The notes beneath the pieces were generated by a model, which was given only the letters and a program-made list of their open reading frames with translations, searched no databases and was not told where the DNA came from. A program made the translations under genes and the position numbers. Positions 1-55,351 of a DNA stretch of 55,351 nucleotides are shown here, in pieces. Numbering within the stretch: the first letter of the stretch is position 1; each line of letters begins with the position of its first letter. The stretch is from Actinobacteria bacterium HGW-Actinobacteria-6 (lineage in GTDB: Bacteria > Actinomycetota > Coriobacteriia > Anaerosomatales > Anaerosomataceae), in the NCBI GenBank assembly GCA_002841295.1, contig PHEU01000016.1, forward strand, positions 1-55,351, in the 5' to 3' direction.

Positions 1-231
1 GAATCCCGCCGCTACATCGGTCAACACGAGCAAGATCGCAGGCATCACCCAGGTGTCCGTGACGGGGTACGTTTCGCGAAACGCAATGGTGATCATCGGT
101 AGAACGATCCACGAACCCAGACCTAGGACGGCTAGCCCGATTGCCCACCACCCAAGCGGACTGTCTGGAGTGAGGCGCCGGGCTGCCTGAGCGCCCGTGC
201 TTCTGAGTTGGCTGCTGTCTGGAGTCGACAT
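1..231 (-). CDS. Membrane protein, N-terminal fragment cut by the window edge
   Basis: The minus strand is open from an ATG at 231 to the edge of the window without a stop. It encodes about 77 residues: a polar N-terminus (MSTPDSSQLRS), then two hydrophobic segments at about residues 28-50 and 61-77. The start is supported by AGGAGG eight bases upstream. The rest of the gene lies outside the window. I do not recognise the family, so only an integral membrane location can be stated. Confidence 0.6.
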   Translation of the reverse strand, partial: MSTPDSSQLRSTGAQAARRLTPDSPLGWWAIGLAVLGLGSWIVLPMITIAFRETYPVTDTWVMPAILLVLTDVAAGF

Positions 232-320
232 GACATGCACCTCCTGCAGTCGAGAGACAACCGCTCCTCTATTGGTACATATCTCGTGCGACATTCCGCC
301 AAACGCACTGGCGCACTACC

Positions 321-1376
321 TTAGTCGCGTGCCTTGGGCCCTCGATAACGACGATAGCGCCGGGTCAAGGTGGCTCGCGCGAGAACAGCACGCAGCCCCG
401 GCACGAGCAGGCCGAGCCAGAGCAATCCGTAGGCGAACCACACCGCTATCACGATCCACGCGTAGCTGGACGCAAGCTGCACAACGCCGGCAACTGCGCC
501 GTCGGAAACGCCCAGCACGTCGAGCAGAGCGCCAGCCGCCAAGGCTCCAACAGGCAAACCGACCAGCCAGATGTAGAAGAGCAGCCACGCCTGGCTTCCC
601 TGGATGGCGTCGGTCGGGCAGTTCGACATACAGCGCATGCAGTTCTGACAGCGATAGGTCCAGTACGGACGTCGGACCGCACCGACAAGATGCACGGCCT
701 GCTGCGGGCAGTTCTTCTCACACGTCCCGCACGATGTGCACCGCTCATCGGCAAAGAACATCTTGGCTAGGAGCAACCGTGCGATGAGCATGTAGCCCAG
801 CGAGAGCGGCAGGATCAGGATGCCGAGCATGAGCTGGGGCAGCCCCTTGAACGCGGTCCCGCCGTCGAGGATGCTCGCGGCGAAGCGATCGACTTGCGAG
901 TCTCCCCTCTCAACGATCGTCGCCACGTTCGGCGGGTCGAAGGAAGGGACGATGACCGTCCAATTCAGCGGCATGTCGACCGCGCCGACACCGCGAATAC
1001 GGGCTCCTCGCAGAGCCAGCACTGCTGCGGGCAGATATCCTGCGGTCCCCTCGAATCCCGCGAAGGTCTTGCCTGCGATCCGGGTGCCGCCGCGCGTGAC
1101 AAGCACGAATGCGTCAGTCCCTCGCACGCCTGGAAGCGTCAGGGCCGCCTTGAGCACGGGCCACGTAGTCGTGAATCCGTGCGTGGGCCCAAGCAAGCCG
1201 AGCAGGTCTCGCGTTGCAGGCTGCTGTTCACCGATAGTCCCGGGCGTGAGGACACGCGTTGAGGCACCGCGCGAACGGGCCGCCTCCGAGAACCGCTCCG
1301 CCACGCGGCGGGTGTTGCCCGTGCCGCTCCATACGACCACGTCGACGGAACTGAATGCGCTTCTCTTTGCTGGCAC
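321..1376 (-). CDS. EFR1-type flavodoxin/ferredoxin fusion protein
   Basis: 351 aa. The N-terminal part is flavodoxin-like, with an FMN phosphate loop in the form WSGTGNTRRVAE near residues 16-27. Two bacterial-type 4Fe-4S motifs follow around residues 213-255 (CTSCGTCEKNCP and CQNCMRCMSNCP). Hydrophobic segments lie before the clusters (about 185-205) and in the C-terminal third, so the protein is probably membrane-attached. EFR1 proteins are thought to pass electrons between FMN and two [4Fe-4S] clusters; the partner is unknown. It lies about 100 bases downstream of an MDR oxidoreductase gene on the same strand. Confidence 0.85.
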   Translation of the reverse strand: MPAKRSAFSSVDVVVWSGTGNTRRVAERFSEAARSRGASTRVLTPGTIGEQQPATRDLLGLLGPTHGFTTTWPVLKAALTLPGVRGTDAFVLVTRGGTRIAGKTFAGFEGTAGYLPAAVLALRGARIRGVGAVDMPLNWTVIVPSFDPPNVATIVERGDSQVDRFAASILDGGTAFKGLPQLMLGILILPLSLGYMLIARLLLAKMFFADERCTSCGTCEKNCPQQAVHLVGAVRRPYWTYRCQNCMRCMSNCPTDAIQGSQAWLLFYIWLVGLPVGALAAGALLDVLGVSDGAVAGVVQLASSYAWIVIAVWFAYGLLWLGLLVPGLRAVLARATLTRRYRRYRGPKARD

Positions 1377-1479
1377 GGGTGACCTTTCTGTAGACCTGAA
1401 GCATCGGTCCTCTACACCATACGCTGATGGCGCCTGTTTGCCTCGACAGTCGACCTGAGTCTGGAGTCAGCTGTTGCAG

Positions 1480-2433
1480 TCAGATGGTGATGACGACCTT
1501 GCCATGCGCGTGCCCTTCGTCCAGGTAGGCGAACGCCCCGGCGGTCTCACCGAGAGGGTACGTTCGATCGACGACTGGTGTGACATCGCCCGTCTTGATG
1601 AACTCGTTGAGCGCGAGAAGGCTCTCGGTGTTCGTGGCAGCGACAAACGGAGCCGCCTGCTGGCGCACAAAGATGCCTGTCAGAGACGCGGCGATGATCC
1701 AGCCCATGCCGGCATGACCGCTACTTGGCACGTGGAGCCCGTTGGGTGTCAAGACACGGCGCGTGGCCGACAGCGAGTGGCTTCCGACGTTGTCCAAGAC
1801 CACATCGTAGCGCGCGCGCCCCTTGGTGAAGTCCTCTTTGGTGTAGTCGATGACGTAATCGGCGCCGATCGAGCGGACCATCTCAACGTTCCCGGTGCTG
1901 CACACGCCGGTCACCTCGGCGCCAAGCGCCTTGGCGATCTGAACGGCGAACGTCCCTACTCCCCCGGACGCACCGTTGATGAGTACCTTGTGCCCGGGCC
2001 GGACCTTGCCGTGATCGCGAAGGGCTTGGAGCGCGGTGCACGCGGACGTGGGTACTCCTGCGGCCTGCTCGAACGAGAGGTTCGGCGGCTTCGACGCGAG
2101 ACTGCCCTCCTTTGCGACCGCATACTCAGCGCACGAGCCGCGGCACTCGCCGTAGACCTCGTCCCCGGGCCGGAAGCGAGTCACGTTCGGGCCAACGGCT
2201 TCAACTGTTCCCGCGCAGTCGATCCCGACAACGAAGTCCTTCTTGGGCTTTGGGAACCCGATGTAGAACCGTATCGGGAACGGCTTGCCCCGCATGCCGA
2301 AGTACTCGCCGGCGGCGAGTGAGGCCGCCATGACGCGCACGAGCACCTCGCCGTCCCCCGGGCTGGGCTTCTCGACCTCCGCGACCTTCATCACGTCAGC
2401 GGAACCGTAGCCAGTCTGGATCACTGCTCTCAT
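1480..2433 (-). CDS. NAD(P)-dependent MDR oxidoreductase (quinone reductase-like, zinc-free)
   Basis: 317 aa, a normal length for the medium-chain dehydrogenase/reductase superfamily. The N-terminal GroES-like part has GIDCAGTVEAVGPNV near residue 70. The Rossmann fold has NGASGGVGTFAVQIAK near residue 150 and a conserved LDNVG segment. The cysteine/histidine ligands of zinc-type alcohol dehydrogenases are not apparent, which fits the quinone-reductase branch that reduces enones or quinones. It starts 39 bases after the ABC permease stop and is probably cotranscribed with it. A paralogue lies at 14416-15357. The substrate cannot be told from sequence. Confidence 0.85.
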   Translation of the reverse strand: MRAVIQTGYGSADVMKVAEVEKPSPGDGEVLVRVMAASLAAGEYFGMRGKPFPIRFYIGFPKPKKDFVVGIDCAGTVEAVGPNVTRFRPGDEVYGECRGSCAEYAVAKEGSLASKPPNLSFEQAAGVPTSACTALQALRDHGKVRPGHKVLINGASGGVGTFAVQIAKALGAEVTGVCSTGNVEMVRSIGADYVIDYTKEDFTKGRARYDVVLDNVGSHSLSATRRVLTPNGLHVPSSGHAGMGWIIAASLTGIFVRQQAAPFVAATNTESLLALNEFIKTGDVTPVVDRTYPLGETAGAFAYLDEGHAHGKVVITI

Positions 2434-2472
2434 GGTGCCTCCCCCAGTTCAGTGGCCGCACAGTCGCCACCG

Positions 2473-3693
2473 CTACTTCCTTCTGCCGAACGCTGCCCTG
2501 AGAGCGACCTTCTGCGAGTACTCGATCGAGCCGTACCTGAACAGCCTGACCGCGATGCGGAAGATGACGAAGCTCAGCACGAACAGCTCGACTATGACGA
2601 TCGTCGCCTCTACCGCGCTCAGGGTCCCCAGTCCGTTGCGGAGCATCGCCGTCGGCGCAGCGGTGTACGGGAAGTAGGTGAGAACCTGCACGACGACGGA
2701 TTGCGGACTCGATAACACCAGTGCGGCCGCCCACAGCGGGGCGAACGGCACGATCGACACCGGAGCGGCGATGGCTCCCGCGTCCCGCGCAGTCGGCATG
2801 ATTGCGCCCGCTGCCGCCAACGTCGTCGTGGCCAGGCAGAATCCGCCTATGAGCAAGAGTGCGCCGACGAGCATCGGCCACGGCTCGAAGCTCAAGGACG
2901 ACAGATCGACATACGGCAGTCTCAGTTCCTCTCGGAAGAACAGATAGCCGACGACGACCGGCAGCGCGATCGCCACCATCTGAATCGCGCCGACGATGAA
3001 AAGTGACACTACCTTGCCTGAGACCATCGTTGTCGAATCCATCGTGGTCAGAATCATCTCCGAGACCCTGTTCTCCTTCTCCTCGAGGAGGCTGGTCGCC
3101 ATCAGATTGCCCATGAGCAAGACGCTCGCGTAGAAGACCAGCAAGAACAGCAACGGCGGGATGACCTCGGCAAGTCCGGTCGACTCACGGCCCTCCTTGT
3201 AGGTCGTCGAGGACACCTGGAAGTCACCGCGAACAAGCGTGGTGAGTGACTGGTCGGCGAGGGCTGCTTGGGCGCTCGCGATCAGGATTTCGGAGGCGAC
3301 CGCGGAATACTTGCCGTTCGCGAAGATCCCTTCGTCCACCGCGAAGACCCTTGTCGGCTCCTCGGTGGGATTCGCCGGATATGCGAAGTAAGCGTCAAGA
3401 CGACCCGCCTTCACGTCCGCTATCGCCTGCTCCTCATCGGTCGCGAGAGTGCCGCCGAAAGCCTCGGCCACAGCCGGAACGACATACCCGGAGGCATCGC
3501 TGTACGTGAAGGTGAACTGCGCGCTGGCCTGCGACTCGGTGCTGTCGACCGTGGAGGAGTTGGACATCACAATCAGCGCGATCACCGCGCCCATGACGAC
3601 GGGAACGACCAGAGTGGCGATCCAGAAGCCCGCCTTCGACAGCGTGCGCTTCACCTCGAAGGAAACGATGGTGCGCATGTTGTGTCGCGCCAT
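2473..3693 (-). CDS. ABC-2 type transporter permease (NatB-like)
   Basis: 406 aa. One transmembrane segment near residues 22-45 is followed by a large extracytoplasmic domain (about 46-180) and then five or six membrane segments. This is the NatB/ABC-2 exporter layout. Conserved features include LLEEKENRVSEMILTT, typical of the cytoplasmic loop that contacts the ATPase. The start codon is three bases from the stop of the ATPase gene, so the two form one exporter. The substrate is unknown; characterised NatAB systems extrude Na+ or are induced by membrane stress, but that role is only inferred. Confidence 0.88.
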   Translation of the reverse strand: MARHNMRTIVSFEVKRTLSKAGFWIATLVVPVVMGAVIALIVMSNSSTVDSTESQASAQFTFTYSDASGYVVPAVAEAFGGTLATDEEQAIADVKAGRLDAYFAYPANPTEEPTRVFAVDEGIFANGKYSAVASEILIASAQAALADQSLTTLVRGDFQVSSTTYKEGRESTGLAEVIPPLLFLLVFYASVLLMGNLMATSLLEEKENRVSEMILTTMDSTTMVSGKVVSLFIVGAIQMVAIALPVVVGYLFFREELRLPYVDLSSLSFEPWPMLVGALLLIGGFCLATTTLAAAGAIMPTARDAGAIAAPVSIVPFAPLWAAALVLSSPQSVVVQVLTYFPYTAAPTAMLRNGLGTLSAVEATIVIVELFVLSFVIFRIAVRLFRYGSIEYSQKVALRAAFGRRK

Positions 3694-3696
3694 CGC

Positions 3697-4638
3697 CTAC
3701 ACCTCGCCCGGTTCATCGTGGCCGCCGTAGACCCGAACGAAGATGTCGTCCATCGAGGGTCTACCGGTGGTGAAGCTGCGAACTGACACTCCGGCCTCAA
3801 TGAGGTCGCGGAGCACGTCGACCTCATCCACGCCTTCGTCCAGGTCAAGCTCCGCCGAGTTGTTCTCGAGTCGGGTCACACGGTAGCGCACGGAGTCGGG
3901 CAAGTCCCCCGTGAACGTCAGCCGCGCCGTCGTCCCCCCGTACTGCGCCTGCACGTCCGGGATCGTCCCGTATGCCGCCGCTTCGCCGTCCTTCAGCAGG
4001 AGGACGCGGTCGCAGAGCCGTTCGACCTCGTCCATCTGGTGGGTCACCATCAAGACGGTCGATCCAGCCGCCTTGCGTTCCTCGATGATGCCCATCAGGA
4101 GCCGTCTGTTCACCGGGTCGAAGCCCTTCGTTGGCTCATCCAAAATGAGCAGCTCCGGGTCGCTCATGATCGTCACGCCCAGCTGCACCTTCTGCTGCTG
4201 TCCGCCCGAGAGCTTGTCCACCCGTACCTTGGCTTTGTCCGCGATTCCCACTCGCTCCAGATAACCCATCGACCATGATGTCGCGGCATGCTTGCTGAGG
4301 CCCTTGAGCTTCCCGAAGTACGTCATCACGTCGATGACCGACTCCTTCTTGTACAGACCCCGCTCTTCGGGTAGATAGCCGAGGCTGCCTCCCTGCTCAG
4401 GCTGGAACGGTCGCCCGTTCACGTGCAGGAGACCCGCGGTCGGCCGATAGATTCCAAGAAGAGCGCGAATCGTCGTCGTCTTCCCGGACCCGTTCGCCCC
4501 CAGGAGCCCGAACGTCTCTCCGTCTCGAACGTCGAACGACAGGTCGCGAATGACGGCGTGCTCGTCGAACTCCATCCGGAAGCCCTGGATGTGAACGATG
4601 GACTCGCTCGTAGATGCCGTCACTGCCGAGATAGCCAC
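3697..4638 (-). CDS. ABC transporter ATP-binding protein (NatA-like)
   Basis: 313 aa with a complete nucleotide-binding domain: Walker A GANGSGKTT (residues 47-55), signature LSGGQQQKVQLG, Walker B LLILDEPTKGFDP and H-loop THQMDE. The C-terminal extension of about 80 residues is usual for ATPases serving ABC-2 exporters. It acts on the cytoplasmic face with the permease at 2473-3693. The upstream neighbour is a 59-aa membrane protein ending 60 bases before this start. Confidence 0.92.
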   Translation of the reverse strand: MAISAVTASTSESIVHIQGFRMEFDEHAVIRDLSFDVRDGETFGLLGANGSGKTTTIRALLGIYRPTAGLLHVNGRPFQPEQGGSLGYLPEERGLYKKESVIDVMTYFGKLKGLSKHAATSWSMGYLERVGIADKAKVRVDKLSGGQQQKVQLGVTIMSDPELLILDEPTKGFDPVNRRLLMGIIEERKAAGSTVLMVTHQMDEVERLCDRVLLLKDGEAAAYGTIPDVQAQYGGTTARLTFTGDLPDSVRYRVTRLENNSAELDLDEGVDEVDVLRDLIEAGVSVRSFTTGRPSMDDIFVRVYGGHDEPGEV

Positions 4639-4698
4639 AGGTCTACTCCTTATGCGGACTCCAGCTTCAGCCGAGCGCTCTCTAGAGCGATTCAGCAG

Positions 4699-4878
4699 CT
4701 ACCGGCCTAGTACGAAGATCGACACCGCGACCAGCGCCACGACTCCTGCTGCAAGGGCGATCCACGACAGTCGTCTTCCCTTCGGATTCAAGCCGCGACG
4801 CTGCATGAAGACCTGAAGCACTGTCGAGACAATGATCGTACCGACAATGAGTGCGATGGCGAGCAGCTTGTTATCCAT
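4699..4878 (-). CDS. Small two-helix membrane protein (59 aa)
   Basis: A short reading frame from ATG at 4878 to TAG at 4699. The peptide has two hydrophobic helices (about residues 4-24 and 38-57) separated by a basic loop, MQRRGLNPKGRR, which suggests both termini lie outside the cytoplasm. AGGGAGGG sits just upstream of the start. It lies 60 bases ahead of the ABC ATPase on the same strand and resembles the small PLDc_N/YxlC-like proteins that often precede ABC exporters, but I cannot assign a family. Probably a small accessory subunit. Confidence 0.65.
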   Translation of the reverse strand: MDNKLLAIALIVGTIIVSTVLQVFMQRRGLNPKGRRLSWIALAAGVVALVAVSIFVLGR

Positions 4879-4899
4879 GACATGCCCTCCCTGCTGGTG

Positions 4900-4985
4900 C
4901 TTTCGCGCATCAACTGCGGCTCATACGTCCTCAACAGATCTAGCCGAGTGAAGGGATGACGCCCAGCTGAAAAGTACCTACCCGC
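4900..4985 (-). other. Possible decayed attC remnant
   Basis: The stretch 4904-4942 (GCGCATCAACTGCGGCT...CCTCAACAGATCTAG) matches the left half of the intact attC at 11347-11385 at most positions. The matching right arm is poor: only GCCCAGCTG near 4961-4969 recalls the CAGCTG of the good sites, and no GTTRRRY core remains. It is read as a degenerate site, and chance similarity is possible. Confidence 0.3.
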
Positions 4986-4993
4986 GGCGGCGT

Positions 4994-5100
4994 CAAACGT
5001 ATTTGGGATTCAGGCTGCGGACGAGTTGCCTCTCATCTGCGGCCGAACCATTCGCATGCGAGACGGCGTCGTTGAGGACGCAGGCTGGGATCAGTTTCGG
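4994..5100 (-). other. Decayed attC-like site after the CPBP gene
   Basis: CAAACGTATTTGGGATTCAG (4994-5013) resembles the CTAACGTATTTG start of the attC at 11336. The far end, CAGGCTGGGATCAGTTTCGG (5081-5100), can pair imperfectly with it and ends in GTTTCGG, a weakened GTTRRRY. The site abuts the stop codon of the CPBP gene at 5101, the position an attC takes in a cassette read on the minus strand. It is clearly less conserved than the sites at 9-12.7 kb. Confidence 0.45.
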
Positions 5101-5922
5101 CTACTGGCCCTTACCTCGCCTCGCACTGCTCCGCACATGGTGCAGCATGAACAGAACACCCACGACCAGCAGCAGCGTCTGATGAATCCACCAGCGTGTC
5201 TGAGCGACATCCGCCGCCATCACTATCGTGGGAAAGAGCGGAACGATTGCATTGGCCGTGCCGTGCGCGATCACCGCCGAAAGCGGCTTTCCGCCAGAGA
5301 CCTTCATCACCCACGAGAAGAAGAAACTCTCGCCGATCAACCCGATGGCAAACGCGGCAAGCGGCATGTACGTCTGCGACGTCCCCGGCACGAGGAAGAG
5401 CGGGAGATGCCACGCCGTCCACACTAAACCCAGAACGATGTTTCCCACCCATATCCCGAACTTGGCTTCCATGGGCTCCAGGATGTAGCCACGCCACCCG
5501 ATCTCTTCCTGACCTCCCCCCACGACAACCATGAGGAGCCACCAGGCAGGGAACACCAGCGCGCTCGGCAGAAGCATCGACAGCCTGTCCTGCCCGAACA
5601 GTTCTGGCGTGTACCACGCGACGACATTGACTGCCGAGAGAACGCCGAAGATCGCGGCCCAGACCTTCCAGCCGAACCGCAGTGACAAGAAGGACTTCAG
5701 GAAGTCGATGAGCACTTTGCGGCCCTTGAGTGTCCACACGGAGTAGCAGGCTCCAACCGCCGGGCCAAAGGCTCCGAGATAGGCGATCGGCGTCGCGATG
5801 ATCGACCACGTACCCTCGTCCATTTGAAGGACACCCAGGCCTACCAGTACCAACGGCGACCAGATGAGCCAGGACCACAGGAAAGTGACGCCGAAGAAGC
5901 GCAGCGGAAAACGTTCGCTCAT
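5101..5922 (-). CDS. CPBP-family intramembrane glutamic endopeptidase
   Basis: 273 aa and about eight membrane segments. The Abi/CPBP (Rce1-like) motifs are in order: EE at 139-140 with R144 (QEEIGWRG), H172 in TAWHLP, and H220/N224 in AHGTAN. These are the catalytic and metal-site residues of the family. Bacterial members include bacteriocin self-immunity proteins and proteases of unknown substrate. It starts directly after the stop of the DUF2200 gene, so the two form one unit. A decayed attC-like site at its 3' end suggests that the pair entered as a cassette. Confidence 0.88.
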   Translation of the reverse strand: MSERFPLRFFGVTFLWSWLIWSPLVLVGLGVLQMDEGTWSIIATPIAYLGAFGPAVGACYSVWTLKGRKVLIDFLKSFLSLRFGWKVWAAIFGVLSAVNVVAWYTPELFGQDRLSMLLPSALVFPAWWLLMVVVGGGQEEIGWRGYILEPMEAKFGIWVGNIVLGLVWTAWHLPLFLVPGTSQTYMPLAAFAIGLIGESFFFSWVMKVSGGKPLSAVIAHGTANAIVPLFPTIVMAADVAQTRWWIHQTLLLVVGVLFMLHHVRSSARRGKGQ

Positions 5923-6303
5923 CTAGATCCTCTCACGGCGATTCCCGTCGTCACCACGGCGCAGAATCTTGTCCATGGCCTTTCCCTTTGCGAGCTCATC
6001 AACCAACTTGTCCAAATAGCGAATCTTCTGCATCAGCGGATCCTCGACTTCTTCGACGCGAACGCCGCATACCACGCCGGTGATAAGCGAGCTATTCGGA
6101 TGCAGGGCAGGAGCTTGCGCGAAGAAGGTCTCGAGGTCGTTTCGCTGTTCGATTTGCCGCTGCAGTTCTGCATCGTCATATCCCGTTAACCAGCAGATGA
6201 TCTGATCGACCTCATCCTTTGTGCGTTGCTTCCTCTCCGCCTTCTGAACGTACAGCGGATAGACCCTGGCGAATTCCATGGCGAACACGCGCTCCTTGAT
6301 CAC
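5923..6303 (-). CDS. DUF2200 domain-containing protein
   Basis: 126 aa, soluble and charged. The segment [20 protein letters not shown] and the following IICWLTGYD are characteristic of the DUF2200 family, which has no established function. The start is GTG at 6303 with GGGAG upstream. The stop is directly adjacent to the ATG of the CPBP gene. Just upstream, CTCTAAC at 6314-6320 (GTTAGAG on the coding strand) resembles a cassette boundary, but I see no convincing paired arms beside it. Confidence 0.8.
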
Positions 6304-6477
6304 CGTAATCTCCCTCTAACACCGTGCACTGAGTTCGCCGGATGAATGTATTGAGGCGCACCGCAGGCGTCGGATTCACTCCCTGCCAAAGTCTACCCCA
6401 CTCGGCGCTGTCGCTTTCCCGCGGGGTTAATACGACGACCGAGACCCGAGCTCCCCTCATCGACGTGCCTTGCAAAG

Positions 6478-6511
6478 TGGTACGAATCATACTATCGTAC
6501 GACTCGTACCA
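6478..6511. promoter_or_regulatory. Putative PadR operator
   Basis: The outer half-sites TGGTACGA (6478-6485) and TCGTACCA (6504-6511) form a perfect inverted repeat. Between them lies TCGTACGA (6495-6502), itself a palindrome. The cluster is 22 bases before the PadR start, where an autoregulatory operator would be expected. Binding by this protein is an inference. Confidence 0.6.
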
Positions 6512-6533
6512 TTCGCGCGAAGAAGGTGGACCA

Positions 6534-7106
6534 ATGAGCACAGTAAGCGCCAAGGATCTGTTCGTCTTGGGTCGCATCTCGTTCAGACCCACGTATGGAC
6601 ACGAAATCATGCGAACGCTGCGAGAGTCCCACGCCGACTTGTGGATCGATCTTTCCGAGAAGCACGTCTACTACATCCTCAAGAAGCTTGCCCGCGAAAA
6701 GCTCGTGACGGCGACCGACGAGAGCGACGGCGGGCTTCCTCGGCGCAAGGTCTACGCAATCACCGACGCAGGCCTTGCCGCACTCTCGGAGATGATGAGC
6801 GCCGAGAACCTCCTTGAGGCCATGCCCTACTCGGAGTTTGATGTGTTGCTCGGCATGGTGTGCTACACCGACGCTCTCGACGATGCGGCCAAGAGCGCGA
6901 TTCTAAAGAAGCGCCAGGATTCGCTCGAGATGACGCTTGGGCGTTTGGCCGAGACAGGCACGGATTCGGCAGTCGGCGGCTTCCCTGCAGTCATTCTCGC
7001 CAGAGTCACCCAGAGGCTCTCAGATGAGCTCGCCTGGCTCAAAGAAATCACGGCCCGCGTGGAGGATGCCGGCTGGGATTCCATGAAACCCGCACTCGAG
7101 CACTAG
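6534..7106 (+). CDS. PadR-family transcriptional regulator
   Basis: 190 aa. The N-terminal winged helix (about residues 8-85) has the PadR hallmarks YGHEIMRTL, KHVYYILKKLAREKLV and RRKVYAITDAG. A C-terminal helical dimerisation part follows, as in PadR subfamily 2. The ATG at 6534 follows GAAGGTGG and replaces a longer frame that would run through the operator. It lies 41 bases before an HsmA-family gene and probably regulates both from the operator at 6478-6511. The effector is unknown. Confidence 0.9.
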   Translation: MSTVSAKDLFVLGRISFRPTYGHEIMRTLRESHADLWIDLSEKHVYYILKKLAREKLVTATDESDGGLPRRKVYAITDAGLAALSEMMSAENLLEAMPYSEFDVLLGMVCYTDALDDAAKSAILKKRQDSLEMTLGRLAETGTDSAVGGFPAVILARVTQRLSDELAWLKEITARVEDAGWDSMKPALEH

Positions 7107-7147
7107 GCCTCCCCCGTGCACTACCCCGACAAAGTAGGAGTTCAATT

Positions 7148-7522
7148 GTGAATACGACACTGGTTCTTGCAATCGTTTCGATGCTGCTAGCGGCAACGCT
7201 CTACACGATCGCTGTGTTTGGTGAACGCGCGGCCCGGATACTCAAGCCGTGGCACCTGGCCCTGTTCTGGCTTGGGCTGGTCTTCGACACCACTGGAACG
7301 ACGCTCATGGCGCAGATCTCAGGCGGCTGGAAGTGGGACGTGCATGGCGTCGTGGGATTGACCGCCGTCGCGCTGATGCTGGCGCACTCCGCCTGGGCGA
7401 GCGTTGCCCTCTTCCTCAAGCAAGAAGGCGTGCTCAGGAGCTTCCGGAAGTTCAGCGTGCACGTCTGGGCGCTCTGGATGGCTGCGTTCATCAGCGGGGT
7501 CGTGCTGGTTGCGCTCGGGTAG
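7148..7522 (+). CDS. HsmA-family (TIGR03987) four-helix membrane protein
   Basis: 124 aa with four hydrophobic segments (about 3-22, 35-56, 67-88, 103-123). FDTTGTTLMAQISGGWKWD... and VHGVVGLTAVALMLAHSAWA recall the HsmA/TIGR03987 family, whose role is not settled. The start is GTG at 7148 with TAGGAG upstream. It is cotranscribed with PadR. Its stop codon lies four bases from the edge of a decayed attC (7526), so the gene marks the left edge of the cassette region there. Confidence 0.75.
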   Translation: MNTTLVLAIVSMLLAATLYTIAVFGERAARILKPWHLALFWLGLVFDTTGTTLMAQISGGWKWDVHGVVGLTAVALMLAHSAWASVALFLKQEGVLRSFRKFSVHVWALWMAAFISGVVLVALG

Positions 7523-7525
7523 TCG

Positions 7526-7596
7526 CGTGTTTGCGCTTCGCCTGCGCGCCGATGGACCACAGGCCCCACGCCACCGACGAAGTGACCGGGTTAGAA
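7526..7596 (-). other. Decayed attC site after the ybjQ gene
   Basis: GTTTGCGCTTCGCC (7529 on) matches the attC at 9057-9141 (ATGTTTGCGCTTCAGCC), and identity starts exactly at the C of the AAC core, the recombination point. To the left the sequence belongs to HsmA. The other end is GGGTTAGAA (7588-7596), one base off GTTRRRY, and supplies the TAA stop of the ybjQ gene. The CTTCG/CGAAG arms still pair, but the inner stem is weak. Confidence 0.55.
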
Positions 7597-7899
7597 GCGT
7601 ACTACTGTTCCATACGCTATTACTTCTGCTGCATTCTGCATGACTGCGGAAGAAGAGTATCGAATATTCACGACACCATCCGCGCCGAGTGCTTCAGCCT
7701 CCTCGACCATTCTCTTTGTAGCCAGGGCCCTCGCTTCATTCATCATTTCGTTATAGGCCGTCAGTTCACCGCCAACGAGTGATTTGAGCGCCTGAAATAT
7801 GTCCTTGCCGACGTTCCTTGACTGAATCGTGCTTCCCTTAACGAGTCCAAGGGTTTCCAGTTTCTTGCCGGAGATGTAATCAGTATTTGCCAAGATCAT
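7591..7899 (-). CDS. YbjQ/UPF0145 family protein
   Basis: 102 aa, the usual length for YbjQ proteins, which are small soluble proteins of the heavy-metal-binding-like DUF74 family with a pentameric fold. Family features seen: an N-terminal TDYISGKKLETLGLVKGST, the central GGELTAYNEMMNEAR, LGADGVVNIRY, and a C-terminal strand AYGTVVRF. The function is not established. The stop TAA lies inside the decayed attC core at 7588-7596, which makes this the 3' gene of a cassette. Confidence 0.85.
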   Translation of the reverse strand: MILANTDYISGKKLETLGLVKGSTIQSRNVGKDIFQALKSLVGGELTAYNEMMNEARALATKRMVEEAEALGADGVVNIRYSSSAVMQNAAEVIAYGTVVRF

Positions 7900-7969
7900 C
7901 TTCTTCTCCGCTCCTTATCTCCCTGACTCTCTCGATCAAGACCGAGACGAGGCGCCATGATTCTTCATA

Positions 7970-8518
7970 TCAGGCCGTCCCAACATGCGTGGTATCGACG
8001 ACCCAGCGACCAATGAATGCGAACAGGATGAGGACGACACCCGTGATCCATGCCCCCGTAGGATTCGGGAGGGTCACATAGAGCGCAAGCACGATGCCGG
8101 CGCTCACGAGGATGCCAGCGAGCAGGTAGAACACTCGCATCCCATAGAGCGTCACGAACGGCAGGTAGTGCGCCCCGAGAACGATCATGAATGCAGGATA
8201 GAACCACTCGGGCCGGTAGAGCGCGGCCGCGCCCACAACCGGCAGGCTGAGCGGCAAGACGAACGCAACCTGCATTCCCAGCCGGTTGAACGGATTCTCC
8301 TGAGAGATCTTCGCTGGACGACCGATCAGCTTCAGCCCGAGCAACGTCAGAGGATAGATAAAGAACCCGCCAACTATGAGTAGGCCGATAGCCCAGTAAT
8401 CCGTACCCCATGTCGCCAGACCGGCGGAGGCCAACCATAGAATCCCTGAGACCAGCTGACCCATGAAGCCACCGAGCAGGGAGGTTCTCATCTCAAGTTG
8501 AGCTTCTGCGACAGTCAT
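7970..8518 (-). CDS. Multi-pass membrane protein (DUF7010-like)
   Basis: 182 aa. The N-terminus (EAQLEMRTSLLGGFMGQLVSG) followed by six hydrophobic segments and a polar loop IGRPAKISQENPFNRLG agree with my recollection of the DUF7010 family, which has no known function. It ends 71 bases before ybjQ on the same strand, and the two probably share a transcript and a cassette. The family name is from memory and less certain than the membrane prediction. Confidence 0.65.
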   Translation of the reverse strand: MTVAEAQLEMRTSLLGGFMGQLVSGILWLASAGLATWGTDYWAIGLLIVGGFFIYPLTLLGLKLIGRPAKISQENPFNRLGMQVAFVLPLSLPVVGAAALYRPEWFYPAFMIVLGAHYLPFVTLYGMRVFYLLAGILVSAGIVLALYVTLPNPTGAWITGVVLILFAFIGRWVVDTTHVGTA

Positions 8519-8657
8519 GTCCCCGATTCCAGCTATCGTCTCTGTGCCCCAGCGCCCACCGCGCGCATCACTTCATGAAACAACGCACGCGCCGTCGGCT
8601 GTTGCCCGTATGTCAATTCTACACTGCAACGAAGACCTCTGGAGTACCAGACTCGGC

Positions 8658-9046
8658 ATGTACCACCCTCGCCGAGCGAGCGCGCTCATCGACTCACGAG
8701 AGAGCAGCGGACCTGCGCGGCTGCACTACTTCGACTGGGTGCCCGGCACGCTGCGGGGGCCGGGTTCACGCTCGAATCGACGGCTCGCGCGATTTCGATC
8801 CTCGACAGCTACATCTATGGCTTCGGTCGACAGCAGCTCAACCTGTCTGCCGGACCCGACATGGAGCCGGAGGAAATCGCCGAGGCATTCCTACAAGCAA
8901 TACCTGCCGAGGAATACCCTCACCTCAGGGAGATGGTCGTCAGGTACGCGCTGAACGCGGACCACGACGAGAGTGCGGACTTCGAGTTCGGGCTCAACCT
9001 CATCCTGGACGGACTCGAGCGGCTTTTGGATCCAGCCAAGAGCTAG
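8658..9046 (+). pseudogene. TetR-family regulator, truncated and frameshifted remnant
   Basis: The C-terminal ligand-binding part of a TetR protein is spread over two frames. Frame 3 gives SALIDSRESSGPARLHYFDW up to the GGGGG run at 8755-8759. Frame 2 then continues as AGFTLESTARAISILDSYIY through FEFGLNLILDGLERLL to a TAG at 9044-9046. The order and spacing match the intact TetR at 16143-16880 (SRDRTGPDSLAYVDRVLG, AGFSPAAAANAF, LDSYLYGF, FEFGLGLILDGLERQL). No helix-turn-helix domain can be found upstream. It lies on the opposite strand to the cassette genes and ends just before attC1. Confidence 0.75.
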
Positions 9047-9054
9047 ACCTTTCG

Positions 9055-9141
9055 GGCTAACATGTTTGCGCTTCAGCCGCGAACGAGCGGCCGCCTCTCA
9101 GCCTAGCGCCTGCGTGAGTCGGCTGGAAGCGCGGGTTAGAT
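9055..9141 (-). other. Integron attC site 1
   Basis: 87 bp. On the plus strand it runs from CTAAC (9057-9061) to GTTAGAT (9135-9141, a perfect GTTRRRY; ATCTAAC on the coding strand). The arms GCGCTT/AAGCGC and CAGCCG/CGGCTG pair, leaving an unpaired T and G on the plus strand between the blocks, the extrahelical bases that define attC bottom-strand folding. It follows the 3' end of the ATPase gene, with 61 bases between. Confidence 0.87.
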
Positions 9142-9202
9142 TCTGGACACTCTGCGAAGCCGAGGCACTGCGGGCGCCTTCTTGGCGGAATCAAGGCCAG
9201 CG

Positions 9203-11320
9203 CTACGACGCCAAGACCGACATGCCCACCAGCCCCGCTATGGCCTTGTCGCACTCGTCTATCACGTATTGCGGGACGGTCTGATACTTCCGTGGGTTCA
9301 GTTGATAGATGTAGTCGTTCTCTATGTGAAACGCCTCGTTGATGAACTTGCGAACAACATCGGATTCGATGGCGTCGTCCTTGCCGTGAAACAGAATTCG
9401 ATAGAGGTGCAACTTCTCGTAGTTGCTGACAGTGTTCGAATACAGCTCCCGCAACTGCCCATCATCTGTCGCCATAGCCAGCACTGCATCGTAGTCGAAG
9501 CCAGCCACGCATGATGCGATTTCACCGGTGCCCACGCTGATTTGTTCCGGGGTCATCGGAGGGCCCCCATCCACCCTCTTGTCGATCGGGATTGCGCGCT
9601 TGTGAAAGATGTTGGAAATCAGCTGGTAGCCGTCGCCCTTCTCGCCCATCACCTCGAGCTTGCGCCTCAAGTAGACCAGCTTACTGAGTATGTGCTGCGC
9701 TTGCGCAATATTCGTGTCAGCGACCGCCAAGAACGACGAGATGTCCGCTTTCGTGATCTCGATCTCCTGTAGGACACCGCCCGAATTCTCCAGGAAGGCC
9801 GCATACGTAGGCGCGAAGCGGTCGGAGTGGTGAAACACCATGTCCACTATCGGCTCGAAGTCGTGCGTCAACAGCAACACTGTCTTCCCGCGCAGGCTCC
9901 TCGACTTGCGGAACAGCATGTCCACGATCGCGTACTTCTTGTTCTTGTCAAACGATGAGATAGGGTCATCCAGCACAACAAGATCAGGGTCTTCCTTGAG
10001 CACGTGGTACATGAAGAGAACCAGGGCAAAGGCGTTGCGCTCGCCGAAGCTCAAATGAGCCTTGGCGTCTTCTATAGGATCGTCGAGATCGTCGTGAACG
10101 AGCCTCAGCCTATGCTCGCCGCCCTCAACTGCCGTGATGTTCACCGAGTACTTGTAGCCGGCGTTCTTCAAGAAGGCGTTGATCTCTCCGCGGTTACTAT
10201 CGACGAGTCGCGCTATCAACGCCTCTTGCCTCCTGACGCAGCCTTGTAGCTCGCCAGCTCTTGCGCGAACTCCTTCAAGTGAGTGGTTCACCTTCTCGAC
10301 CATTGCCTCGGTGCTGTCTGACTTGAGATGAGGAAAGAGCTGGAGATCAATGACATACGAGTCGAGTCGTTCCATAATCTCGTCGGCGTCTTTGAGCGAA
10401 CTAAAGCCGATGTTCTGCGCTTGCTCGAACCTCCGATTCAGCCGGTCGATCTGTTCCCTGACCTGCGCCAAGTAGCTTGTCTCGTCGTCCGTGTATCCGT
10501 CGACGTTCGCAACGAATCCTTCGATGACATGCTTGGTGTCATCGGAGAAGTACTGGCTTAGTCGCTGGAACACCGCGACCATCTTGTTCAGACTCTCTAC
10601 GGCCTTGCTGTCATAGACCTCAGAAATCTTTCTGATGGTGTCCTTCTTCGCGGCAATTCCGCCAATGCAGTACGGGCAATTGTCCGAGATGTCGATGAAC
10701 GATTTGCCATCAAGTTGCCATTTCACCCATTTGAAGTTGTCCGACCCTTGGATGTACTGCTCGTACGCCTCCAGGCCTTCCGGTATGTTGTCGACCTTGT
10801 TGCCGCCCTTGAGTGCCTTCGCAATCGGACTAGATGCGTGTATGCCAGACTTCGTTGGTCGGCCAAAGCCACCGCTCAACTCTGTGAGATCCGCCCTAAA
10901 GGCAGCAATCTGTTCGTCCTCAGAGAGAAGCAGCTTGATCTCTTCTACAAGCGACTCAATCTGCCGGACGCCGTCTTCGTACGCTGCATCACGAATGAAG
11001 ACCTCGAAGCTTCCCTTGAGAAGCTCACCGGGCAAGAAGACGAACTCGTCCACATAGGACTCGTCGAAGATGCGTACGCTGACTGCCGAATCGGTGCCCC
11101 GAACTACCGGAGCTGCGTCAGGCTGCCCCATGTTCTTGAAAGCGGCGAGGGCCAGCAGGTTGTTGCGACCTTCTGTCCGGTCGGTAATCGAATACTCGAT
11201 CGCCTTCGCCAAGGTTGTCTTGCCGGTCCCGTTGATTGCGTACTTGATGTTGAGCGAGCCATCGACGATAGCGACACACCCCTCGTCGATGTTGTTGCAG
11301 TTCCGTACTTCGATGTCCAT
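9203..11320 (-). CDS. Rad50/RloC-like AAA ATPase with zinc hook, cassette-borne
   Basis: 705 aa. Walker A is AINGTGKT (28-35), the ABC signature LSFGERN (423-429), Walker B DLVVLDDP (447-454) and the switch histidine H486 (LLLTHD). Helical arms flank CPYC at 215-218, a CxxC at the place of a Rad50-type zinc hook. This architecture is that of AAA_13/RloC/PrrC-like proteins, several of which act in phage restriction through a C-terminal effector. The 200-residue C-terminus contains the conserved-looking RKFINEAFHIENDYIYQLNP but I cannot identify a nuclease triad. The start is 13 bases from attC2 with a G-run as ribosome site. Defence function is inferred. Confidence 0.8.
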   Translation of the reverse strand: MDIEVRNCNNIDEGCVAIVDGSLNIKYAINGTGKTTLAKAIEYSITDRTEGRNNLLALAAFKNMGQPDAAPVVRGTDSAVSVRIFDESYVDEFVFLPGELLKGSFEVFIRDAAYEDGVRQIESLVEEIKLLLSEDEQIAAFRADLTELSGGFGRPTKSGIHASSPIAKALKGGNKVDNIPEGLEAYEQYIQGSDNFKWVKWQLDGKSFIDISDNCPYCIGGIAAKKDTIRKISEVYDSKAVESLNKMVAVFQRLSQYFSDDTKHVIEGFVANVDGYTDDETSYLAQVREQIDRLNRRFEQAQNIGFSSLKDADEIMERLDSYVIDLQLFPHLKSDSTEAMVEKVNHSLEGVRARAGELQGCVRRQEALIARLVDSNRGEINAFLKNAGYKYSVNITAVEGGEHRLRLVHDDLDDPIEDAKAHLSFGERNAFALVLFMYHVLKEDPDLVVLDDPISSFDKNKKYAIVDMLFRKSRSLRGKTVLLLTHDFEPIVDMVFHHSDRFAPTYAAFLENSGGVLQEIEITKADISSFLAVADTNIAQAQHILSKLVYLRRKLEVMGEKGDGYQLISNIFHKRAIPIDKRVDGGPPMTPEQISVGTGEIASCVAGFDYDAVLAMATDDGQLRELYSNTVSNYEKLHLYRILFHGKDDAIESDVVRKFINEAFHIENDYIYQLNPRKYQTVPQYVIDECDKAIAGLVGMSVLAS

Positions 11321-11333
11321 GGCCCCCCCATGA

Positions 11334-11420
11334 ATCTAACGTATTTGCGCATCAGCTGCGGCTTCTGCGCCCTCAACAAGTCCAGCGCTCCTGGCCGTCA
11401 GCTGGATGCGCGGGTTAGGC
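11334..11420 (-). other. Integron attC site 2
   Basis: 87 bp bounded by ATCTAAC (11334-11340, perfect RYYYAAC) and GTTAGGC (11414-11420, perfect GTTRRRY). The left arm GCGCATCAGCTGCGG pairs with CCGTCAGCTGGATGCGC, leaving an unpaired T and G on the plus strand, as in canonical attC sites. The TAA stop of the zinc-ribbon gene (11415-11417) is inside the site. Confidence 0.93.
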
Positions 11421-11981
11421 CTCAGTTCCCGGCCGGGTCTGGTTGCGCAGGTTCTTCTGAATCTTGCGCTCAACCTGGCTTTCCACGTCATATTGCGACC
11501 CACGAAGAGGACCGACTTTGTGGCCGCAGTCGTCGCACTCGAACATGGTCGTGTCCGGGTCAGTCCAGCTGGTATGGGTTACCGGACGAATCTGGTAGTC
11601 GCAGGCGGGACAGAACACCGATAGATCGTAGATTGTGCCGTCGCGCCCATACTTCCAACGCCAAACGAGCCCAAGGAACCTATCCTCAACATACTTGTGT
11701 ACGACTGGTGTTGTGTCGCCTGCCGAAGTGGTCAGTGCGGCCCAAAGCAGCATCACGCCAACCACGACTACTGCCAGCACGCAAATGCCCATCAACAGGA
11801 GAATCCAGTTGGCGACAGTCGACGCTGCTGTGGTCCAAGACGCAGCGGATGCGAAGGTGCGTCCGACGGCCGGCCACAGTCCCTTGACCTGGGCCCACAC
11901 CGATAGGCCCACGGCGACTAGAAGCGCGGCAATCACGGCGCTCCACACGGGGTCCTTCCAGATTCGCCTGAGCAACTGCAT
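11415..11981 (-). CDS. Membrane protein with C-terminal zinc ribbon, cassette-borne
   Basis: 188 aa. Two transmembrane segments (about residues 12-30 and 57-83) are followed by a soluble domain with two CxxC pairs, C124/C127 (CPAC) and C149/C152 (CDDC), spaced as in a zinc ribbon. The C-terminus is charged and probably helical. No family is recognised. GGGGGCGAA before the ATG at 11981 serves as ribosome site. The gene starts 17 bases after attC3 and its stop lies within attC2, so it fills a single-gene cassette of about 0.67 kb. Confidence 0.75.
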   Translation of the reverse strand: MQLLRRIWKDPVWSAVIAALLVAVGLSVWAQVKGLWPAVGRTFASAASWTTAASTVANWILLLMGICVLAVVVVGVMLLWAALTTSAGDTTPVVHKYVEDRFLGLVWRWKYGRDGTIYDLSVFCPACDYQIRPVTHTSWTDPDTTMFECDDCGHKVGPLRGSQYDVESQVERKIQKNLRNQTRPGTEA

Positions 11982-11998
11982 TTCGCCCCCAATCGTAG

Positions 11999-12087
11999 GC
12001 CTAACGTATTAGCGCATCAGCTGCGCGCCATTAACTTCTCTGCCAAGCTGACGACTCCTGCGCGTCAGCTGTATGCGCGGGTTAGGT
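11999..12087 (-). other. Integron attC site 3
   Basis: 89 bp bounded by GCCTAAC (11999-12005) and GTTAGGT (12081-12087), both perfect cores. The arms GCGCAT/ATGCGC, CAGCTG/CAGCTG and CGCG/CGCG pair and leave two unpaired T residues on the plus strand. It starts 17 bases upstream of the zinc-ribbon gene and ends six bases before the stop codon of the next gene at 12094. Confidence 0.93.
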
Positions 12088-12093
12088 GCGTGA

Positions 12094-12570
12094 CTACCAC
12101 CAGCGCGTGGTCTTGCTCGTGAACTCGAAACGCATGATCGACGGGTCCTCACGGTACCGCTCCAACCAAGGCTTCGACATCGCCCAACTTGATGCCGACT
12201 TGCCCACGGGATGAATCTCAAGCAGGTGTTCCATCGATGTGATGAAGCAACTGATGGTGTCCGCAGCGTCAACCACGACAGCGAAGTACGGCAGACAGCC
12301 GAAGGCATCGCACGCGGCCCTCGCCTTGTCGAAGTTGTCTGAAGTGATGGAAACGTTCGTGCCCTCGGTCCCGACATTGCGAGAGCGGCTCTTGACCGAC
12401 ACGCCCATCACTTCGCCCGTATGCGGGTTCTTGGCGATGATGTCGATTCCGGTGTGGTCAACGTTGGCGCACTCGAAGCCATACTTCGAGAGCCAGTAGA
12501 GGACGAGTGACTCCGCGAAGTCACCCGTAATCTTGGAGTGCCGTGAGCTCTTACTGAGTTCCACTGTCAC
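12094..12570 (-). CDS. PD-(D/E)XK nuclease-like protein with altered motif, cassette-borne
   Basis: 158 aa. The fold pattern of Hjc/restriction-type nucleases is visible: E20 in a first helix (GDFAESLVLYWLSKYGF), D43 in GIDIIAK, then the strand VMGVSVKSR. The usual (D/E)xK is S58-V-K60 here, so one acidic ligand is missing. It may be a variant nuclease or a non-catalytic DNA-binding protein. The start is GTG at 12570, four bases from the attC4 core; AGGT from the GTTAGGT core appears to supply the ribosome site. The stop TAG is next to attC3. Confidence 0.65.
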   Translation of the reverse strand: MTVELSKSSRHSKITGDFAESLVLYWLSKYGFECANVDHTGIDIIAKNPHTGEVMGVSVKSRSRNVGTEGTNVSITSDNFDKARAACDAFGCLPYFAVVVDAADTISCFITSMEHLLEIHPVGKSASSWAMSKPWLERYREDPSIMRFEFTSKTTRWW

Positions 12571-12573
12571 TGC

Positions 12574-12672
12574 ACCTAACGTTCTTGGGCATCACCAGCG
12601 GCGCGCCCGGATTCCCTAGAGCCCGAGTCTACCGCACATAGCGCGCCGTCTGTGTGGATGCCCGGGTTAGAC
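12574..12672 (-). other. Integron attC site 4
   Basis: 99 bp bounded by ACCTAAC (12574-12580) and GTTAGAC (12666-12672), both perfect cores. The outer arms GGGCATC/GATGCCC pair; inner pairing CACCAG/CTGTGTG is imperfect and GGCGCGC/GCGCGCC pair again nearer the loop. It differs more from the other sites in its arms, so its cassette probably came from another source. Confidence 0.9.
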
Positions 12673-13352
12673 CGGGCCACCGCGGCAACCGCATAGTCCC
12701 ATGTGACCGCTCGAATGCCGTAGCGACCGGAGACGGGTTTGGCACGCAGCCAATACACACTCATGACGAAGGAGTACGCGGCAAGTGCCATGTACGCCCA
12801 CTGCCCGCCGAACTGAGGGGCGGACAGGGCGATGCGCATGATGAGGCCCATCGAGCCGCCGAGCACACAGCCCAACACCACGTAGAAGGAGGGATGGTCG
12901 TAGTCGAGCGGCTCGTGCACGAAGGCTCGAGATGCCGCGATATCGCTCGAGCACAAGCAGCCCCAAAACGACTCGCTGTCCTCGAGACCGTTCACGTATA
13001 CCGCTGGGCCATCGTCGATGCTCAACTTGATCTCCCGGATCACGCCGGCTGTGGTCCTCTTTGCCTGTGCGTGCCGTATGGAGTGCAGCTGGTACTCATG
13101 GCTGGAACGAAGATCGGTGCGGGTCAGCGTGGTGTGGCCGATATTCCAGGTCGTGCTGGCGAATTTGCGATTTCCGGCAGCCAGCCAGACGCGGGATGCG
13201 ACGAACAGTGCTGAGAGGCACAGGACTCCGGCAAGCAATTCGCGATAGTGCGCCGCGAACAGGTCGGCCGAGACGATGGCAAATGCGAGGACAGTGCTCA
13301 CCCCAAGGCGTTCGAAGGCCTTCTCGCGCCGCCGAAGCTCATACGAGGACAT
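12576..13352 (-). CDS. Membrane protein of unknown function, cassette-borne
   Basis: From ATG at 13352 the product is 258 aa. Two hydrophobic segments near the N-terminus (about 17-50) and two near residues 155-205 flank a soluble domain of about 100 residues. No family is recognised. The frame has no stop before the attC: it reads through the whole site, and the TAG used (12576-12578) is the complement of the CTA within the ACCTAAC core. About 31 C-terminal residues are therefore encoded by attC4. A start at 13475 would run through the array edge and is unlikely. No good ribosome site is seen for 13352, so the start is uncertain. Confidence 0.55.
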   Translation of the reverse strand: MSSYELRRREKAFERLGVSTVLAFAIVSADLFAAHYRELLAGVLCLSALFVASRVWLAAGNRKFASTTWNIGHTTLTRTDLRSSHEYQLHSIRHAQAKRTTAGVIREIKLSIDDGPAVYVNGLEDSESFWGCLCSSDIAASRAFVHEPLDYDHPSFYVVLGCVLGGSMGLIMRIALSAPQFGGQWAYMALAAYSFVMSVYWLRAKPVSGRYGIRAVTWDYAVAAVARSNPGIHTDGALCAVDSGSRESGRAAGDAQER

Positions 13353-13411
13353 CGTGAACGAACAATCGTCCTCACTGACCGCTTGCACCCGGCCCCCGTC
13401 CCTGCTGTTCG

Positions 13412-13480
13412 GTCTAACTAATCCCGGTACGCAGTCTGTGTATCGCCCAAAATCCCCCTCGGGCTTTTCCATCATATCCC
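13412..13480 (-). other. Upstream edge of the cassette array, possible attI or attC half-site
   Basis: GTCTAAC (13412-13418; GTTAGAC on the coding strand) is a perfect core at the 5' edge of the first cassette. No attC arms are seen to its right. It may be an attI-like site or a half attC left after loss of a cassette. The stretch 13353-13685 has no gene that I can support; it holds this core, a weak GCCC/GGGC hairpin at about 13450-13475, and the terminator at 13632-13656. Confidence 0.4.
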
Positions 13481-13631
13481 ACCTACCGCGCTACACAAGA
13501 AGAACCCGCCCCATCTCGGTTCTGCCCTTATGCAGTCCATGTAAGCCCGACAGTTGCGCACCTACATTGGTGCTTACACTCACCCGCGCACGCGATACCC
13601 GTACATCACGGTCGTTCAAAGCACCGCAAAC

Positions 13632-13656
13632 GGGGCGGACCACCTCGGTCCGCCCC
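13632..13656 (-). terminator. Terminator of the carbonic anhydrase gene
   Basis: A perfect 9-bp stem GGGGCGGAC/GTCCGCCCC with a 7-base loop, 29 bases after the carbonic anhydrase stop on the minus strand. Only a short T-run (TTT after one G) follows on that strand. It separates this gene from the cassette array. Confidence 0.7.
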
Positions 13657-13685
13657 GCGTCATGCCACCCAAAGTCCCAGTCCCG

Positions 13686-14279
13686 CTACTCGGCGGTGTC
13701 CCAGTTGACCTCGCCGTTGTCGAGGATGTACTTCGCACCGATGAGCTTGAGTTCTTTGCCCTTGAGCGCCTCTTCGATGATCGGGCTCTTCGCGAGAAGC
13801 TTGAGCATCCGGTCCACGTTCATGTCGGCGGCCGTCTCGGCGATCTGGGCGTCGCCCTTGGCACCGGACGCCTTCGCAGCGGTCACAGAGGGCTTGAGCT
13901 TCGCCAAGATCGATCCGATGCTTCCGGGCGCCTTGCCTCCAGCGACCGCTGCCTTCACGGCACCGCATCCCTGGTTGCCCATGACGACCACGAGCGGGCT
14001 GCCGAGATGCTCAACCGCGTACTCGACACTCCCGAGCGCAACCGGGTCGATAACGTTGCCGGCGACGCGAATCACAAAGATATCGCCCACGCCCTGGTCG
14101 AAGAGCAGCTCAGCCGGCACGCGAGAGTCGCTGCACGTCACGATGGCCGCAAACGGCGCCTGTCCCTTCGCAAGCTCCTTGAGGTTGGCGTCGCTGAAGT
14201 CCTTGACGGTGATCTCATCGGAGACGAACCGATCGTTGCAAGCGCAAGCCCCATCAACACGACAACGCCAACGTGCCAT
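13686..14279 (-). CDS. Beta-carbonic anhydrase-like protein, altered zinc site and likely frameshifted N-terminus
   Basis: 197 aa in this frame. CSDSRVP (C49, D51, R53) is the first zinc-ligand/catalytic-dyad motif of beta-class carbonic anhydrases. The second motif, normally HxxC, reads GNQGCGAV: N102 replaces the ligand histidine while C105 is kept. Activity (CO2 hydration) is therefore doubtful. The N-terminus in this frame (MARWRCRVDGACAC) is not family-like. In another frame, a TTG at 14296 with GGGGAGG eight bases upstream starts MKLRKAWHVGVVVLMGLALA, a good lipoprotein-type signal peptide; joining near 14238-14250 would place C-N-D-R-F after LAL(A). A one-base indel, or a sequencing error, would explain this. 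Confidence 0.8.
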   Translation of the reverse strand: MARWRCRVDGACACNDRFVSDEITVKDFSDANLKELAKGQAPFAAIVTCSDSRVPAELLFDQGVGDIFVIRVAGNVIDPVALGSVEYAVEHLGSPLVVVMGNQGCGAVKAAVAGGKAPGSIGSILAKLKPSVTAAKASGAKGDAQIAETAADMNVDRMLKLLAKSPIIEEALKGKELKLIGAKYILDNGEVNWDTAE

Positions 14280-14415
14280 GCTTTCCTAAGCTTCAACCCA
14301 CGAACCTCCCCATGATCGACATGATGCGTACCGAGGGAGATTCGCCTGCGTCAAGCCAACCCCTGCAGAGTTCGCTCGCAATGAACGAACCTCACGCATC
14401 CCCGAGAGACGGGCG

Positions 14416-15357
14416 CTACTCGCTTGAGATGCCAGTCATCGTGACGCTGACGATCACGTTGCCGCGCTTGTGCCCGGTGTCGACGTATGTGTGCGCATCG
14501 ACGATGTCTTCCAGCGCATAGGTGCGATCGATCACGGGCTTGATCGCACCCTTCTCGGCCAGCTCGCCGAGCAACACCAGGTCTTCGCGGCGAAGCTTCG
14601 GCGACCCATCATCGACCGAGACGCAGGTTCCGCCAGGGGCGAGCACGTGCCGGCACCGCCGAAGGGCGCTCGCGCTCTTGCGCTTTCCCACGGCGTCGAG
14701 AACGACGTCGTAGCGCTCCGGACGGTCCACGAAGTCCTCGCCGGTATAGTCGATCACTCGTGTAGCGCCAAGAGATGCCACGAGCGCCACGTTCGCGCTG
14801 CTGCACACACCCGTGACTTCGGCACCAAGGTGGCGAGCAAGCTGCACGGCCGATGTGCCCACCGCCCCGGATGCTCCAAAAACGAGGACTCGTTGTCCCG
14901 CTCGGACTCCGGCCTTGCGTAGGAAGTGCGCAGCGAGGAGTCCACCGTAGGGAATGGCTGCTGCCTCCTCGTCGGTGAGGTTGGCCGGTCGCGGGGCCAG
15001 AAGGCCGCCCTGGGGCCAGCACACGTACTGCGCGTACGTTCCGAAGCGGTGCCGGTTGAAGCCGAACACGCGGTCGCCCACCTTGAACGAGCGGACGTTG
15101 GCCCCGACCGAATCCACCACCCCTGAGAGCACCATGCCCAGCACCGGCTGCCTCGGCCCGTTCCACCCGAGCGCCAGCCTCCCTAGTATCCGGTAGACGG
15201 GAGACAGTCTGAGGCCACGGACATACGTATCGCTGGACGTGACGGCTGTGGCTCCGATGCGTACACGCACCTCGTTCTTCCGAGGAACCGGAGTTGCGAG
15301 TTCCTCAACCTGGAGTACCTCAGGCGGGCCGTAACGCGTGCAGATTGCGGCTTTCAC
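14416..15357 (-). CDS. NAD(P)-dependent MDR oxidoreductase (zinc-free)
   Basis: 313 aa, with the same architecture as the protein at 1480-2433: GroES-like N-terminus (VLGMVLSGVVDSVGANV), Rossmann motif FGASGAVGTSAVQLAR near residue 158, and VCSSANVALVASLGATRVID. Ligands for catalytic zinc are absent, which suggests a quinone or enone reductase. It overlaps the stop of the DUF4386 gene by four bases and is thus second in a two-gene operon controlled from the TetR operators at 16.1 kb. Confidence 0.87.
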   Translation of the reverse strand: MKAAICTRYGPPEVLQVEELATPVPRKNEVRVRIGATAVTSSDTYVRGLRLSPVYRILGRLALGWNGPRQPVLGMVLSGVVDSVGANVRSFKVGDRVFGFNRHRFGTYAQYVCWPQGGLLAPRPANLTDEEAAAIPYGGLLAAHFLRKAGVRAGQRVLVFGASGAVGTSAVQLARHLGAEVTGVCSSANVALVASLGATRVIDYTGEDFVDRPERYDVVLDAVGKRKSASALRRCRHVLAPGGTCVSVDDGSPKLRREDLVLLGELAEKGAIKPVIDRTYALEDIVDAHTYVDTGHKRGNVIVSVTMTGISSE

Positions 15358-16055
15358 TTTGAGACCTCAAGCGACGCGAGTGCCGACGGGCTGAACCCCT
15401 TCACAATCAGCCACCCCGCCAGAACCATCTCCTGCAGGAAGATCGGGAGATTCAAGACGATCTGGGGCGCTGTCATGGGACTGATGAGCTGGAACACGAC
15501 CAAGACGCTTGCCGAGAAGCCCATCGCCACTGCAACGATCCCCCACCCGGACAACCACCTAGGGATGAGCCGCGAGCGGAAGAACACGAGGTAGTACATC
15601 AGCCCCGCCGGGTAGAAGGCCAAGGTCCCTGCTATGCCCGCCCAACTCCGGACTGCCATCAGCAGCGCGCCTGAGGCATCAAGGTACGACGAGGCCGGAG
15701 CGCCGCCGTCCACGAGCCCTCGAGCCAATGTCACCATCGAGAGCACGGCGATCGCGCCAATGCTGTAGAGCACTCCCTCGATGATCCTCAAGCCGACGGA
15801 GCCGAGCGCCAGGCCCTCGCTGTGTCGCCTCAAGACCGGATAGAGCGCGATCGCGATGCAGGGACACGCGAAGAATCCGACGAGCCCGAAGAGCGCTCCC
15901 GCGGCCACCTGGTTCTGGTTTGCAGCGACCTTGGCAAGAATGTCGGCCCCTTTAAGGATTGGCTCTAGAAGCACCACCCTACCGATCAAGCCTGCAGTTG
16001 TAGCGACTATGAACAGCACTCCCACGACTATCGCTGTTCGCCTGTCCTTGCTCAT
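15354..16055 (-). CDS. DUF4386 family membrane protein
   Basis: 233 aa with about six membrane segments. Family traits are the N-terminal RTAIVVGVLFIVATTAGLIG, the central arrangement LGSVGLRIIEGVLYSIGAIA and SRLIPRWLSGWGI. DUF4386 proteins have no known function. The start has GGAAGGTG upstream. It is the first gene of an operon with an MDR oxidoreductase and divergent from a TetR gene with two identical-type operators between them, a layout typical of stress-inducible detoxification units. Confidence 0.85.
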   Translation of the reverse strand: MSKDRRTAIVVGVLFIVATTAGLIGRVVLLEPILKGADILAKVAANQNQVAAGALFGLVGFFACPCIAIALYPVLRRHSEGLALGSVGLRIIEGVLYSIGAIAVLSMVTLARGLVDGGAPASSYLDASGALLMAVRSWAGIAGTLAFYPAGLMYYLVFFRSRLIPRWLSGWGIVAVAMGFSASVLVVFQLISPMTAPQIVLNLPIFLQEMVLAGWLIVKGFSPSALASLEVSK

Positions 16056-16097
16056 GATCGAATCACCTTCCTCTTCAACTCCCGCATGCGATTGATA

Positions 16098-16114
16098 TAC
16101 TAACGGTGTTAGTA
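16098..16114. promoter_or_regulatory. TetR operator 1
   Basis: TACTAACGGTGTTAGTA is a 17-bp inverted repeat (TACTAAC/GTTAGTA). It lies 43 bases upstream of the DUF4386 start and 37 bp from operator 2. It is likely bound by the adjacent TetR protein. Confidence 0.7.
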
Positions 16115-16134
16115 TTATCCCCAGGGAGAGAATG

Positions 16135-16151
16135 TACTAACAGTGTTAGTA
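16135..16151. promoter_or_regulatory. TetR operator 2
   Basis: TACTAACAGTGTTAGTA differs from operator 1 only at the centre. It overlaps the putative GTG start of tetR (16143), so binding would block the regulator's own transcription. Confidence 0.7.
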
Positions 16152-16880
16152 TGTCAAGAAAGCCTATTCACCGAGGCACCACCGGCCACAGGAGGCATCA
16201 TCGTTCCCTCAAAGAACAGCAAGGAACCGCGGGAGACTCTCAACCGGGAGCGCGTCTTGCGCGCGGCCGTGAGTCTTGCCGACGAGTGCGGGATCGACTC
16301 GGTCACCATGCGCGAACTCGGCCGGCGGCTCGAGGTCAAAGCGGCGTCGCTGTACAACCACATAGCCAGCAGGGACGACCTTCTCGGCGGCATGGTCGAC
16401 CTCGCTCTGTCCGAGATCGCCGTGCCTACCGAGGGTGTCTTCTGGAAGGAGACGATGCGGCGGCGAGCGATCTCCGCGCGCGAGGTCTTTGCGCGTCACA
16501 GGTGGGCCGCGGGCCTGATCGACTCCCGTGATCGCACCGGCCCCGACAGCCTCGCGTACGTGGACCGCGTGCTGGGCGTACTCATTCAGGCCGGTTTCTC
16601 GCCGGCGGCTGCTGCAAACGCGTTCCTTGTGCTCGACAGCTACCTCTACGGCTTCGAGCGGCAGCGGCCCGATGTCTCGATCGAGGACGGGTTTGAACGC
16701 AGCGAGGCGGCCCGGAAGATCTTGGCGGCCATCCCGCACGGCGGGTACCAGAACGCCGCCCGCGTCGCGATGGAGTACGCCGAGCACCCCTTCGACCAGG
16801 AGGCGGCGTTCGAGTTCGGCCTCGGACTCATCCTTGACGGCCTCGAGCGCCAGCTTGGAGCGGACTCTACGCGACGGTGA
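16143..16880 (+). CDS. TetR/AcrR-family transcriptional regulator
   Basis: Up to 245 aa. The HTH is at about residues 38-80 (VLRAAVSLADECGIDSVTMR, LGRRLEVKAASLYNHIASRD), followed by a TetR_C ligand domain (LDSYLYGF, FEFGLGLILDGLERQL). The start is uncertain: GTG at 16143 lies inside operator 2 with only a distant GGGAGAG, while AGGAGG at 16191-16196 is followed by no standard start codon in this frame. Expected to repress itself and the divergent DUF4386-MDR operon. A decayed relative lies at 8658-9046. Confidence 0.88.
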   Translation: MLVCQESLFTEAPPATGGIIVPSKNSKEPRETLNRERVLRAAVSLADECGIDSVTMRELGRRLEVKAASLYNHIASRDDLLGGMVDLALSEIAVPTEGVFWKETMRRRAISAREVFARHRWAAGLIDSRDRTGPDSLAYVDRVLGVLIQAGFSPAAAANAFLVLDSYLYGFERQRPDVSIEDGFERSEAARKILAAIPHGGYQNAARVAMEYAEHPFDQEAAFEFGLGLILDGLERQLGADSTRR

Positions 16881-16962
16881 TCGCGATGTTGAGCGCGATC
16901 GCGTGGCCCATCGGCAGGCCCATCTGCACGAGCGGCGCGAGGATGACCAGGGCACCGTCAGA
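16867..16962 (-). pseudogene. Possible C-terminal fragment of a membrane protein
   Basis: On the minus strand a short frame ends at TAG (16867-16869) and reads DGALVILAPLVQMGLPMGHA then IALNIAITVA, a hydrophobic, helix-like tail. It has no start of its own and lies directly behind the terminator hairpin. It could be the stump of a deleted transporter gene or chance coding. Weak evidence. Confidence 0.25.
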
Positions 16963-16964
16963 CA

Positions 16965-17002
16965 ATAAGGCCCCGCCGCGAATGCTCGCAGCGGGGCCTT
17001 AT
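16965..17002. terminator. Bidirectional terminator between tetR and the glutamate synthase operon
   Basis: A perfect 12-bp stem ATAAGGCCCCGC/GCGGGGCCTTAT with a 14-base loop. It lies 19 bases after the stop of the last glutamate synthase gene (17022, minus strand) and about 85 bases after the tetR stop, so it can serve both. Confidence 0.8.
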
Positions 17003-17021
17003 CAGCAGATTGAGGTCTTGC

Positions 17022-17843
17022 CTACATCGGCGCGTACATCTTCCCGTACGGCCTGTGGCTGAACGGCTTGAGCTTGATGAACGGCTCGGACAGCACCTCG
17101 GCAAGGTCCATGCCCTGGCACTCGCAGTAATCCGCGAGGATCGGCTTGAGCTCGGCCATATCGGCCTCGTCGGCCTCGGTCACGCCAACTTCTTTGCCGC
17201 ACTGCCACGACTCGACGGTACCGCGGATGTAGATGACGCCGCCGTGCATTCCGGCGCCCACGAACGAGCCCACCAGGGGCTGCTCGGCAAACTGCGTGTT
17301 CATTCCCAGCAGCACGAGCATTCCGCCGGCCATGTACTCGCCGAAGAAGTCGCGGGCCTTGCCGCCGCACACCATGATCGGGACGAGGTTCTCGTACGCC
17401 TTCATGTGGATGCCAACGCGGTAGCCCACGTCACCCTTCACGTATACCTTGCCGCCGCGCATGCCGTAGCCGAGAACGTCTCCGGCGTCACCATGGATGA
17501 TGACCTTGCCGGCGTTCATGGTGTTGCCCACGCCATCCTGCGCGGCGCCGAAAACCTCAACGGTCGGGCCGTCCATGAACATCGTGAGGTCGTTTCCGGC
17601 GGTACCGTGAACGTTGATCTTGACGTCTTTCGCCTTCACGCCTGTGCCGATGTAGCGCTGGCCGTTCACGTTCTCAAGCACGATGTGCTTCGCGCCGTCG
17701 GCGATCTGTGAACGAATCGCCTCGTTGAGCTGCTTGTAGTAGACACCGGCAGAATCGATGGTGACCTTATCTCCGTCGCGCGTGACCTTCGGCGCGACTT
17801 TGATGTATCCCTCAGTTACTCCGGGAGCCATTTCTCTTGGCAT
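17022..17843 (-). CDS. Glutamate synthase GXGXG-domain subunit (GltB domain 3, stand-alone)
   Basis: 273 aa. The repeated GxxGxxxGGxxxVxGD pattern (GTAGNDL, GDAGDVLGYGMRGGKVYVKG, GYRVGIHM) is the right-handed beta-helix found at the C-terminus of large glutamate synthases. Here it is a separate protein, as in archaeal-type glutamate synthases and MgsB of N-methylglutamate synthase. The domain is structural and helps to couple the ammonia tunnel between the other two subunits. It starts 11 bases after the FMN subunit gene. A C-terminal CECQ segment is of unknown use. Confidence 0.88.
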   Translation of the reverse strand: MPREMAPGVTEGYIKVAPKVTRDGDKVTIDSAGVYYKQLNEAIRSQIADGAKHIVLENVNGQRYIGTGVKAKDVKINVHGTAGNDLTMFMDGPTVEVFGAAQDGVGNTMNAGKVIIHGDAGDVLGYGMRGGKVYVKGDVGYRVGIHMKAYENLVPIMVCGGKARDFFGEYMAGGMLVLLGMNTQFAEQPLVGSFVGAGMHGGVIYIRGTVESWQCGKEVGVTEADEADMAELKPILADYCECQGMDLAEVLSEPFIKLKPFSHRPYGKMYAPM

Positions 17844-17853
17844 TGTGCCTCCC

Positions 17854-19365
17854 CTACATCCCCGCCGGCTTGACGCCGAGGACCTTGTTCATCTGCTCGT
17901 CCAGGCCGATGGAGCGCAAGCGCTCGCGAGATCCGCGCAGCGACTCGATGGCGTTCACACCAAGCGCGCCCAGGATCTCCTGGAGCTCATGGCTCCACGC
18001 GTGCACCAGGTTCGTGAGCTGCTCGGCACCCCACTCGGGGTCGATGCGGCGCGTGAGCTCCGGCTTCTGCGTGGTGATGCCCCAACTGCAGGACCCCGTG
18101 TGGCAGCTCTGGCAGAGGTGGCAGCCAAGCGCCATAAGCGACGCCGAGCCGATCGCCACAGCGTCGGCACCAAGCGCGATGGCCTTGGCAACGTCTGCCG
18201 AGGAGCGAATCGAGCCGGCAGCGATGACCGACGCCCAGTTGCGGATACCTTCGTCGCGCAGGCGCTGGTCAACCGCGGCAATGGCGATCTCGATCGGGAT
18301 ACCGATGTGGTCGCGGATGACCTGCGGAGCCGCACCGGTGCCGCCCTTGAAGCCGTCCAGGTACACGTAGTCGGCACCAGCACGAACGATGCCCGAGGCG
18401 ATCGCTGCCACGTTGTGCACCGCGGCGATCTTCACGCCGACCGGCTTGTAGCCGCTGGCTTCCTTGAGCGCGTAGATGAGCTGGCGCAGGTCTTCGATGG
18501 AGTAGATGTCGTGATGCGGCGCCGGGCTGATCGCGTCCGTGCCCTGCGGGATCATGCGCGTGCTGGAAACTTCCTTGTTGATCTTCTCGCCGGGAAGGTG
18601 CCCGCCGATGCCAGGCTTGGCGCCCTGGCCGATCTTGATCTCGATCGCAGCACCGCGGCTGAGGTAATCCGGGCTCACACCAAAGCGACCGGAGGCCACC
18701 TGGACGATGACGTTGTCCTGGTACGGGAACAGGTCTGCGTGCAGACCACCCTCGCCGGTGTTCATGAACGTGCCGAGGCGCTGTGCAGCCATCGCAAGTG
18801 ACTTGTGGACGTTCAGGGAGACCGAGCCGTAGCTCATCGGCGAGAAGAGGATCGGCGTGTCGAGCATGAGGTTGTTCTTCATGCCCTCGCCCTCGGCCAA
18901 GCGGAAGCCGCCGTTGCCATCAGGCTCCACTCCCACGCTGTCCGGCTTGTGGCCGATGAACGTGCGGAGTTCCATCGGCTCGCGGAGCGGGTCGATGGAC
19001 GGGTTGGTGACCTGGCATGCATCGAGGACGAGGTGGTCGAAGATGCGCGTGTACGGCAGCGGGTTGCCCATGGAAGTCAGGAGCACGCCGCCAGTCTCGG
19101 CCTGACGCCATACGGCCTTGCGCGCCGCGGGCGACCAGTTGTCGTTGTCGCGGTACGCAAGCTGGTTCTTCTCGATGGAGATGCAGTGCGCAGGGCAGTA
19201 CGTCACGCAGCGGTGGCAGGCGCGGCACTTGGAGTCATCCGGGATCGGACGCTCGTTGAAGTTGTAGACGCCCCAGCCGCACTGCTGAACGCAGCGGCCG
19301 CACTTGTGACACTTGTCGTAATCGATCTTGACCTTGAACTCAGGCTGGATGAATGAGGTAGGCAT
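17854..19365 (-). CDS. Ferredoxin-type FMN glutamate synthase subunit
   Basis: 503 aa. Two N-terminal 4Fe-4S motifs (CHKCGRCVQQC from residue 19 and CRACHRCVTYCP) precede an FMN-binding TIM barrel: MSYGSVSLNVHKSLAMAAQR, GQGAKPGIGGHLPG and DGFKGGTGAAP are the substrate and FMN signatures. The 3Fe-4S-type cysteines follow in CHLCQSCHTGSC. The enzyme adds ammonia to 2-oxoglutarate and reduces the imine to glutamate. The fused ferredoxin domain and lack of an NADPH subunit suggest ferredoxin-like electron input. It starts one base before the stop of the GATase gene region. An N-methylglutamate synthase role is an alternative. Confidence 0.9.
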   Translation of the reverse strand: MPTSFIQPEFKVKIDYDKCHKCGRCVQQCGWGVYNFNERPIPDDSKCRACHRCVTYCPAHCISIEKNQLAYRDNDNWSPAARKAVWRQAETGGVLLTSMGNPLPYTRIFDHLVLDACQVTNPSIDPLREPMELRTFIGHKPDSVGVEPDGNGGFRLAEGEGMKNNLMLDTPILFSPMSYGSVSLNVHKSLAMAAQRLGTFMNTGEGGLHADLFPYQDNVIVQVASGRFGVSPDYLSRGAAIEIKIGQGAKPGIGGHLPGEKINKEVSSTRMIPQGTDAISPAPHHDIYSIEDLRQLIYALKEASGYKPVGVKIAAVHNVAAIASGIVRAGADYVYLDGFKGGTGAAPQVIRDHIGIPIEIAIAAVDQRLRDEGIRNWASVIAAGSIRSSADVAKAIALGADAVAIGSASLMALGCHLCQSCHTGSCSWGITTQKPELTRRIDPEWGAEQLTNLVHAWSHELQEILGALGVNAIESLRGSRERLRSIGLDEQMNKVLGVKPAGM

Positions 19366-19366
19366 C

Positions 19367-20572
19367 TTAAGCGGTCACCTCCACGGTGTCGCAGGAGCGT
19401 TCGGTGCCGGTGACAGCACACGAGATCTCGGACGGATCCAGGTGCAAGTCGCCATGGATCGGCCAATCCATGCCCTTCACGCGAGCAATCGTCGGCTCGC
19501 CTGCCTTGGGCATCCAAACCGAGTCCGGCTCGGCGATAACGGCGCGAATCGCGCTTTCCTCGGAAGCGACCATGAGGATGGAGCCCTTGCGAGCCGCAAC
19601 CAGCGGACGCAGCTTGATGCGGTCGTTCAGTGCGACCATGCCGCCGTTGAAGCCGAGAACGATCGCGAACGGCCCGTTGAGCATGCCGGGGCCGTAGACC
19701 GAGCGCAGCGAACGCATGACGGCCTGCTCGGCCTCGGGCATGCGGTCGATCTCATCCCACAGCGGGCTTGCGAGCGCCTTGCACGCGAGCTCCATCGGGA
19801 GCTTGTGGCGGCGGAGCAGCAAGTCGAACAGGTACGCGGCGACCTCGGTGTCGGTGCCAAGCGTGCACTTGTAGCCGAACTGCTCCAGGTAGCGGCTGTT
19901 GATGCCGTAGCTGGAGATCTCGCCGTTGTGCACGATGGTCCAGTCGAGCAGCGCGAACGGGTGCGCGCCACCCCACCAGCCGGGAGTGTTCGTGGGGAAC
20001 CGGTTGTGGCCGGTCCAGGTGTTGCCTTCGTACTCTTCCAATCGGAAGTAGTGGCCGATCTCCTCGGGATAGCCAACACCCTTGAAGACGCCCATGTTCT
20101 TGCCCGAGGAAGCCACGAACGCGCCGTCGACCGACGAGTTGATGTTCATGACGGCTTTGACCACGTAGTCCTCGGCGGAAAGCTCTGACTCTTCCAGCTT
20201 GCTCGGATACGGGTTGAGGAAGTAGCGCCACAGAAGCGGCGCGTCGGTGATGCCCTTGACCGGACGGGTCGGCATCGGCTCGGCCAGATCGACCAGGAAG
20301 TACTGGTCAAAGAGGGCTTCGACCTCTTCTTTGGCCTGGATGTCGTGGTACATCATGTGGAACGCGAAGTGATCCGGGAACTCGGGGTAGATGCCGTAGC
20401 CGGCAAATCCGCCGCCGAGGCCGTTGCCGCGGTCGTGCTGGACGGCCATCGCAAGGATGGCGTCTTCGCCGCTCATGAGCTTTCCGCTCTCATCGCAGAT
20501 GCCCATGAGGCCACAGCCACCGTGGATCTTGTACGACGCCTCTTCGGCGTAGCGTGGTCGCTCCGTCGTCAT
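19367..20572 (-). CDS. Class II glutamine amidotransferase subunit of glutamate synthase
   Basis: 401 aa from ATG at 20572. HGGCGLMG around C20 is the likely catalytic cysteine. Downstream are TGHNRFPTNT, HNGEISSYGINSRYLE and GTDTEVAAYLFD, all class II (Ntn) amidotransferase motifs. It hydrolyses glutamine to give ammonia to the FMN subunit. GAGGGAGT upstream supports this start over a longer frame; the upstream hdrBC-like gene stops one base away. It matches MgsA/archaeal GltB1-type stand-alone domains. Confidence 0.9.
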   Translation of the reverse strand: MTTERPRYAEEASYKIHGGCGLMGICDESGKLMSGEDAILAMAVQHDRGNGLGGGFAGYGIYPEFPDHFAFHMMYHDIQAKEEVEALFDQYFLVDLAEPMPTRPVKGITDAPLLWRYFLNPYPSKLEESELSAEDYVVKAVMNINSSVDGAFVASSGKNMGVFKGVGYPEEIGHYFRLEEYEGNTWTGHNRFPTNTPGWWGGAHPFALLDWTIVHNGEISSYGINSRYLEQFGYKCTLGTDTEVAAYLFDLLLRRHKLPMELACKALASPLWDEIDRMPEAEQAVMRSLRSVYGPGMLNGPFAIVLGFNGGMVALNDRIKLRPLVAARKGSILMVASEESAIRAVIAEPDSVWMPKAGEPTIARVKGMDWPIHGDLHLDPSEISCAVTGTERSCDTVEVTA

Positions 20573-20573
20573 G

Positions 20574-21908
20574 CTATTCAACTCCCTCATCGGTATCAGC
20601 AAGCAGGCGGGATAGCGCCTCGCCGCCACTAGCCGGCAGCGGTGATAGTCCAAGCTTCTTGCGGGCTGATTCTCTCGGCGCACCGAGCATGCCCGTCTTG
20701 CGGAAGGTGTCATACGCCGCCGAGACCTGATCGGGACCGGTGCCGACCTCGAGCGAGAGCTCCTTGAGCTTGCGGAAGACCTCAGCCATGCCGATGCGGC
20801 TGGGGCAGAGCTCCTGGCACGTGTAGCACTCCAGGCACTTCCAGACCTGCGGATCGGCGAGGACCTCGTCGATCTCGCCTTTGAGCAGGCGCTCGATGAG
20901 CTCGGTCGGCTGGTACTTGGTGTCGACCTTGCACACCGGGCAGTCGTCCTTGCACGCCTGGCAGTTCACGCACTTGGTGAGGAGCGACACGTCAAAGAGC
21001 GACGCAAGTCTGGCCTTGTCGGCCTGGCGGCTCTCCCACTTCTCCAGGAACGGCTCTACCGAGACGCGGTGCATATCAAGGCCGATCTCGGCGGGCTCAT
21101 GGCCCATACCGAGCGCAATGAGCTCCGAGAGGTAGAGCACCGGCACGTTGACGTCTTCCTTCGCACGCTGAAGCGCGGCCTGGTTGAGGTCGAACTGCTG
21201 GAAGCAGCTGGGGCACACGACCACAAGCGCGTCGACGTCGTTGCCCATGAGGTCCATGAGCTTGCGACGAGCGAATGCGAGCGAACCCTCGCGCTCGCCC
21301 ACGCGGTCAAGCGCGTTGCCGCAGCACTGCATCTTGGTGGTGTAATCCACGACCGTTGCGCCGAGACCCGCGATGAGCGCCTCGACCTTGGTCGGGTTGA
21401 GCGGGTCGTCCCAGCGCACAGCCGGGCTCGGGCGAAGCAGATGGCAGCCGTAGTGCACAGCGATGCGCATGCCCCACAGCGGCTTCGTGATCTTGGCTGC
21501 GATAACACCCGCACCCATGTCCTCGGAGAGCCACTCGGCCAAGTGTGTGACCTGCAGCGTGCCATCAAAGTGGAGGTCCTGCGCTGCGAGCTTCTCGTTG
21601 ATGGCGTCTTTCTGACGCCAGTCCTTCGTGAGGTGGCTCTGCGCCTCTTTGAAGGTGGAGTAGCAGCCATTGCACGGCGTCACAACGCCAAGACCGGCCT
21701 TCTCAACGAGCGCGAGGTTCCTCGCGGCAGTCGAGTAAAACGCATTCTCGTCGTTGGCCTTCACGAGCACGCCCTCGGGGCAGCAGGTGTGGCCTTCTAG
21801 CTCATGCACGGTCGCGCCCAGGTCATCGAAGACAAGCCGCGTGGCCTTCTCGATGAACGGGAACCGCGCAGGGATCGTGCATCCCCAGAAAACTGCGAAT
21901 TCCTTCAT
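20574..21908 (-). CDS. HdrB-HdrC fusion, heterodisulfide reductase-like electron-transfer protein
   Basis: 444 aa. The HdrB-like part has two CCG domains: C10/C42-C43/C79/C82 and C155/CCG195-197/C232/C235. These bind the unusual [4Fe-4S] clusters of the family. The HdrC-like C-terminus (about 310-390) has two ferredoxin motifs, CVNCQACKDDCP and CLECYTCQELCP. The order is the reverse of GlpC-like proteins. The gene leads the glutamate synthase operon, with its own TATAAT promoter. I infer that it passes electrons between an unknown redox partner and the ferredoxin domain of the synthase; a real heterodisulfide substrate is not implied. Confidence 0.87.
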   Translation of the reverse strand: MKEFAVFWGCTIPARFPFIEKATRLVFDDLGATVHELEGHTCCPEGVLVKANDENAFYSTAARNLALVEKAGLGVVTPCNGCYSTFKEAQSHLTKDWRQKDAINEKLAAQDLHFDGTLQVTHLAEWLSEDMGAGVIAAKITKPLWGMRIAVHYGCHLLRPSPAVRWDDPLNPTKVEALIAGLGATVVDYTTKMQCCGNALDRVGEREGSLAFARRKLMDLMGNDVDALVVVCPSCFQQFDLNQAALQRAKEDVNVPVLYLSELIALGMGHEPAEIGLDMHRVSVEPFLEKWESRQADKARLASLFDVSLLTKCVNCQACKDDCPVCKVDTKYQPTELIERLLKGEIDEVLADPQVWKCLECYTCQELCPSRIGMAEVFRKLKELSLEVGTGPDQVSAAYDTFRKTGMLGAPRESARKKLGLSPLPASGGEALSRLLADTDEGVE

Positions 21909-22030
21909 GCGCTCCTACCGATCTGCATCGGGTGCCTGACAATCGAAAACGCCCACCATCGACCAGTTGGCCGAGATGAGCGTCGTTGCTCAGATAACTA
22001 TGGTCAGCACGTCGTTGTGCTGGTTCGCGG

Positions 22031-22059
22031 ATTATAGCATGCGTCGTGCCGGGACCGAA
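22031..22059 (-). promoter_or_regulatory. Promoter of the hdrBC-glutamate synthase operon
   Basis: On the minus strand: TTCGGT (22059-22054), a 17-base spacer, then the consensus TATAAT (22036-22031). Transcription would start near 22024 and leave a leader of about 115 bases that holds a CAGCAC/GTGCTG hairpin (about 22000-22017). I see no known riboswitch in it. Confidence 0.55.
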
Positions 22060-22122
22060 ACCCTACGGAAACACGGGATGGGGAGGGCGCTGGCTGCGGT
22101 GCTACGGGGGTATACTCCTAGT

Positions 22123-22144
22123 GGCACTACCAGACGGCACTACC
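22123..22144. promoter_or_regulatory. Direct-repeat operator of the first vapBC module
   Basis: GGCACTACC occurs at 22123-22131 and 22136-22144, 13 bp apart, between a TATACT box (22111-22116) and the antitoxin start at 22158. Placement fits autoregulation by the ribbon-helix-helix antitoxin. Repeats this close may also place two dimers on one DNA face. Confidence 0.5.
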
Positions 22145-22157
22145 GTGGAGGACTACC

Positions 22158-22439
22158 ATGGCCAAGGTGAACGTCTCACTCCCCGACTCCTTGCTAGAAG
22201 AGGTCGACGACATCGCGTCCGCGCTCGGCCGTTCGCGCAGCGGACTTGTACAAGAAGCCACCGCGCTCTACGTGGCGCAGATCCGAGACGAACAGGCCGC
22301 CGAGGAGCGTCGGCGCAGCATCTCCGAGGCGATCGCCGGGATGCGGGAACTCTCGAAGCACCTTCCCGCCGGTATGGACACGACGGCGATCATCCGCGCC
22401 GACCGAGACCGCGATGGTCGCAAAGCAGGCGAAGAGTGA
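22158..22439 (+). CDS. Ribbon-helix-helix antitoxin (VapB-type)
   Basis: 93 aa. The N-terminal strand KVNVSLPDSLLEEVDDIASA and the following helix GRSRSGLVQEA form a CopG/Arc-like DNA-binding domain. The charged C-terminus would wrap the toxin. GTGGAGG precedes the ATG. The toxin start (GTGA) overlaps the stop by four bases. It represses its own operon, probably through the GGCACTACC repeats. Confidence 0.85.
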   Translation: MAKVNVSLPDSLLEEVDDIASALGRSRSGLVQEATALYVAQIRDEQAAEERRRSISEAIAGMRELSKHLPAGMDTTAIIRADRDRDGRKAGEE

Positions 22440-22849
22440 GCGCGCAGTTGGTAGTGGTCGACTCGTCGGTTGCCGTGAAATGGTTCGTTGACGAAGGCGA
22501 GAACCACGTCCCAGCGGCGCTCGATCTCCTTCAGGGTCATCTGGACGGAGTCTTCACTCTGGCCGCACCCGAACACCTCCGCCTTGAGGTCTTGAACGCG
22601 CTCAGGTACCGGCGCCTCGACGACGTGCACTTGCTTGAGGCAGCCGATCGGCTCGACCTCGTGCAGTTGCAGTGGTATTCCGTCGACGGTGCGCTTGCTC
22701 GCTCAGCGATCGCACTCTCCGGCGAGCACCGCCTCACGATTTACGATGCCGTCTTCGCCGCCCTTGCCAAGCTCCTCGACTGTGAACTGGTCACCGACGA
22801 CCGTCGCCTTGCTAAGAGCGGCGCGTGCCGGGTGCGAGCGCTTGGGTGA
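22436..22849 (+). CDS. PIN-domain toxin (VapC-type)
   Basis: 137 aa from GTG at 22436. The PIN acidic residues are in VVVDSSVAVKWF, HLRLEVLNAL, TIYDAVFAAL and LVTDDRRL. PIN toxins are Mg2+-dependent RNases that typically cut tRNA or rRNA. Translation is coupled to the antitoxin by a GTGA overlap. The paralogous pair at 24414-25096 has the same gene order and similar residues. Confidence 0.87.
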   Translation: MSAQLVVVDSSVAVKWFVDEGENHVPAALDLLQGHLDGVFTLAAPEHLRLEVLNALRYRRLDDVHLLEAADRLDLVQLQWYSVDGALARSAIALSGEHRLTIYDAVFAALAKLLDCELVTDDRRLAKSGACRVRALG

Positions 22850-22894
22850 GGTGCGGGGGGATGCCGTACTAGCACTCGGTCGATGACCTCTGGA

Positions 22895-23230
22895 CTACTT
22901 GGTGTCGCCATCTTGGGGCGGGAAGAAGAAGCGCTTGTCCATCTGCATGGCGATCATGAGACTGGGAATCCCGAAGACGACCACACACCCGGCCACGAGC
23001 AGCACCACGCCGAACTCAGGGCGCTCTAGCAGCACAATCATCGCGAGGATGACAAGAATCCCACCGAACAGCATCCAGGTTGCCCGCCACGCCCAGGCGT
23101 TTTGCATGTCGAAGTATTCGTCAGGGCTCAGACTATTCCGTGTACGCGCCAACTTCATTGCATCGCGGTACAACCACACGACAATCGGGATTATGAGAAG
23201 ACCAAGGACCATCGTGTATAAACCGTCCAA
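22895..23230 (-). CDS. Small membrane protein with three hydrophobic segments
   Basis: 111 aa from a TTG at 23230 preceded by GAGAGGT; an ATG at 23212 is the alternative. Hydrophobic segments are at about 6-22, 47-68 and 71-92, and a charged loop carries RNSLSPDEYFDMQNAWAWR. The C-terminus is MDKRFFFPPQDGD. The family is not recognised. It may be cotranscribed with the membrane protein upstream (23286-23771, same strand). Confidence 0.6.
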   Translation of the reverse strand: MDGLYTMVLGLLIIPIVVWLYRDAMKLARTRNSLSPDEYFDMQNAWAWRATWMLFGGILVILAMIVLLERPEFGVVLLVAGCVVVFGIPSLMIAMQMDKRFFFPPQDGDTK

Positions 23231-23285
23231 AGGCGCACCTCTCTTCGTTAGGTCGGTACCTGGACTCGGTGCTGAGCCCGTAAAC

Positions 23286-23771
23286 CTACTCCCGCACAAG
23301 CCTCCACCACGAAAGCCCGTACGCCACGAGTCCAAGGAGTATCGCCACCGGCGCACCGCGGGTAATGTCGTTCGCCTGTATCGGCTGATATGCGGTCAGA
23401 ACCGCAAGCGCACAAGCCACGACCCACGCCACTCCCAGAAGAATGAGTACGAACCGGCTCACAAAGCCAGGACGCCGAACCGTCTCGATAACGGCTGCGA
23501 CCGATCCGGCAGCAAGAGCATGGAGCGCCACGCTCACAAAAATGTCATAACCCGGCACAGGCACAGGCATTACGTCGCCGAACAGCGTGCCAAGCAGCGA
23601 GATGAAGCCCAACGCCATGAACCCCTCAAGCATGACCTCGGCTTGGATGACCTCCCACTCCATCCACTCGGGGGTCACACGCCCCAAGCGCGCACGCACC
23701 ACACCACGGCGAATCGGCCACAGCACAGCAGCTCCTAGCAACATGAGCCATCCGAATTGCGCATTGAACAT
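23286..23771 (-). CDS. Membrane protein of unknown function
   Basis: 161 aa from ATG at 23771, chosen because AGGAGC lies upstream and a start at 23804 would overlap the toxin gene. Four or five hydrophobic segments surround a polar region after the first helix (RRGVVRARLGRVTPEWMEW). No family is recognised. It lies 14 bases downstream of the yoeB-type toxin on the same strand, but a link in function is not implied. Confidence 0.6.
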   Translation of the reverse strand: MFNAQFGWLMLLGAAVLWPIRRGVVRARLGRVTPEWMEWEVIQAEVMLEGFMALGFISLLGTLFGDVMPVPVPGYDIFVSVALHALAAGSVAAVIETVRRPGFVSRFVLILLGVAWVVACALAVLTAYQPIQANDITRGAPVAILLGLVAYGLSWWRLVRE

Positions 23772-23785
23772 TCCCGGCCACGCTC

Positions 23786-24049
23786 CTATTCGTAGTGACT
23801 CCACATCCTGAGCACCTTCACCACGTGATCATCCTCGATCACCTGATACACGAGCCGGTGGCGGATGTTGATTCGGCGCGAACAGGCACCGCTCAAGTCG
23901 CCCACGAGCTTCTCAAAGGGCGGCGGAGACTGATAGGGGTTCTCGGCAAGAACATCGAGAAGGCCCTGCGCTTTCGACTTCAGTCCGGCAGCAGCCAGCA
24001 GCGCTGCGTCCTTCTGGGCCGACTTCGTGTAGACGAGACGCCAGCTCAC
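23786..24049 (-). CDS. yoeB: Txe/YoeB-family mRNA interferase toxin
   Basis: 87 aa. W3 in the N-terminus, AAAGLKSKAQGLLDVLAENP, the CSRRINIRHRLVYQV segment and the final KVLRMWSHYE are diagnostic of YoeB. These proteins cut mRNA at the ribosomal A site. The start overlaps the antitoxin stop by four bases (ATGA). Confidence 0.9.
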   Translation of the reverse strand: MSWRLVYTKSAQKDAALLAAAGLKSKAQGLLDVLAENPYQSPPPFEKLVGDLSGACSRRINIRHRLVYQVIEDDHVVKVLRMWSHYE

Positions 24050-24288
24050 CAGCCGAGGTCGCTCTCAAGCTCGTCGACCGGTGTGGCCATACCGTCGAGG
24101 ATCGACTCACGCATGCCCGGAACCGAGACGAGATAAAGCGTCTCCTGTACGGCGCGCCAATCGTCCTCGGAAATGAGGACGGCGCTGCCCCGCTTGCCGG
24201 TGATCCAGACAGGTTCGTGTGATTCCTGGACGCGATCGACGAGGCTGTAGAGCTGCTTGCGGGCCTCGGTCGCACTGATGTTCTCCAT
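24046..24288 (-). CDS. yefM: YefM/Phd-family antitoxin
   Basis: 80 aa. The Phd/YefM DNA-binding N-terminus reads NISATEARKQLYSLVDRV, with KRGSAVLISEDDWRAVQETLYL, and an acidic C-terminus PVDELESDLGW that binds the toxin. It neutralises YoeB and represses the operon. AGTCACGC with a weak GGGAG lies before the start. Confidence 0.9.
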   Translation of the reverse strand: MENISATEARKQLYSLVDRVQESHEPVWITGKRGSAVLISEDDWRAVQETLYLVSVPGMRESILDGMATPVDELESDLGW

Positions 24289-24378
24289 GCGTGACTCCCT
24301 TCACGTACGCTATACCGTACGCTGCGCTCCGATGTCGGTCAATAGCCCTTGCGCTCGCAACCACTAATGGGTAGATAT

Positions 24379-24401
24379 AGTGTGTATCGTCTGTACACAC
24401 T
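24379..24401. promoter_or_regulatory. Palindromic operator of the second vapBC module
   Basis: AGTGTGTA and TACACACT form a perfect 8-bp inverted repeat with a 7-base spacer, 12 bases before the antitoxin start. It differs from the GGCACTACC repeats of the first module, so cross-regulation is unlikely. Confidence 0.6.
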
Positions 24402-24413
24402 TGGAGTGTGGTT

Positions 24414-24683
24414 ATGGTGGCTCGAATCAACATCACCATCCCTGATGGCCTACTGGAAGATGTCGACCGCACGGCCGAGAGCCTCGGCACCTCGCGCAGC
24501 GCATTCCTCCAGGAGGCGGGCGCATGCTACATCGCGCAGATTGCCGAGGAGCACAAGCGCGAGCAACGTACCCGAGACATCGATGCCGCGATTGCACACG
24601 CCCGCACGGTTGGCGCGGACGTCACTCCCGGGTTTGATGCGGTCACTCAAATCCGCCGTGACCGGGAGCGTGACGGAGCGTGA
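24414..24683 (+). CDS. Ribbon-helix-helix antitoxin (VapB-type), second copy
   Basis: 89 aa from ATG at 24414, with TTGGAG seven bases upstream; a GTG at 24408 is possible. The RHH strand RINITIPDGLLEDVDRTA and helix TSRSAFLQEAG align with the antitoxin at 22158. The toxin start GTGA overlaps the stop by four bases. Confidence 0.85.
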   Translation: MVARINITIPDGLLEDVDRTAESLGTSRSAFLQEAGACYIAQIAEEHKREQRTRDIDAAIAHARTVGADVTPGFDAVTQIRRDRERDGA

Positions 24684-25096
24684 CCACCTGCGTATGCGTC
24701 GACACGTCGGTCGCGTTCAAGTGGTTCGCGCCTGCCGACGAGCCCGGGTTGGATGAGGCGTTGGCGCTCCTCCGCGCACATCGCGACGGCGAGATCGCGC
24801 TCCTGGCTCCGTCGATTATGAGAGTCGAGGTCACCAACGCGCTGCGCTACTCCGGCTGCAGCGCCGAAGCGCTACGGGGTGTGATCGAAGACCTCACGCG
24901 GTTCCACATCGACTTCGTGGAACCCGATGATGGCATCCTCTCGCACGCCGCAGAACTCGCGCTTGAACATGGGCTCAGCGTCTACGACGCCCTGTTCCTC
25001 GCGGTAGCTATCGAGCGCGGCTGCGTTCTCATCTCGGCGGACCGCAAGGCGTTCGGTCGCATCGCTGCGTCAGTCTGCGAGATCAGGCTGCTGTAG
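24680..25096 (+). CDS. PIN-domain toxin (VapC-type), second copy
   Basis: 138 aa. PIN acidic positions are in CVDTSVAFKWF, IMRVEVTNAL, SVYDALFLAVA and LISADRKAF. The architecture and overlap with the antitoxin are the same as at 22436-22849, but the sequences have diverged, so the pair is an old duplication or a separate acquisition. Expected to be an RNase toxin. Confidence 0.87.
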   Translation: MTTCVCVDTSVAFKWFAPADEPGLDEALALLRAHRDGEIALLAPSIMRVEVTNALRYSGCSAEALRGVIEDLTRFHIDFVEPDDGILSHAAELALEHGLSVYDALFLAVAIERGCVLISADRKAFGRIAASVCEIRLL

Positions 25097-25116
25097 CCGG
25101 CCGCGACCGCACTCTC

Positions 25117-25752
25117 CTACCCCGCGAGCCCTGCCACGATCGCGATCAGCCCGAAGACCGCCACAAGCGCGCCCGACACGCGACTGACGCCTGCAAGCAC
25201 CTTGTCGCCTACGCGCGCTCGCGCGAGCGAGCTCACCGTCACGAGCGCGATCCACCACGCGAGCGAGCCGCTTGCAACGCCGGCCGTGGCGACCGCGGCC
25301 GTCCCCAAACCCGGCTGCGCGGCGAGCCCCGCGCTCGCGAAGACCGCACCGAACGCCATGATCGTCATCGGGTTGGTGAGCGTAAGCCCCACCGCCGAGG
25401 TGTAAAGCGCGGCAACTCCGCGCCCATCGAGCGGGTCTGACGAGGCGCACGCGACCGTCTTGGGCTGCGTCAGCATCGCGCGCACTCCCAGGTAGACGAG
25501 CACCGCGCCGCCCACAAGCCGAAGCGGCGTCTGCCACGCGACAAGCGCGCTCGAGAGCGCCGAGAGTCCGAATGCGGCGATTGCGGCGTACAACCCGTCG
25601 GCCGAAGCGATGCCAAGGCCGGTCGCGAGTCCCGCCTGCGCTCCTCGGCCAAGGGTGCGCTGGATGCAGAGCACGCCCATCGCGCCGACAGGCGCTGCCA
25701 CGAGGATGCCGATGACGAACGTGCGCGCGAGAAGCGCAAAACCGGCCGACAT
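25117..25752 (-). CDS. LysE-family amino-acid exporter
   Basis: 211 aa from ATG at 25752, one base after the pdtaR stop. Six hydrophobic segments. The LysE/RhtB traits include an N-terminal AAPVGAMGVLCIQRTLGRG, GLGIASADGLYAAIAAFG and TLTNPMTIMAFGAVFA. These proteins export amino acids or related compounds; the substrate is unknown. Close spacing suggests cotranscription with pdtaS-pdtaR. Confidence 0.87.
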   Translation of the reverse strand: MSAGFALLARTFVIGILVAAPVGAMGVLCIQRTLGRGAQAGLATGLGIASADGLYAAIAAFGLSALSSALVAWQTPLRLVGGAVLVYLGVRAMLTQPKTVACASSDPLDGRGVAALYTSAVGLTLTNPMTIMAFGAVFASAGLAAQPGLGTAAVATAGVASGSLAWWIALVTVSSLARARVGDKVLAGVSRVSGALVAVFGLIAIVAGLAG

Positions 25753-25753
25753 C

Positions 25754-26323
25754 CTACTTCTCAGCCTCGCTCGCGAGCAGTATCGCCTCGGCAATCTCTT
25801 TGAGTGAGCGCCGCTTGTCCATGGCAAGGCGCTGAAGCCGCTTGAAGGCCTCCGGCTCGGTCATGCCCTTCGCCATGAGCACGCCCTTCGCGCGATCGAG
25901 CACCTTGCGCGTCTCCAGCCGGTCGTTCAGGTCGACGACCTCAGCCTCAAGCAGGCGCGTCTCGGCAAATCGGGACGTGGCCACGTGCATCGCCGGGACG
26001 ATATCTCGCTTAGAGAACGGTTTGACGAGGTACGCCATTGCTCCCGCCGCGCACGCCTGGTCCACGTACGACGCCTGCGAGAACGCCGTCACCATCACGA
26101 TCGGCGCAACCTTCTCCGCCGAGAGGATACATGCCGCCTCGATACCGTCCATGCCGGGCATCTTGACGTCCATGAAGATGACATCGGGCTTAAGCTCCCG
26201 TGCGAGTTCAACCGCTTCTGCGCCGTTGCGAGCTTCGCCCACGACGTCGTGGCCCTCTTCAACGAGCATCTCACGCAGATCCATCCGGATGATGGCCTCG
26301 TCTTCAGCGATCAGCACGCGCAT
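25754..26323 (-). CDS. pdtaR: ANTAR-domain response regulator (PdtaR-like)
   Basis: 189 aa. The receiver domain has the acidic pocket E7-D8, phosphoacceptor D52 (FMDVKMPGMDG), T79 and K101 (YLVKPFS). The C-terminal ANTAR domain (about 122-183) includes RKVLDRAKGVLMAKGMTEPEA and a final helix SLKEIAEAIL. ANTAR proteins bind paired-hexaloop RNA hairpins and prevent transcription termination. It lies eight bases after its kinase gene, whereas in mycobacteria the two genes are apart. Confidence 0.9.
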   Translation of the reverse strand: MRVLIAEDEAIIRMDLREMLVEEGHDVVGEARNGAEAVELARELKPDVIFMDVKMPGMDGIEAACILSAEKVAPIVMVTAFSQASYVDQACAAGAMAYLVKPFSKRDIVPAMHVATSRFAETRLLEAEVVDLNDRLETRKVLDRAKGVLMAKGMTEPEAFKRLQRLAMDKRRSLKEIAEAILLASEAEK

Positions 26324-26331
26324 GGGCTATC

Positions 26332-27753
26332 TCACGCCTCCTCGGCACGATCAGGTACGGGAACGCGGATGGTCACGGTCGTGCCACGCGCGCTTGAGAA
26401 CGTCAGTGTGCCACGAAGATCGTCTTCGACCACCGTCTTCACGATAGCCAGACCAAGATTTGCCGAGGAATCGAGACTGAATGCGTCCGGGAGTCCGGCG
26501 CCATCGTCGCGCACGACCAGATGAAGCTCGCCGGGCAGCCGCCGCATGCTCACGGTGACTCTCCCGCTCGTGCTCTCACCGAATCCGTGCTCGATCGCGT
26601 TGTGCACGAGCTCCGCGCACACGAGCGCAAGCGACGTTGCGACCGAGGCAGGGACAAGCCCGGTCTCCCCCTCGACGACCACTGCAATCTCGGCTCCGCT
26701 GTGCGCAAGGCTCTGGCGCACCATATCAACGACCGTTCGTGCCGCTGCCGAGAAGTCCACGGACTCCTCGGTAGATGCGGCGAGCATCTCGTGCACGACC
26801 GCCATCGACGACACCCGCTCGACCGCCTCGGCAAGTGCGCGGGCGGCCTCATCGCTGGTGGTACGACGCGCCTGGATGCGCAGAAGCGAAGCAATCGTCT
26901 GCAGGTTGTTCTTCACGCGATGGTGGACCTCGCGGATGGTCGCCTCTTTGACGCGAAGCTCCTGCTCTCGGCGAACCACGTCAGTGACGTCTTCCACCAG
27001 CACGAGTGCTCCGGGATTGAATCCGATCGTGCGGTAGAGAAGCGACCTGTCAGCCACCTTGATGGTCACCGCGCGGGCCCCGCCGCCGTGAAGCACCGGC
27101 TTGATTGCGGTTGCACCGCCGGGAAGCGTCGCTGAGACTCTGCCGACCACGCCGCCTTCGACGCCGGCCATTTGCATGATGTTAACGGCGTTCGGACTGG
27201 CGTAAGCCACCACATCGGACGCGTCGATCTCCATGACGCCATCGCCGGCCCGGCGGTACGTCGTGAACGGCTCGCCTGTATCGATGTCGATGACCGGCTG
27301 GCGCTCAAGAATCTCAAAGACCCTCTCGGCAAGCGACATGAAAGCAACTTCCATCTTGCCCGGCGCTTCCACTACCTGCTGAGCCAGGTCGCGAAGCACC
27401 ACGCCATACGGAGATCCGGGGTCTCCGATGGGCCGTGCAGAGGTGAAATACGAGATGCCGCGCGTCGTGCGGCGGCGTTCGCCGGATACCGCCGAGCCAC
27501 CCTCGAAGGCGGCGTATGCCTCGGGCTCCTCGTCGCGAGAGAGCGTCTGCCCGATGCGTGAGGTGACAACTGCCGCAATCGCTGTCATCGGACGGGCGTC
27601 CGCGACAACCTGAAGGTGCTCTCCGTCAAAGACGGCGAGTGCAACATCGCCGTAGCCGAGGTCGGCGACCAGCTGCAAGTTGCAGGCGACATTCGTCAGA
27701 TGCACGACTGCGTCTGCGGGCAACGGGCTTGGTAGTTTCAGCTCGATTTCCAT
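26332..27753 (-). CDS. pdtaS: Sensor histidine kinase (PdtaS-like, HisKA_2)
   Basis: 473 aa from ATG at 27753. An N-terminal GAF-like domain (about 1-145) and a PAS domain (about 150-260) precede the H-box EVHHRVKNNLQTIASLL (H277/H278), the HWE/HisKA_2 type. The ATPase boxes are ELVHNAIEHGF (N-box), DDGAGLP and SSANLGLAIV. No membrane helix is seen, so it is cytosolic. It should phosphorylate D52 of the adjacent ANTAR regulator. In mycobacteria PdtaS senses nitric oxide/copper stress; the signal here is unknown. Confidence 0.9.
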   Translation of the reverse strand: MEIELKLPSPLPADAVVHLTNVACNLQLVADLGYGDVALAVFDGEHLQVVADARPMTAIAAVVTSRIGQTLSRDEEPEAYAAFEGGSAVSGERRRTTRGISYFTSARPIGDPGSPYGVVLRDLAQQVVEAPGKMEVAFMSLAERVFEILERQPVIDIDTGEPFTTYRRAGDGVMEIDASDVVAYASPNAVNIMQMAGVEGGVVGRVSATLPGGATAIKPVLHGGGARAVTIKVADRSLLYRTIGFNPGALVLVEDVTDVVRREQELRVKEATIREVHHRVKNNLQTIASLLRIQARRTTSDEAARALAEAVERVSSMAVVHEMLAASTEESVDFSAAARTVVDMVRQSLAHSGAEIAVVVEGETGLVPASVATSLALVCAELVHNAIEHGFGESTSGRVTVSMRRLPGELHLVVRDDGAGLPDAFSLDSSANLGLAIVKTVVEDDLRGTLTFSSARGTTVTIRVPVPDRAEEA

Positions 27754-27759
27754 TGTTGA

Positions 27760-27765
27760 AGTATA
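27760..27765 (-). promoter_or_regulatory. -10 element giving a probable leaderless pdtaS transcript
   Basis: TATACT on the minus strand ends six bases before the pdtaS ATG, and no Shine-Dalgarno sequence fits in between. Transcription would start at or next to the A of the ATG. No clear -35 box is seen. Confidence 0.45.
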
Positions 27766-27934
27766 CGTGACGTGGCAGGAGCGGGTGCGGGGCAAATTGC
27801 CTCGTCAGCCTTATGCCGCTTGTCGCCCCTTGTGTACCAGTTACTCTCGGATACGTCACAGTACTACCGTTCGTCGCCTTCCTATAACCTTCTGTCGCAA
27901 GTGGGCCGATAGGCTAAGAGAAGGAAGTTGACGT

Positions 27935-29272
27935 ATGAGGGGCAGAATAGTGAAACGAGAGCTGCGCGAAGTCATCAAGCGGGACGAACAACTGAACCTA
28001 CTCGCCTACATCATCATCCTCGTCCTGATCGCGCTCACCGGGGTCCTCTTGTTCTCGGCAATGGCGCGTCTCGAATTCCCCGACATCTTGCTCCTGCGTA
28101 GCGATTTCATCCGGGCTATCGTTCCTGGCTTGCTTCTGATGGTCATCCTCTACCTGGTGGACCAGCACGGACGGCTGCGCAAGCAGCTCGTGGAGTTCCA
28201 TGAGGACCTCGAGACAGCGAGCGCCGAGCTGCAGGGCGCCTACGACCGCCTCTCGTTCGCACATCGCACCGCCGAGTTGATGGCCTCACTCACACACGAG
28301 AGCGGGATCGACCGCGTGCTCGAAGAATCGGTTGAGTACTTCGGAGCGGACGCAGCCGCGATCGTCGGCGATGACGTCCAGATGTTCGCAGCTGATTCGA
28401 TTCCGAAGAACGAGGCCGAGCGCTCGATCATGCAGGTCGCTCTCGACGCCGTGCGTGCCGGACAGTCGCTTGCCGTCTCGGCTACCGACAGCGGCGCAGC
28501 TGCACTCGCAGTTCCACTGCGAGTCAAGGGACGGCTCGACCGCGTGTGTTGCCTCTGGAAGCAAGACGGCACCTTCGCTGAGGACCAGCTCGAGGGGCTG
28601 CAGTTGGTCGCGCGCATACTCGAAATGAGCCTGGAAAACCGAATTCTACTCGACGAAGTCAGGGAGCAGCTCCAAGGAACACTGATGGCGCTCTCAGGCC
28701 TGGTCGAACTTCGACAGCCGGACTACATCAACCACTCAACGCACGTTGCCGAGCTCTCAGTAGCGGTGGGCGTGTCACTCGGGCTCGAAGCGCAACAGAT
28801 TGCAGACCTGAAGCTTGCCGCAATTCTGCATGATGTCGGCATGCTCGAAGTGCCTGCGGAGATTCTCTCGGCGAGGCGCCCCCTCACTGCAGAAGAAGGT
28901 CTCGTTGTCAGACGCCATACGGTAGGCGGCTCGCGGATAGTGCGGACTGCCCGCTTCAATGAAGCTATCCAGCAAGCAGTGCTCTCGCATCACGAGCGAA
29001 TGGACGGAAGCGGCTATCCGAACGGACTTCGCGGAGAGCGCATCCCGCTCATGGCCCGCATCATCTCGGTGTGCGACTCCTACAACGCCATGATCAGTAA
29101 TGCGCCGCATCGCCCCGCCCTCACGCAAATCGCCGCAATCACTGAGCTCCGCAACGGGATCGATAGCAGCTATGACCGACAGGTAGTGACAGCGCTGCAG
29201 CAGGTAACCGGGCACAGCAACTCGATCGCCCATCCGGACGACCTGGCCATGCTCCTGGAACAGGTATCTTAA
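27935..29272 (+). CDS. HD-GYP domain phosphodiesterase with GAF domain
   Basis: 445 aa. Two transmembrane helices (about 22-45 and 58-78) are followed by a coiled coil, a GAF-like domain (about 110-230) and an HD-GYP domain with ILHDVGM and HHERMDGSGYPNGL. HD-GYP proteins hydrolyse cyclic di-GMP at a metal centre. All key residues (HD, HH, GYP) are kept. It is divergent from pdtaS, and GAAGGAAG precedes the start. The domain order suggests a membrane-anchored enzyme with a cytosolic sensor. Confidence 0.9.
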   Translation: MRGRIVKRELREVIKRDEQLNLLAYIIILVLIALTGVLLFSAMARLEFPDILLLRSDFIRAIVPGLLLMVILYLVDQHGRLRKQLVEFHEDLETASAELQGAYDRLSFAHRTAELMASLTHESGIDRVLEESVEYFGADAAAIVGDDVQMFAADSIPKNEAERSIMQVALDAVRAGQSLAVSATDSGAAALAVPLRVKGRLDRVCCLWKQDGTFAEDQLEGLQLVARILEMSLENRILLDEVREQLQGTLMALSGLVELRQPDYINHSTHVAELSVAVGVSLGLEAQQIADLKLAAILHDVGMLEVPAEILSARRPLTAEEGLVVRRHTVGGSRIVRTARFNEAIQQAVLSHHERMDGSGYPNGLRGERIPLMARIISVCDSYNAMISNAPHRPALTQIAAITELRNGIDSSYDRQVVTALQQVTGHSNSIAHPDDLAMLLEQVS

Positions 29273-29378
29273 GGTATTTGGGTTCCACCCTGGTTGTACT
29301 CACTCGTTACCGCTATCATCTAGTCGTGTGGTTTACGGTTGAGCTTCACGCTTGCCGAGGGACTGGGAGGGGCTTGCG

Positions 29379-29954
29379 GTGGCGCTTTCGTCATCATCAA
29401 CGTACATCTACGCCTATGTGGTGTTTGCTGTCGTCTATCTGGCATCGAGCATTGCCTTCGTCTTCAGCGCAGTCCGTGTGAGCACGTCTCTGTCTAGAGT
29501 CAGAGACATCGCCGGTGATTCCGGGCGCGCATCTGCTGAGCCCGGCCTCGTGGTTCGCGATTACGTCTCACACTCGCAGCGGCTCGTCGATTACACCCAG
29601 CTTGCGACGCTTCTGCCACTCGTCTACGTCGTCGGCAGCATGTTCCTCGGCTCACTTATCCTCGGTGGCACGGGTCACACTGGAATCAACTACGGCTGGA
29701 TCACATTCACTGCGGCTGCGACGATCGCGTCAATCGCGTTCGTCGTGCTCGGAATGCGCGAGTCTGCCAAGCTGGGACACCTAAAGGATATCGATGAAGC
29801 AAAGGGCAGCGCAGCCGATGTGCTGCAGCGTATCGGTGTCCGTCTCGGAGTGAGCGCCGCGCTGCTGCTGCTCGTAGCGGTGTTCATGCTGCTCAACTTG
29901 TTCTCGGTACTCTCCAGCATCGAGGGCCTGCTCGGCCTGAAGTTTCTCATCTAG
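29379..29954 (+). CDS. Four-helix membrane protein of unknown function
   Basis: 191 aa from GTG at 29379, chosen because GGGAGG lies eight bases upstream. Hydrophobic segments are at about 9-32, 80-98, 110-128 and 158-180. Short polar regions carry RVRDIAGDSGRAS and LGHLKDIDEAKGSA. No family is recognised. It lies 106 bases after the HD-GYP gene on the same strand and may be cotranscribed. Confidence 0.6.
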   Translation: MALSSSSTYIYAYVVFAVVYLASSIAFVFSAVRVSTSLSRVRDIAGDSGRASAEPGLVVRDYVSHSQRLVDYTQLATLLPLVYVVGSMFLGSLILGGTGHTGINYGWITFTAAATIASIAFVVLGMRESAKLGHLKDIDEAKGSAADVLQRIGVRLGVSAALLLLVAVFMLLNLFSVLSSIEGLLGLKFLI

Positions 29955-29959
29955 CGCCA

Positions 29960-29988
29960 TTCATCTGGCGCCATCCCGCTGGTATAAT
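29960..29988 (+). promoter_or_regulatory. Promoter of tRNA-Leu
   Basis: TTCATC (29960-29965), a 17-base spacer and consensus TATAAT (29983-29988), with the mature tRNA starting 19 bases downstream. Confidence 0.7.
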
Positions 29989-30007
29989 CCGCAGGCACCA
30001 CTCATTA

Positions 30008-30094
30008 GCCCGGGTGGCGGAATTGGCAGACGCGTCGGTCTCAAACACCGATGGTGGCAACATCGTGCGGGTTCGATTCCCGCCCCGGGCACCA
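30008..30094 (+). tRNA. tRNA-Leu (anticodon CAA)
   Basis: 87 nt with an encoded CCA end. The acceptor stem GCCCGGG pairs with CCCGGGC. The anticodon loop CTCAAAC gives CAA, reading UUG codons. A long variable arm (GATGGTGGCAACATC) marks a class II tRNA, and GGTTCGATTCC is the T arm. Confidence 0.97.
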
Positions 30095-30134
30095 ATCACT
30101 CCCCTGCTGCGGCAGCTCTTCTTGTCCTGGAATC

Positions 30135-31427
30135 TCATTCCTCAGCTTCTGACGCTTCTCCCCGCCCTGCAGCGCGATACAGCGGGACACCGGCCAGCAG
30201 GAACACCGCCCCCACGAGCCAGCCGATCGGTATCGACCACACCTTCGCCATCCAGCCGAGCGCGGGCTGTCCGCCAGCCCCGCCGATGTCGCCGAAGAAG
30301 GCATCGAGCGAGAGTACCGTAGCCCTCTGTGCCGAGGGAACGTGCTCGTTCAGGTACGCCTGACGTATCGGTCCGACCACTCCGAAGACAACACCCCACC
30401 CGATCCAGAGTGCCGAGGCCACAAGCAGTGGCACGATTCCCGGCGTCTTAGTGAGCAACCCGACCACGCCGATGGCAGCCACGAACGCAGCCAGCAGCGC
30501 CGAGCATACTGCAAGCACAGTCCACGCTTTGCGACGAAGCTCGCCCGTGCGCATGATACGACCCACGAGCAGGTTTCCGACGATGCTTGCCAGCGCAGCC
30601 GACGCCGCAAGTACACCTGAGACCCACACATACTCCTTGCCGAGCAGATCGAGAGCGAAGCGCTGCCAGGAGTAGAAGCCGTACATCCCGAAGACTCCGC
30701 CAACGAGTGATACGAACATGAGCGGCCGCACCACACGATTGCGCCACCCGTACTTCACGCCAGCGTCGAAGACCTTGCGGGTCTCCTCGGCAAATGTGGA
30801 TATCTGCAGCGGACGTGGCTGAAAGCCAAGGTCCTTCATCATGACCATCGCCGCAACAAAGCATGCCAGGAGCAGCACGGCCCTGACGACGTACGGCCAT
30901 GAGAGGTCGACTTGGCCGAGAAACCCGCCCATGAGCGTCCCAACGAGCATCGTCGAGCCCGAGATCATGCCGCCCCAGGAGAACACGCGCTCGCGCGCGC
31001 CGCTGTAGCCGGTGTGGTCAAGCGCGTCCACAAGCCAGGCGTCCACCGCGCCGGTCTGGAACGTGAACCCCAGGCCGATGATCACCGACGCACCCACGAA
31101 CGCCCAGAATCCCCAGCCAAAACGCGCCGAGGCAACATACAGCAACGTCGAAATGAAGAGCGTGATATTACCGAGCAGAAACGACACCTTCCGGCCGATG
31201 GTGTCAGCGACCACGCCGGTTGGGATCTCAAAGATGATCTGCCCGACGGTGAACGCAGTGTTCACCAGCATGACCTGGAAGATATCGAGGCCAGCACCCA
31301 TGAGGAACAGCGTGTTGATGCCCCAGATGAGCGATGCTGCGAGCGTGAAAAGCGCGCTCGTGGTGAGATACGCACCGATAACGCCCCGGGGAGTGTGCAC
31401 TGCAGCTATGTGAGACCTCCTCGGCAC
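30135..31427 (-). CDS. Major facilitator superfamily transporter
   Basis: 430 aa with 12 predicted helices. The MFS loop 2-3 motif is GVVADTIGRKVSF, and IFEIPTGVVAD in helix 2 is typical of the drug/unknown-substrate branch of the family. Charged loops follow the usual positive-inside pattern. The start at 31427 is a GTG without a ribosome site; a GTG at 31400 lies 15 bases after AGGAGG, so the true start may be downstream. The substrate is unknown. Confidence 0.85.
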   Translation of the reverse strand: MPRRSHIAAVHTPRGVIGAYLTTSALFTLAASLIWGINTLFLMGAGLDIFQVMLVNTAFTVGQIIFEIPTGVVADTIGRKVSFLLGNITLFISTLLYVASARFGWGFWAFVGASVIIGLGFTFQTGAVDAWLVDALDHTGYSGARERVFSWGGMISGSTMLVGTLMGGFLGQVDLSWPYVVRAVLLLACFVAAMVMMKDLGFQPRPLQISTFAEETRKVFDAGVKYGWRNRVVRPLMFVSLVGGVFGMYGFYSWQRFALDLLGKEYVWVSGVLAASAALASIVGNLLVGRIMRTGELRRKAWTVLAVCSALLAAFVAAIGVVGLLTKTPGIVPLLVASALWIGWGVVFGVVGPIRQAYLNEHVPSAQRATVLSLDAFFGDIGGAGGQPALGWMAKVWSIPIGWLVGAVFLLAGVPLYRAAGRGEASEAEE

Positions 31428-31500
31428 AAAAGGGTAGGTGCATAATCAAGCGTATGTAGTAAGTTCCCAGAAACCCGAAGACGCGACTCCAGGGGGCGGA

Positions 31501-32523
31501 ATGCAAGACAGAGCCGGATTCGAGGAGTTCGTCCGACAGCTTCCCAAAGCGGAGCTGCATGTACACCTTGAAGGTACGCTCGAGCCCGAGCTCATGCTCG
31601 CCCTGGCTGAGCGCAACGGGATTGCGGCGCCGTTTCCGGACGTGGACACCGCTCGTGCCGCGTATGACTTCGCCGACCTGCAGTCATTCCTCGATCTCTA
31701 CTACGCAGGCGCTGACGTTCTCAGAACCGAGCAGGACTTCTACGATCTCACGCGCGCGTACCTGACGCGTGCAGCGCAGGAAGGCATCCGACACGTAGAA
31801 CCATTCTTCGACCCGCAGACCCACGTGGTGCGCGGCGTTCCCTTTGGCGTTGCCCTTGCAGGCATCCTGCTCGCCCTTGAGGACGCCGAGGAGGACTTTG
31901 GCATCACATATCGGCTGATCATGTGCTTTCTGCGTGACATGCCCGCAGACGACGCCACGCACACGCTGCACACCGCACGCCTCTACCCCCACCGCATCGC
32001 AGGAGTGGGACTCGATTCCGCCGAGCTGGGCAATCCGCCCGAGAAGTTCGCGGGCGTCTTCGCCGAGGCAGCAGAGCTCGGCTACCGCCGCGTCGCGCAT
32101 GCCGGCGAAGAGGGACCGGCGTCGTTCATCACCGACGCGCTCGATATGCTCGGCGTCGAGCGGATCGACCACGGCGTGCGCTGCCTGGACGACCCCGCGG
32201 TGGTGGCGCGGCTCGTTGCCGAGCGGGTGCCGCTGACGGTCTGCCCTCTCTCGAATGTGAAACTGCGTGTCTTCGACGAGATGGCCGCACATCCGCTGAA
32301 GCGGATGATGGATGCCGGACTGCTCGTGACGGTGAACTCGGATGACCCCGCGTACTTTGGTGGATACCTCACTGAGAACTTCATGGCAGTCGCCGACGCG
32401 CTCGACCTCACGCTGGCTGATATGACCGCTCTTGCGAAGAACTCCTTCGCGGCATCGTTCATCGACGACGCTCTCAAAGCGACGTACATCGCCGAGGTTG
32501 ACGCGTACAGTGCAGGCGCCTGA
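31501..32523 (+). CDS. Adenine/adenosine deaminase
   Basis: 340 aa from ATG at 31501, behind AGGGGGCGG. The metal and catalytic motifs of the family are HVHLEG (residues 20-25), HAGEEG, HGVRCLDDP and NSDDPAYFGGY. EPFFDPQTH and SDDPAYFGGY are the forms I associate with adenine deaminases (Aah1/PA0148 group) more than with adenosine deaminases, which have RFSP at the first site. I therefore favour adenine deamination to hypoxanthine in purine salvage, with adenosine as alternative. Confidence 0.88.
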   Translation: MQDRAGFEEFVRQLPKAELHVHLEGTLEPELMLALAERNGIAAPFPDVDTARAAYDFADLQSFLDLYYAGADVLRTEQDFYDLTRAYLTRAAQEGIRHVEPFFDPQTHVVRGVPFGVALAGILLALEDAEEDFGITYRLIMCFLRDMPADDATHTLHTARLYPHRIAGVGLDSAELGNPPEKFAGVFAEAAELGYRRVAHAGEEGPASFITDALDMLGVERIDHGVRCLDDPAVVARLVAERVPLTVCPLSNVKLRVFDEMAAHPLKRMMDAGLLVTVNSDDPAYFGGYLTENFMAVADALDLTLADMTALAKNSFAASFIDDALKATYIAEVDAYSAGA

Positions 32524-32538
32524 GCATCCACAGTGGTA

Positions 32539-32554
32539 GCGAACACGTGTTCGC
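32539..32554. promoter_or_regulatory. LexA-binding SOS box of the helicase gene
   Basis: GCGAACACGTGTTCGC is a perfect 16-bp palindrome that contains GAAC-N4-GTTC, the core LexA site of Gram-positive and actinobacterial species. It overlaps the -35 region of the helicase promoter. Confidence 0.8.
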
Positions 32555-32579
32555 TTTTGTGCATGAACGGTGGTAGACT
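32550..32579 (+). promoter_or_regulatory. Promoter of the UvrD-like helicase gene
   Basis: TTCGCT (32550-32555), an 18-base spacer and TAGACT (32574-32579). The upstream box lies in the LexA palindrome, so LexA would block RNA polymerase directly. Confidence 0.5.
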
Positions 32580-32612
32580 GCAGCTCGTGTAGCCCCGCTC
32601 CCGGAGGTCACG

Positions 32613-34694
32613 ATGCCGCAGCCAGCACTCCCCCAAACCGAACTGCCGGACACTATCGAGGCACTTCTCGGCGACCTCAACTCAGGGCAGCGCGCGGCAG
32701 CCTCGCACGGCAGCTCGCCGCTGCTCATCGTCGCAGGCGCGGGCACCGGCAAGACCAACACCCTCGCCCACCGCGTCGCGTACCTCATCTCGGCAGGCAC
32801 CGATCCGGGGCGCATCCTGCTCCTCACGTTCTCCCGCCGGGCGGCTCAGGAGATGGTGCGCCGCGTCGAAGGCTTGCTGCGGCACACGGAGTCGCGCGGT
32901 ACGGCATCAGGCGGTATGAAGGTCTGGGGCGGCACATTCCACTCGGTCGCCGCCCGACTGCTGCGCGTGCATGGGCGAGACATCGGCCTGGAGCCGAACT
33001 TCACGATCCTCGACCGCTCCGATTCCGAAGACCTCATGCACATGGCGCGGACCGATCTTGACCTCGGCAGAAAGGGCAGGCGGTTCCCGCAGAAGGGAAC
33101 GTGCCTGGATATCTACTCGCGCTGTGTGAACGCGCAGAGTCCGCTCGAGGACGTGCTGCGGACGGCATTCCCGTGGTGCAAGGACGATGCCGAGGACCTG
33201 AAGCGGCTGTTCGTGGCGTACACGGATGCCAAGGAGGCGCAGCAGATACTCGACTACGACGACCTGCTGCTCTTCTGGCGCGGCCTGCTCGACTCCCCCG
33301 CCGGCGAGGCTGTACGCGAGCGCTTCGACGCCGTGCTGGTGGACGAGTACCAGGACACGAATGCGCTCCAGGCCGATATCGTCGCACTGCTGCGCCCCGA
33401 CGGCACCGGCGTGACGGCCGTCGGTGATGACGCCCAATCGATCTACTCATTCCGCGCTGCGACGATCAAGAATATCTTCGAGTTCCCCGAGCGCTTCGAC
33501 GGTGCCACCGTGCTCACCCTCGAGCAGAACTACCGCAGCACGCAGCCGGTTCTCGACGCCACCAACGCGATCATAGCCTCCGCCGAGGAACGCTACGACA
33601 AGGCGCTCTGGACGGAGCGCGAAGGCGGTGCGAGACCTGCGCTTGTCACCTGCCGAGACGAGGTCGAACAGACCGACTACGTGATCGAACGCATCCTCGG
33701 CCATCGTGAGGAGGGGCTCGCACTCAAGCGGCAAGCCGTGCTCTTCCGCGCGGCGCACCACTCGGCGGCGCTGGAGTTGGAGCTCTCCCGCCGCAACATC
33801 CCGTTCCACAAGTACGGTGGCCTCAAGTTCGTGGAGACCGCACACGTGAAGGACCTGAGCAGCTTCCTGCGCCTGGCGGAGAACCCGCTCGACTCGATGG
33901 CGGGGCTGCGCGTGTTGCAGCTCGTACCGGGCATCGGGCCGCGTACCGCGAGCGAGCTCATGGGCACGCTGCGAGAAAGCGACGGCGACTTCGACTCCTG
34001 GGTGTCGTGGCCCGCGCCCGAGGCCGCGGCCGGCACCTGGCCGGATTTCGTCACGCTCATGCGCAACCTGGCGCATGCACCGGTGAGCGATGTCTCGGCG
34101 CAGTTGCACGCCGCGCGCGCCTTCTACGCACCGCTCGCCGAGACCCGCTACGACAACGCGACAGCACGCCTGGCTGACCTGGAGCAAGTCGAACGCCTCG
34201 GCTCACGCTTTCCTGACCGCACCCGCTTCCTCGCCGAGATGACACTCGACGCTCCCAACTGGACCGGCGACTTCGCTCAGCCGCCATCGCTCGACGAGGA
34301 CTACCTCATCCTCTCGACGATTCACTCGGCAAAGGGGCTTGAATGGGACGCCGTCTACGTCATCCACGCCGCCGACGGGAACATCCCGGCGGATCTTGCG
34401 TGCGGAAGTCCTGAGGAGATCGAGGAGGAGCGGCGGCTCTTCTACGTTGCGTGCACGCGCGCGAAGAACCACCTGTACGTCACGCATCCGCTCAGGTACT
34501 ACGCCGCCGGGCGCGGCTTCTCGGACAGCTATGGCTACGCGCAGCGCACGCGCTTCATCCCTGACGCGCTCAGGCCGCTCTTCGCCGAGACGCAGGCGCG
34601 CGAGACAACCGCCGCCGATGACGCCGCGACAACAGGGGTACCGCGTGCGACAACGGCGAGCATCCGGGCAGGCGTGAAGTCGATGTGGGGGTAA
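32613..34694 (+). CDS. UvrD/PcrA-like superfamily 1A DNA helicase
   Basis: 693 aa, close to PcrA length. Walker A AGAGTGKT (41-48), motif II VDEYQDTN, motif III VGDDAQSIYSFR, motif IV LEQNYRST, motif V STIHSAKGLEWD and motif VI LFYVACTRAK are all intact. It is a 3'-5' ATP-dependent helicase for repair. The N-terminal extension of about 20 residues is unusual, and the C-terminal tail is short, without the usual PcrA tudor domain visible. A LexA box upstream points to DNA-damage induction. Confidence 0.92.
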   Translation: MPQPALPQTELPDTIEALLGDLNSGQRAAASHGSSPLLIVAGAGTGKTNTLAHRVAYLISAGTDPGRILLLTFSRRAAQEMVRRVEGLLRHTESRGTASGGMKVWGGTFHSVAARLLRVHGRDIGLEPNFTILDRSDSEDLMHMARTDLDLGRKGRRFPQKGTCLDIYSRCVNAQSPLEDVLRTAFPWCKDDAEDLKRLFVAYTDAKEAQQILDYDDLLLFWRGLLDSPAGEAVRERFDAVLVDEYQDTNALQADIVALLRPDGTGVTAVGDDAQSIYSFRAATIKNIFEFPERFDGATVLTLEQNYRSTQPVLDATNAIIASAEERYDKALWTEREGGARPALVTCRDEVEQTDYVIERILGHREEGLALKRQAVLFRAAHHSAALELELSRRNIPFHKYGGLKFVETAHVKDLSSFLRLAENPLDSMAGLRVLQLVPGIGPRTASELMGTLRESDGDFDSWVSWPAPEAAAGTWPDFVTLMRNLAHAPVSDVSAQLHAARAFYAPLAETRYDNATARLADLEQVERLGSRFPDRTRFLAEMTLDAPNWTGDFAQPPSLDEDYLILSTIHSAKGLEWDAVYVIHAADGNIPADLACGSPEEIEEERRLFYVACTRAKNHLYVTHPLRYYAAGRGFSDSYGYAQRTRFIPDALRPLFAETQARETTAADDAATTGVPRATTASIRAGVKSMWG

Positions 34695-34775
34695 CAACAC
34701 CAGATTTTAGGTGGCGATGAATCCGCCAGTGCGGGACAATACCCTTCGTGGCACGAACTACGAGGGGGGGGTTTC

Positions 34776-35471
34776 GTGACAGTAGCAGTCGACGTCCGGG
34801 ATCTCCGGAAGCAGTACACAATGGGTGAGACGGTACTCGACGTCCTGCGCGGCGTTGACCTCACCATCGAACACGGCGAAGTCGTCTGCGTGATGGGCCC
34901 GTCCGGCTCCGGTAAGTCCACTCTGCTCAACATCGTCGGCGGACTCGATCGCCCCTCTGGCGGCGCCGTAGTCGTCGACGGCGACGACCTCGCGGCCATG
35001 GACGACGAGCGCCTCGCGGATTACCGGCGACATCAGGTGGGATTCGTGTTCCAGTCTTTCAACCTCATCCCGACGCTTAGCGCGCTCGGAAACGTCGAGT
35101 TGCCCCTCGTGTTCGCAGGTGTTGCCCGCGCAGACCGCGCAGTGCAGGCCGCCTCGGCGCTCGAGTCGGTCGGACTCGGGCTCAGGCTCGACCACAAACC
35201 CACCGAACTCTCTGGCGGCGAACAGCAGCGCGTGGCGGTCGCCCGCGCCGTCGTGAACGGCCCGGCCATCATCCTCGCCGACGAGCCGACCGGGAACCTC
35301 GATACCACCACCGGTCACGAAATCCTTGAACTCATAAAGGCCATGAACGCCGAGGGACGCACATTCCTGATAACGACCCACGACCGCGCTGTGGCTGAGG
35401 CCGTTGCGCACCGAATCGTTTACATCATCGATGGATCGGTCGTCAAGATCGAGCAAGGAGGAGTCGCGTGA
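34776..35471 (+). CDS. ABC transporter ATP-binding protein (LolD/MacB type)
   Basis: 231 aa from GTG at 34776 behind a G-run (GAGGGGGGGG). Walker [11 protein letters not shown]-loop [10 protein letters not shown], signature [13 protein letters not shown], Walker [13 protein letters not shown] and H-loop TTHD. This group energises MacB/FtsX-type permeases that move lipids, lipoproteins or peptides mechanically, without forming a channel. Its stop overlaps the start of the next gene by four bases. Confidence 0.92.
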
Positions 35472-36433
35472 GCACCCACAGGACAAAGGCGATCGCACTA
35501 GGGCTGGTATGCGTACTGGCCTGGATGCCCGCGAGCGCACTGGCCGCCACGGCGACTGCGACCATCGCGCCGGTGGCTGACAGCGCCACCGATCCAGTGA
35601 TGCCGGATATCGCTGTCCCAACACCCAAGCCGGCGCCGGTGCTCGTCATCGCGTCATACAAGACGTCGACCAAGCGAGTGCTGGTCGGAGCGAGGTTCAA
35701 ACTCACCTTGGATATCGATAATGCCACCGCCAGGCGGGCTGAGAACGTCGTGGTCTCACTACAAAGTGGAGCTGCAGGTGGAGTCGCCGAGGCGGCTACC
35801 GCAGGTGGCGGCCTCTCCGTAGTGGGCTCAGGCAACGCGAAGTTCCTCGGCACGATCAAGGGCTCTCAGTCCGAGTCTGTGTCCTTCGATGTAATGGTCG
35901 GCCCCGGAACAGCCGCAGGAACGTATACCGTCCCGGTGACCATCGCCTTCGAGTACAACGGCGAGCGCCAGGAGATCACCCAGACGATCGGCATTGTTGT
36001 TGAGCGTGACGCGAAGTTCTCAATGGTCCTCTCTGAGCTCCCCGACGAAAGTGTGGTCGGTGAGACATTCGACGTGAGCTTCGAGGTTGCCAACACGAGC
36101 GGATTCGCGCTCTCGGCAGTCACCATCAGTGTCGAGGCAACCGATGCCGTCGTCGCCGACGGGAATCTCTTCCTTGGCGCCTTTGATGCGGCCGGCAGCG
36201 AAGCGATCGATGTCCAGATCACGCCGGAGAAAGCCGGAGACCTTGAGGTCGTGCTCGTCGTGTCGTACCGGGACGACTTTGGCCGCGACCGGTCATTCCG
36301 GGCCCCGTACACGGTGAAGGTCACGGCAGCCCCGCAGGACACCGGTGAGCCTGACGCCGGTGCTGAGAAGCCCGCACGTGAGGGCAACTGGTTCCAGCGA
36401 TTCTTCATGTCACTCTTTGGACTCGGCTCGTAG
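35468..36433 (+). CDS. Secreted protein with Ig-like (CARDB/NEW3-like) repeats, ABC operon partner
   Basis: 321 aa. A signal peptide covers residues 1-26 (RTKAIALGLVCVLAWMPASA). A Pro-rich linker leads to two Ig-like domains (about 55-180 and 185-290) containing LDIDNATARRAENVVVSL and FEVANTSGFALSAVTISVEA, of the COG1361/NEW3 type. The C-terminus NWFQRFFMSLFGLG is hydrophobic and may anchor it. It lies between the ATPase and permease genes with four-base and one-base junctions, so it is probably an extracytoplasmic subunit. Its role is inferred. Confidence 0.75.
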   Translation: MSTHRTKAIALGLVCVLAWMPASALAATATATIAPVADSATDPVMPDIAVPTPKPAPVLVIASYKTSTKRVLVGARFKLTLDIDNATARRAENVVVSLQSGAAGGVAEAATAGGGLSVVGSGNAKFLGTIKGSQSESVSFDVMVGPGTAAGTYTVPVTIAFEYNGERQEITQTIGIVVERDAKFSMVLSELPDESVVGETFDVSFEVANTSGFALSAVTISVEATDAVVADGNLFLGAFDAAGSEAIDVQITPEKAGDLEVVLVVSYRDDFGRDRSFRAPYTVKVTAAPQDTGEPDAGAEKPAREGNWFQRFFMSLFGLGS

Positions 36434-36434
36434 C

Positions 36435-37724
36435 ATGCGCCCTCGCGACCTCATCTTCCTCGTCGTCTCTAACCTGCGACGCATGAAGCTCAGACTCGCC
36501 CTGACCACGCTTGGCGTCGTTATCGGCACCTCGGCAATCGTGCTGATGGTGTCGCTCGGCGTCGGTCTCCAGCGCAGCGTCGTCGATTCACTCGGCGAGC
36601 TTGGCGCGGCCACGCACATCACGGTGATGACCGGCTACGAGGGCATCACCGGGGCGGAATCGAAGTCCCTTGATGACCGAACCGTTGCGCAGTTCGAAGA
36701 CATGGAGCACGTCGATTCGGTGATGCCGATCGTGACGGTGATGTCCGTGCAAGAGCTTGCATACAAGAAGAACAGCACCAACGCCAACATCCAGGGCGTA
36801 GCGCCGCACAAGCTTGAGGAATTCGGCTACAAACTCGCCGAGGGACGCTTCGCACGCACTGACAGCGAGATCGTGCTCGGCGCGGCAGTACCCGCGATGT
36901 TCCTCGGCGTCTTCCCTGGCTCCGAGACCGCAAACCAGCCATCGCTCGACTTGCTCGGCAAGCGCATCGTAGCGACGGTCGTCGAGTACCCGTCCGAGGA
37001 AGCGTACGCCCAGAACCCGATGACGGAGCCGACAGAGCGCACGTACAAGCTCACCGTGGTCGGCATTCTCGAGAAGGCCGACATGGGAACGGACTCCTCG
37101 GTGTACACGACGCTCGACGCAGCGTTGGAGTACAACGGGGCAACGACGCGCCGACCGACGTACGAGACCGTCACGGTCAAAGCTGATTCTGCCGAGGCTG
37201 TGGCGGACATTGAGAAGGCGCTCGTTGCTGAGGGTTTCCAGACGTTTTCGGCACGCTCCATCCAAGACGCCACGTCGCAGATATTCATCATCGTGCAAGT
37301 CGTCCTCGGCGCGCTCGGTGGAATTGCGATGATCGTCGCGGCGCTTGGCATCGCCAACACGATGACGATGTCGATCTACGAGCGCACCCGCGAGATTGGC
37401 ATCATGAAAGCCGTCGGCGCTTCGAACCGGCAAATCAAGCGGGTGTTTCTCGGCGAGGCAGCAGTCATCGGCGTATTTGGAGGACTTGGGGGGCTCGCAT
37501 TCTCCAGTGCGGGCGCGGCGCTGGCCAACCTCTTCCTTCAGAGCATGATCGCCGCAAGCACACCGACAGGTGGCGCAAGCGAACCGACCAACTTCTTCTA
37601 CATACCGCTATGGCTCGCAATCTTCGCGGTGGCATTCGCCACCGGAATCGGCCTGCTCTCAGGCGTGCTGCCTGCAGTCAGAGCTGCCAACCTAGACCCG
37701 CTCGTCGCACTGCGACACGAATGA
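36435..37724 (+). CDS. ABC transporter permease (MacB/FtsX type)
   Basis: 429 aa from ATG at 36435. One N-terminal helix (about 22-42), a large extracytoplasmic domain (about 45-285) and three C-terminal helices define the MacB/LolC topology. TREIGIMKAVGASNRQIKRV is the conserved FtsX cytoplasmic motif, and LSGVLPAVRAANLDPLVALR closes the protein. It works with the ATPase at 34776. Its substrate is unknown. Confidence 0.9.
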   Translation: MRPRDLIFLVVSNLRRMKLRLALTTLGVVIGTSAIVLMVSLGVGLQRSVVDSLGELGAATHITVMTGYEGITGAESKSLDDRTVAQFEDMEHVDSVMPIVTVMSVQELAYKKNSTNANIQGVAPHKLEEFGYKLAEGRFARTDSEIVLGAAVPAMFLGVFPGSETANQPSLDLLGKRIVATVVEYPSEEAYAQNPMTEPTERTYKLTVVGILEKADMGTDSSVYTTLDAALEYNGATTRRPTYETVTVKADSAEAVADIEKALVAEGFQTFSARSIQDATSQIFIIVQVVLGALGGIAMIVAALGIANTMTMSIYERTREIGIMKAVGASNRQIKRVFLGEAAVIGVFGGLGGLAFSSAGAALANLFLQSMIAASTPTGGASEPTNFFYIPLWLAIFAVAFATGIGLLSGVLPAVRAANLDPLVALRHE

Positions 37725-37735
37725 TGGAGGCATCG

Positions 37736-38485
37736 ATGAATGTGTTCACCGGAGTCCTTACAACGCTCTTCAAGCCGGCTAAGGGCGTCGACGCCCTACA
37801 GGGAGCGCTCAAGTACCTGTGGATCCCGCTCGTCATCATCCTGGCCTCGTCAGTCGTCGGCAAAGCGGTCATTGCAGCTCCAATGCAGTCCAAGGTACAG
37901 CAGGAAGCCACTGACACGGCGCTCAAGGCACAAACGGAGCAGATGTCCGCGGAGGAACGCGCTTCGTTTGAGAAGGACATGGAACAGTTCGGTGGCGTTG
38001 AGACCATCAGCACTGTCGCGAACACCGCCGCCATTGTCTTTGGAATCGTGGGGGCGGCCTTCGCGCTGCTCTACATCGGTACGTTCTTCTTCGTAGCAGC
38101 TCGTACGTGGGGCAACAGTGTGAACTTCTCGGTGATGCTCTCGGTTGCAGGGCTGTCGCTTCTGCCACACGCGCTGAGGAACATCGTCCAGATGATCTAC
38201 ATGGGCGTCACAGGCGTCTTGTTGCAGTATCCGGGGCTTGGGGCACTCGTCGCTCCCAAGGACACCATGACAGCGCCAAGCACGGCGTACGCGATCCTGT
38301 CGCAAATGGACCTCTGGGTACTCTGGGGTGTCTTTGTGCTCTTTGGCGCACTGATGTCGAAGACGGTAGGGCTGGAGAAGAAGCGCGCTGTGGCGGGCGT
38401 CACCGCGTTCGTAGTGATCACGGGGCTGTTCCAGGCCATACCGACGATCGTCTCCGGCGTCTTCATGCGTGCGAGCGGGATGTAG
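37736..38485 (+). CDS. Yip1-family membrane protein
   Basis: 249 aa from ATG at 37736 with GGAGG eight bases upstream. An N-terminal FTGVLTTLFKPAKGVDAL and five hydrophobic segments are typical of bacterial Yip1-like proteins. A charged insert (about 58-82) lies between helices 1 and 2. Its start is 11 bases after the permease stop, so it belongs to the ABC operon. Yip1-like proteins have no defined role in bacteria. Confidence 0.75.
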   Translation: MNVFTGVLTTLFKPAKGVDALQGALKYLWIPLVIILASSVVGKAVIAAPMQSKVQQEATDTALKAQTEQMSAEERASFEKDMEQFGGVETISTVANTAAIVFGIVGAAFALLYIGTFFFVAARTWGNSVNFSVMLSVAGLSLLPHALRNIVQMIYMGVTGVLLQYPGLGALVAPKDTMTAPSTAYAILSQMDLWVLWGVFVLFGALMSKTVGLEKKRAVAGVTAFVVITGLFQAIPTIVSGVFMRASGM

Positions 38486-38487
38486 TT

Positions 38488-39054
38488 CTAGCGGCGCGAG
38501 TCTGCCAGGTCGAGGATCTTCGCACTCGCTTCAAGGCAGCTCACGTGATAGAACGCCTCTTCGAGCGTGGCGCCCTTCGCGAACGGCCCGTGCGACTTGA
38601 GCACAGCGACCTTCTTCTCCACGAGCGCTGCCGAGAGGACATCGGCAGCTTCTGGCGACGCGATTGTCTGCTCGGCGGATACGACAGGGACATCGCCGAG
38701 GATCGCCTTGCTCTCGGAATCGAGCGCGACGATCACATCCGAGATGAGCGAGCGGTGAATCGTGTGCACCGTGTGCGCGTGGACGATCGCGCGCGCGTCG
38801 GTTGCCAGGTAGATGGCGCGGTGGACGACAAGCTCCCGGCTGCACCCTTCATCCTCCGGGCATGAGTAGATGCCCGTCTCGAGGATGTCGGCGCGCGTGA
38901 GGCGACCGAGCATCGAGCCGCTCCGCGTGATGAGGATGCGGTCCCCCACCCGGACGCTCATGTTCCCGCCGTGGCTGGAGATGGCGCCGGTGAGGAACAG
39001 GTCGCGACCGGTGTCGCGGAATGAAGCGTAGAGCTCGTCGGAAACCATGATCAT
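38488..39054 (-). CDS. Class II (zinc) aldolase, FucA/AraD-like
   Basis: 188 aa. SSHGGNMSVR (substrate phosphate loop), the acidic residue in CSRELVVHRA, zinc histidines in HAHTVH and a third in KSHGPFAKG match L-fuculose-1-phosphate aldolase. It would cleave a phosphorylated sugar to dihydroxyacetone phosphate and an aldehyde. It overlaps pfkA by four bases, so it is the last gene of the accD-accA-pfkA operon. The exact substrate is unknown; methylthioribulose or ribulose sugars are alternatives. Confidence 0.85.
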   Translation of the reverse strand: MIMVSDELYASFRDTGRDLFLTGAISSHGGNMSVRVGDRILITRSGSMLGRLTRADILETGIYSCPEDEGCSRELVVHRAIYLATDARAIVHAHTVHTIHRSLISDVIVALDSESKAILGDVPVVSAEQTIASPEAADVLSAALVEKKVAVLKSHGPFAKGATLEEAFYHVSCLEASAKILDLADSRR

Positions 39055-40019
39055 CGGGCTAGCACCATCGCAAGGTCGTAGATGTGTCGTTTCAATTCAT
39101 GGTGATGGCTGTAGCACACCTCAAATGTTTCCAGCGCCATATCGGCATTCTGCAAACACACCGCCTTGCCACTTTCACCAGCAAGCAGGGCTTCTACGGC
39201 CGCCGCGCCCATGCGGCTGGCGAGCGTCCTGTCGAACGCCGAGGGCGACCCACCACGCTGGATATGGCCGAGAACGACCGCGCGCACCATATGCCCGCAC
39301 GCCTCGGTGAGGTCCTCGGCAAGTCCGAACGCATGTGCCGCACCCTCAGAAACGACGATGATGGAGTGCTTCTTGCCGCGGGCGATACCCTGGGCGATCG
39401 ACGCACAGATGTCAGAGGTCTTCCACGGCACCTCAGGAATGAGGATGCAGTCCGCTCCGGCGGCAAGGCCAGAGTAGAGCGCGAGCATGCCGCACGAGCG
39501 CCCCATGACCTCGATGATGAACGTGCGCTCATGACTTGAGGCTGTGTCGCGCACTTTTGAGGTGGCGTCGCAAATCGTGTTCTGAGCGGTATCGAAGCCG
39601 ATAGTGGTGTCGGTGGCGGCGATATCGTTGTCGATGGTTCCGGGCACGCCGATCACCTTCACACCCCGACGGTCGAGCTCCTCGGCAGCACGGTACGTTC
39701 CATCTCCACCGATAACAACCAGGCCGGTGACGTTGTGCTCGGCCAGGCGTGCGGCAGCCAAATCGAGTCCGGCATCGCCGAACATACGCTCAGAACGAGA
39801 CGTGCCGATGAATGTGCCGCCACGATCGAGGATGCCGCCGACACTTGAAAGCACCATGGGCACGAACTTGCCGTCGAGCAGGCCTTCGTAGCCGTGTTCG
39901 ATGGCGACCGTGTCGCACCCTTGATGGATAGCAGTGCGTACCACGGCGCGCACGGCGGCGTTCATACCCGGCGCGTCGCCCCCGCTAGTGAGCACAGCGA
40001 TGCATGGCTTGCCGGACAT
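39051..40019 (-). CDS. pfkA: ATP-dependent 6-phosphofructokinase
   Basis: 322 aa. TSGGDAPGMNAAVRA binds ATP, GGDGT (104-108) and PGTIDND (126-132) show glycine where PPi-dependent enzymes carry Asp and Lys, so ATP is the donor. MGRSCGMLAL and GHIQRGGSPSAFD complete the site. The reaction is fructose 6-phosphate to the 1,6-bisphosphate in glycolysis. It starts three bases after the accA stop. Confidence 0.93.
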   Translation of the reverse strand: MSGKPCIAVLTSGGDAPGMNAAVRAVVRTAIHQGCDTVAIEHGYEGLLDGKFVPMVLSSVGGILDRGGTFIGTSRSERMFGDAGLDLAAARLAEHNVTGLVVIGGDGTYRAAEELDRRGVKVIGVPGTIDNDIAATDTTIGFDTAQNTICDATSKVRDTASSHERTFIIEVMGRSCGMLALYSGLAAGADCILIPEVPWKTSDICASIAQGIARGKKHSIIVVSEGAAHAFGLAEDLTEACGHMVRAVVLGHIQRGGSPSAFDRTLASRMGAAAVEALLAGESGKAVCLQNADMALETFEVCYSHHHELKRHIYDLAMVLAR

Positions 40020-40022
40020 GGA

Positions 40023-40985
40023 TTACTCCCCCTCCGTGAACACCCCGATAGATGAAAGCCTCACAAACCGCTTCTCCACGAGACCGCCTAGTTCCTGCCC
40101 GCAGAGTGTATCAAGCGCAGACGCTATGGCGCTCTCGACCCTGGCGAAGACCGCCGCCGCATCACGATGCGCCCCGCCGAGCGGCTCGGGCACGATCTCA
40201 TCGGCGATGCCGAGACGAACGAGGTCGTCCGCGGTCATCTGCAGACACGCCGAGGTTTCCGGCGCACGGGACGAGTCCTTATAGAGAATCGATGCGCACG
40301 CCTCGGGACTGATGACCGAGTAGTACGCGTTCTCAAGCATGATGAGACGGTCGCCGAAGCCGATTGCAAGCGCTCCGCCGCTACCGCCCTCGCCGATACC
40401 GACCGCAACGACCGGCACGCGAAGCGCCGCGAGCGTGGCGAGGTTCTCGGCAATCGCCCAGCCCTGCCCCCGCTCCTCGGCCTCAAGACCCGGATGCGCG
40501 CCTTGCGTGTCGACGAAGGTGACGAGCGGGAGGCCGAACTTCTCGGCCATGAGCATCGCGCGGCGTGCCTTGCGGAGGCCTTCCGGATGCGGACTGCCGA
40601 AGTTGCGACGGATGTTCTCCTTGGTGTTCTTGCCTTTCCTGTGGCCGATAACCATACAGCGACGTCCGGCGATGGTCGCAAGACCTGCAAAGATCGCCTC
40701 GTCGTCGCCGTACAGACGGTCGCCATGAAGCTCAAAGACCTCCGAACACAGCGCAGCAACGTAATCCTGCGTCTTGGGACGCTCGGGGTGACGTGCTACC
40801 TGCACGCGCTCCCAGGGAGAAAGTGCCTGGTAGACCGTTACGCGAAGCTGCTCAACCTCAGCTTCAAGTTCGGCGATCTCCTCGCCAAGGTGAAGTTCTG
40901 CGGCAAGGTCGAGTGCCTTGAGATCGACAAGCTTCTCTTCAAGCTCCGCCAGCGGACGCTCGAACTCCATCACGAAGCGAGACAC
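40023..40985 (-). CDS. accA: Acetyl-CoA carboxylase carboxyltransferase subunit alpha
   Basis: 320 aa. ERPLAELEEKL at the N-terminus, RRNFGSPHPEGLRKARRAM, VDTQGAHPGLEAEERGQ and IGEGGSGGALAIGFGDR are AccA signatures. It forms the carboxyltransferase with AccD and makes malonyl-CoA for fatty acid synthesis. The start used is GTG at 40985, which overlaps the accD stop by one base; an ATG at 40970 is possible. accB and accC are not in the window. Confidence 0.93.
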   Translation of the reverse strand: MSRFVMEFERPLAELEEKLVDLKALDLAAELHLGEEIAELEAEVEQLRVTVYQALSPWERVQVARHPERPKTQDYVAALCSEVFELHGDRLYGDDEAIFAGLATIAGRRCMVIGHRKGKNTKENIRRNFGSPHPEGLRKARRAMLMAEKFGLPLVTFVDTQGAHPGLEAEERGQGWAIAENLATLAALRVPVVAVGIGEGGSGGALAIGFGDRLIMLENAYYSVISPEACASILYKDSSRAPETSACLQMTADDLVRLGIADEIVPEPLGGAHRDAAAVFARVESAIASALDTLCGQELGGLVEKRFVRLSSIGVFTEGE

Positions 40986-41908
40986 TACTCATCACCGCCT
41001 TCAGTCAAGATCGGACAGGCGGCACCAAGCGCGGCGTCGGGCACGTCACCAAGGCACAGGTAGTCGAGTACCCGCGCGATACTCTCGCGCAGATCTCCAC
41101 GGGCTACGACCTCATCGATCATGCCGTGCTGCACCAAGAACTCGGCCGTCTGGAAACCCTTCGGCAAGCTCTGGCGAATCGTCTGCTCGATGACACGCGG
41201 ACCGGTGAAACCGATGAGTGCGCCCGGCTCGGCCAGGATCACGTCGGCAAGCACCGGGAAGCTCGCGGTGACACCACCGTACGTGGGATTCGTGAGGATC
41301 GAGATGTACGGCACGCCGGCGCGTGAGAGCCGCTCGGCAGCTGCGGACGTCTTGGCCATCTGCATGAGCGAGAGCATTCCTTCTTGCATGCGAGCGCCAC
41401 CTGAGGCAACCGCAAGGATGAGCGCGCGATCCTCGGCCTGCGCAAGCGCGAACGCACGGGCGATCTTCTCGCCCACCGCCGAGCCCATCGATGCACCGAT
41501 GAAGCGGAAGTCCATCGCGCCGAGGACGACGGGATGTCCGCCGAGCAGCGCACGACCGGTCACGACCGCCTCGGCCAGGCCCGTCTTCTCCTTGGCGCTC
41601 GCGAGGCTCTGCGCGTACGACTTCTTTGCCGAGAAGCGCAGCGGATCGAGAGACGACAGCCCCGCCTCGGTCTCCTCAAACGTGCCTTCATCGGCAAGCG
41701 AGAGTACCCGGTCGGGTGCAGACATATCGAAATGGTGCGTGCAATGAGGACACACCTGAAGGGTGTTCTCCAGGGCGCCTTGATACAGCGTGTGCTTACA
41801 CGAAGGACACTTCAGCCAAACGCCATCGGGCAGGTCGGCCGATTTATCCGCCGACGCCACCGTGTAGCGCCGTCCTTCGCGAGCTTTGAACCAATCCGAG
41901 ATGGGCAA
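40985..41908 (-). CDS. accD: Acetyl-CoA carboxylase carboxyltransferase subunit beta
   Basis: 307 aa. The N-terminal zinc finger uses C34, C37, C53 and C56 (CPSC and CPHC). DPLRFSAKKSYAQSL, ASGGARMQEGMLSLMQMAK and FTGPRVIEQTI are conserved AccD segments. With AccA it transfers carboxyl from biotin to acetyl-CoA. First gene of the operon accD-accA-pfkA-aldolase, about 135 bases downstream of the terminator of the class I aldolase. Confidence 0.94.
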   Translation of the reverse strand: MPISDWFKAREGRRYTVASADKSADLPDGVWLKCPSCKHTLYQGALENTLQVCPHCTHHFDMSAPDRVLSLADEGTFEETEAGLSSLDPLRFSAKKSYAQSLASAKEKTGLAEAVVTGRALLGGHPVVLGAMDFRFIGASMGSAVGEKIARAFALAQAEDRALILAVASGGARMQEGMLSLMQMAKTSAAAERLSRAGVPYISILTNPTYGGVTASFPVLADVILAEPGALIGFTGPRVIEQTIRQSLPKGFQTAEFLVQHGMIDEVVARGDLRESIARVLDYLCLGDVPDAALGAACPILTEGGDE

Positions 41909-41980
41909 TGGGACTCCCAGGTCGGTAGCGTGTAAGGTCCGTGCACCGGTATGGACCGGTCACGTCAAGTGTATAGAATA

Positions 41981-42011
41981 GCGCGGCACCGCCCCGAAGG
42001 CGATGCCGCGC
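41981..42011 (-). terminator. Terminator of the class I aldolase gene
   Basis: An 8-bp stem GCGCGGCA/TGCCGCGC with a 15-base loop, 33 bases after the aldolase stop on the minus strand, followed there by TATTCTATA. A second, weaker hairpin (GCTCTCCGCTTCGG...) precedes it. Confidence 0.65.
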
Positions 42012-42044
42012 GTCATTTTGAGCTCTCCGCTTCGGTGAGCGGCC

Positions 42045-43004
42045 TTACAGCGAGAAGTTCTTCTCGCCGTTGAAGACAGCCAGTGCGTCAGCCGCACTCC
42101 AGTCGGCAAGCGTGATGGCCGAGATGGCTTTGGTAAGCCGAACGGCCTCGGCAAGGGAGCGCTGGTGGATGTTGCGACCAGTCGCGTTGCCCTTGGCGCC
42201 GCCAACATGGATCTGCTCCCAGAGCTGCGTCAGGAAGACGTCAGCTGCGACCGTCGAGCCACCCGCACACACGAGGCTCGTACGGCCCGACGCCTTCGAA
42301 GCCTCAACGAGCTTCTCGGCGGAAGTCTGCGTGTCGTCGCCCTTGGGCGGGTTCACTTTCACGAAGTCCGCACCCAGGCACAGCGCGGTTCCGGCAGCGC
42401 CGGCGATGAGGTGCGCGTCGGTCTCATTCATGACCGCCTTTCCGCGCGGGTAGATCCACAGCACGACCAGCATGCCGAGAAGGTGCGCGTCGGCGATGAG
42501 CTGACCTGCCTCGGAGAACATCTGCGACTCGTACTCGCTGCCGAGGTAGATCGTGTAGCCGAGACCGACGACGTTCACGCCGTTCTCGCGCAGGTCGAGC
42601 ACGGTCTGGATATCGTAGAGCTGCGCCGAGTAGGGATCGTCCTGGTGCTTCGACGGATCCTTCGCGGACGTCTTCACCATGTGCGACTTGGAGTTCATCT
42701 TCACGAGATAGTTGATCTCCGGGTAGTCCAGCGCGTACTGCGACACAAGGCCGCGCTGAGCGGCCAGAACGCCGCAAACACCCTGCGAGCCGATACGGAA
42801 CATGTGCTCCGGCTCATTATCCTCGGGCGAGATGTTTTCGCCGAAGAAGTCATCGTTCAGGTGCTCGATCTTCTGATCGCAGGCGAAGAGCATCAACCTG
42901 CCGGTGCCGCGAGTGGCCGCCATGTAGTTGTCGATGTAGGTCTCACGAGCGGCAGCGGGTACATCCGCCGGCACACGGACCTGGTCACGAGTGATGCTGG
43001 GCAT
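42045..43004 (-). CDS. Class I fructose-bisphosphate aldolase (archaeal/DhnA type)
   Basis: 319 aa from ATG at 43004 behind AAGGAGG. FACDQKIEHLND near the N-terminus and the TIM-barrel strands LWIYPRGKAV, GADFVKVNPPKG (Schiff-base lysine) and VCAGGSTV identify the DhnA/archaeal class I aldolase group. It would interconvert fructose 1,6-bisphosphate with two triose phosphates. It precedes accD-accA-pfkA on the same strand but has its own terminator. A role in aromatic precursor synthesis (ADH synthase) is an alternative in this superfamily. Confidence 0.87.
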   Translation of the reverse strand: MPSITRDQVRVPADVPAAARETYIDNYMAATRGTGRLMLFACDQKIEHLNDDFFGENISPEDNEPEHMFRIGSQGVCGVLAAQRGLVSQYALDYPEINYLVKMNSKSHMVKTSAKDPSKHQDDPYSAQLYDIQTVLDLRENGVNVVGLGYTIYLGSEYESQMFSEAGQLIADAHLLGMLVVLWIYPRGKAVMNETDAHLIAGAAGTALCLGADFVKVNPPKGDDTQTSAEKLVEASKASGRTSLVCAGGSTVAADVFLTQLWEQIHVGGAKGNATGRNIHQRSLAEAVRLTKAISAITLADWSAADALAVFNGEKNFSL

Positions 43005-43101
43005 GAGTGTCCCTCCTTGGACTGATGGTGCAACAACCACGAAATACCTTATGCGAATCGGGCCCGATACGCTAGACGGAGCCCGCCAAATCCCGCTGAT
43101 T

Positions 43102-43545
43102 TCAATGCTGTCTCCGAGCCTCCATACGTACATGCAGCATGCCCGTACGGCCGTACGGGAACGGCTCGGCGGTGACGGTCGTGAAGCCGAGGCGGCGATA
43201 GAACTCCTCGGCATGAACACGCGAGTTAAGGAAGACCGGATCCAGACCAAGCTCATGGGCCTTGCGGACCGATTCCTCAAGCAGCGCTGAACCGATACCC
43301 TCTCGCTGCCGCTCGAACGCCACAGCCACCTGGCGAATCTGCGCGGCGCCAGAATCGGCGATCAGTCGCGCGTAGCCGACAACATGGCCGTACTCAACGG
43401 CGACCAGATGGTGCGAGTGTGGATCCGTATCGCCCCAGTTGTCGTCGCGCGTTACGCCGAAAGGCGCCATCAGCACCTCGAAGCGCAGATCGGTCGCCTC
43501 CTGCATACACGGGGCGTCATGGGTCACCCACCGATACTCGATCAC
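43102..43545 (-). CDS. GNAT-family N-acetyltransferase
   Basis: 147 aa. The acetyl-CoA loop reads VAFERQREGIGSALLE (motif A), preceded by AAQIRQVAV and followed by FYRRLGFTTV (motif B). This resembles the ElaA/YjcF branch, which has LRFEVLMAPFGV near the N-terminus. The substrate is unknown. It starts one base after the nadE stop, so the two are cotranscribed. Confidence 0.88.
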   Translation of the reverse strand: MIEYRWVTHDAPCMQEATDLRFEVLMAPFGVTRDDNWGDTDPHSHHLVAVEYGHVVGYARLIADSGAAQIRQVAVAFERQREGIGSALLEESVRKAHELGLDPVFLNSRVHAEEFYRRLGFTTVTAEPFPYGRTGMLHVRMEARRQH

Positions 43546-43546
43546 A

Positions 43547-45148
43547 TCAGCCGCCGAAACGGTTGGTGATAGGCATCCGGCGGTCTTTCCCGAACGCCCT
43601 CGGCGTTATCTTGATGCCAATTGGGCCCTGCCTGCGCTTGTACTCTGCTGCGTCAACGAGCCGGACGACCCGACGCACGGTCGCCTCCTCTTGCCCGGAC
43701 GCGATAATCGCCCGCGCCGAACAATCCTGCTCAACGTACGACACAAGAATGGCATCCAGAATGTCATACGGGGGCAGCGAATCCTGGTCGATCTGGTTTG
43801 GCCGCAGCTCGGCGCTCGGCGGCTTCTCGATGGTCGCCTCGGGGATGACAAGTCCATGCGTGTTGCGCCAGCGAGCGAGCTCAAAGACCTTCGTCTTGAA
43901 GACATCTTTGATGGGCGCAAACCCGCCAACCATGTCGCCGTAGAGTGTGCTGTACCCAACCGAGAGCTCACTCTTGTTTCCGGTCGCCAGCACGAGCCAC
44001 CCGAACTTGTTCGAGAGTGCCATGAGCAGTACGCCGCGCACGCGCGCCTGTACGTTCTCCTCGGTGACGTCGGCCGGCAAGTCGCCGAAGGTCGGCGAGA
44101 GCACGCGCTCAACTGCAGCAAGCGGGCCCTCTATAGGTATGGTGACGGTCTCGATACCCGTGAGACGCGCCAGCTCCCGCGCGTCGGCGATACTGCCTTC
44201 CGAGGAGTACCTCGACGGCATCAACACGCCGTGAACGTGCTCGGCTCCGAGTGCATCGGCCGCCAGAACCGCGGTGAGTGCTGAGTCGATGCCGCCCGAG
44301 AGGCCGATCACGACATCCGTGAAGCCGTTCTTGCGGATGTAGTCGCGCAATCCAAGCTTGAGCGCATCGTACATCTCCTGGATTTCAGACTCGATCGGCT
44401 CGAGCCGCGTGATTGGCATCGCCTCAGAGTCAGGTTCGATATCGAATACGAGGAAGTCCTCGGCAAACGCCTTTGCGCGGGCGACTACGCCGCCGTTGGG
44501 GGCGATGATGACGGAGCGACCGTCAAAGACGAGTTCGTCCTGGCCACCCGCAACATTGCAGTACGCGAACCATATATCATTGCTCGCGGCGCGGTCGCGC
44601 AACATACTCTCCCGCGAGCGCCCCTTGCCCACATGGAACGGTGACGCCGAGATGTTCAGCAGCACGTGCGCACCGAGCTGAGCAGCACGGCAGGCCGGCT
44701 CCGGAAACCATGCATCCTCACAAACGGTGATGCCGCAGCGCACGCCTGCGATCTCGACGATTGCGTCTTCAACGCCTGCTTCAAAGTAGCGCTCCTCATC
44801 GAAGACGCCGTAGTTCGGCAGAAGCTGCTTGCGGTAGACGAGCTCGATCTTGCCGTTGCGGCAGAAGGCCGCTGCGTTGAATGTGCCCTCCGAGTCGCGA
44901 TGCGCATACCCGATGACAGCCGCGCACGGTGTCTTGCGCGCAAACTCCTGGGCGGCCTCCATCGATCGTTCCATGAAGTGCGGCTTGCCGAGCAGATCCT
45001 CGGGCGGATAGCCGAGTAGCGCGAGTTCCGGAAGCAACACAACATCCGCGCCGCGAGCCGATGCTTCCTCGGCGGCTTTTAGGCACAATGCGAGATTGCC
45101 GTCGATGTCGCCGACGGTCGGATCGATTTGGGCGAGCGCAATACGCAT
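43547..45148 (-). CDS. nadE: Glutamine-dependent NAD+ synthetase
   Basis: 533 aa. The N-terminal nitrilase-type glutaminase has E45 (LLPELALLGYPPEDL), a lysine in YRKQLLPNYGVFDE and the nucleophile C in GITVCEDAWFPE. The C-terminal synthetase has the P-loop GLSGGIDSALTAVLA and LATGNKSELSVGYSTLYGD. It amidates deamido-NAD+ with ammonia from glutamine. The glutaminase-fused form is usual in actinobacteria. Confidence 0.94.
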   Translation of the reverse strand: MRIALAQIDPTVGDIDGNLALCLKAAEEASARGADVVLLPELALLGYPPEDLLGKPHFMERSMEAAQEFARKTPCAAVIGYAHRDSEGTFNAAAFCRNGKIELVYRKQLLPNYGVFDEERYFEAGVEDAIVEIAGVRCGITVCEDAWFPEPACRAAQLGAHVLLNISASPFHVGKGRSRESMLRDRAASNDIWFAYCNVAGGQDELVFDGRSVIIAPNGGVVARAKAFAEDFLVFDIEPDSEAMPITRLEPIESEIQEMYDALKLGLRDYIRKNGFTDVVIGLSGGIDSALTAVLAADALGAEHVHGVLMPSRYSSEGSIADARELARLTGIETVTIPIEGPLAAVERVLSPTFGDLPADVTEENVQARVRGVLLMALSNKFGWLVLATGNKSELSVGYSTLYGDMVGGFAPIKDVFKTKVFELARWRNTHGLVIPEATIEKPPSAELRPNQIDQDSLPPYDILDAILVSYVEQDCSARAIIASGQEEATVRRVVRLVDAAEYKRRQGPIGIKITPRAFGKDRRMPITNRFGG

Positions 45149-45245
45149 ACGTATCCTGTCGCTGAGCTACCGAAGTCCCCCTGGTGTCACTAGTCTAGCG
45201 CACGATTGCACGCTGAGGTGGGTATATATGCATTCGTATGAAGGC

Positions 45246-45276
45246 GGGACCCCGGCAGAGATCGCGCCGGGGTCTC
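45246..45276 (+). promoter_or_regulatory. Stable hairpin in the hsp20 leader
   Basis: GACCCCGGC (45248-45256) pairs perfectly with GCCGGGGTC (45266-45274), extendable to 11 bp, with a 9-base loop. It lies about 10 bases before the CTGGAGG ribosome site of hsp20 and could affect translation or mRNA stability. It does not cover the ribosome site itself, so a classic RNA thermometer is doubtful. Confidence 0.4.
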
Positions 45277-45299
45277 ATGTGACTCTGGAGGTGAGAACG

Positions 45300-45767
45300 A
45301 TGGCATCGCTCATGCGATGGGATCCATTCGGTGACCTCCTCGCTCTACCGCGAGAGGTCGATCGTTTCTTCGACTGGACTACGCCGATGCGCGCGCTACG
45401 CGGCGAGGCCGAGATGAAGATGCTGGTGCCGACGATGGACGTGCTCTCGCGCGGCGACGATATGGTCGTCCGCGTCGAGCTCCCGGGTATCGACCCCTCG
45501 GCGGTGGATATCTCGGTGACCGAAGGCACCCTCGCCGTCAGCGGTGAGCGTTCCGAGGAGCACGAGACCACCGAGGAGGACTACATGCTCCGCGAGTCGA
45601 GCTGGGGCCGCTTTGAGCGGCGCATCGCGCTGCCGAAGGGCGTCGACCCGGCGACGCTACACGCGGACTTCAAGGACGGTGTCCTCGAGATCAGCATCCC
45701 GAAGGCAGCTGTCCTCGAGGAGCCCAAGACACACCACATCGCAATCGGAAGTGGTACGCAGCACTAA
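45300..45767 (+). CDS. Small heat shock protein, Hsp20/alpha-crystallin family
   Basis: 155 aa from ATG at 45300, with CTGGAGG upstream. The alpha-crystallin domain (about 48-145) includes VRVELPGIDPSAVDISVTEG, the conserved LPKGVDPATLHADFKDGVL and the tail signature ISIPKA. The N-terminal LMRWDPFGDL is typical of the class. It is an ATP-independent holdase. No CIRCE or HAIR element is seen upstream. Confidence 0.93.
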   Translation: MASLMRWDPFGDLLALPREVDRFFDWTTPMRALRGEAEMKMLVPTMDVLSRGDDMVVRVELPGIDPSAVDISVTEGTLAVSGERSEEHETTEEDYMLRESSWGRFERRIALPKGVDPATLHADFKDGVLEISIPKAAVLEEPKTHHIAIGSGTQH

Positions 45768-45781
45768 CGACCGCGAATAGC

Positions 45782-45813
45782 AGAAGGGCCCCGACAATCG
45801 CCGGGGCCCTTCT
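45782..45813. terminator. Bidirectional terminator between hsp20 and the lipoprotein gene
   Basis: A 12-bp stem AGAAGGGCCCCG/CGGGGCCCTTCT with an 8-base loop. It lies 15 bases after hsp20 and 17 bases after the stop of the convergent lipoprotein gene. Confidence 0.85.
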
Positions 45814-45830
45814 GTGCTCACAGCGAACAC

Positions 45831-46337
45831 CTACTTCTGCTTGGTCCCGGCCGTGACTGCCACCTGAATCTCGCCGTCATTTGGGGCGACTGTCACGGTC
45901 AGCCCCCAGTCGGTGTTCTCGGCGGAGTATGTGAGCATCCTGTCGGTCGCGGAAGCCGAGTCATCCGAATACACGGTCTTCCAGCCGTTTTCGGCAAGCG
46001 CCTGATCGTAGAACTTCCTGACATCATCGATGCTGTCGTTCGTGCCGATCAGTGCGGTAAAGGTGCTTGCGGTGTCCATCTTGAAGGCTGACGAATCCCG
46101 GATAGCTCCGTCGTAGAGCGGAATCTCGTCCGGGAAGCCCTCAGCAAGCTTGCCCTCGCCACTGTTGACCTCCATGGAAGACCCGTCATCGCCTTTGATG
46201 GTGATCGAATCGCCGCTCTCGTCAACGCTGACACCCGTGGCACTCTCTACCGACTTCTTGGCGATGCTCCCGCAGCCCCCTGCGCCGAGCGCCATCATTA
46301 CGAGTGCCATCGCGAGCACAAACGCCCAGAATCGCAT
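45831..46337 (-). CDS. Putative lipoprotein
   Basis: 168 aa from ATG at 46337 behind GGGGGAG. The signal MRFWAFVLAMALVMMALGAG leads to a cysteine (G-C-G-S), a plausible lipobox. The middle repeats a motif of acidic strands (VDESGDSITIKGDDGSSMEV). The second half (about 70-168) resembles small domains found in bacterial lipoproteins with FYDQALAENGWK, often annotated as DUF-type. Surface-exposed and of unknown function. Confidence 0.75.
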   Translation of the reverse strand: MRFWAFVLAMALVMMALGAGGCGSIAKKSVESATGVSVDESGDSITIKGDDGSSMEVNSGEGKLAEGFPDEIPLYDGAIRDSSAFKMDTASTFTALIGTNDSIDDVRKFYDQALAENGWKTVYSDDSASATDRMLTYSAENTDWGLTVTVAPNDGEIQVAVTAGTKQK

Positions 46338-46467
46338 CGCTCCCCCTATCTTCTTGCGACGGGCCCCAATCCCGTCCCCCAGCATAGAGATACCACATCT
46401 GCGTATGCTATGTTCGAAGAGTCGGGGATGTTATGAAGATGGATGCGTACTGCCGAGAGGGGCGCTC

Positions 46468-48321
46468 ATGACCCAGATGCGATTCACTCGAAACGTCGCG
46501 CGAGTTGCTCTTGCCGCGATCGCGCTCACGTTGTTCCTTGCCGTGCCGGCATCGGCGGCCGACAAGTCGTACACGATGCCCGCGGTGAACATCAACGCAA
46601 CTGTCGATGAGGCGGGTACGCTCCACGTAAGCGAGGAACGCCACTTCGACTTCAGCGGCTCGTTCTCGTTCGTGTACTGGGAGCTCGACAAGTCGCCCGA
46701 CGACGCGCTTTACGCCTACGGGCCGATCACGGTCCTGGGATTGAGTGGACCCGGCGGCGCGTATACGCTCGAGTCTCCAGGTGGCGCGGGGCCGGGTACC
46801 TACACGGTGGTCGACCAGGGCAACACGATTCGCATCGACGCATACCACTCAACCACGGACGCCGAGGCGACATTCGTTCTCGACTACGAAGTGAGCGATG
46901 CCGCCAAGGCATGGGACGACACCGGCGAGTTCTACTGGAAGTTCATCGGCGACCGCTGGGATCACGGCGTTGGGGCCCTGCACGTGGGCGTTGAGTTCCC
47001 CGGAAGCGTGAACGAAGCCGACCTCAAGGTCTGGGCTCACGGTCCGCTCACCGGCGTGGTCACGAAGAGCGGCAGCAGGATGTACCTCGATCTTGAAGAC
47101 CTGCAGCCGTACACCTTCGTTGAGGCACGCGCGCTCTTCCCCCGCGAGGCGCTTCCACACGCAACGCCAACGCCGGGCGCCCGACTGCAGTCGGTGCTCG
47201 ACGAGGAGGCCGCGCTCGCAAATGAGGCGAATGCAGCACGCCGCACAGCACGGGCGCAGGTCTTCATTGCGACTCTGCTCGGCGTTTTGCTACCACCCAT
47301 CGGACTGGGAGTGGCGCTCTGGCTGTTCTTCAAGCACGGGAAGGAACGCAAATCGGGCTACCCGGGCGGCTACTTCCGTGAGCTGCCGAGCGATTTGCCG
47401 CCAGCCACTGTAGGCGCACTCTGGCGCTGGGGCACGATCGGCGATGCCGAGACGGTGGCAACGCTCATGGACCTCGCAAACCGGAGCGTCATCAGCGTTC
47501 AGCCCAAGACCGAAACCAAGAAGGGGCTTCTCGGCAATAAGACCGAGAGCACGTATGAGCTCACGCTCAATTCCAAGAAGTGGTCGGGGCTCCAGCCGTT
47601 CGAGCAGGAACTGCTGTCGTTCCTGTTCACCACGATTGCCCGGGGAAACACGCTTACGATCAATGAACTCAAGGCCGCAGCGAAGAAGCGCCCTGAAACG
47701 TTCGCCAAAGGCATGACCAAATGGAAGCAGTCCGTGCAATCGGATGCCACTGATAGGGGCTTCTTCGAGAAGACCGGCGAGGTACTAAAGTGGGTGCTCA
47801 TCGTTGTTGCGGTCGTGACCGCGTTCGGCGGCATTATGTCTTCAAGCTTTGCCGTGAACCCCTGGGGCGCCCTCGTTGCACTCCCCTGCGCTGCGGGCAT
47901 CGGCATCATCGCGTTCCAGATGCCGCGTCGCTCGCATGAAGCCAACGTGCTGTACGCGAAGTACCGCGGGCTGCGCGACTACCTCCGCGACTTCAGCCGC
48001 CTGGACGAGGCTCCACCCACGCACATCGTCCTGTGGGAGCACTTCCTCGTGATGGCCGTCGTCTTCGGCATTGCCGAGAAGGTCATCGAAGCTATGCGCG
48101 TGAAAGTTCCCGAGGTGCTTGCCGACCCTGCGCTGGCGCACACGATTTGGTGGCTGTCATCCGGTCCCGGCTACGCCTCCCCTGCTTCAGCGATGTCGAG
48201 CGGGTTTGCCTCGGCAGCAAGCATCGCCAGCAGCCAGATGTCGAGTTCGAGTGGCGGTGGTGGCGGCTTCTCGGGCGGCGGTGGTGGCGGTGGCGGCGGC
48301 GGTGGTGGCGGAGCGGGGTAG
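46468..48321 (+). CDS. DUF2207 membrane protein with poly-glycine tail
   Basis: 617 aa from ATG at 46468, with GAGAGGGG upstream. A signal peptide (about 1-33) precedes the DUF2207 beta domain, whose start reads INATVDEAGTLHVSEERHFD. A helix near residue 270 (LGVLLPPIGLGVALWLF), two more near 430-475 and a C-terminus GGGGGFSGGGGGGGGGGGGG are typical. Family proteins are probably envelope-associated, but the function is unknown. The Gly-rich end is encoded by GGTGGC-like triplets and may vary in length. Confidence 0.88.
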   Translation: MTQMRFTRNVARVALAAIALTLFLAVPASAADKSYTMPAVNINATVDEAGTLHVSEERHFDFSGSFSFVYWELDKSPDDALYAYGPITVLGLSGPGGAYTLESPGGAGPGTYTVVDQGNTIRIDAYHSTTDAEATFVLDYEVSDAAKAWDDTGEFYWKFIGDRWDHGVGALHVGVEFPGSVNEADLKVWAHGPLTGVVTKSGSRMYLDLEDLQPYTFVEARALFPREALPHATPTPGARLQSVLDEEAALANEANAARRTARAQVFIATLLGVLLPPIGLGVALWLFFKHGKERKSGYPGGYFRELPSDLPPATVGALWRWGTIGDAETVATLMDLANRSVISVQPKTETKKGLLGNKTESTYELTLNSKKWSGLQPFEQELLSFLFTTIARGNTLTINELKAAAKKRPETFAKGMTKWKQSVQSDATDRGFFEKTGEVLKWVLIVVAVVTAFGGIMSSSFAVNPWGALVALPCAAGIGIIAFQMPRRSHEANVLYAKYRGLRDYLRDFSRLDEAPPTHIVLWEHFLVMAVVFGIAEKVIEAMRVKVPEVLADPALAHTIWWLSSGPGYASPASAMSSGFASAASIASSQMSSSSGGGGGFSGGGGGGGGGGGGGAG

Positions 48322-48387
48322 AAGGAGCCGCGCAGCCGCGCGAATCGCCATAAATGTGGGAACACACTCCCTTGGGAGGTGTTCATC

Positions 48388-48825
48388 ATGAAGCGAATCG
48401 ATACGCTCACCAAGTCTCTCGCGATTGTAGGCACGGCTCTGGTCGCGATTCCCATTCTCGCGCCGCTGGTGTTCTCGACTATTCGGTTCGCCCAATCAGG
48501 CCGGCTCATGCTGGACTGGCTCATGCCCGCCGAGTTGTTCCCGTTTGTGTTGATCGGCGGTGCGATGTTGCTTCTGGCAGCGTTCCGCGCACACTCGCAC
48601 CGAGATGCGATCGGGATTGGACTTGGAGTAGCGTTCGCGCTCTTGGCGGGCGCGCAGATCTTCGCCGAGGTGTCCGGACTTGCGAGTGGGCGTACCGAGC
48701 CTGAGGGGCTGGCGATGGTGCTCGTCACCGCGATGATCGGCCTGTACGCAGCCGCCATCGTCGAGATGGATGTGGCCGGCGGGTTGCTGATCCGGGACAC
48801 GTTCAGAAAGACAGCGCCAGAGTAG
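48388..48825 (+). CDS. Four-helix membrane protein of unknown function
   Basis: 145 aa from ATG at 48388; GGGAGG lies nine bases upstream. Hydrophobic segments are at about 12-32, 46-66, 76-94 and 108-126. The C-terminus is short and basic (IRDTFRKTAPE). No family is recognised. It follows the DUF2207 gene by 66 bases on the same strand. Confidence 0.6.
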   Translation: MKRIDTLTKSLAIVGTALVAIPILAPLVFSTIRFAQSGRLMLDWLMPAELFPFVLIGGAMLLLAAFRAHSHRDAIGIGLGVAFALLAGAQIFAEVSGLASGRTEPEGLAMVLVTAMIGLYAAAIVEMDVAGGLLIRDTFRKTAPE

Positions 48826-48855
48826 GGCCCGAGGGCGTGAGAGCTTGAGAGCGGG

Positions 48856-49122
48856 TCAGCGATTGCCCCGGTACACGTCCCGCCGGTGGCCGACGCGCAC
48901 AACCCACACGACAAGTTCGGCGTCTTTGATCGAGTACACGACTCGATAGTCACCAACGCGGATACGGTACCGCTCCAGCGCTGAGAGCTTCTCGCACCCG
49001 TGCGGCCGCGGATCATCTGCGAGCGCCCCGATACGGTCCATGATGCGAGCGCGGTCGGATGCCGGGAGCGGCTCAAGATCCTTCAGGACCGAGCGCTTAA
49101 GCGAGACGCTATAGCTTGCCAT
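48856..49122 (-). CDS. ParE/RelE-family toxin
   Basis: 88 aa. VSLKRSVLKDLEPLPASDRA, ADDPRPHGCEKLSALERYRI and RVGDYRVVYSI followed by VVWVVRVGHRRDVYR are diagnostic of the RelE/ParE fold. RelE members cut mRNA on the ribosome, ParE members poison gyrase; the sequence fits the RelE side (R in RVGDYRV and a C-terminal Tyr). It overlaps its antitoxin by 14 bases. Confidence 0.88.
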   Translation of the reverse strand: MASYSVSLKRSVLKDLEPLPASDRARIMDRIGALADDPRPHGCEKLSALERYRIRVGDYRVVYSIKDAELVVWVVRVGHRRDVYRGNR

Positions 49123-49339
49123 CGCGCTTCAGGTACGCGAGCGCTTCTTCGTAGGCGATGAGCGGCTCGTCGGCGCGTTCTGCGAACGCTCGCAAGTCCT
49201 CTTCGTCCTCGATGAGGGCGGCTCGAATCGCCTCGTTCACGAGGTCGGACACCGAGCGGTCTGTGGCTGCTGCCTTCAGGCGCAGCGCTTGGTGGAGTTC
49301 TGGCTCCAGATAGATTGTCGAACGGCGTGGTTGCGACAT
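49109..49339 (-). CDS. Ribbon-helix-helix antitoxin of the RelE/ParE module
   Basis: 76 aa from ATG at 49339 (MSQPRRSTIYLEPELHQAL); ATGs at 49348 and 49345 are also in frame. The RHH strand RRSTIYLEPELHQALRLKA and helix RSVSDLVNEAIRAAL are clear, and the acidic C-terminus is EEDLRAFAERADEPL. It should repress the operon through the 32-bp palindrome just upstream. Confidence 0.85.
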   Translation of the reverse strand: MSQPRRSTIYLEPELHQALRLKAAATDRSVSDLVNEAIRAALIEDEEDLRAFAERADEPLIAYEEALAYLKRDGKL

Positions 49340-49353
49340 GTTCATCACCTCAA

Positions 49354-49385
49354 GAACACCATAACGCTATAACGTTGTGGTGTTC
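49354..49385. promoter_or_regulatory. Palindromic operator of the RelE/ParE module
   Basis: GAACACCA (49354-49361) and TGGTGTTC (49378-49385) form perfect outer arms, and AACG/CGTT (49363-49366, 49372-49375 or so) an inner pair. It lies between the antitoxin start and the end of the trp operon (49402). Confidence 0.7.
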
Positions 49386-49401
49386 AAGCCCGTCTATCCT
49401 G

Positions 49402-50178
49402 TCAGCCCTCGACAGCCCCCACTAGTGCCCGCACGAACGCCTCCAGCTCCGCAGCGTCACCTTGTCGCCGCACGATGGCACTCCCCACCACGACGCCGTT
49501 GGCGATCTTCGCAACCTCGGCGGCCTGCTCGGGCGTGCCGACACCGAAGCCGACCGCGACCGGCAGCGTCGTGTGCTCGCGAACGCGCGCTACGAGTGCG
49601 GCGAGTCCTGTCGCGAGTTCGTCGCGCTCCCCTGTCACGCCGAGCGAGGACACCACGTACACGAAGCCACGCGAGCGAGTGCTAAGCGCATCCAGGCGCG
49701 CGGGCGGGGAGGTCGGCGCCGCCAGAAAGACGGTGTCGATGCCGAGCGGTTCGCTCTCGACAAGCCAGCGATCGGCCATGGGAGAGTCCGGCGGCAGGTC
49801 GGGCACGATGAAGCCGCTCACGCCTGCCTCGGCGGCAAGGGTCGCCACGCGCGGGAAGCCGAGGCGCATCATCGGATTCAGGTACGTCATGAGCGCGACA
49901 GGCGGCGCATCGGCGTGCGCGCCGAGGAACTCGCCAGCAAGCGCGATCGTCTCGGCAAGACCGAAGCCGTTTGCGAGCGCAGCCTTGCCGGCATCAACGA
50001 TGACGGGACCGTCGGCCACCGCGTCGCCGTACGGCACGCCCAACTCAATGACGCCCGCGCCACCGCGAGCGACAGCCTCAAGCGCTGCGAGCGAGCCCGC
50101 GCGGTCCGGGTAGCCTGCCATCACATAGGCGACCAACACCGCCCCCGAGCGCGTGAATGCCGAGCCCAGCTTAGTCAA
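49402..50178 (-). CDS. trpA: Tryptophan synthase alpha subunit
   Basis: 258 aa. [14 protein letters not shown] holds the catalytic glutamate equivalent, [21 protein letters not shown] (catalytic Asp) and [12 protein letters not shown] are TrpA signatures. It splits indole-3-glycerol phosphate and feeds indole to TrpB. The start used is TTG at 50178, which overlaps the trpB stop by eight bases and aligns with normal TrpA N-termini; the longer frame to 50229 lies wholly in trpB. Last gene of the operon. Confidence 0.9.
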
Positions 50179-51409
50179 CGCCGAGACCCGCTTCGTGCAC
50201 GATGTCCATATCCTTGTCGCCTCGGCCACTCACGTTCACGATCACGACGGCGTCGGGGCCAAGCTCGGCAGCGAGCCGTGGCAGGAGCGCAAGCGCGTGC
50301 GAGGACTCGATCGCCGGGATGATGCCTTCGGTGCGCGTGCAGAGCGCGAACGCGTCAACGGCCTCCTTGTCGGTGACCGCGTCGTAGCGCACGAGGCCTT
50401 CGTCTTTCAGGAAGCTGTGCTCCGGGCCAACGCCGGGGTAGTCTAGCCCGGCCGAGATGCTGTACGCCTCAAGCGGATTGCCCGCGTCGTCCTGCAGGAG
50501 ATAGCTGTAGAAGCCGTGCAGCACGCCGGGCGAGCCCTTCGTGAGCGCAGCGCCGTGCTTGCCGGATTCCAGGCCGAGACCGGCCGCCTCGGCTCCGATG
50601 AGCAGCGGGCGCTTCTCGGTAGGTACGTCGTGCAGGAACGGGTAGAACATGCCGGCGGCATTGGAGCCGCCACCCACACACGCGATGACGGCATCCACGC
50701 GCGGGATGGCCTTCTCGGCGATCTGGGCGATGGTCTCGGTGCCGATGACGGCCTGGAAGTCGCGCACCATCGCGGGATACGGGTGCGGGCCCACGACCGA
50801 GCCGATGACGTAGAACGTGTCCTCCACGCGCTCAACCCAGTGACGGAGCGCAGCGGTGACGGCATCGGCAAGCGTGCCAGAGCCTTCATCGACCGGCACG
50901 ACCTCGGCGCCGAGGAGACGCATCTTGTAGACGTTCAGGGACTGACGTCGGATGTCCTCGGTACCCATGAAGATGGCGCACTCCATGCCCATGAGCGCGG
51001 CGGTGGTCGCCGTGGCGACGCCATGCTGACCGGCGCCCGTCTCGGCGATCACGCGGTGCTTGCCCATGCGCTTGGCGAGCAGACACTGCCCCAGCGTGTT
51101 GTTGATTTTGTGGGCACCGGTGTGGTTGAGGTCCTCACGCTTGAGGTAGACGGCTCCAAGCCCGGTCGCCTCGGCGAGACGGTCGGCGCGGTAGAGCGGC
51201 GAGGGTCGGCCGACGTAATCCTTGAGGAGCAGGTTTAGCTCCTCGGCAAACGCCGGGTCGGCCTGCGCGGTGCGATATGCGGCTTCAAGCTCAGCGAGGA
51301 CAGGCATGACCGTCTCGGGCACGAACGTGCCACCGTACGGGCCGAAGAAGCCCTGAGCGTCGGGGCTAGAATACGCCTCGTCGGCAGACGGCAAGAGAAC
51401 ATCAGGCAT
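50171..51409 (-). CDS. trpB: Tryptophan synthase beta subunit
   Basis: 412 aa. [15 protein letters not shown] carries the PLP lysine, [13 protein letters not shown] and [15 protein letters not shown] are cofactor and phosphate-binding segments, and [14 protein letters not shown] is conserved in TrpB1. This is the form that pairs with TrpA, whose gene follows directly. It condenses indole with serine. It starts three bases after the trpF stop. Confidence 0.94.
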
Positions 51410-51412
51410 GCG

Positions 51413-52078
51413 TCATCCCTCCTGGTTGGCCGCAGGCGCGGCGGCGACAAGTGCATCAGCCGCGCGAACGGCGGCCATGAATGCAGCGACTTTGATGGGG
51501 TCCTTATGACCGGGATGCTCCTCGACCCCCGAGGAGACATCTACGGCAAACGGGCGGGCGATTTGAATCGCCTCGGCCACGTTGAGCGGTGAGAGACCGC
51601 CAGCAAGGAAAAGAGAAAACCCTCCGGGGCGGGTGTAGGTGAGGATTTGCCAGTCGAACGTCCGTCCGGTCCCGCCGCGCTTGTGAGAGTCCGTTGCGTC
51701 AAGAAGAAAGGCCGAGACCGATCCCCGGAAGGGTTCGAGAATCTCCAGAGCGAACTCCGTGCCGACTTGCATAGCTTTTATCACGGGAACCGGTGCCGCA
51801 GCACAAATCTCCGGAGTTTCATCCCCGTGGAACTGAACATACGTCAATCCGATGCGCTTCACTGCCTCGGCAACGAACTCCGGTTTGGCGTTGACGAACA
51901 CACCCACGCGCGCCACGAGCGGCGGGACGTCTGCAAGCGACCGGGTCGCCTCGGCGATGGTGACTTGCCGGGAACTCGGGGCGAGCACGACCCCGAGGGC
52001 GTCGGCACCGGCCATCACGGCGGTCCGTGCATCCCCGGGGTTCGTGATCCCGCATATCTTGACGCGCGTGCGGTGCAT
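51413..52078 (-). CDS. trpF: Phosphoribosylanthranilate isomerase
   Basis: 221 aa. VKICGITN supplies the catalytic cysteine, FVNAKPEFVAEAVKRIGLTY and VQFHGDE follow, the catalytic Asp is in LLDATDS and phosphate-binding strands are FLAGGLSPLN and VDVSSGVEEHPGHKD. It isomerises PRA to CdRP, the third specific step to tryptophan. It lies between trpB2 and trpB with eight- and three-base gaps. Confidence 0.93.
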   Translation of the reverse strand: MHRTRVKICGITNPGDARTAVMAGADALGVVLAPSSRQVTIAEATRSLADVPPLVARVGVFVNAKPEFVAEAVKRIGLTYVQFHGDETPEICAAAPVPVIKAMQVGTEFALEILEPFRGSVSAFLLDATDSHKRGGTGRTFDWQILTYTRPGGFSLFLAGGLSPLNVAEAIQIARPFAVDVSSGVEEHPGHKDPIKVAAFMAAVRAADALVAAAPAANQEG

Positions 52079-52086
52079 GATTCTCC

Positions 52087-53457
52087 TTAGAGAGCGTCGT
52101 CGCAGAGCGTGGCGCCCGCGGCGAAGTCGAAGTCCTTGAGCTCGCCGGCATTGTACGCGGCGTATGCAGCCAAGTCGAAGTGACCGTGACCGGACAGGTT
52201 GAACAGGATGGTGCGGTCCTCACCCTTCGCCTGAGCGTCCTTCGCCTCATTGATAGCGGCGAGAATCGCATGGCTGGACTCCGGCGCAGGCAGGATGCCC
52301 TCGGCACGCGCGAACTGCACCGCTGCCGCGAAGCACGCGGTCTGGTCGACGGCGACCGCCTCGGCCTCGCCTTCATGCACGAGCTGCGACACGAGCGGCG
52401 AATCGCCGTGATAGCGCAGGCCACCGGCGTGGATGCCGGCCGGGACGAAGTCGTGACCGAGCGTGTACATGAGCATCTGCGGCGTCATTCCAGCCTCGTC
52501 GCCGAGGTCGTAGCGGTACTCGCCAGCCGTGAGCGTCGGGCACGCCTTCGGCTCAACGGCGAGCAGGCGCGCCTTGCTCTTACCCTCAAGCTTACGGTGA
52601 TAGTACGGGAACGCGATACCGGCGAAGTTAGAGCCGCCGCCGACACACGCGACAACGACATCGGGCTCCTCATTGGCGAGCGCCATCTGCTCGATTGCCT
52701 CAAGGCCGATGATGGTCTGGTGTAGGCACACGTGATTGAGCACGCTGCCGAGCGCGTAGTGCGTGCCGGGATCCTTGATCGCGACCTCGCATGCCTCAGA
52801 GATGGCGATGCCAAGCGATCCGGTCGAGTCAGGATCCATCGCCAACACGTGACGACCCGACTCGGTGAGGTTGCTCGGCGACTTATGCACGGTGCCGCCG
52901 TACGTCTCCATGAGAATGCGGCGGTACGGCTTCTGGTCATAGCTGACGCCGACCATAAAGACCTCGACGTCGATGCCGTAAAGCGCACCGGCGATCGACA
53001 TGGCGCTTCCCCACTGGCCGGCGCCTGTCTCGGTAGCAATCTTGGTGATGCCCTCGGCCTTGTTGTAGTACGCCTGCGGGATGGCAGTGTTGGGCTTGTG
53101 GCTTCCCGCGGGGCTCACACCCTCATACTTGTAGAAGATCTTGACGCCCTCAGGCAGGCCAAGGTCCTTCTCCAGCTGGCGCGCGCGCAGCAGCGGGGAC
53201 GGGCGGTACGTCTTGTAGACGTCGATGACCGCACCGGGGATGTCGATCCAACGCTCCGCCGACATCTCCTGTTTGAGGATCTCCATCGGGAACAGTGACG
53301 CCAGGCGCTCACCGATCTGATCCGGTCCCAGCTCCGTACCGTCGGGCGCAAATGCCTTCGGCGGCGCGGGCGGGTTCTTCAGGTCGGGAGCAACGTTGTA
53401 CCAGGCCTCAGGAATCCTGGTCTCATCGAGTCCGAACCTGGTCTTGTCGCTACCCAT
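52087..53457 (-). CDS. trpB2: TrpB2-type tryptophan synthase beta-like protein
   Basis: 456 aa, about 45 longer than TrpB1. SPAGSHKPNTA carries the PLP lysine (SHKPN in place of AHKIN), ETGAGQWGSAMS and CVGGGSNFAGIAFP bind the cofactor. The N-terminal extension (ETRIPEAWYNVAPDL) and the ESSHAILA tail are TrpB2 traits. TrpB2 proteins do not form the TrpA complex well and may scavenge free indole or use O-phosphoserine. A GC-rich hairpin (53472-53487) lies just before its ribosome site. Confidence 0.92.
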   Translation of the reverse strand: MGSDKTRFGLDETRIPEAWYNVAPDLKNPPAPPKAFAPDGTELGPDQIGERLASLFPMEILKQEMSAERWIDIPGAVIDVYKTYRPSPLLRARQLEKDLGLPEGVKIFYKYEGVSPAGSHKPNTAIPQAYYNKAEGITKIATETGAGQWGSAMSIAGALYGIDVEVFMVGVSYDQKPYRRILMETYGGTVHKSPSNLTESGRHVLAMDPDSTGSLGIAISEACEVAIKDPGTHYALGSVLNHVCLHQTIIGLEAIEQMALANEEPDVVVACVGGGSNFAGIAFPYYHRKLEGKSKARLLAVEPKACPTLTAGEYRYDLGDEAGMTPQMLMYTLGHDFVPAGIHAGGLRYHGDSPLVSQLVHEGEAEAVAVDQTACFAAAVQFARAEGILPAPESSHAILAAINEAKDAQAKGEDRTILFNLSGHGHFDLAAYAAYNAGELKDFDFAAGATLCDDAL

Positions 53458-53471
53458 GTCTATCTCCCTCC

Positions 53472-53487
53472 CGGGGCGCCTGCCCCG
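53472..53487 (-). promoter_or_regulatory. Intercistronic hairpin before trpB2
   Basis: CGGGGC pairs with GCCCCG around a 4-base loop, immediately followed on the coding strand by the GGGAGGGAG ribosome site of trpB2. The trpC-trpB2 gap of 72 bases is the largest in the operon. It may tune trpB2 translation or mark mRNA processing; no T-run follows, so it is not a terminator. Confidence 0.4.
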
Positions 53488-53529
53488 AAATCCTGCGATG
53501 CGCCATGTGACGGCACCGCGTGTTTCCTG

Positions 53530-54330
53530 CTATTCCGCGAGCGGCCGCCTGGCAACGCCCGTCAGTTCCGAGAGCACATCTTCTGGAAACGGCGCACGCA
53601 TGAGCGTCTCGCCGACAAGCACGCCGTGCGCACCGGCCGCAGAGGCAGCCTCAACGTCGGCGCGGGTCTTGATACCGCTCGCGGCGACCACCGTCAGGTC
53701 GAAGTCGCCGGCCGCCCGGATCACCTCGCGCGCCCGCTCGGGATCGACGCCGAGTGTACGCAGGTCGCGGCTGTTCACCGCGATCACACCGGAGCGCACG
53801 CCAAGCGCGATCGTGAGTTCTTCTTCCGAGGCGATCTCCACAAGCGGCGTCATGCCGAGCGTCTCGGCGATGTTCGCGAAATCGCGTGTCATGTGGCCGA
53901 GCACCGACACCATAAGCAGCACCGCGTCGGCGCCGTGACCACGCGCGATGAAGAGCTGCACCGGATTCACGATGAAGTCCTTACACAGCACCGGCACGTC
54001 GACGGCATCGGCCACGTCCGAGAGATCCGTGAAGCTGCCGCCGAAGTACTCCGGCTCGGTAAGCACGCTAATAGCAGCCGCGCCGCCGTCTTGGTAGTGC
54101 AGCGCCTGCTTTGACGCCTCGCACTCCGTGGCAATCGCGCCTGCGCTTGGTGACGCCTTCTTCACCTCGGCTATCACGGCCAAGTCGCGGCGGTCACGAA
54201 TCGCCGCGGCAAAGTCGCGGGGCGGTCTGCCGCATGCTGCAAGTCGCTCGCGATCGGCCGGCGACAGGTCGCCGAACTCGGCCTTGATGCGCTCGTAACG
54301 CTTGGACATCATCGTCTCGAGGAAGTTCAC
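53530..54330 (-). CDS. trpC: Indole-3-glycerol phosphate synthase
   Basis: 266 aa. VIAEVKKASPSAG and ISVLTEPEYFGGS are the substrate-binding segments, CKDFIVNPVQL supplies a catalytic Lys, LVEIASEEEL and VNSRDLRTLGVD complete the barrel. It converts CdRP to indole-3-glycerol phosphate. The gene overlaps trpD by four bases. Confidence 0.94.
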   Translation of the reverse strand: MNFLETMMSKRYERIKAEFGDLSPADRERLAACGRPPRDFAAAIRDRRDLAVIAEVKKASPSAGAIATECEASKQALHYQDGGAAAISVLTEPEYFGGSFTDLSDVADAVDVPVLCKDFIVNPVQLFIARGHGADAVLLMVSVLGHMTRDFANIAETLGMTPLVEIASEEELTIALGVRSGVIAVNSRDLRTLGVDPERAREVIRAAGDFDLTVVAASGIKTRADVEAASAAGAHGVLVGETLMRAPFPEDVLSELTGVARRPLAE

Positions 54331-55351
54331 GCGCCCGCCTCCCCCGCCAGCCGTGCGCTCACGCTCACGAGAAGTTCAAGCGCCTGCGCCGCGCGACCGG
54401 AATCAATCGACTCGCGAGCGCGAACTACGCCCTCGACGAGGTCGGCGACCTCGCCTGCCGCGAGCAGCGCAGCGGCCGCGTTCATGAGTACGACGTCGCG
54501 CTTGGGACCGTGCTCTCCGCCGAGGATAGCGCGCAGGATCGCGGCATTCTCAGTAGCATCGCCACCGGCGATGTCGGCGAGCGTGCCACGTGCGACACCG
54601 ATCTCCTCGGGCAGGACGGTGTAGGTGCGCACGCCGCCCGCTTCTGCGTTGAACTCGGCGACAGTCGTCGGCCCGCTCGCCGAGACCTCGTCCATGCCGG
54701 GATGGCCGTGCACCACGAGGACCCGCTCGGCACCGAGGCGCCCGGCGACTTCGGCCATGAGCGGCGCAAGGCTGGCGTCGTACACGCCGAGGAGCTGTCG
54801 CTTGGCGCCCGCGGGGTTAGTGAGCGGGCCGAGGATGTTGAAGACGGTGCGGATACCGATCTCGCGGCGCGTGGGACCCGCGTGGCGCATGCTCGCGTGA
54901 AGCGACTGCGCGAAGAGGAAACCCACGCCGCACTCGTCGATGCAGCGCGCCATCGCGGTCGCGTCGAGGCCCACGTTCACGCCGAGTGCCTCGAGCACGT
55001 CGGCGCTTCCCGCTGCCGAGGAGACAGCGCGGTTGCCATGCTTGGCGACCGGCACGCCCGCGCCAGCGACTACGAACGCGGTGGTCGTGGAGATGTTGAA
55101 GGTATGGAGACCGTCGCCGCCGGTTCCACAGGTGTCGATGTAGCGGGCAGCTGTCGGGCGCACGGGCGTGGCGTGTTCGCGCATGGCGCGCGCGAAGCCG
55201 ACGATCTCGTCGACCGTCTCACCCTTCATCCGCATCCCCACCACAAGCGCGCTGATCTGCGCCGACGTCGCCTCGCCGTCCATGATCGAGCTCATCACCA
55301 GGTGCGCTTCGCTCTCGGAAAGCGCGCCGCCACTGCTCACCCGCGCGATCG
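54327..55351 (-). CDS. trpD: Anthranilate phosphoribosyltransferase, 5' end beyond the window
   Basis: At least 341 residues are present. GTGGDGLHTFNIST binds phosphoribosyl pyrophosphate, KHGNRAVSSAAGSADVLEAL, and NILGPLTNPAGAKRQLLGVY are TrpD signatures. A GTG at 55340 could start the frame, but family members have about 10 more residues (IARV... is still open to the edge), so the gene probably continues past 55351. It joins anthranilate to PRPP. First gene seen of the trp operon; trpE and trpG are not in the window. Confidence 0.92.
   Translation of the reverse strand, partial: IARVSSGGALSESEAHLVMSSIMDGEATSAQISALVVGMRMKGETVDEIVGFARAMREHATPVRPTAARYIDTCGTGGDGLHTFNISTTTAFVVAGAGVPVAKHGNRAVSSAAGSADVLEALGVNVGLDATAMARCIDECGVGFLFAQSLHASMRHAGPTRREIGIRTVFNILGPLTNPAGAKRQLLGVYDASLAPLMAEVAGRLGAERVLVVHGHPGMDEVSASGPTTVAEFNAEAGGVRTYTVLPEEIGVARGTLADIAGGDATENAAILRAILGGEHGPKRDVVLMNAAAALLAAGEVADLVEGVVRARESIDSGRAAQALELLVSVSARLAGEAGA

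Follow-up and report, generated by a model that had tools for sequence, protein, structure and literature searches.

A beta-carbonic anhydrase gene with asparagine at a zinc-ligand position and a displaced signal peptide: a probable case of recent inactivation in an actinobacterium

The locus and its zinc site

The window analysed here, a stretch of 55,351 nucleotides (contig PHEU01000016.1) from Actinobacteria bacterium HGW-Actinobacteria-6, contains on its minus strand an open frame for a beta-carbonic anhydrase domain (13686..14279), which begins with ATG and runs for 197 codons without a stop. This ORF matches PF00484 (Pro_CA) significantly along the whole profile (E 1.1e-39, profile positions 2-156 of 156), placing it in the beta class, and its G+C content by codon position (0.65, 0.44, 0.80) is gene-like. 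Residues 15-197 are homologous to a protein from the same genus, and residues 1-14 are an out-of-frame reading of an old signal-peptide region. An earlier note had treated 13686-14296 as one gene. That span, at 611 bp, does not divide into whole codons, and its TTG at 14296 belongs to the remnant of the signal peptide, which is out of frame with the domain carrying residue 102; the span therefore crosses a frameshift.

From 14416 onwards, the neighbours recognised by Pfam are an ADH-like dehydrogenase (14416-15357), a DUF4386 protein (15354-16055), a TetR protein (16143-16880) and parts of glutamate synthase (17022-19365), all of them near full-length. In the glutamate synthase region (17022-20713) the parts are encoded by separate genes: one specifies a GXGXG-domain protein (17022-17843), another a protein that combines ferredoxin and synthase domains (17854-19365), and an ORF of 448 aa comes next on the same strand. 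In the four other genomes of the genus nothing matches most of the dehydrogenase at more than 45% identity, so the region around it may be specific to this genome. Beside the carbonic anhydrase, 9203-13475 encodes an AAA_13-type ATPase of 705 aa (PF13166) along with proteins of 188 and 299 aa, neither of which has a Pfam match at E 0.001; this is possibly a variable region.

In beta-carbonic anhydrases the zinc is held by one His and two Cys (PMC5746736). Both Cys ligands and the Asp/Arg dyad are intact in the window ORF, the first Cys and the dyad as C49-S-D51-S-R53 (14121..14135, minus strand; pattern CxDxR) and the second Cys as C105 (13965..13967, minus strand). The second motif reads G-N102-Q-G-C105, in which codon 102 (13974..13976, that is, 13976..13974 as read on the minus strand) is AAC, one base different from a His codon, so that the Cys2His site has lost its His to Asn. 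Both the Asn codon and the conservation of C49, D51 and R53 had been pointed out in the earlier note, correctly. The ORF has a single His, H91, which is no new ligand, because it is present in the intact relative too and is aligned to a Val in the structure 2a5v; we reject a newly acquired zinc ligand, the only His being ancestral.

An active enzyme with altered coordination, binding zinc through Cys2Asn(Asp) or using another metal, would be compatible with the retention of C49, C105, D51 and R53, and Asn can be a weak metal binder. Nevertheless, we consider such an enzyme very unlikely, given that His is invariant at this position in all other distinct sequences compared, that no His has been gained, and that the export signal has been lost too. 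With the His gone, no substitute for it and the first helix missing, the activity of the protein should, as far as sequence can tell, be low or absent.

Aligning the ORF with beta-carbonic anhydrases of related genomes, a check that had been proposed for it, sets N102 apart. We gathered 99 loci from the genome itself, from 41 genomes (its own and 40 relatives) and from a scan of genome contigs (best 80 of 157 relatives). The residue aligned at 102 is Asn in two loci, L001 and L003, which are copies of the window's own gene, and His in the other 97. With identical proteins taken out, 96 aligned rows remain, the window's included, and His occupies the position in all 95 others (94 plus the same-genus L004, 84% identical). 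The peptide patterns of the contig scan included VVMGNQGC, hence a bias towards Asn; despite this, Asn was found in none of the best 80 of 157 relatives, the window gene aside. Thirty-seven columns are conserved to at least 90%; in 35 of these the window has the common residue, and it departs at residues 102 and 128. Because the relative also departs at residue 128, N102 is the only window-specific break among the 37 most conserved columns.

We also scanned 396 genomes of the phylum, including the window's own, for exact occurrences of the motif. The N form occurs at six places in six genomes, and the sole beta-carbonic anhydrase among them is the window's own; the other five places have no match to a beta-carbonic anhydrase profile built from the 96-row alignment, window included. 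The His form occurs at 55 places in 50 of the 396 genomes, and all eight loci fetched from these 55 match the profile. With the motif reversed as a control, our reading of the tables gives one place for the N form and five for the His form. The scan, being exact, misses divergent members of the family, such as the second beta-carbonic anhydrase of the same genome (GHEGCAAV), which does not fit the motif. We reject a wider family of N-type enzymes, there being one N-type carbonic anhydrase among the exact-motif matches in the 396 genomes. Within the genus, one of the four other genomes has the gene, with His, and three give no match (one of these, G002, is 86% complete). The recurrence of the same dead state across several lineages, as would mark a maintained pseudoenzyme, is seen neither in these four genomes nor in the 396 of the phylum. 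A search of the literature by titles and abstract openings returned no natural His-to-Asn beta-carbonic anhydrase, which says little, as most subscription journals lie outside its coverage. Judging from the alignments, Asn at residue 102 is not ordinary variation.

A displaced signal peptide and a deletion junction

The closest homologue, L004 from genome G004 of the same genus, is a protein of 246 aa that starts MMKLRKAWYLGVVAVLGLALATSGCSG and carries a lipoprotein-like signal peptide with a lipobox. It is identical over 3,540 bp to L020 from HGW-Actinobacteria-1, and the deletion described below is judged against this one relative sequence. Signal peptides and lipoboxes were called by eye, following the lipobox rule by which lipoprotein signal peptides are recognised. 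The window gene has no in-frame signal peptide with a lipobox Cys such as that of L004. It has instead the remnant of one at 14138..14296 (minus strand), which starts with the TTG at 14296, begins LKLRKAWHVGVVVLMGLALAT and agrees with the relative in 15 of 21 residues (16 if TTG is taken as Met). This old frame continues into the enzyme domain, where it is out of phase with the coding frame, and ends at a stop (14140..14138) with no lipobox Cys. A ribosome-binding-like GGGGAGG lies upstream of the old start (14305..14311, minus strand, position worked out by hand), just as GGGAGG lies upstream of the start in the relative; AGGA stands directly upstream of the internal ATG of the window ORF.

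The two frames meet at a single 11-bp element, AACGATCGGTT (14227..14237, minus strand), which has sequence resembling the signal region to one side of it and sequence resembling the enzyme to the other. The element is present twice in L020, as AACCAGCGGTT and AACGAGCGGTT, which differ by one base and are spaced 127 bp from each other, one of them within the signal region and the other where the enzyme domain starts. Local alignments between the window and L020 show 69% identity over 167 bp on the signal side and 83% over 552 bp on the enzyme side. The single copy in the window is the product that would be expected from a 127-bp deletion between short direct repeats, the exact length being estimated from one relative. 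Because 127 is of the form 3n+1 (127 mod 3 = 1), a deletion of this size shifts the frame. Along with the signal peptide and the lipobox Cys, the linker and the helix preceding NDRF are missing or unreadable in the window; at the end of this helix GN is found in 93 of the 95 other rows and GY in one, L096 is cut by a contig end, and the window has CN. A DNA search of the genome with the displaced N-terminal segment (L020:2812-3020) returned no match, but as it missed the window's own 69% similar remnant too, this negative carries no information. The earlier note did not include this second lesion, the frameshifting deletion.

Lipoprotein-like signal peptides also begin Firmicutes homologues such as L025 and L033, and a rough pattern search picks out 19 of the 95 rows as having lipobox-like N-termini, a figure that depends on automatic start choice. 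As both L004 and these Firmicutes homologues have signal peptides, the lipoprotein form is probably ancestral.

It is hardly credible that programmed frameshifting fuses the signal and enzyme frames, such that the exported protein is still made. The frames do share about 100 bp (14237 to 14138), and constraint on the signal frame lasted until recently, but the lipobox Cys of the relative is absent after the signal stretch, a repeat-mediated deletion explains the junction, and the relative has a single continuous frame.

Both lesions are read from the assembly sequence. If a sequencing or assembly error had produced one or both of them, the gene in the organism would be that of an ordinary lipoprotein beta-carbonic anhydrase. 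The genome is in 69 contigs (the relative is in about 30), N102 is a one-base difference, and both lesions are limited to this genome among those compared, all of which would fit with error. However, two unrelated errors would be needed within one gene, and the deletion ends in imperfect 11-bp repeats that we judge too short and too different for easy collapse by an assembler. The Pfam-matched neighbours from 14416 to 19365 are unbroken, which argues against generally poor sequence here. Although one error together with one real lesion is possible, two independent errors in the same gene are unlikely, and overall we think error an improbable source of the pattern, while giving it some weight.

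Constraint and the fate of the gene

Over the 183 codons of the enzyme domain compared between the window and L020, dN is 0.103 and dS 0.57, a dN/dS of about 0.18. The signal remnant, read in its old frame, has 12.5 synonymous and 6.5 nonsynonymous differences, distributed 5/1/13 over codon positions 1/2/3; in the new frame the differences are 1 synonymous and 14 nonsynonymous. Both parts were constrained in their old frames, and the damage must therefore be recent. For most of the period after the two lineages split, the signal and enzyme parts thus evolved as components of a single functional protein, and the new N-terminus shows no sign of a past as coding sequence. Constraint is weaker in the last third of the domain (dN 0.163, dS 0.30), in a pairwise comparison that does not assign the change to a branch. 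Polarised amino-acid changes number 11 on the window branch and 11 on that of the relative, with eight ambiguous. This lack of excess change on the window branch fits a late loss but gives no positive sign of decay.

Our favoured interpretation, which we hold to be likely, is that the window gene is a pseudogene, one that used to specify an exported, lipid-anchored beta-class carbonic anhydrase and has recently been inactivated. It has an out-of-frame deletion and has lost an invariant ligand, and the gene is intact in the relative. The ancestor would have been a lipoprotein of ~246 aa with a Cys2His zinc site, active in CO2 hydration beyond the cytoplasmic membrane; this export and activity, like the order of the two lesions, we infer. 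In the lineage of the window, some 127 bp were most likely lost by recombination or slippage between the near-identical 11-bp repeats. Such a loss would have eliminated the lipobox and the linker together with most of the first helix, and put the signal peptide and the enzyme domain in different frames. In the zinc site, His has also been replaced by Asn. Any protein still translated from the internal ATG would be cytosolic and truncated, its zinc site incomplete and its activity low or nil, and the gene most likely does nothing useful.

Several points count against this interpretation, the even split of polarised changes among them. The frame is still open, with AGGA before the internal ATG, so a product may still be made. 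The genome's other beta-carbonic anhydrase, at G000:C48, has C-D-R and HxxC intact, which speaks for the interpretation, and may cover the cytosolic need, but it is only distantly related to the window ORF (32% identity) and need not replace the exported enzyme. This second protein (L002, G000:C48:39588-39998) has GHEGCAAV where GHxxCGAV is usual, with its zinc ligands intact. A further candidate for a damaged carbonic anhydrase, suggested by a TAG within the L006 match, was dropped, the TAG being the ordinary end of the gene.

Gene order does not date the loss, since the position of the gene differs between L020 and the window genome. In L020 the carbonic anhydrase gene is two genes from an ORF that we read by eye as glutamine synthetase. 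The best match of this ORF in the window genome is on another contig (C44), at 89% identity, and the DNA similarity ends just upstream.

Could the damaged protein have been kept for another role? A non-catalytic cytosolic protein might, for example, bind bicarbonate or pair with the intact beta-carbonic anhydrase, and the open frame, the gene-like codon-position G+C, the AGGA before the ATG and the remaining catalytic residues are all in keeping with this. There is also a precedent in the carboxysomal carbonic anhydrase CsoSCA, in which a beta-carbonic anhydrase domain that has lost its zinc site is apparently regulatory (PMC11086599). However, the new N-terminus is unconstrained in its new frame, the helix preceding the domain is lost, the state is found in no other genome compared, and the known dead domain came from duplication inside a larger protein (PMC11086599), unlike the window gene. 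We regard a repurposed pseudoenzyme as unlikely. A one-step conversion, in which a repeat-mediated out-of-frame deletion and an internal restart made a cytosolic protein that lost its zinc ligand and took on a new non-catalytic role, seems to us more unlikely still.

The earlier note had left open three readings of N102: a recent mutation, a different metal arrangement and a pseudoenzyme. The first fits best, because Asn is unique among the compared sequences, the nearest relative has His, and the rest of the domain is constrained. The second receives no support, and a kept pseudoenzyme is weakened by the second lesion, which cost the gene its signal peptide, lipobox and first helix, and because no other N-type beta-carbonic anhydrase turned up among the sequences and genomes compared.

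The main value of the case is one of caution. Annotation would probably present an ORF that scores so strongly as a functional carbonic anhydrase despite two lesions, one of which is visible only when the upstream DNA is compared with that of a relative, and this gene is no basis for ascribing an exported carbonic anhydrase to the genome. If confirmed, it would be a small example of gene loss caught early, with the open frame still looking healthy.

Comparison with known relatives

The window gene most likely belongs to a known family, as an ordinary member that has recently been inactivated, and is not a new kind of enzyme. The lipoprotein beta-carbonic anhydrase of L004/L020 is closest, with an enzyme domain 84% identical and the upstream DNA 69% identical over the 167 bp aligned, but, unlike the window gene, it retains the ligand His, its signal peptide is in frame and has a lipobox, and its first helix is complete. 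Next come beta-carbonic anhydrases of Firmicutes (Desulfosporosinus, Pelotomaculum, Sporomusa and others), which make up most of L021-L048, a set in which L024 is labelled Slackia and L046 Deltaproteobacteria. They are about 48-60% identical to the window protein, and among nine such homologues inspected, L022, L023, L025, L029 and L033 have an N-terminal segment as in L004. All members of the Firmicutes group differ from the window in having His in the motif. The best solved relatives of the ORF by sequence are PDB 2a5v and 1ym3 (E about 3e-33), which we take to be the Rv3588c-type beta-carbonic anhydrase of Mycobacterium tuberculosis; 2a5v, unlike the window, has the His, in VLGHDSCGAV. The C-terminal domain of CsoSCA resembles the window protein in being a beta-carbonic anhydrase domain that has lost its zinc site (PMC11086599). 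In CsoSCA this is a conserved loss in a duplicated protein with an active partner domain, whereas in the window it is a single recent loss in a single-domain gene.
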